Below, piece after piece: positions 1-6,552 of a stretch of 6,552 nucleotides of DNA. The notes under the pieces are model-generated. The model was not told the origin of the DNA. It was given only the letters and a program-made list of their open reading frames with translations, and searched no databases. The translations under genes were made by a program, and so were the position numbers. Source of the DNA: Acinetobacter sp. (lineage in GTDB: Bacteria > Pseudomonadota > Gammaproteobacteria > Pseudomonadales > Moraxellaceae); the NCBI GenBank assembly GCA_008017255.1, contig SSHD01000019.1:1-6552 (forward strand). The letters run 5' to 3'. How positions within the stretch are numbered: position 1 is the first letter of the stretch; each line of letters opens with the position of its first letter.

Positions 1-237
1 GCTTTATGGCGGTTCAACCTGTTCAGGTGCAGTAAAATCTATTATCAGCCATCAAGGTCTGGTTGCAGGAATGCCTGCAATATATCAACAATTTTCCAGT
101 TGCCATCATGCCGCAAAAATCATTGCCTCCGACTCAAACCGACCAATTACCACAGCATTTTGTTGTATTATCCCGATTCCTTTATAAGTCGACATTCAAC
201 ACCAACAACGCTTTGACGTGCATCATCATCTCTTGAT
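1..237. other. Left-edge stretch with no assignable gene
   Basis: I see no feature I can name here. On the plus strand one frame is open from the window edge to a TAA at 185-187 (about 61 codons), so the end of a plus-strand gene convergent with the transporter unit is possible. A second plus frame stays open almost as long, the product is rich in Cys, His and Ile, and I do not recognise it, so chance is equally likely. The minus strand is interrupted by several stops in every frame. No RNA gene, repeat or promoter is evident. Confidence 0.3.
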
Positions 238-269
238 AAAAAACAGTCCAATCGTTCATTGAGCTGTTT
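238..269 (-). terminator. Rho-independent terminator of the transporter unit
   Basis: Read on the minus strand, the arms AAACAG and CTGTTT enclose a second pairing block CAAT/ATTG around a five-base loop (GAACG), with one C-A mismatch and one T-G wobble between the blocks. The 3' arm runs directly into six T residues. The hairpin begins only six bases after the stop codon of the small-subunit gene, so it closes the metP/metS-like unit. Confidence 0.75.
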
Positions 270-275
270 AATCTG

Positions 276-419
276 CTAAAGCGTATGTTGATCTTTGACT
301 TCTTCCAGCACTTCATCTAATTGTTCTGGGTTTTTGCTCAAATGCCAAATCGACAGCGCCAAGCCACCCCATAAAAACAGTATTGAAATGACCATCATCA
401 CGATTGCAGAAGTATTCAT
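276..419 (-). CDS. Small single-helix subunit of an NSS transporter (MetS-like)
   Basis: This encodes 47 residues. The start MNTSAIVMMV is followed by a hydrophobic helix (about residues 5-27, including LFLWGGLALSI) and a charged tail with the sequence KNPEQLDEVLEEVKDQ. This matches the small subunit family that accompanies methionine/alanine NSS importers (MetS of Corynebacterium glutamicum is the type example). There the single-span peptide is needed for activity of the large transporter subunit. The gene lies ten bases downstream of the transporter stop codon on the same strand. It has a strong AGGAGA ribosome binding site six bases before the ATG, so it is co-transcribed and probably translated in stoichiometric excess. 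The TAG stop is followed at once by a terminator. The identification is by motif and context only. Confidence 0.85.
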   Translation of the reverse strand: MNTSAIVMMVISILFLWGGLALSIWHLSKNPEQLDEVLEEVKDQHTL

Positions 420-425
420 AGTTAT

Positions 426-431
426 TCTCCT
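426..431 (-). promoter_or_regulatory. Ribosome binding site overlapping the transporter stop codon
   Basis: AGGAGA lies six bases upstream of the small-subunit ATG (417-419). Its first two bases are the last two of the TAG stop codon (430-432) of the preceding transporter gene. This fixes the start of the small gene and suggests that ribosomes ending the transporter can reinitiate on it. Confidence 0.8.
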
Positions 432-1908
432 AACGATCTTTCATTTTGCTCAGTAGCAACGCCACCACCGCACAAAACAGTACACTGCCCCAGCCGAAGA
501 TACCTTGTAAACTCATGCTATAACTTTCGTAACCATTTCTGAGCAAGCTAAAAATCGTCATGCTTAAGGTGGTCAATAAAATTAAAGAAGTAATCACCGT
601 TAAAGTAAAATCCCAACCTTTGCCAAGTTGCAAGGTTGAAATACGATTCACGTGGTCTCGAAGCTCGCGTAATGCAGAATGCTTAAACCATGCAATACCA
701 ATAATCGACAACAATGCCCCACCTATAATGCCGATATTGTTAATAAAGTGATCAATAATATCCACCAGTTTAATTGCATTGACACTGGAAAATAACAGCA
801 CTGAAAGTAGTGCACTGCTGCCACCGATAATGCTGACTGCTTTACGCCGTCCCCACTTTAACTTGTCTTGCATGGCGGCAATCGGTACTTCCAAAATACT
901 CACCATAGACGAAATACCCGCCACAAACAACGAAGCGAAAAATAACAAGCCAAATAAATCTGCACCTGCACCTAAACTGGAAATAATTTTAGGGAATGCG
1001 ATAAACGCCAACCCAATGCCGCCACTGACCACATCTTGTACATCTTTATCTGCGGCATGTGCCATAAAACCTAGTGCTGCAAATATGCCAATCCCCGCCA
1101 AAATTTCGGTGGAAGCATTGGCAAAACCGACAATCAACCCCGAGCCAGTTAAATTGGTTTTTGGTTTTAAATAAGATGAATACGTCACCATAATGCCAAA
1201 GCCGACCGACAGCGAAAAGAAAGTATGTCCATAGGCGGCTAACCAGACTTTATAATTCATCATCGCCGACCAGTCTGGGGTAAAAAAGGCATTTAAGCCA
1301 TCGACCGCACCAGGTAAGCGCAAGGATTGAATCACCAAAATACTAAACAAAACAAACAACAGCGGCATAAATATTTTATTGGACAGCTCAACACCTTTTT
1401 TCACCCCACCATATAAAATGATTAAAGTCAGCGCCCAAATGCCCACAATCGGCCAAAATAAATGACTGACAAATTGCAGATCAAATCCACTGGCTTGCGA
1501 GGTTTGTAGGTAAGTCTTGAAGAAGAAACTTTCTGGGTCACTGCCCCACACCTGACCGATGGAAAAATAAATATAACTGCCTGCCCACGTCAGCACGCTG
1601 GCATAATACAGCGCAACCACAAGGCACACGCACACCTGCCACCAACCTAAGGTTTCACCGCCTTTAAATAAAGCTCTATAGGCTTTGGGCGGCGAATTAT
1701 GGCTACGATGTCCAGTGGCATAATCTAAAAACAGCAACGGTAAACCGGCAGTAATCAGCGCCAATAAATACGGAACTAAAAACGCACCGCCACCATTGTC
1801 ATAGGCGACATAGGGAAAGCGCCAAATATTCCCCAAACCCACAGCCGACCCAATGGCTGCAATAATAAAACCAGATCGTGAGGTCCAGTTTTCACGTGTC
1901 GCTGTCAT
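430..1908 (-). CDS. Sodium-dependent transporter, NSS family (MetP-like)
   Basis: This is a 492-residue polytopic inner membrane protein of the neurotransmitter:sodium symporter (NSS, LeuT-fold) family, which imports amino acids with Na+. Residues 7-46 carry the family signature: the sequence WTSRSGFI, the unwound TM1 segment GSAVGLGNIWRFPY (20-33) that binds Na+ and substrate, and NGGGAFLVPYL. The TM6 region SVGFGIMVTYSSY (234-246) and TM8 with SLFVAGISSM (326-335) are also typical, the latter contributing to the second Na+ site. About 11-12 helices are visible, with a last one near 464-487. Length is normal for bacterial NSS proteins. The ATG is preceded by AGGTGA. The downstream MetS-like gene points to a methionine/alanine importer rather than a tryptophan or leucine one. 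The exact substrate is inferred from context, and a symbol such as metP would be provisional. Confidence 0.92.
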   Translation of the reverse strand: MTATRENWTSRSGFIIAAIGSAVGLGNIWRFPYVAYDNGGGAFLVPYLLALITAGLPLLFLDYATGHRSHNSPPKAYRALFKGGETLGWWQVCVCLVVALYYASVLTWAGSYIYFSIGQVWGSDPESFFFKTYLQTSQASGFDLQFVSHLFWPIVGIWALTLIILYGGVKKGVELSNKIFMPLLFVLFSILVIQSLRLPGAVDGLNAFFTPDWSAMMNYKVWLAAYGHTFFSLSVGFGIMVTYSSYLKPKTNLTGSGLIVGFANASTEILAGIGIFAALGFMAHAADKDVQDVVSGGIGLAFIAFPKIISSLGAGADLFGLLFFASLFVAGISSMVSILEVPIAAMQDKLKWGRRKAVSIIGGSSALLSVLLFSSVNAIKLVDIIDHFINNIGIIGGALLSIIGIAWFKHSALRELRDHVNRISTLQLGKGWDFTLTVITSLILLTTLSMTIFSLLRNGYESYSMSLQGIFGWGSVLFCAVVALLLSKMKDR

Positions 1909-1929
1909 AGCTCACCTAAAGTTAGAGTA

Positions 1930-1958
1930 GGCATATTGATACCGTTTTTGTTGTCCAA
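1930..1958 (-). promoter_or_regulatory. Weak candidate promoter for the transporter unit
   Basis: On the minus strand TTGGAC (1953-1958) is followed after 17 bases by TATGCC (1930-1935), just upstream of the transporter start at 1908. The -10 match is poor. The 106-base gap to the aldehyde dehydrogenase contains no clear terminator, so read-through from that gene is also possible. Confidence 0.3.
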
Positions 1959-2014
1959 TCTGGCATGGATCACCCTGCCATATTCATTCTGTTGCGTTGA
2001 TATTAAAGTCTTTG

Positions 2015-3457
2015 TTATTGCTTAATCACCAACACTCGTTCTTCTTGCATATCGCGGATTGCCGAATGAATGCCCTCACGGCCTAAGCCTGAATCTTTCA
2101 CCCCGCCATAGGGCATATTATCGACACGGAACGTCGGTACATCATTAATAATCACCCCGCCCACATGCAAGTGATCCCACGCATACAACATTTTATTTAA
2201 GTCTTGCGTATAAACACCAGCCTGCAAACCAAAACGGCTTTGATTAATGATGGCAATACCCTGCTCAAAATTGGCATATTGCTCTAAAATAGCAACCGGT
2301 CCAAAGGCTTCATCTTTATAAATTTCTAGTTCAGCATCGACATTTTCCAACAAGGTCGGTTCAAACAATACCCCTTTAAAACTACCGCCCGTCAGCACTG
2401 TAGCGCCTTTTTTCTCAGCTTTATCGAGCCATTTTTTTAAGCGCTGTGCTTCATCCGCTTTAATCATCGGGCCAACCAATGTGGTGCTTAACGCAGGGTC
2501 AGCGGCTTGGATGGTTTTCAGTTTCTCTAGCAATTTCTTTTTCACTGCACTGTAAATATCGGCATGAATTAAAATCCGTTGCACACTAATACAAACCTGC
2601 CCCGCATGTGCATAGGCTGCGCCAATTAAACGATCAATTAGCGCATCATCAATCACAGCATCGGCTTCAATCAGCACCGCAGCATTGCCCCCCAATTCAA
2701 GCGTCACTTTTTTACGACCTGCACGCGCTTTCATGTCCCAACCGACTTGGTCAGAACCGGTAAAACTGAGCATTTTAAACCGATCATCAGTAACTAAAAT
2801 ATCCGCCGCATGACGGTCACATGGCAAAATGGACCATGCACCTTTAGGCAAATCGGTTTCAGCCAAAACCTCCGCAATTTTTAAGGCGCTAATCGGGGTT
2901 AAACTGGCAGGCTTCAATACAAAAGGGCAACCTGCCGCAATCGCTGGGGCAATTTTATGCGCCACCAAATTCAAAGGGAAGTTAAACGGGCTAATCAAAG
3001 AAACTGCACCAATTGGCACGTATTTAACCATACCGCGATAGCGCGCTGCGGCAGCTGTTACCGCCAAAGGTAACATCCTCCCTTCATCCAATTGCGTCAC
3101 CGCATCTGCCGCCAACTGAAAAGTATTAATTAAACGCTCCACTTCAGCACTTGCTGCCATACGTGGTTTACCGCCTTCCGCAATCAATATTTCAGTCAGT
3201 TCATCACGCAGTTCATTAAAGCGTTTCACACAGTGCAGCAAAATTTTTTGCTTTTGGAACGGCTTCAGCGCCGCCATCTCTGCTTCTGCTTTCAACGCCG
3301 CTGCTATGGCTTGTTCTAATACTTTGCCATCTGCCAATGCCACTCGCGCATAGACACTCTGTTGATATTTATCTTGAACCTCAAGCCATTGCCCACTGGT
3401 CTGCGCCTTGCCTGCCACATAGAAGGGATACTCTGCCCCGCTTGAAATAATCGACAT
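2015..3457 (-). CDS. NAD(P)-dependent aldehyde dehydrogenase family protein
   Basis: This 480-residue enzyme of the aldehyde dehydrogenase superfamily oxidises an aldehyde to the acid in the cytoplasm. The active-site set is complete: Asn159 in SPFNFPLN, the cofactor-binding Lys182 in LKPAS, FTGSDQVG (232-239), general base Glu254 in LELGGN, catalytic Cys289 in GQVCIS, and Glu383 in KDEAFGPV. The C-terminal block NMPYGGVKDSGLGREG (447-462) resembles the branch containing lactaldehyde, succinate-semialdehyde and phosphonoacetaldehyde dehydrogenases. I cannot fix the substrate. The start ATG has only a weak TGAGA (3463-3467) upstream. The gene is divergent from the outer membrane protein at 3580 and lies upstream of the transporter on the same strand. 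Confidence 0.93.
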   Translation of the reverse strand: MSIISSGAEYPFYVAGKAQTSGQWLEVQDKYQQSVYARVALADGKVLEQAIAAALKAEAEMAALKPFQKQKILLHCVKRFNELRDELTEILIAEGGKPRMAASAEVERLINTFQLAADAVTQLDEGRMLPLAVTAAAARYRGMVKYVPIGAVSLISPFNFPLNLVAHKIAPAIAAGCPFVLKPASLTPISALKIAEVLAETDLPKGAWSILPCDRHAADILVTDDRFKMLSFTGSDQVGWDMKARAGRKKVTLELGGNAAVLIEADAVIDDALIDRLIGAAYAHAGQVCISVQRILIHADIYSAVKKKLLEKLKTIQAADPALSTTLVGPMIKADEAQRLKKWLDKAEKKGATVLTGGSFKGVLFEPTLLENVDAELEIYKDEAFGPVAILEQYANFEQGIAIINQSRFGLQAGVYTQDLNKMLYAWDHLHVGGVIINDVPTFRVDNMPYGGVKDSGLGREGIHSAIRDMQEERVLVIKQ

Positions 3458-3491
3458 TGTTTTCTCATTGTAAAATTTGAATTTAGACTAC

Positions 3492-3519
3492 TTCATATTT
3501 GCCGAGATCACTATATGAT
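3492..3519 (+). promoter_or_regulatory. Candidate promoter of the outer membrane protein gene
   Basis: TTCATA (3492-3497) is followed after 16 bases by TATGAT (3514-3519), which differs from TATAAT at one base. This predicts a start near 3526 and a leader of about 54 nt. The -10 overlaps the -10 of the opposing promoter by two bases. Assigned by eye only. Confidence 0.5.
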
Positions 3520-3538
3520 TCGCGCTAATCATCATCAA
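3510..3538 (-). promoter_or_regulatory. Candidate promoter of the aldehyde dehydrogenase gene
   Basis: On the minus strand TTGATG (3533-3538) is followed after exactly 17 bases by TATAGT (3510-3515), five of six matches to the -10 consensus. Transcription would begin about 45 bases before the ATG at 3457. Confidence 0.5.
3515..3532. promoter_or_regulatory. 18-bp near-palindrome, candidate operator in the divergent promoter
   Basis: ATGATTCGC/GCTAATCAT is symmetrical at eight of nine positions (only 3521/3526 fail). It fills nearly the whole -35/-10 spacer of the aldehyde dehydrogenase promoter and overlaps the -10 of the outer membrane protein promoter. A dimeric regulator bound here would be expected to affect both genes. 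No regulator gene is present in the window. Confidence 0.45.
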
Positions 3539-3579
3539 TACACCATTTCGGTCTGTTTTATTTAATTGAGGACAATACA

Positions 3580-4287
3580 ATGCAAAAATTAAAACTCTCT
3601 TTGTTAGCAGCCGCATTGGGCTACTGCGGCGTAGCGCAGGCCGATGTCGTAGCGGTCAAAGCCGATGCCAGCTATTGGGCTTATGACGGTCAAGCCAATA
3701 TGGCAGCGCAAACTGGTGTAGACGATTACGACTTAGAGCGTGACGGTTCGACCCAAGTGTCATTGGCCATTGAGCATCCGGTACCACTCATTCCCAATGC
3801 TAAACTTCGTTATGTGAACTTAAATGCACAAACTGAAAATCAAGTGCTGAATCAACCAATCTACGATCTGGATATTGACCAAACCGACTTCATTTTATAT
3901 TACGAAATTTTAGACAATGTTGTCGATGCAGATATTGGTATTGGTGCCAGCAAACTCAGTGGTGATGTTAAAACCCTTGCGCTCGCCAACACCAAAATTG
4001 ATGAAACCGTGCCAGTGATTTATGGTGCCGCAGGAGTAAAACTACCGTTAACGGGTTTAAGTGCCAAAGCGGAATTGTTGTATAGCAACTATGAAGATAC
4101 GCAACTGACCGATGCCAAAGCAGAATTACAATACAATTTTGTCGACAACCTCCTGGTCGATGTCGGCTTAAAAGCAGGCTATCGCATTTTAGATATTCAA
4201 TTCGATGACTACGAAAGCAACAACCTTAAAAATGATTTGAGCTTTGAATTTAAAGGCCCATATATCGGTGTCGATATTCATTTCTAA
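3580..4287 (+). CDS. Outer membrane beta-barrel protein, TIGR04219 type
   Basis: This 235-residue precursor is of the TIGR04219 type. It has a Sec signal peptide (residues 1-21, MQKLKLSLLAAAL core, cleavage after AQA). The rest consists of alternating short amphipathic strands and ends in Phe, the usual outer membrane beta-barrel terminus (IHF). Family-like landmarks are ASYWAYDG (30-37), HPVPLIPNAKLRY (66-78), LYYEILDN (106-113), IYGAAGVKLPLTGLS (147-161) and FKGPYIGVDIHF (224-235). Function of this family is not established. The ATG is chosen because GAGG (3568-3571) lies eight bases upstream. It is divergent from the aldehyde dehydrogenase and followed by its own terminator, so it is monocistronic. 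Surface-exposed loops are acidic. Confidence 0.9.
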   Translation: MQKLKLSLLAAALGYCGVAQADVVAVKADASYWAYDGQANMAAQTGVDDYDLERDGSTQVSLAIEHPVPLIPNAKLRYVNLNAQTENQVLNQPIYDLDIDQTDFILYYEILDNVVDADIGIGASKLSGDVKTLALANTKIDETVPVIYGAAGVKLPLTGLSAKAELLYSNYEDTQLTDAKAELQYNFVDNLLVDVGLKAGYRILDIQFDDYESNNLKNDLSFEFKGPYIGVDIHF

Positions 4288-4303
4288 GCACTGTTAGCGA
4301 TCT

Positions 4304-4331
4304 AAGCGCAGTCCTTTGATTGCGCTTTTTT
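4304..4331 (+). terminator. Rho-independent terminator of the outer membrane protein gene
   Basis: The arms AAGCGCAGTC and GATTGCGCTT pair over ten positions with one G-T wobble around the loop CTTT. They continue into a T run ending at 4331. The hairpin starts 17 bases after the stop codon at 4287. Confidence 0.85.
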
Positions 4332-4340
4332 ATGCCACCA

Positions 4341-4357
4341 ACTTGTATAATACAAGT
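4341..4357. promoter_or_regulatory. 17-bp perfect palindrome beside the GacA-type site
   Basis: ACTTGTAT-A-ATACAAGT is a perfect inverted repeat with a single central base. It ends five bases before the GacA-type site and lies about 80-95 bases upstream of the predicted small RNA start. The TTGTAT...ATACAA core resembles operators of GntR/FadR-type regulators, but the regulator is unknown. It contains TATAAT, yet no acceptable -35 lies at the right distance on the plus strand. Confidence 0.5.
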
Positions 4358-4361
4358 GCCA

Positions 4362-4379
4362 TGTAAGCCAAAACTTACA
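4362..4379 (+). promoter_or_regulatory. GacA/UvrY upstream activating site
   Basis: TGTAAG-N6-CTTACA is an exact inverted repeat. It matches the GacA box known upstream of rsmX, rsmY and rsmZ in Pseudomonas. Its centre lies about 66 bases before the predicted start of the small RNA. Finding it next to an RNA with repeated GGA hairpins makes a coincidental match unlikely. Confidence 0.8.
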
Positions 4380-4400
4380 GCCATCGGCGCAATTGGCGAA

Positions 4401-4429
4401 TATACAGCTCAGAATGCGAACGCTAATAT
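4401..4429 (+). promoter_or_regulatory. Candidate promoter of the Rsm-type small RNA
   Basis: TATACA (4401-4406) is followed after 17 bases by TAATAT (4424-4429), which puts the start near 4436, just before the first GGA hairpin. The -35 is weak, as expected for an activator-dependent promoter. The start is approximate. Confidence 0.5.
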
Positions 4430-4435
4430 AAGCAC

Positions 4436-4554
4436 ATAGAGACAGGAAGTCTCATTGATAATAATTAAACACAGGATGTCGTCGTCGATAGGATATCAGC
4501 GACAAGAAACTGAATATGAAACAGCCCCGTCAGGATGATGGGGCTGTTTTTTTT
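4436..4554 (+). ncRNA. RsmX/Y/Z-like (CsrB family) CsrA-sequestering small RNA
   Basis: This is a predicted untranslated RNA of about 119 nt that would bind the translational repressor CsrA/RsmA and so release its mRNA targets, as RsmX/Y/Z do in Pseudomonas and CsrB/C in enterics. All four GGA triplets lie at hairpin tips: GAGAC-AGGAA-GTCTC (4439-4453), ACA-GGA-TGT (4471-4479), GATA-GGA-TATC (4487-4497, extended by GTCG/CGAC outside) and TCA-GGA-TGA in the terminator loop (4531-4538). The length is close to that of RsmX and RsmY. A GacA-type site and promoter precede it, and a strong terminator ends it. No coding frame of note crosses it. The family call is by architecture, since these RNAs have poorly conserved sequence. 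The 5' end is uncertain by several bases. Confidence 0.8.
4519..4554 (+). terminator. Terminator hairpin of the small RNA, tipped with GGA
   Basis: Fourteen pairs (AAACAGCCCCGTCA with TGATGGGGCTGTTT, one G-T wobble) close a GGA loop, followed by eight T residues. The upper stem presents a fourth CsrA-binding motif, so the hairpin probably serves both in termination and in protein binding. On the opposite strand only a short T run follows, so termination of the convergent ankyrin transcript would be weaker. Confidence 0.9.
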
Positions 4555-4577
4555 ATTTGGGGTATTTATTGTTCAAT

Positions 4578-4889
4578 TTATAGACTGTTTAAATACGCCA
4601 CCACATCGCTATTCTCTGCCATTTCCGCCAGTTGTAGTGCCGTATATTCACCTTTATAGGCGACATTCGCGCCTCTACTGACCAACAGCTGCACTACGGC
4701 TAAATGGTCATTTTCAGCAGCCGCTTGCAGTGCACTATAGCCTTCATCATCGGTTTGATTTGGGTCTATGCCGTCCAATAACAGTTGTTCAACTTGTGCT
4801 ACATCCCCTTGCGATGCCCAATACACCAGCTCAGGCAAATGCAGTTCTTCATCATCTTGTGGCAGCGGAGTAAAAGCGTTGAGTTTCAT
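4578..4889 (-). CDS. Small ankyrin-repeat protein
   Basis: This encodes 103 residues made almost wholly of ankyrin repeats, helix-turn-helix units that mediate protein-protein contact. A short acidic N-terminus (PQDDEE, 10-15) is followed by repeat 1 (about 19-49, with ASQGDVAQVEQLLLDGIDPN), repeat 2 (about 50-80, with SALQAAAENDHLAVVQLLVSRGAN) and a truncated repeat 3 (83-103, TALQLAEMAENSDVVAYL). There is no signal peptide or membrane helix, so it is probably cytoplasmic. The ATG at 4887-4889 is chosen. A TTG ten codons upstream would also keep frame, but neither start has a convincing ribosome binding site. The gene is convergent with the small RNA, ending 24 bases from its terminator. The partner is unknown. 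Confidence 0.8.
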   Translation of the reverse strand: MKLNAFTPLPQDDEELHLPELVYWASQGDVAQVEQLLLDGIDPNQTDDEGYSALQAAAENDHLAVVQLLVSRGANVAYKGEYTALQLAEMAENSDVVAYLNSL

Positions 4890-4987
4890 GGTAGTTTGAT
4901 CGCACTTAAGTCGGGACAATCGTTAGATTTAAACATAAACGGATGGATGATGCGTATGGTTTATGCTGCGACATCTTGCACACTGGT
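4890..4987. other. Short non-coding gap between ankyrin gene and DUF1648 pseudogene
   Basis: The 98 bases hold no gene, clear promoter or terminator. They contain GTTAGATT (4922-4929), which recurs at 5526-5533 on the far side of the DUF1648 pseudogene next to the attC-like sequence. Confidence 0.4.
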
Positions 4988-5452
4988 CTAGCGGCGGCGG
5001 AAATAACGTGCAATAGAAAACAGCCAAAATAAGATAAAGCCCAAAAATAGCAGCAAGCTAATAATAAAAGGCTACCCAGACAAGCGTGGCGAGTGGGTTA
5101 CATTGGCGTTCACCAAAACACAGGTACAGCAGCAAAACAGGGCTAAAGTTGCACATACTTTTTGATAGATAGGCAAAGCTTGCCGCACGCCGCTTCGGTG
5201 CAAACCAATACTCTTTATGCGAAAAATTCAACATGCGAATGGGTAGTTTTTGCATAAAATAAATAGGAGCAACGAACAGCAATGGCAATATCAGCACTAA
5301 CCCAAGCATTAAAGCAATATAAGCACCGTGCGACATATAGCCGTTTGCCATGCTTGCCGCGCCAAAATTTGAGCAACTATAGCAGGCAAACTTGAACTAG
5401 CTAGCCATACAAAAACCACCGCAGCGATGATGCAAATACAGAGTGTTTTCAT
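4988..5452 (-). pseudogene. DUF1648-type membrane protein gene with two frameshifts
   Basis: Read in pieces on the minus strand this gives a small membrane protein of about 154 residues resembling the DUF1648 family. The first frame, from ATG 5450-5452, gives MKTLCICIIAAVVFVWLASS and then SLPAIVAQ. One base appears missing in an A run at about 5368-5370. Restoring it reads NFGAAS, then ANGYMSHGAYIALM, the family's (V)A..F....NGYMS motif. The second frame runs through IYFMQKLPIRMLNFSHKEYW to VWVAF, where an extra T (A run on the plus strand, 5066-5069) leads to TAG at 5058-5060. Removing it continues as IISLLLFLGFILFWLF and SIARYFRRR to a stop at 4988-4990. About four membrane helices result. 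Both lesions lie in homopolymers, so sequencing error is a real alternative to true decay. Confidence 0.75.
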
Positions 5453-5473
5453 AGATGGCTTTTTCACAGTAAC

Positions 5474-5532
5474 CATTAACAGCTTTTACGAATCCAGTGA
5501 GCGAAGTGAACGGCTTAAACCAGTAGTTAGAT
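5474..5532 (-). repeat. Possible integron attC-like site after the lipoprotein gene
   Basis: On the minus strand ATCTAAC (5526-5532) fits the attC R'' box RYYYAAC and shares its first base with the last A of the lipoprotein TAA stop. The sequence TTTAAGCCG and later AAGC-T-GTTA (ending in GTTAATG, 5474-5480) follow at spacings like those in short attC sites such as that of aadA1. The R' box GTTAATG fits GTTRRRY only partly, and the internal arms pair only partly. No integrase is in the window, so this is tentative. Confidence 0.3.
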
Positions 5533-6089
5533 TATCTATACACGGAATCTATATCTTTCTGTTGAATAGCGCCAGACTTTAGGTTTTGCAGCAAGACTTT
5601 TAGTTCTGTTGTATTTTTAGCATCAAAATACAATGCTTCGTCCTCTAGGCATGTGCCGGCTGCACAGAATGCTATAGATAGAAAGTGGGTGCTTGAGTTG
5701 CCACTGTGAAATGTAAACTTCAGGGTCCCAGTCATGCCATTTCCCCATGAGGAAGCGCTGCCAATTTCTTTTGTAAATGCGTCGCCTCTCGATTTTGCGA
5801 GCTGCTCCCACTCGGAGTATTTATCGAATAATGCTAGATATTCTTGTACGTGTTTTTTTGAAAATCTAAGGCTGCTTTGCGCGGAACCATAATTGTCCAT
5901 GGATACAGATAGAACAGTTTCTCCGTCGCTCATTTGCTCTATTGCTGAAAATGTAGGCCTGTCCATGTATTGCGCGGCAACAGAGTTATATTCTTTTGCA
6001 TGGAGGTTTGTTGATAATCTAGTGCTGTGCTGAATTGTTGTGCAACCTGCCAACGTGATACAGAAAAAGGCGAAGCTTAAGAAGCGCAT
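5532..6089 (-). CDS. Unrecognised lipoprotein, possibly acquired
   Basis: I do not recognise this 185-residue protein. Residues 1-16 (MRFLSFAFFCITLAGC) form a lipoprotein signal with the lipobox LAGC. Cys16 would be lipidated, and Thr17 at position +2 favours the outer membrane. The mature part is polar, Ser/Thr-rich, with a likely helix KHVQEYLALFDKYSEWEQLA (79-98), a beta-like stretch TGTLKFTFHSG and two Cys (in FCAAGTC, about 141-147) that could form a disulphide. The ATG is supported by AAGGA (6096-6100) six bases upstream. Five of six Arg codons are AGA or AGG, and CTA, ATA and GGA are frequent, unlike the CGN-rich aldehyde dehydrogenase. It lies downstream of the rRNA operon terminator with its own candidate promoter. 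Confidence 0.75.
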   Translation of the reverse strand: MRFLSFAFFCITLAGCTTIQHSTRLSTNLHAKEYNSVAAQYMDRPTFSAIEQMSDGETVLSVSMDNYGSAQSSLRFSKKHVQEYLALFDKYSEWEQLAKSRGDAFTKEIGSASSWGNGMTGTLKFTFHSGNSSTHFLSIAFCAAGTCLEDEALYFDAKNTTELKVLLQNLKSGAIQQKDIDSVYR

Positions 6090-6103
6090 GGGTTTTCCTT
6101 GGT

Positions 6104-6168
6104 ATTTGCATAACTATAGTTATACGCCGCATTCGCCGTATAACTAAACTGAATTTGCAACATAACTA
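6104..6168 (-). repeat. Hairpin flanked by a direct repeat in the lipoprotein leader
   Basis: TAGTTATACG (6117-6126) and CGTATAACTA (6137-6146) form a ten-pair stem with two further G-C pairs inside and a four-base loop. It is flanked by ATTTGCATAACTA (6104-6116) and ATTTGCAACATAACTA (6153-6168), a direct repeat differing by three inserted bases. The near copy also makes the 14-bp palindrome ATAACTATAGTTAT (6110-6123), which competes with the first hairpin for the same bases. All of this falls in the predicted untranslated leader, directly before the ribosome binding site. Confidence 0.6.
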
Positions 6169-6205
6169 TTTTGCCAACCTTTTTAATTTTATAAATCTTT
6201 TTAAC

Positions 6206-6234
6206 ATCTTAGAAATATAAGCACACTTTTTCAA
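6206..6234 (-). promoter_or_regulatory. Candidate promoter of the lipoprotein gene
   Basis: On the minus strand TTGAAA (6229-6234, five of six to consensus) is followed after 17 bases by TAAGAT (6206-6211). The predicted start near 6199 leaves a leader of about 110 nt containing the hairpin and repeat at 6104-6168. Confidence 0.45.
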
Positions 6235-6255
6235 CTGTTCGAATTATTGCAGCCC

Positions 6256-6294
6256 AATAAAAAACACCCCCTCTGCGTTAGCGGAGGGGGTGTT
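6256..6294 (-). terminator. Terminator of the rRNA operon
   Basis: The arms AACACCCCCTCTGC and GCGGAGGGGGTGTT pair over 14 positions (one wobble) around GTTA. On the minus strand the stem is followed by six T residues. The plus-strand side has no T run, so it works for transcription leaving the 5S gene, about 10 bases beyond its 3' end. Confidence 0.9.
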
Positions 6295-6304
6295 CTAATT
6301 TAAA

Positions 6305-6419
6305 AGCTGGCGATGACTTACTCTCACATGGCAAACGCCACACTACCATCAGCGCGAAGAGGTTTCACTTCTGAGTTCGGGAAGGGATCAGGTGGTTCAC
6401 GCTCGCTATGTTCGTCAGC
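6305..6419 (-). rRNA. rrf: 5S ribosomal RNA
   Basis: The minus strand reads as a complete 5S rRNA of about 115 nt. It includes the conserved loop region GAACCACCTGATCCCTTCCC and GAACTCAGAAGTGAAAC, the TGGC-GTTT-GCCA helix, and the closing ends GCTGACGA and TCGCCAGC. The sequence resembles Acinetobacter 5S genes. The helix formed by the two ends contains one A-C mismatch. Exact ends are uncertain by one or two bases. It is the last gene of an rRNA operon, directly before a strong terminator. Confidence 0.95.
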
Positions 6420-6552
6420 ACAACTGTTCGGCATCGTGCTTTGTTCAAGCATTTTGCCAATTTTGACAGATTGGGCTGTTTGAGTCTGAATGTGCTGTTG
6501 TTTGTCTAGCGTTACTGCTGAATCAAATTTTTTGCTTTGGTCAACCGTATAC
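6420..6552 (-). other. 23S-5S intergenic spacer
   Basis: These 133 bases lie upstream of the 5S gene in transcription order and hold no gene I can recognise. The 23S 3' end is not visible, so it must lie beyond the right edge. CAACTGTTCG (6421-6430) repeats at 6232-6241, and ATTGGGCTG (6470-6478) is inverted at 6250-6258, both across the 5S gene. Confidence 0.6.

Follow-up and report, generated by a model that had tools for sequence, protein, structure and literature searches.

Genomic context of a predicted small RNA

The window analyzed here, a stretch of 6,552 bases, is an entire contig (G000:C133) of a source assembly that spans 1.42 Mb and is 65% complete. On its forward strand, positions 4436–4554 hold a predicted small RNA (sRNA), with a presumed start and an end marked by a terminator, flanked by the gene for a TIGR04219 outer-membrane protein upstream (3580–4287) and an ankyrin-repeat gene in the opposite orientation downstream (4578–4919). 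Reading frames across positions 4436–4554 are short, at 27–48 aa, with none of 60 aa or more, and the predicted RNA stands alone in the intergenic region with an intrinsic terminator of its own, as do RNAs of the class proposed below. Given its place between two genes and the similar downstream flank in several relatives, the element might be read as a cis-acting or trailer element of either neighbor. We consider this very improbable because the upstream gene has its own terminator-like hairpin at 4304–4327 (terminator scan), because further copies of the element occur in tandem (some about 0.3–1.4 kb apart) or with different downstream flanks, and because the spacing to a GacA-like box is kept among the copies. 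A 5S rRNA gene was detected at 6305–6419 on the minus strand by an Rfam scan (84.5 bits); a relative's copy, L019, likewise has 5S and 23S rRNA close by, so the locus may adjoin an rRNA operon.

Upstream of the predicted RNA, a GacA box (TGTAAG-CCAAAA-CTTACA), the predicted upstream activating palindrome, is present on the same strand at 4362–4379. It matches exactly, as the initial annotation of this DNA had reported, and is the sole exact GacA box in the source genome at its 65% completeness. The promoter proposed in that annotation fared less uniformly: a -10-like TAATAT on the forward strand is visible at 4424–4429, with TA-rich sequence at the same place in relatives, but a promoter scan detected no -35/-10 pair near it.

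GGA motifs and predicted fold

The four GGAs, at 4445, 4474, 4491, and 4533, are all part of an AGGA. When both strands of the window were scanned for at least four AGGA per 119 nt, only forward-strand stretches starting at 4417–4444 qualified, and no such stretch was found on the minus strand of the window. The RNA from 4436 to 4560 folds at -42.4 kcal/mol compared with a mean of -23.9 for shuffled sequences (z -5.6).

Four hairpins, all on the forward strand, make up the predicted structure. Hairpin 1 (GAGAC-AGGAA-GTCTC, 4439–4453) is supported by family alignments and fold probabilities; hairpin 2, around ACAGGATGT (4470–4480), is weak and is recognized by pairing across the family; hairpin 3, GTCGTCGATA-GGA-TATCAGCGAC (4481–4503), is supported by covariation and loop probability; and hairpin 4 (4518–4554) is the intrinsic terminator, with 15 pairs, a GGA in its loop, and a T run after it. 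The initial annotation had placed every GGA at a hairpin tip, the last one inside the terminator. In the free ensemble, this is borne out for the GGAs at 4445, 4491, and 4533 (hairpin-loop probabilities 1.0, 0.99, and 1.0, respectively), the last of which does lie in the terminator loop, but not for the GGA at 4474, for which the probability in the window copy is 0.00. The stem of hairpin 2 in this copy consists of three pairs with a C-C mismatch outside, and support for the helix comes from the family rather than from the window copy alone. Several GGAs in hairpin loops, a hallmark of the proposed class, are accordingly seen in the window copy (three of four, the fourth being weak) as well as family-wide.

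A covarying family of GGA hairpins

Of 58 genomes searched with Blastn, 21 gave matches, a few of them due to chance; all 21 belong to Acinetobacter. As for loss of the GGA hairpins in relatives, which had been named as evidence against an RNA of this kind, hairpins and GacA-like box were found together in 28 of 30 loci (L011–L040), with one GGA missing in single copies (L016 and L019). Of the 31 sequences that were extracted, 23, from 18 genomes, entered the MAFFT alignment A1 and the covariance model R1, which covers the transcript only; near-duplicates (L015, L032–L035, L039) and non-members (L002, L004) were left out, and L029 and L031, taken as chance matches, were not extracted. A further alignment, A3, comprised 60 copies, each from a different genome that had not contributed to R1; they were picked from the listed stronger matches, so that weaker copies are under-sampled.

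Covariation of the GGA stems, the check on relatives that had been proposed, was assessed in both alignments. In A1, 95.2% of the cells are paired, compared with 38–53% in slid controls, and 16 of the 30 pairs have changed on both sides. The corresponding values for A3 are 96.2% and 27 of 30, in an alignment that is fitted to R1 and hence biased towards the model. The helix of hairpin 1 is paired in 98.2% (A1) and 99.3% (A3) of cells; hairpin 3 has changes on both sides in eight of nine pairs in either alignment, and hairpin 4 in 12 of 13 pairs (A3). The two outer pairs of hairpin 2 are paired in 82.6% (A1) and 78.9% (A3) of cells, with changes on both sides present, and the outermost is broken in 20 of 57 copies (A3); of the four hairpins, RNAalifold alone predicts all except hairpin 2. 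Across the 60 copies, 282 GGAs were counted, of which 69% lie in a hairpin loop with a probability above 0.5; the corresponding fractions are 4.7% for the 666 GGAs of dinucleotide-shuffled sequences and 0.6% for 6352 other triplets. Neither the length nor the sequence of the linker is constant across the family.

A GacA-like box at a near-invariant distance

Model R1 stops short of the promoter, and the box therefore provides an independent test. In all 60 independent copies, the best box within the 150 nt searched upstream lies 68–71 nt upstream of the model start; six of these boxes have no mismatch, 38 have one, 15 have two, and one has three. Thus, 44 of the 60 boxes have at most one mismatch, compared with none of 1,200 upstream regions shuffled at the mononucleotide level (single-base but not dinucleotide content kept), 15 of which had a site with two mismatches. 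Another 27 rows were examined separately; 24 of them have, at 69–71 nt, a box with no more than three mismatches, the misses being L075, L106, and one row masked at the box position. A GacA box upstream at a fixed distance, as in other RNAs of the proposed class, is hence a feature of the family.

Imperfect GacA-like boxes are common in themselves: with up to two mismatches, the source genome has 40 sites compared with 52 in the reversed control, which lends some color to the view that the inverted repeats and the palindrome of this locus came together by chance. Against the existence of a family, its covariation, the fixed box spacing, and the shuffled controls, we regard such a coincidence as extremely unlikely.

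GacA and CsrA in the same genomes

Genes for both protein partners are present in the source genome: csrA on contig C90, with a product that passes the equivalog cut-off, and gacA on C124, for which the best NCBIfam name is UvrY/SirA/GacA at 268 bits compared with a cut-off of 280. The GacA protein is 94–96% identical to its close match in three other genomes (G007, G017, and G104). The expectation that gacA or csrA would be absent wherever the family is absent did not hold. A csrA gene is present in each of the 32 genomes examined, and a close GacA is wanting only in G196 (genus g23; 31% identity). According to the literature available to us, GacS/GacA and CsrA are global regulators in Acinetobacter, and in A. 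baylyi the growth phenotype of gacA loss requires csrA (PMC12455638).

Distribution and copy number

Searched against 175 Acinetobacter genomes at E ≤ 0.01, R1 matches 172, with 1–14 matches each and two or more in 165; this count includes the 18 genomes behind the model, and noise may account for the weakest matches. No match was found in the remaining three of the 175, although both gacA and csrA are present there, so the family is not obligatory. In a wider, family-level sample, R1 matches 98 of 249 genomes, namely 90 of Acinetobacter and eight of genus g30. The eight matches in g30 (35.9–40.7 bits) were rejected as false positives: over the 150 nt upstream of them, the closest approach to a box has 4–5 mismatches, and seven of the eight lack GGA. 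At the sensitivity of R1, the family identified from these sequences is restricted to one genus. A pattern combining the box, the spacing, and the first hairpin matched at least 119 stretches in a named collection; among the matches listed (80 of 119), 79 carry an Acinetobacter title and the remaining one is from a Moraxellaceae MAG. Family matches are 119–142 nt long, mostly with four or five GGAs.

The source genome has three strong copies (E ≤ 2.5e-12), in the window, at C87:188–313, and at C100:4901–5026. The window copy, which belongs to the training set, is matched at 4430–4552 with 123.4 bits; R1 matches of 32.7 bits or less in this genome were taken as noise, the best of them, on C70, being without a box. 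The initial annotation had placed the output of the Gac-Rsm cascade at this locus. The class of RNA that this implies is supported, but with at least three copies in the genome the window locus would be one output of the cascade among several.

Relation to known CsrA-sequestering RNAs

RsmX, RsmY, and RsmZ of Pseudomonas and CsrB and CsrC of enterobacteria are Gac/BarA-activated RNAs that sequester CsrA. The Acinetobacter family resembles them in the upstream box, several GGAs in loops, the terminator, the presence of several copies, and the co-occurrence of csrA and gacA in the genome; by analogy, we infer a shared CsrA-binding function. Unlike these RNAs, the family has a GGA in the terminator loop itself and is confined to a single genus as far as R1 detects it. 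A search with the covariance models of the known families, likewise suggested in the initial annotation, did not place the RNA in any of them. Membership in Rfam RsmY (RF00195) was rejected at 20.6 bits compared with a gathering cut-off of 57 (24.5 and 20.9 bits in two relatives), and the other Rfam models of the class (CsrB, CsrC, RsmX, and RsmZ) gave no match in the window at E ≤ 5. Across the window and ten loci scanned, no Rfam 15 family reached its cut-off over the RNA. The best reading of these comparisons is that the RNA is predicted to work like RsmX/Y/Z, yet belongs to a sequence family of its own.

Another Acinetobacter sRNA with a suggested link to csrA is AbsR28 of A. baumannii, in which evolved clones of A. 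baylyi have acquired mutations and which, according to the authors in the text available, possibly belongs to a csrA/hfq/rnd network (PMC11426457); the AbsR28 model (RF02606) has no match in the window (E ≤ 5) or in the ten loci (E ≤ 1). The same source describes a predicted sRNA between recD and ACIAD0400 of A. baylyi that is mutated in evolved clones and may, in the authors' view, be part of that network (PMC11426457).

Earlier predictions in Acinetobacter

Within the literature searched, so far as its text was available, a CsrA-linked Acinetobacter sRNA is named only by Fakhry et al. 2017 (PMC5568370), who give two sRNAs of A. baylyi ADP1 (25035–24917 and 2690560–2690698) as predicted regulators of RsmA and cite a 2006 prediction of such RNAs in this strain. 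At 119 and 139 nt, the two fit the shorter and longer forms of the family, and the minus-strand prediction at 25 kb may be compared with copies at 23–26 kb, likewise on the minus strand, in G021, G161, and G171, although contig starts need not be comparable. The likeness is one of length and position, and the ADP1 predictions, as given in the available text (PMC5568370), are for one species, with no mention of a family across the genus, of covariation, or of numbers of copies. Both the class and its occurrence in A. baylyi were thus predicted before; a description of a genus-wide family was not met in the literature searched, as far as its text was available, and members may have been identified experimentally before.

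The chromosome of A. baumannii AB5075 is 3.977 Mb long. In this strain, Weiss et al. 2016 (PMC5320573) reported four homologous, expressed Group 3 sRNAs of 128–147 nt (ABUWs005, ABUWs061, ABUWs081, and ABUWs083), with no function stated in the available text. The 5′ ends of ABUWs081 and ABUWs083, on one strand, are 97,824 bp apart in the published table (PMC5320573), compared with 97,827 bp for two copies in G008, when the nearest of three tandem copies is used. Mapping from ABUWs081 and given the above chromosome length, a counterpart of ABUWs005 lies within about 0.5 kb of the expected place in G008; no counterpart of ABUWs061 was found there, all five G008 matches being accounted for. In G007, four of five matches fit the order and strand of Group 3, with intervals of 679, 90, and 342 kb compared with 708, 98, and at least 332 kb, and in G104 three of four fit by position. 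Position, strand, and spacing, as opposed to sequence, suggest that the Group 3 sRNAs, as tabulated in the text available, belong to the same family.

Other GacA-box loci

Besides this family, the searches turned up further RNA candidates behind GacA boxes. One, about 150–160 nt long, carries two or three GGAs and has the same terminator loop, TTTTGGGAGAGACTA, in its several copies. It is represented in the source genome by L004 (about 1296–1448, minus strand, G000:C101; box with one mismatch), and L313, L320, and L328 represent it in three other Acinetobacter genomes, G172, G061, and G026, each of which R1 matches at most once. L004 had no Rfam match at E ≤ 1. A long candidate, L002 (about 1259–1518, minus strand, G000:C80), has six GGAs and resembles L322 of G172 (1501–1760), which has eight; their terminators take the form CCCGAGT...CAGGA...CTCGGG, and R1 scores them at 19.4 and 16.9 bits, respectively. 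Seven GacA-box loci were seen in three other Moraxellaceae genera (L316, L330, and L334 in G204; L318 and L339 in G202; L319 and L327 in G203). Counted over 135 nt from a point 65 nt downstream of the box start, they have 3–9 GGAs; in G206, two loci have only one or two GGAs in the same span. The GGA-rich loci of G202, G203, and G204 are possibly the Rsm RNAs of these genomes. The pattern of a box followed by GGAs, which led to most of these loci, produced 33 matches in ten genomes compared with 11 in the reversed control. It is weak evidence alone, and the case for the long forms and the second RNA was therefore made by inspecting their sequences.

The candidate with two or three GGAs (L004, L313, L320, L328) indicates that GacA-box RNAs need not all be sponges, and the single-stranded, A-rich linker between hairpins 1 and 2 of the family could pair with mRNAs. 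The RNA in the window might, then, be a GacA-regulated base-pairing sRNA whose GGA loops are incidental. We think this unlikely, since the family keeps GGA in the loops while the stems change and the linker varies; a weaker point is that the main text of an A. baumannii Hfq RIL-seq study names a single ABUWs RNA, ABUWs076.

Interpretation

Taken together, family-wide covariation, a box whose spacing is near-invariant (60 of 60 copies), and the presence of gacA and csrA support, as a prediction, the original assignment to the Gac-controlled, CsrA-sequestering sRNAs. With considerable confidence, we interpret positions 4436–4554 as one copy of a multi-copy, covarying family of GGA-hairpin sequences behind a GacA-like box, likely encoding a GacA-activated sRNA that would sequester CsrA; its transcription, GacA dependence, and CsrA binding are those predicted from the sequence. 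Phosphorylated GacA would bind the box at 4362–4379 and activate the promoter about 65 nt downstream of it; the transcript, stopped by the hairpin terminator, would display AGGA in its hairpin loops, where CsrA dimers could bind and be drawn off mRNA leaders, altering the translation of CsrA targets. Multiple copies per genome would sum as dosage.

A broader picture, which we hold to be probable though with distinctly less assurance, is that the Gac-Csr cascade of Acinetobacter acts through short CsrA sponges with four GGAs, an expanding family specific to the genus, with several copies per genome, sometimes in tandem, and with the A. baumannii Group 3 RNAs among them. Other Moraxellaceae would rely on longer RNAs behind GacA boxes, with as many as nine GGAs, and the GacA-box RNA with two or three GGAs would form a separate branch of the regulon.

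CsrA-sequestering RNAs have been proposed in A. baylyi, and in the text available the RNAs joining GacS/GacA to CsrA are assumed but none is named (PMC12455638). The family described here supplies concrete loci in nearly every Acinetobacter species searched, along with a model that finds them, and so renders the link between Gac and CsrA testable. If the match by position holds, it would also provide a likely function for A. baumannii transcripts reported in 2016, and the combination of tandem and dispersed copies makes Acinetobacter a good case for the study of sponge dosage.
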